Positions 1 through 6,799 of a stretch of DNA of 6,799 nucleotides are shown piece after piece. A program made the position numbers and the translations under genes. A model generated the notes under the pieces. The model had not been told where the DNA came from. It ran no database searches and worked only from the letters and a program-made list of their open reading frames with translations. Each line of letters starts with the position of its first letter. Within the stretch, counting starts at the first letter, position 1. This DNA is from Candidatus Hydrogenedentota bacterium (GTDB lineage Bacteria; Hydrogenedentota; Hydrogenedentia; Hydrogenedentales; JAGMZX01), in contig JAKQEQ010000040.1 in the NCBI GenBank assembly GCA_029556545.1, forward strand, positions 1 to 6,799. The letters are read 5' to 3'.

Positions 1-10
1 GAACTGAACC

Positions 11-406
11 ATGAAAGACTGCACCCTTCACGAAGCCGCACAGGCGTATCTGGAACACCTGCGGACGCAGGGCAAGAAGGACCGCACGCTGTACACGTAT
101 GGGAAGGACTTCGAGCAGATGGAAGCCTTCTTCGGGGCGGATCGGAAACTCAAGTCCATCCTGCCGCCGCACGTCGGGAAGTTCCTCAAGAGCGATGATC
201 TGCTCCGGCTGCCCAGCGGGGCCGAACGCGCGAAACCCACGGTGGACAAGACCGTGCGCGTCCTGCGCATGTTTCTCGTCTGGGCGAAAGAAACGGGCCG
301 ATTGGACAAGCTGCCGTTGCCCAAGGACCTCCCCATGGGCCGGAGCAAGGAGAAGGAGAGCGACGATGCCGACGGCGACCGCCCTGACGCTCCTGCCGCG
401 TCCTGA
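11..406 (+). CDS. Stand-alone core-binding (SAM-like) domain of a tyrosine recombinase
   Basis: The 131-residue product looks like the N-terminal DNA-clamping domain of phage integrases and Xer proteins. A helix-rich stretch from about residue 5 to 100 carries the usual pattern: an AxxYLEHL helix, an R-T-x-x-x-Y turn (residues 25-30) and a late VRVLRMFLVWAKETG helix. The catalytic domain is absent; the protein ends in a charged linker (SKEKESD, then Asp/Ala-rich). An in-frame TGA at 5-7 just before the ATG fixes the start, but only ten bases lie upstream, so any ribosome binding site is largely outside the window. Its last 41 bases overlap the next recombinase gene in another frame, which suggests coupled expression. 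It could be an accessory DNA-binding partner of that recombinase, or the remnant of a broken integrase. The uniform codon use and clean ending favour an intact gene. The domain call is fairly secure; the role is inference. Confidence 0.8.
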   Translation: MKDCTLHEAAQAYLEHLRTQGKKDRTLYTYGKDFEQMEAFFGADRKLKSILPPHVGKFLKSDDLLRLPSGAERAKPTVDKTVRVLRMFLVWAKETGRLDKLPLPKDLPMGRSKEKESDDADGDRPDAPAAS

Positions 407-1301
407 GCCGCTGCGTGCGGCGCTGGACGCCTTCGCCCGGCGGCTCGAAGCGCAGGGCGGTTCCCCGCGCACCGTGTCCGCGTACACGCGCGACCTCGAG
501 CGCGTGGCGGACGTGCTGGCCGCGCGGCGTCCGGGTCTCACGGTGGGCGATGTGACGCCTGCGCTGCTCGACGACGTATTGAGTAGCCCGGCGATCACGG
601 CGGGGATGCGCGGCGCGCCATGCTCGCCCGCGACGCTCCACCGCCTGAAGGCGTCGGTCCGGTCTTTCTTCGCGTGGGCGGAAGAGACCGGGATGATCGT
701 GTCGAACCCCGCGCGCTTCGTCCGGCTCCAGCGGCTCAACCCCAGGCCGCCCGTGTTCCTGACCGAGCGGGAGAAGCGGCAACTGCTCAAGACGCTGCGG
801 CAGACGGACACGCGCGAGGCGCGGCGCGACCGCGTCATCATCGAGTTGTTCCTCGGCACGGGCATCCGGCTGCGGGAACTCGTGGGTCTCGACGCGGACG
901 ACGTCGACCTCGACGCGAAGCACATCCGCATCGTCGGCAAGGGCAACGTGCCGCAAGTCAAATTCCTCAAGACCGACCTCCGTTCATTGCTGCGCGGCTA
1001 CCTCGCCGAACGCCGCCGCATGGGGACGGGCGAATGCGCCGCGCTGTTCCTGTCCAACCGCGACACGCGCCTGACCGCGCGGCAAGTCGCCCGGCGTCTG
1101 GATGCGTGGGTCAAGGCCGCGGGCATCGGCAAACGCCTCGGCCCGCATGCGCTGCGCCACACCTTCGCAACGCACCTCTACGCGAAGTCCGGCGACATCC
1201 TCATCGTGCAGCGGGCGCTCGGCCACGCGAACCTGTCCACGACGCAGGTGTACACCCACCTCGTGGACGGCGCGCTCGAAGACGCGATGGAACGGCTGTA
1301 G
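366..1301 (+). CDS. Tyrosine recombinase / integrase, XerC/XerD-like
   Basis: This 311-residue protein is a complete tyrosine recombinase of normal XerC/D length. It would cut and rejoin DNA strands through a 3'-phosphotyrosine link to integrate, excise or resolve the element. The core-binding domain spans about residues 14-120 and the catalytic domain about 130-311. Visible catalytic residues are R168 (GTGIRLRE), K192 (GKGN hairpin), H261 and R264 (HALRH), H287 (ALGH) and the nucleophile Y296 (TQVYTHL). The ATG at 366 is chosen because a GAAGGAGAG ribosome binding site sits about 7 bases upstream and the core-binding domain begins soon after. The same frame stays open further upstream, but that part reads as a shadow of the preceding gene. 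It overlaps the stand-alone core-binding gene by 41 bases. Whether it acts as an integrase or a dimer resolvase cannot be told, as no attachment site was identified. Confidence 0.93.
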   Translation: MPTATALTLLPRPEPLRAALDAFARRLEAQGGSPRTVSAYTRDLERVADVLAARRPGLTVGDVTPALLDDVLSSPAITAGMRGAPCSPATLHRLKASVRSFFAWAEETGMIVSNPARFVRLQRLNPRPPVFLTEREKRQLLKTLRQTDTREARRDRVIIELFLGTGIRLRELVGLDADDVDLDAKHIRIVGKGNVPQVKFLKTDLRSLLRGYLAERRRMGTGECAALFLSNRDTRLTARQVARRLDAWVKAAGIGKRLGPHALRHTFATHLYAKSGDILIVQRALGHANLSTTQVYTHLVDGALEDAMERL

Positions 1302-1350
1302 CCGCCGCACGGGCGGCAGAGAACCTCCGGGCCTTCGGGCCCGCGTTCTC
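1301..1350. terminator. Tandem hairpins between convergent transcription units
   Basis: Two stem-loops follow the recombinase stop codon directly. The first pairs GCCGCC (1301-1306) with GGCGGC (1312-1317). The second has an inner stem CGGGCC/GGCCCG (1328-1333 with 1338-1343) closed by a TTCG tetraloop, and an outer stem GAGAAC/GTTCTC (1319-1324 with 1345-1350). There is no clean T-run on either strand. The position between the + strand recombinase and the end of the - strand operon (stop at 1367) suits a bidirectional terminator. The pairing is seen directly; terminator function is inferred. Confidence 0.6.
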
Positions 1351-1366
1351 GTTCTGGCCGAATTGT

Positions 1367-1564
1367 TCATGTCTTTCCTCTCCGCGCGATGGCGCAGGCG
1401 TCCGCGGGGCATCCCCGCATCGTCACCATGTCCGCGAGCCGCTTCACGTTGTCCCAGACCACGGCGTTCACCTTCGCCTGCAATTCGGCCTGCTCGCGCA
1501 GGTTGTCCAGGACGGAATTGAGCGGACACTGTTCCGTGCCGCATTTCGCGTTGGGAAGCGTCAC
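1367..1564 (-). CDS. Small hypothetical protein with two CX4C pairs
   Basis: This is a 65-residue product of unknown function. It has a Cys pair near each end (C8/C13 and C52/C57) flanking a long stretch, about residues 16-48, that looks helical and amphipathic (VLDNLREQAELQAKVNAVV). The spacing would allow a disulfide-locked or metal-bound helical hairpin, but no family is recognised. Start choice: GTG at 1564 is preceded by a strong GGAGGGA site 9 bases upstream. Its GTG overlaps, as GTGA, the TGA that ends the long alternate frame of the cytosine methyltransferase locus, implying coupled translation. It is the last gene of the - strand operon before the hairpin terminator. No signal peptide or membrane segment is visible. 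Confidence 0.6.
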   Translation of the reverse strand: MTLPNAKCGTEQCPLNSVLDNLREQAELQAKVNAVVWDNVKRLADMVTMRGCPADACAIARRGKT

Positions 1565-3009
1565 CCGGTGATTCCCTCCATCAGGAGTTGCGTCTCTCCG
1601 CCGCGCTCACCCGTCGAGCAGAGCAGCGCACAGAGAGACGAATGCATAGCCCGCCGCCAGCGGGACCACTCCGTTGCCGGTAAGGCGCAGCCGATCTCCG
1701 ACCATCCCAGGGGCCAGCCCATCAACCACTCGACGAACCGCGGGTTCAAGCGACGGGTCGTGCGCGAGGATTTCCCGCCAGGCGTCGAGGGCGCCGGGGC
1801 CGGGGGCGAACAATGGCGCACGAAATTCGACAACTGGTCCAGGTGCTTCCGCCCTGACCCATTCGCCAGATGTTCCGGTCCGTTCGGACCCTTCCAGTCC
1901 CGTTCCGCCGGCGTCGGCCAGCGGGACGCGGTCTGCTTGAGTTGGATGCCGCCCTGCGCCGAGCGCGTCTCCGTCCCGGCCATCGGCGTCGGCCAGAGCG
2001 TCGCGGTCTCGACCAGGCCCACCATGCTCGACGTCATGATCTTCCGCCGTCCCGCATGGTCGGCCTCGGCGGGACGCGGCGTCGGCCACAGCGCGGCCTG
2101 CATCGCGAGCGGCGGCGTGGATACGCCGCCCTTGGCCTGGCGCTTGTACCAGTGTTCCGCCCGTTCCGCCGTCACCTTGCCCGCGCGCGGCGTCGCCCAC
2201 AACTGCGCCGTGGTCTGCAAGTCCGTCCCGCCTGAGCCGCGCGCATTCTTGGAAGCCTTCGACTCGCGTCCGCCGGTCGGCGTCTTCGGCGTTGGCCAGA
2301 GGGCAATCGCGCCCGTCAGGCTGTCCACGGCGTTCGGATGATTGCCGCACCGCTCCGCGTCCTCCGACCGGGGCGTCGGCCAACTGTTCGCCGCCATGGA
2401 CAACTCGGCATGCTCCCGCGCCTTCCCCAACGGCGTCCGTCCCGCGTGACTCGCGTCGTTGTCCTTCGGGGTCGGCCAGCCCGAGGATGAACAAGCGCTC
2501 GCGGCGATGGCTCGCGCCCACTTCCTCCGCGCTGAATAGTCCCGCCGCAACGCGGTAGCCTCGGCGCTGGAGATCTCGCCGCACGCTTCCGAATCCCATG
2601 CGCAGGTGGCCGGGGACGTTCTCGAGGAACACGCACTCGGGTTTCGCCGCGCCAATGAACGCATCAATCCACGGCCATAGATGGCGATCATCGTGGACGC
2701 CACGGCGCTTGCCCGCGACGGAGAACGGCTGGCAGGGGTAGCCCGCCGTGACGACGAGAGGACGGAACCGGCGAACGTATCCAAGGAACTCCGGGTCGCA
2801 GAGGGACTTGACGTCGTCCCAGACAGGAGCGTTATCCAGGGCCGCATCCGCCATCCGCGCCACGAGAGCGGACGCGGCGTAGGCTTCCCGTTCGACGTAC
2901 ACCACGGTGCGTACCCGTCCGCCGAGGGCGAGCTTGACGGCGAGGCCGAGCATGCCGCTTCCGGCGCAGAGGTCGGCGTGGTATAGGACGGGACGTACAG
3001 CCATGTCAT
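1561..3009 (-). CDS. Overlapping alternate frame with WPTP repeats (frame B of the C5 methyltransferase locus)
   Basis: This 482-codon frame lies over the whole cytosine methyltransferase gene. Residues 1-177 are Ser/Ala/Thr-rich and look like an out-of-frame reading. From residue 178 the character changes to ordinary protein with W-P-T-P at 178, 210, 238, 302, 338 and 364 (seven sites counting a W-A-T-P at 271), then NPRFVEWLMGWPLGW at about 422-436 and TEWSRWRRAMHSSL. I recall these blocks from phage methyltransferase-like proteins. Third-position G/C by hand in frame B versus frame A: 18/20 v 13/19 (2341-2400), 18/20 v 10/19 (2101-2160), 16/20 v 9/19 (1801-1860), 18/20 v 12/21 (1681-1740). 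Its ATG overlaps the upstream stop (ATGA) and its stop overlaps the downstream start (GTGA). It may be a separate protein, or the C-terminal half of the methyltransferase reached by a +1 shift near 2478. A single-base sequencing error is the plain alternative. Confidence 0.5.
   Translation of the reverse strand: MTWLYVPSYTTPTSAPEAACSASPSSSPSADGYAPWCTSNGKPTPRPLSWRGWRMRPWITLLSGTTSSPSATRSSLDTFAGSVLSSSRRATPASRSPSRASAVASTMIAIYGRGLMRSLARRNPSACSSRTSPATCAWDSEACGEISSAEATALRRDYSARRKWARAIAASACSSSGWPTPKDNDASHAGRTPLGKAREHAELSMAANSWPTPRSEDAERCGNHPNAVDSLTGAIALWPTPKTPTGGRESKASKNARGSGGTDLQTTAQLWATPRAGKVTAERAEHWYKRQAKGGVSTPPLAMQAALWPTPRPAEADHAGRRKIMTSSMVGLVETATLWPTPMAGTETRSAQGGIQLKQTASRWPTPAERDWKGPNGPEHLANGSGRKHLDQLSNFVRHCSPPAPAPSTPGGKSSRTTRRLNPRFVEWLMGWPLGWSEIGCALPATEWSRWRRAMHSSLCALLCSTGERGGETQLLMEGITG
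1573..1579 (-). promoter_or_regulatory. Ribosome binding site for the 65-residue gene
   Basis: On the - strand this reads GGAGGGA, 8-9 bases before the GTG at 1564. It supports a GTG start and lies inside the last codons of the alternate frame ending at 1561. Confidence 0.6.
1607..3004 (-). CDS. DNA (cytosine-5) methyltransferase (frame A)
   Basis: This 465-residue enzyme would transfer a methyl group from S-adenosylmethionine to C5 of cytosine. Motifs in order: motif I DLCAGSGMLG (11-20), an acidic SAM-ribose region YVERE (36-40), motif III VWDDVKSL (61-68), motif IV GYPCQPFS with nucleophile C91, motif VI FLENVPG with E128-N-V, motif VIII GASHRRERLFILG (about 163-175) and motif X TGNGVVP (442-448). 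Between VIII and X, where the target-recognition domain belongs, the frame turns Gly/Arg/Asp-rich with repeated LADA/LANA units, and hand-counted G/C at third positions falls from about 95% to 50-70%. In that stretch the overlapping frame B looks like the better coding frame. The ATG at 3004 lies one base after the stop of the 34-residue gene and directly precedes motif I. Either frame A is a full enzyme overlapped by a second gene, or the natural product switches frame near 2478. The enzyme class is secure; the C-terminal reading is not. Confidence 0.85.
   Translation of the reverse strand: MAVRPVLYHADLCAGSGMLGLAVKLALGGRVRTVVYVEREAYAASALVARMADAALDNAPVWDDVKSLCDPEFLGYVRRFRPLVVTAGYPCQPFSVAGKRRGVHDDRHLWPWIDAFIGAAKPECVFLENVPGHLRMGFGSVRRDLQRRGYRVAAGLFSAEEVGASHRRERLFILGLADPEGQRRESRGTDAVGEGAGACRVVHGGEQLADAPVGGRGAVRQSSERRGQPDGRDCPLANAEDADRRTRVEGFQECARLRRDGLADHGAVVGDAARGQGDGGTGGTLVQAPGQGRRIHAAARDAGRAVADAASRRGRPCGTAEDHDVEHGGPGRDRDALADADGRDGDALGAGRHPTQADRVPLADAGGTGLEGSERTGTSGEWVRAEAPGPVVEFRAPLFAPGPGALDAWREILAHDPSLEPAVRRVVDGLAPGMVGDRLRLTGNGVVPLAAGYAFVSLCAALLDG
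1910..2478. repeat. Seven dispersed GGCGTCGGCCA-type repeats in one reading phase
   Basis: A short motif close to GGCGTCGGCCA ends on the + strand at 1920, 1995, 2088, 2199, 2298, 2382 and 2478. Gaps are 75, 93, 111, 99, 84 and 96 bases, all multiples of three. On the - strand each copy encodes W-P-T-P (once W-A-T-P) in frame B and L/V-A-D/N-A/P-like units in frame A. The DNA between copies is not repeated. Conservation of phase points to protein-level selection. Confidence 0.8.
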
Positions 3010-3110
3010 TTCTTGGTCTCGAACTTCCGCCGCCTGCCGCCGCCGAAGCGGATGGTGTAGCTCAGGCGGATGCCTCTGCCGAGAATCCAGGCGAGCAATG
3101 TCTTAAGCAT
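3006..3110 (-). CDS. 34-residue basic peptide
   Basis: A very small protein that begins MLKTLLAWILGRGIR and ends in a basic tail rich in Arg and Lys (RRRKFETKK). The first half is hydrophobic enough for a short membrane-associated or amphipathic helix, but not a clear transmembrane segment. The start is well supported: AAGGAGG lies 6 bases upstream of the ATG at 3110. The ATG sits 8 bases inside the end of the lysozyme-like gene, and its own TGA overlaps the first ATG of the cytosine methyltransferase locus as ATGA. This chain of overlaps makes it part of the operon. No family is recognised. It may serve mainly to couple translation, or be a small lysis-related or DNA-binding peptide; neither role can be shown. 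Confidence 0.65.
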   Translation of the reverse strand: MLKTLLAWILGRGIRLSYTIRFGGGRRRKFETKK

Positions 3111-3669
3111 GGACGGCCTCCTTGCAGTAGCGGTCCCAGTTGGCGAGGTACTCCTCGACCGTGCCGCTCCCGGCGGGCGTGTTGTACCAGCGCTTCCAGT
3201 ACGCGGCCTGGTCGGAGAGCGAGTCCGGGATCGGGGCGCTGACGCGGAAGTAATGAAGGCGCGCGAAGAGCACGCCGATCTTGTCGTTGTCGTCCAGGCG
3301 CAGCGCCCAGAGCAGGGCGTCCATCGGAATGAGGTCTGGCCACGCAAGCGGCGCGTGCGGGTCGGCGAACAGCCAGTGCGTGGCGTTGGCCAGCACGTCG
3401 GGCCGTTGGCGCAGGTACGCCAGCGACGCCGCGACGGAGCCGGGCTCGACCTGCCATTTGCCGAAGCCGCCGACCTTGCCCTCGAACCGGGGCGCGCGTT
3501 GCCGTTCCCACGTCAGGTTGCTCTCCTGAGCAGCGGTGCCGAACAGCAGGCGCGCCGTCCGATCCGCGTACGCCGGCGACGGCGGCTTCGCGCCGTACAC
3601 CGTGGCCGCGCAGCCCTGACACAGCCGCCAGACGCGGCGGGCGTTGTCCTTCATCGTCGTGGATTCCAT
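3103..3669 (-). CDS. Phage lysozyme-fold / transglycosylase-like protein (putative peptidoglycan hydrolase)
   Basis: This 188-residue protein resembles phage proteins with a lysozyme-like fold. A GTAAQESN motif at about 44-51 places a candidate catalytic glutamate at E49. GGFGKWQVEP (68-76) matches the G-x-x-Q-x-E/P strand region seen after the catalytic Glu in such proteins. The C-terminal YWKRWYNTPAGSGT (157-170) recalls the WKxxYNTxxGxGT block I know from phage hypothetical proteins. There is no signal peptide or transmembrane segment, so export would need a holin or a virion. Start: ATG at 3669 overlaps the methyltransferase stop as TGATG, with GGGGAG 6 bases upstream; an internal Met6 at 3654 is possible. 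It lies between two DNA methyltransferase genes, an odd place for a lysis gene. The fold call is from remembered family patterns and is moderate; cell-wall cleavage is inference. Confidence 0.55.
   Translation of the reverse strand: MESTTMKDNARRVWRLCQGCAATVYGAKPPSPAYADRTARLLFGTAAQESNLTWERQRAPRFEGKVGGFGKWQVEPGSVAASLAYLRQRPDVLANATHWLFADPHAPLAWPDLIPMDALLWALRLDDNDKIGVLFARLHYFRVSAPIPDSLSDQAAYWKRWYNTPAGSGTVEEYLANWDRYCKEAVHA
3117..3123 (-). promoter_or_regulatory. Perfect Shine-Dalgarno for the 34-residue gene
   Basis: The - strand reads AAGGAGG then a 6-base spacer and ATG. It is the best-matching ribosome binding site in the window and is embedded in the last codons of the lysozyme-like gene. Confidence 0.7.
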
Positions 3670-5075
3670 CACTCGCTCCCCGTGGCGCAGGCGGGCAGTT
3701 CCCGCTGCGTGGTTTTGGATTCCGCGTCCCGCAGCCGCGCCGCGGCGAGTTCGCAGTACGCGGGGTTGAGTTCGATGCCGATAAAGCGCCGCCCGTGCTC
3801 GATGGCGACCGCGCCCGCCGTGCCGCTGCCCGCGAAGGGGTCCAGCACGACACACGGAACGGCGCCGACGTCCGAACACGAACACGCGGGTTCCCAGCCG
3901 AGCGTCGCCCGGGCAGTCTCCCAGCCGCGCTCCGGGGCGGGGGCCTTGCCGCGCCGGTGCTCCGGCAGGCTGTGCGTGCGGCCTCTGTTGTCCGGCTTGC
4001 CGCGCTTCACGGCCACGATGCGCCTGCGCGGCGCGCCGCACCGCGCGCAGCAGCCGTCCGCGCTCGTGCCCGCGAGAATGCAGGGTTCGACGAGCTTGGG
4101 CGGGAAGACCGCGAAATGCGCGCCCTTGTACGGCTTGGTGGCGATGCTCCAGACGGTGCGCCGGTTGCGGTGCGTCTGGGAACGTGCGTACTCGCCGCCC
4201 ATGTACCTGCCCAGATGGTTCTGCGGGCCGCCGCCCTTGTAGCTCCGCTGCGAGTTTCCGTTCCAGCCGCTCTGCACGCGGGGCATGGACGAGGCTTTCA
4301 TGGGTTCGCTCACGGCGTCCGCGTCATAGAAGTACCGCTCGGATCTGGCGAGGAGGAACACGTACTCGTGGGCGCGCGTGGGCCGGTCGCGCACACTTTC
4401 TGGCATACAATTTTCCTTGGCCCACAGGATGTCTGACCGCAGGTACCAGCCGTCCGCCTGCAAGGCCAGCGCGACCCTCCAAGGAATCCCGACAAGGTCC
4501 TTGGCCTTGAGTCCCTTCTGGGGCAGGCTGTTCGCGGGCCGCCAGGTCCGATCGTCGTAGGCCGCGCGCTTGAACCGCGTGCCGCTCCATCCCTCGGACG
4601 GAACCGGCGTGTGCGGGCTGTAGTTGCCCCAACTCCCGGCATAGCTGTCGCCGAGGTTCAGCCAGAACGTGCCGTCGGGACGCAGGACGCGGCGGACCTC
4701 GCGGAACACAAGTACCAGGTGCTCGACGTACAGGTCCGGCGTAGGTTCCAGTCCAAGTTCGCCGCGCCAGGCGCCGCACCGGGCGCAGAAGGCGTTGCGG
4801 ACCGGCTTGTCCCGGTCCAGCGACCCCATGTTGACGAGTTGCTGGCGTTCGTTGCCTCCGCCGTCGCTGGTGCGGCGGACATAGGAGGCGTCCTGCCAAT
4901 CATGGGCGCAGTCCGGGGTGCCGCCCCAGGTCTGCGGGTCTGTGCCGTAGTCGCGGAGACCCCAGTAGGGCGGGGACGTGACGCAGCAGTGGACGCTCGC
5001 GTCCGGCAGGCCGCGCAGCACGTCGAGGCAGCCGCCCTGATGCAGTTCCCAGTTGTGGCCGGAGGAATGCAGCAT
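3669..5075 (-). CDS. DNA amino-methyltransferase, TSPPY type (N4-cytosine or N6-adenine)
   Basis: This 468-residue SAM-dependent enzyme would methylate an exocyclic amino group. Motif IV, TSPPYWGLRDYG, lies at 33-44 and motif I, DPFAGSGT, at 412-419, followed by FIGIELNPAYCELA. The catalytic motif before the SAM motif is the beta-class order. Between them are the characteristic phage-type blocks LRPDGTFWLNLGDSYAG (131-147), KDLVGIPWRVALALQADGWYLRSD (192-215), RPTRAHEYVFLL (231-242) and NRRTVWSIATKPY (304-316). Cysteine groups C57, C97/C100, C343/C346 and C398/C400 suggest one or two zinc sites. TSPPY is found in both N4C and N6A enzymes, so the product base is not decided. Start: ATG at 5075 has ACGGAGG 9 bases upstream. 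The frame is open to a TTG at 5207, adding 44 residues with CPLC, a weaker choice. It appears to be the first gene of the - strand operon. Confidence 0.92.
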   Translation of the reverse strand: MLHSSGHNWELHQGGCLDVLRGLPDASVHCCVTSPPYWGLRDYGTDPQTWGGTPDCAHDWQDASYVRRTSDGGGNERQQLVNMGSLDRDKPVRNAFCARCGAWRGELGLEPTPDLYVEHLVLVFREVRRVLRPDGTFWLNLGDSYAGSWGNYSPHTPVPSEGWSGTRFKRAAYDDRTWRPANSLPQKGLKAKDLVGIPWRVALALQADGWYLRSDILWAKENCMPESVRDRPTRAHEYVFLLARSERYFYDADAVSEPMKASSMPRVQSGWNGNSQRSYKGGGPQNHLGRYMGGEYARSQTHRNRRTVWSIATKPYKGAHFAVFPPKLVEPCILAGTSADGCCARCGAPRRRIVAVKRGKPDNRGRTHSLPEHRRGKAPAPERGWETARATLGWEPACSCSDVGAVPCVVLDPFAGSGTAGAVAIEHGRRFIGIELNPAYCELAAARLRDAESKTTQRELPACATGSE

Positions 5076-5084
5076 CAGGCGGCG

Positions 5085-5091
5085 CCTCCGT
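5085..5091 (-). promoter_or_regulatory. Ribosome binding site deciding the methyltransferase start
   Basis: The - strand reads ACGGAGG, 9 bases before ATG 5075. This favours the 468-residue form over the TTG-initiated extension starting at 5207. Confidence 0.6.
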
Positions 5092-5164
5092 TGGCCGAAC
5101 AGGCCGCCGACGTTGCCCCACGTGCCGCGACAGAGCGGGCAGTGGGGCGGTGCGCCGCGTGGCG

Positions 5165-5198
5165 AGCCGGAAGCGGCTTTTGGGGGCCGTCTCCGGCC
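5165..5198. other. Two adjacent short hairpins in the gap before the methyltransferase
   Basis: AGCCG (5165-5169) pairs with CGGCT (5174-5178) and is followed on the + strand by TTTT. Next to it, GGCCG (5185-5189) pairs with CGGCC (5194-5198). They lie in the 194-base stretch 5076-5269, between the divergent starts of the methyltransferase and the small + strand gene. They could form a weak + strand terminator preventing antisense transcription, or a 5' leader structure on the - strand. No convincing -10/-35 pair was found here; TTGACT at 5212-5217 is only a weak -35 candidate. Confidence 0.3.
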
Positions 5199-5269
5199 GC
5201 CCTGCAAAGACTTGACTTCCCGCCCACATGCAAGCGATGAATCGGGTAGATGACGGCAGGAGAAGAAGC

Positions 5270-5473
5270 ATGAACGAGACCAAACGGCCCACCACGGCGG
5301 CGGATGCTTACCGGCAGCGCAGACAGGCTGTAGACGCCCTGCTCGAAGAACTCAGGAAGAAGATTGACGCCCACGCGCAACGTGCGGCGGCGGACCCGGC
5401 GAACTGGGGATATGCGGGCGACCTCGGCCACGTCGAAGAGGTCCTGCGCGACCTTGCCGCCTTCATGCGGTAG
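5270..5473 (+). CDS. Small conserved-looking phage/mobile-element hypothetical protein
   Basis: The 67-residue protein is mostly helical: a charged helix (about 12-38, RQRRQAVDALLEELRKKIDAHA), a central DPANWGYAGDLGHV turn (about 43-56) and a final VEEVLRDLAAFM helix. I recall a similar NWGYAGDLGHVEE block in small unnamed phage proteins; the function is unknown. The ATG at 5270 has GGAG 7 bases upstream (AGGAGAAGAAGC). The frame extends to 5228, but that extension lacks a good site. It is the only + strand gene in the right-hand two thirds of the window. It runs head to head with the amino-methyltransferase, and its stop lies 11 bases from the convergent end of the ParB-like gene. Its own promoter is therefore expected but was not clearly found. 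Confidence 0.75.
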   Translation: MNETKRPTTAADAYRQRRQAVDALLEELRKKIDAHAQRAAADPANWGYAGDLGHVEEVLRDLAAFMR

Positions 5474-5484
5474 ACTCGGCCTGC

Positions 5485-6441
5485 TCATAGCAGGTCCTCG
5501 TCCGTGACGAGCGGCGCGCCGGTCGCGGCGTCCGCCTCGACACCTTCCACCTGTTGCCCCAGCGCCTCGCGCGCAATCCCCGCAATCTGTTCCAACTGGC
5601 CGCGCAGGCCGTCCAGAGTTTCCTCTTTCTGCCCGCACACCCACAGAATGCTCACCAAGGCGTCGCGGCATTCCTGAGCGTCGCCGGGAACGAACGCAGG
5701 CGGGTTTTCTTCAGCGGCGGGTGTGGGCTGTGCAGGTCTCTGTTTCCGCTTGCGCCACATTTCGGCGAGTTCGTGAAGGCTGCCCCAGTCGTGGGATGCC
5801 GCATCCAGGTGTTCGCGCGGCATTTGCGCAAGTGTGATGATGTCCTTCTTGGAAAGGCCGGTCGCGCCCGCAAGCACGTCGGAACGGAATTCAACGCCGA
5901 AGAGTCCGGCCAGCGCGTCAAGGGCTTCCGTAAATTGAGCGTCACGCCGGATGGTCCGCTCGGTTACGTTGTATGCCCTCGCCAGACGCCGGGCGGTCTT
6001 GTCTTCGGTCTCGTTTGCCGATGGCTTGGGGGGCTGTTCTTCCGGGGAAACGTCCGCCGAGTGGACACCGTGTCCACTCGAAAAACATTGGGCTTTTTGA
6101 AGGTTCTCCGCCGGGTCGCGCCGCTGTTCCTGGTACCGTTGGCCTCGGTAGTAGGCGATTTCCTCCGGCGGCAGATTCCTGCGCCCCAACTGGTGCCCGA
6201 TGATCCAGAGCCGGGCGGCGTCGCGAGATTCGAACTCCAGGCCCGCCGTGGTGAAGGGGATGCCGTGGCGCCGACATAGGCGCAAACGATGGTGTCCGTC
6301 GAGCAGGATGTTGTGCGGCGCCCAGACCACGAGGGGACTCAGTGCCCCGTCGTCCAGCAGGCTGCACTCAAGCTGCCGGAGTTCCTGTTCGGAAAGGGGC
6401 GGGATGAGACGCTCAAATTCGGGATCGACGACGATGTCCAC
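5485..6441 (-). CDS. ParB-like (ParB/Srx fold) DNA-binding protein
   Basis: This 318-residue protein has the ParB N-terminal fold: IPPLSEQELRQLECSL (13-28), LVVWAPHNILLDGHHRLRLC (37-56) with the family DGHHR core, and WIIGHQLGRRNLPPEEIAYY (79-98). A linker (about 105-147) leads to a helix-turn-helix, ARAYNVTERTIRRD (154-167). The remainder is a charged helical tail with a predicted coiled stretch near 270-295 and an acidic end. Proteins of this type in phages and integrative elements act in partition, in transcription control or, in some, as nucleases. No ParA is visible, so partition is not established. Start: GTG at 6441 with GGAGG 6 bases upstream; that site is inside an inverted repeat, which suggests control of translation or self-repression. 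A perfect 23-bp palindrome inside the gene could be its binding site. The fold assignment is secure; the cellular role is open. Confidence 0.85.
   Translation of the reverse strand: MDIVVDPEFERLIPPLSEQELRQLECSLLDDGALSPLVVWAPHNILLDGHHRLRLCRRHGIPFTTAGLEFESRDAARLWIIGHQLGRRNLPPEEIAYYRGQRYQEQRRDPAENLQKAQCFSSGHGVHSADVSPEEQPPKPSANETEDKTARRLARAYNVTERTIRRDAQFTEALDALAGLFGVEFRSDVLAGATGLSKKDIITLAQMPREHLDAASHDWGSLHELAEMWRKRKQRPAQPTPAAEENPPAFVPGDAQECRDALVSILWVCGQKEETLDGLRGQLEQIAGIAREALGQQVEGVEADAATGAPLVTDEDLL
6058..6080. repeat. 23-bp perfect palindrome inside the ParB-like gene
   Basis: Arms CGAGTGGACAC and GTGTCCACTCG (11 bp each) flank a single central C at 6069. The palindrome encodes part of the linker between the ParB fold and the helix-turn-helix. 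Its size and symmetry suit a dimeric DNA-binding protein site. It is unlike the common chromosomal parS sequence. No second copy was noticed in the window. Confidence 0.75.
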
Positions 6442-6442
6442 G

Positions 6443-6482
6443 GATAACCTCCAGGGAGCTTGCTTCGTGCTCGGAGGTTATC
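6443..6482 (-). promoter_or_regulatory. Inverted repeat burying the ParB-like gene's ribosome binding site
   Basis: GATAACCTCC (6443-6452) and GGAGGTTATC (6473-6482) are perfect 10-bp inverted arms. An inner GAGC (6456-6459) pairs with GCTC (6469-6472). On the - strand transcript, the arm next to the start contains GGAGG, 6 bases before the GTG at 6441. The RNA hairpin would block ribosome binding; as DNA it is also a plausible operator. The pairing is seen directly; the control role is inferred. Confidence 0.6.
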
Positions 6483-6527
6483 TACCGGAAACTCTCGCAC
6501 CGCCCCTGACGGTTCGGGCAGCCGGAA

Positions 6528-6566
6528 GACAGTAGCCGGACAGTCTCGGACAGTCGTCTCACAGTC
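6528..6566. promoter_or_regulatory. Four helically phased GACAGTC-like repeats
   Basis: GACAGTA (6528), GACAGTC (6539), GACAGTC (6549) and CACAGTC (6560) occur 11, 10 and 11 bases apart, close to one DNA turn. The consensus is itself an odd 7-bp palindrome (GAC-A-GTC). The array lies in the non-coding stretch upstream of the ParB-like gene, about 90-125 bases before its start, so it is a likely protein-binding array or iteron-like site. Confidence 0.55.
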
Positions 6567-6607
6567 CCGTGGGCGAACACATTCATGGCCGCGCTTGAAT
6601 GGCGGAT

Positions 6608-6629
6608 TCCCGGAGCCATTGTTCCGGGA
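6608..6629. repeat. Short dyad TCCCGGA / TCCGGGA
   Basis: Seven-base arms (6608-6614 and 6623-6629) flank an 8-base spacer. It lies about 80 bases beyond the end of the upstream - strand gene, before the phased repeats. There is no T-run, so it is more likely an operator or a weak terminator than a standard one. The rest of 6483-6709 shows no convincing gene. Confidence 0.35.
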
Positions 6630-6709
6630 GGGGGGAGCGGCGTTGGTCACTTGGAAAGGCTCACTCGCGGAGGTCACGGAACGGCATAGATGACCGGTTA
6701 GTTGACCTT

Positions 6710-6799
6710 CTACGCGTCGGTGTCTTCGGATTCGCCCGTGTTTTCCGGGGTCTCCGAATCGGCGGTCTCGGTGTTATCCGACCTTTTTCCCGCGTTTTC
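6710..6799 (-). CDS. C-terminal tail of a gene entering from the right (partial)
   Basis: The last 29 residues and TAG stop of a - strand gene are present; its start is beyond the window. The tail is acidic and Thr/Ser-rich (it contains SDNTETADSE, then GESEDTDA), with third positions almost all G/C and two loosely repeated acidic units. Disordered acidic tails of this kind occur on phage and plasmid DNA-binding or single-strand-binding proteins, but nothing here identifies the protein. A 268-base non-coding gap separates it from the ParB-like gene, so the two are probably not one tight operon. Confidence 0.5.
   Translation of the reverse strand, partial: ENAGKRSDNTETADSETPENTGESEDTDA

Follow-up and report, generated by a model that had tools for sequence, protein, structure and literature searches.

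A C5-cytosine DNA methyltransferase locus in two overlapping reading frames, best read as a split enzyme

The window analysed here is an entire contig of 6.8 kb (6,799 nucleotides) from a source genome of 6.1 Mb. Its minus strand carries two long ORFs that overlap almost completely, frame B being frame A+1. We observed that this is a real, conserved two-frame methyltransferase locus: both frames are open and conserved among homologues, and the phase of constraint switches at the motif VIII and the IX/X borders. The locus very probably encodes an orphan two-subunit C5-cytosine DNA methyltransferase from two overlapping genes. Frame A (alpha) would make the large domain, with SAM binding and catalysis (motifs I-VIII), onto which motif X would pack back, and frame B (beta) would make the small domain, with a target-recognition region of WPTP repeats and motif IX. 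Each would be translated on its own, from start codons that nearly coincide, and the two polypeptides would assemble on DNA into one enzyme, like M.EcoHK31I. We infer that A and B associate, that the assembly methylates DNA and that both chains are needed for this; its role may be to protect the DNA of the phage-like element.

The two frames and their motifs

Both ORFs that the initial annotation had placed at 1607-3004 (A) and 1561-3009 (B) were present. Plotting the GC content of the window by codon position, we observed values of 0.75-0.80 at position 3 of A from 3004 to 2525, and of 0.85-0.97 at position 1 of A, which is position 3 of B, from 2404 to 1925; the third-position switch from A to B, proposed earlier from hand counts, is therefore real. 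The two blocks quoted earlier for the same bases at 1650-1740 were also recovered. Between 1650 and 1750, frame A reads LEPAVRRVVDGL (1715-1750) and LTGNGVVP (1661-1684), and frame B reads LNPRFVEWLMGWPLGWSE (1696-1749) and LPATEWSRW (1657-1683). The probability of a fully open B was 0.0004 under A-synonymous codon shuffles and that of a fully open A was 0.0002 under B-synonymous shuffles, so the openness of both frames exceeds chance for the window alone. A tandem repeat finder returned no arrays in the window. The features of the locus are listed in Table 1.

Table 1. Features of the two-frame methyltransferase locus (window coordinates)
Feature	Position	Strand	Basis
Frame A ORF (alpha), 465 aa; motifs I-VIII, long linker, motif X	1607..3004	-	Pfam, PHROG, AF2, M.HhaI alignment
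Frame B ORF (beta), 482 aa, A+1; WPTP repeats (presumed target-recognition region) and motif IX	1561..3009	-	PHROG, homologue layout, B-phase constraint
Overlapping start region ATGACATG; B ATG at 3009, A ATG at 3004	3002..3009	-	Sequence, start-offset survey
34-aa leader ORF, AAGGAGG in front; TGA overlaps frame B ATG (ATGA)	3006..3110	-	Sequence
Frame A motif I, DLCAGSGMLG	2945..2974	-	Sequence
Frame A motif IV, PCQPFS with catalytic Cys	2720..2737	-	Sequence, M.HhaI alignment
Frame A motif VI, ENV	2615..2623	-	Sequence
Frame A motif VIII, RRERLF	2489..2506	-	Sequence
Frame B repeat 1, WPTPKDND, immediately past A motif VIII	2455..2478	-	Sequence
Frame B repeat 2, WPTPRSED	2359..2382	-	Sequence
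Frame B repeat 3, WPTPKTPT	2275..2298	-	Sequence
Frame B repeat 4, WATPRAGK	2176..2199	-	Sequence
Frame B repeat 5, WPTPRPAE	2065..2088	-	Sequence
Frame B repeat 6, WPTPMAGT	1972..1995	-	Sequence
Frame B repeat 7, WPTPAERD	1897..1920	-	Sequence
Frame A conserved element LFAPGPGALDAW, overlaps frame B (dual-constraint zone)	1778..1813	-	36 homologues, sequence
Frame B motif IX, LNPRFVEWLMGWPLGWSE	1696..1749	-	Sequence; L071 block versus M.HhaI, weak but in register
Frame A motif X, LTGNGVVP	1661..1684	-	Profile search, sequence

The two translations were searched separately, and each proved to be family-like, as the initial annotation had held. Frame A matched Pfam DNA_methylase (PF00145; 3.6e-20, residues 11-178) and phrog_363 (7.3e-42, residues 9-452). 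Frame B matched phrog_1008 'DNA methyltransferase' (1.3e-31) and phrog_27243 (1.3e-18), and gave no significant match to Pfam. The motif assignments made before were confirmed: motifs I, IV (PCQ), VI (ENV) and VIII of the C5-methyltransferases are ordered within the single chain of frame A, motif X (LTGNGVVP) shares that chain, and frame B has seven W[PA]TP repeats (six WPTP, one WATP). Motif IX and the target-recognition region are not in the frame A chain; profile searches and phase tests placed both in frame B.

In a PDB search frame A matched M.HhaI by sequence, with motif IV and its catalytic Cys aligned. The AF2 model of A had a pLDDT of about 92 over residues 1-190 and about 33 over residues 192-386, rising up to 97 in the motif X helix. 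Compared with M.HhaI, the model gave a Z of 22 over about 197 of 327 residues, which came from both chain ends and covered the large domain only; 197 residues is the size of the M.HhaI large domain. Judged from this model, the middle of A (∼200 residues) is best explained as an unfolded connector between the catalytic domain and motif X, and A resembles a large domain that lacks its small partner, which B may supply. Since motif IX and the constrained middle lie in B and the middle of A is unfolded in the model, we place the locus among the split C5-methyltransferases and not among the monomeric ones. Within the element LFAPGPGALDAW of frame A, residues P401, P403 and W409 were invariant in 36 homologues.

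The frame B block LNPRFVEWLMGWP carries motif IX, which, like the split-enzyme precedent, the initial annotation had left unnamed. In the single-frame relative L071 the corresponding block shares a chain with motif X, and the PDB search aligned its 'rlsprfvewlmglpdgw...kalgngvv' to 'RKLHPRECARVMGYPDSY...KQFGNSVV' of M.HhaI with a weak score and with register and order right. The L071 block thereby stands opposite motif IX of M.HhaI, LHPRECARVMGYPDSY (weak score, in register), and the B block is therefore read as the motif IX that A lacks. PDB sequence searches with frame B or with a motif IX profile gave no match, and the AF2 model of B was poor (pTM 0.22), with its highest local confidence near motif IX. 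The absence of a fold match for B would suit a reading in which both proteins are made and B is an independent factor (anti-restriction or regulatory, for example) instead of an enzyme subunit. This reading is very unlikely, as B carries the motif IX lacking in A, and in single-frame relatives this block is part of the methyltransferase chain itself and aligns to M.HhaI motif IX.

The first ∼170 residues of B are best explained as a mirror of the catalytic motifs of A. The N-terminal blocks WKTxQ and TWPRWGxMRNG of B were dropped as independent evidence because motifs VI and VIII of A force them.

Constraint on both frames across homologous loci

We gathered about 240 loci from viral contigs, bacterial genomes, phages and plasmids by queries with B, with A and with an alignment of the B-frame motif IX, and placed the motifs by profile searches in every frame. 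The set was thus seeded partly by the B motif, the frame relation itself being outside the query. Motifs I-VIII and X shared one frame, with motif IX in A+1, in 206 of 248 loci; 165 of these were unique and belong to phages, prophages and plasmids. This share describes the gathered set and not all methyltransferases. The hosts include Pseudomonas, Acinetobacter, alphaproteobacteria, myxobacteria and several uncultivated phyla. Among the finished records with this layout are Leptospira, Bacteroides and Acinetobacter plasmids, and Salmonella, Lacticaseibacillus and Mycobacterium phages. In most loci the first WPTP of B begins directly past motif VIII of A, and among homologues B often stops directly past motif IX (GWTEL*). 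Both phrog_363 (A) and phrog_1008 (B) matched the same loci in different frames, which bears out the earlier proposal that the two families are shifted readings of the same DNA.

Among the possibilities listed earlier was a single-frame gene, decayed or mis-sequenced, with an indel near 2478, and single-frame relatives do exist. However, all motifs were found in a single intact frame in only about 10 unique loci, mostly actinophage-like, versus the 165 with two frames, which come from many assemblies and from finished phage and plasmid records and have both frames open. As so many unique loci share the layout, this explanation is excluded.

We then compared the stops in these loci with those expected from synonymous codon shuffles over the uninterrupted loci; the homologues share ancestry, so these counts and those of the layout do not represent independent trials. 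Between motifs VIII and IX, B had 0 stops versus 183 expected (A-synonymous shuffle) and was open in 166/166 loci, and A had 0 versus 531 expected (B-synonymous shuffle). Upstream of motif VIII, B had 88 stops versus 364 expected and was open in 109 loci versus 19 expected. The controls were close to expectation: the +2 frame of the same genes had 977 versus 975 and 839 versus 913 expected stops, and the +1 frame of neighbour genes had 1133 versus 1152. A was interrupted in 11 of 166 loci. In E. coli 23CRST032 (L260, 1201-1962), the record lists A as a pseudogene carrying a stop within it, and a B stop lies a few bases away, both frames being interrupted together.

Codon-phase variation was followed in eight clusters of close relatives, by pairwise counts within clusters that are not independent events. 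Over motifs I-VIII the most variable codon position was A3; between VIII and IX it was A1 (= B3) in 8/8 clusters; around IX it was mixed, and around X it was back to A3 on pooled counts. In the middle segment, amino-acid differences were larger in A than in B in every tabulated cluster (for example, 0.659 versus 0.370), and four-fold sites varied more in B than in A (0.606 versus 0.136 in the Pseudomonas cluster). A comparison of constraint per frame over homologous loci had been proposed; on these pairwise counts the amino acids of B are more conserved than those of A in the middle. Near motif X the four-fold sites of A vary freely (0.549) in the class in which B ends directly past IX. They were low in most other clusters (0.13-0.29, one at 0.40), from which the B tail is probably constrained there too. 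Stop depletion and substitution phase together support conserved overlapping coding, the overprinting option of the initial annotation.

With all the catalytic motifs in A, a GC content of 70% and an N-terminal similarity of B partly forced by A motifs VI-VIII, one could suppose that A is the sole gene and B an accidental open frame in GC-rich DNA. We consider this highly improbable: the stop depletion persists at low GC, the middle is constrained in the B phase and motif IX is in B only. Some unrelated two-frame loci, finished plasmid and phage records among them, are at 42-50% GC, and their +2 frame is full of stops.

Several loci divide the motifs in other ways. Streptomyces phage Lilbooboo (L254, 1392-2448) has motifs I-VIII in gp32, and gp33, in the +1 frame, has LPTP repeats with motifs IX and X. 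In L258 (a Megaera plasmid), L067, L069, L078 and L084 the LPTP repeats lie in A+1, B stops just before IX, and IX and X lie in A, which is a third division between frames. The AquI-like Lilbooboo arrangement and the members with only the LPTP segment in +1 indicate that the frame border has moved in evolution. Komagataeibacter phage phiKX1 (L003, 2560-3800) represents a more divergent class, with GEQV replacing ENV, no recognisable motif X, and WPTP/RWLMGFP in +1.

Start codons and probable translation of frame B

In the 122 loci with a long B, the B start opens an M(S/T)WLYVP-type peptide, and in 115 of them an A start lies at exactly +2 (53), -4 (39) or +5 (23) bases from it. A Shine-Dalgarno-like word was found upstream of the B start in 93/122 loci, and a B-frame stop at most 30 bases upstream of it in 80/122. 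Examples of the start pairs are ATGTGG, with ATG for B and GTG for A, and GGAGGATAAATGAATG in Pseudomonas. The pair in the window is ATGACATG, with only a weak ribosome-binding site directly before both ATGs; since the TGA of the leader ORF overlaps the B ATG, translational coupling from the leader to B is plausible from the sequence. These arrangements suggest coincident starts and separate products for the two frames.

In about 30% of loci there are stops in B upstream of motif VIII, and B must therefore start internally there, which comes nearer to nesting; several of these loci have a Shine-Dalgarno-like word. In one class an internal ATG at -65 is conserved; we dropped it as evidence, as it is forced by the A residues Tyr-Gly.

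Programmed frameshifting would instead join motifs I-VIII of A to B by a +1 shift near 2478, perhaps with a shift back for motif X. The first WPTP of B stands right past motif VIII in most loci and single-frame relatives keep the same order in one chain, both as this mechanism would have it. We nevertheless regard it as unlikely. A frameshift needs no open middle in A, yet 0 stops were found versus 531 expected, and needs no open B upstream, yet there were 88 versus 364. Two shifts would be required to regain motif X. Moreover, L013 has a B-frame stop just past motif VIII (and no good B start), and a B start codon stands beside the A start in many loci. As A is stop-free through the region that would be skipped and B is mostly stop-free upstream, the programmed shift at about 2478 that had been suggested is unneeded and poorly supported. 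Separate translation of A and B, as two overlapping genes, is the reading that we retain.

Neighbour genes, significance and known systems

On the plus strand of the window, a stand-alone ORF resembling an integrase N-terminus (11-406; phrog_1, 9.6e-10) directly precedes a full tyrosine recombinase (99-1301; Phage_integrase, 5.8e-39). The two integrase-like ORFs suggest a mobile element. A second DNA methyltransferase (3669-5207, minus strand; N6_N4_Mtase 1.3e-41, phrog_67) is encoded upstream of the locus and in the same direction, which gives the element two methyltransferases of different kinds; the window has no recognisable restriction enzyme. A ParB-like protein (5485-6441, minus strand; phrog_2159 1.7e-5, phrog_21315 5.5e-7) is found at the far contig end. 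In the window's own phylum phrog_1008 is rare (2 of 68 genomes, the second copy being L263), as expected for a mobile gene.

To our knowledge, bacteria and phages seldom have same-strand overlaps that run for several hundred codons with each frame under constraint over a structural domain of its own. In this locus the frames change over where, in a well-studied enzyme, the large domain gives way to the small one. In public annotation one frame or the other is kept and its partner is lost: among 13 annotated two-frame records examined, six list B, seven list A and none lists both. In L001, L002, L003, L247, L248 and L250 only B is annotated (as 'hypothetical protein' or methyltransferase), and the catalytic A is missed. 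Cloning or methylome work that expresses the annotated frame alone would be expected to yield an inactive enzyme. The loci could also serve for studying dual-start translation and how a split can give rise to overlapping genes.

A broader reading, which we hold to be evenly poised between right and wrong, is that these loci form a very large and mostly overlooked class of phage C5-methyltransferases in which both frames are coding over their full length. Two overlapping starts (such as ATGTGG or ATGAATG) behind one ribosome-binding region would yield both subunits together. Mobility of the border would give rise to the EcoHK31I-like and AquI-like forms, the forms with the recognition region only in +1 and the single-frame forms. 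Because the border can move, recognition regions of different repeat number would be exchangeable with the catalytic frame untouched.

The target of M.EcoHK31I is YGGCCR, and Lee et al. are said to have described in 1995 a small reading frame of EcoHK31I inside the large one, in another frame. In M.EcoHK31I the larger polypeptide holds motifs I-VIII and X and the smaller one holds motif IX; M.AquI has motifs I-VIII in one chain and both IX and X in its second (PMC3404938). Our literature search on overlapping-frame phage methyltransferases, with REBASE and most subscription papers outside it, found only mentions of these two enzymes.

The window resembles M.EcoHK31I in the division of motifs, with I-VIII and X in the large chain and IX in the small one, and in encoding two chains in overlapping, different frames. 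In contrast to M.EcoHK31I, B matches A in length, its start is next to that of A and not nested within A, it carries tandem WPTP repeats, and there is no adjacent restriction enzyme in the window. The recognition region also differs in place: the phase test puts it in B here, whereas the 2012 paper placed the predicted M.EcoHK31I TRD in the large subunit (PMC3404938). M.AquI is likewise a natural two-polypeptide C5-methyltransferase split in the variable region (PMC3404938), but the window has motif X in its first polypeptide and a complete overlap; IX and X together in the second chain, as in M.AquI, were found only in Lilbooboo. To M.HhaI the match is that of the frame A catalytic large domain and motif X. 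Unlike M.HhaI and the other monomeric C5-methyltransferases, A is without a counterpart of the small domain, and motif IX and the recognition region are in the other frame. In the PHROG collection, phrog_363 and phrog_1008, which match the A-frame and B-frame readings, are filed as two 'DNA methyltransferase' families without note of their shared DNA, although they are mirror readings of one locus type. The locus is best read as a split enzyme from overlapping genes, of a kind that is known but little noticed.
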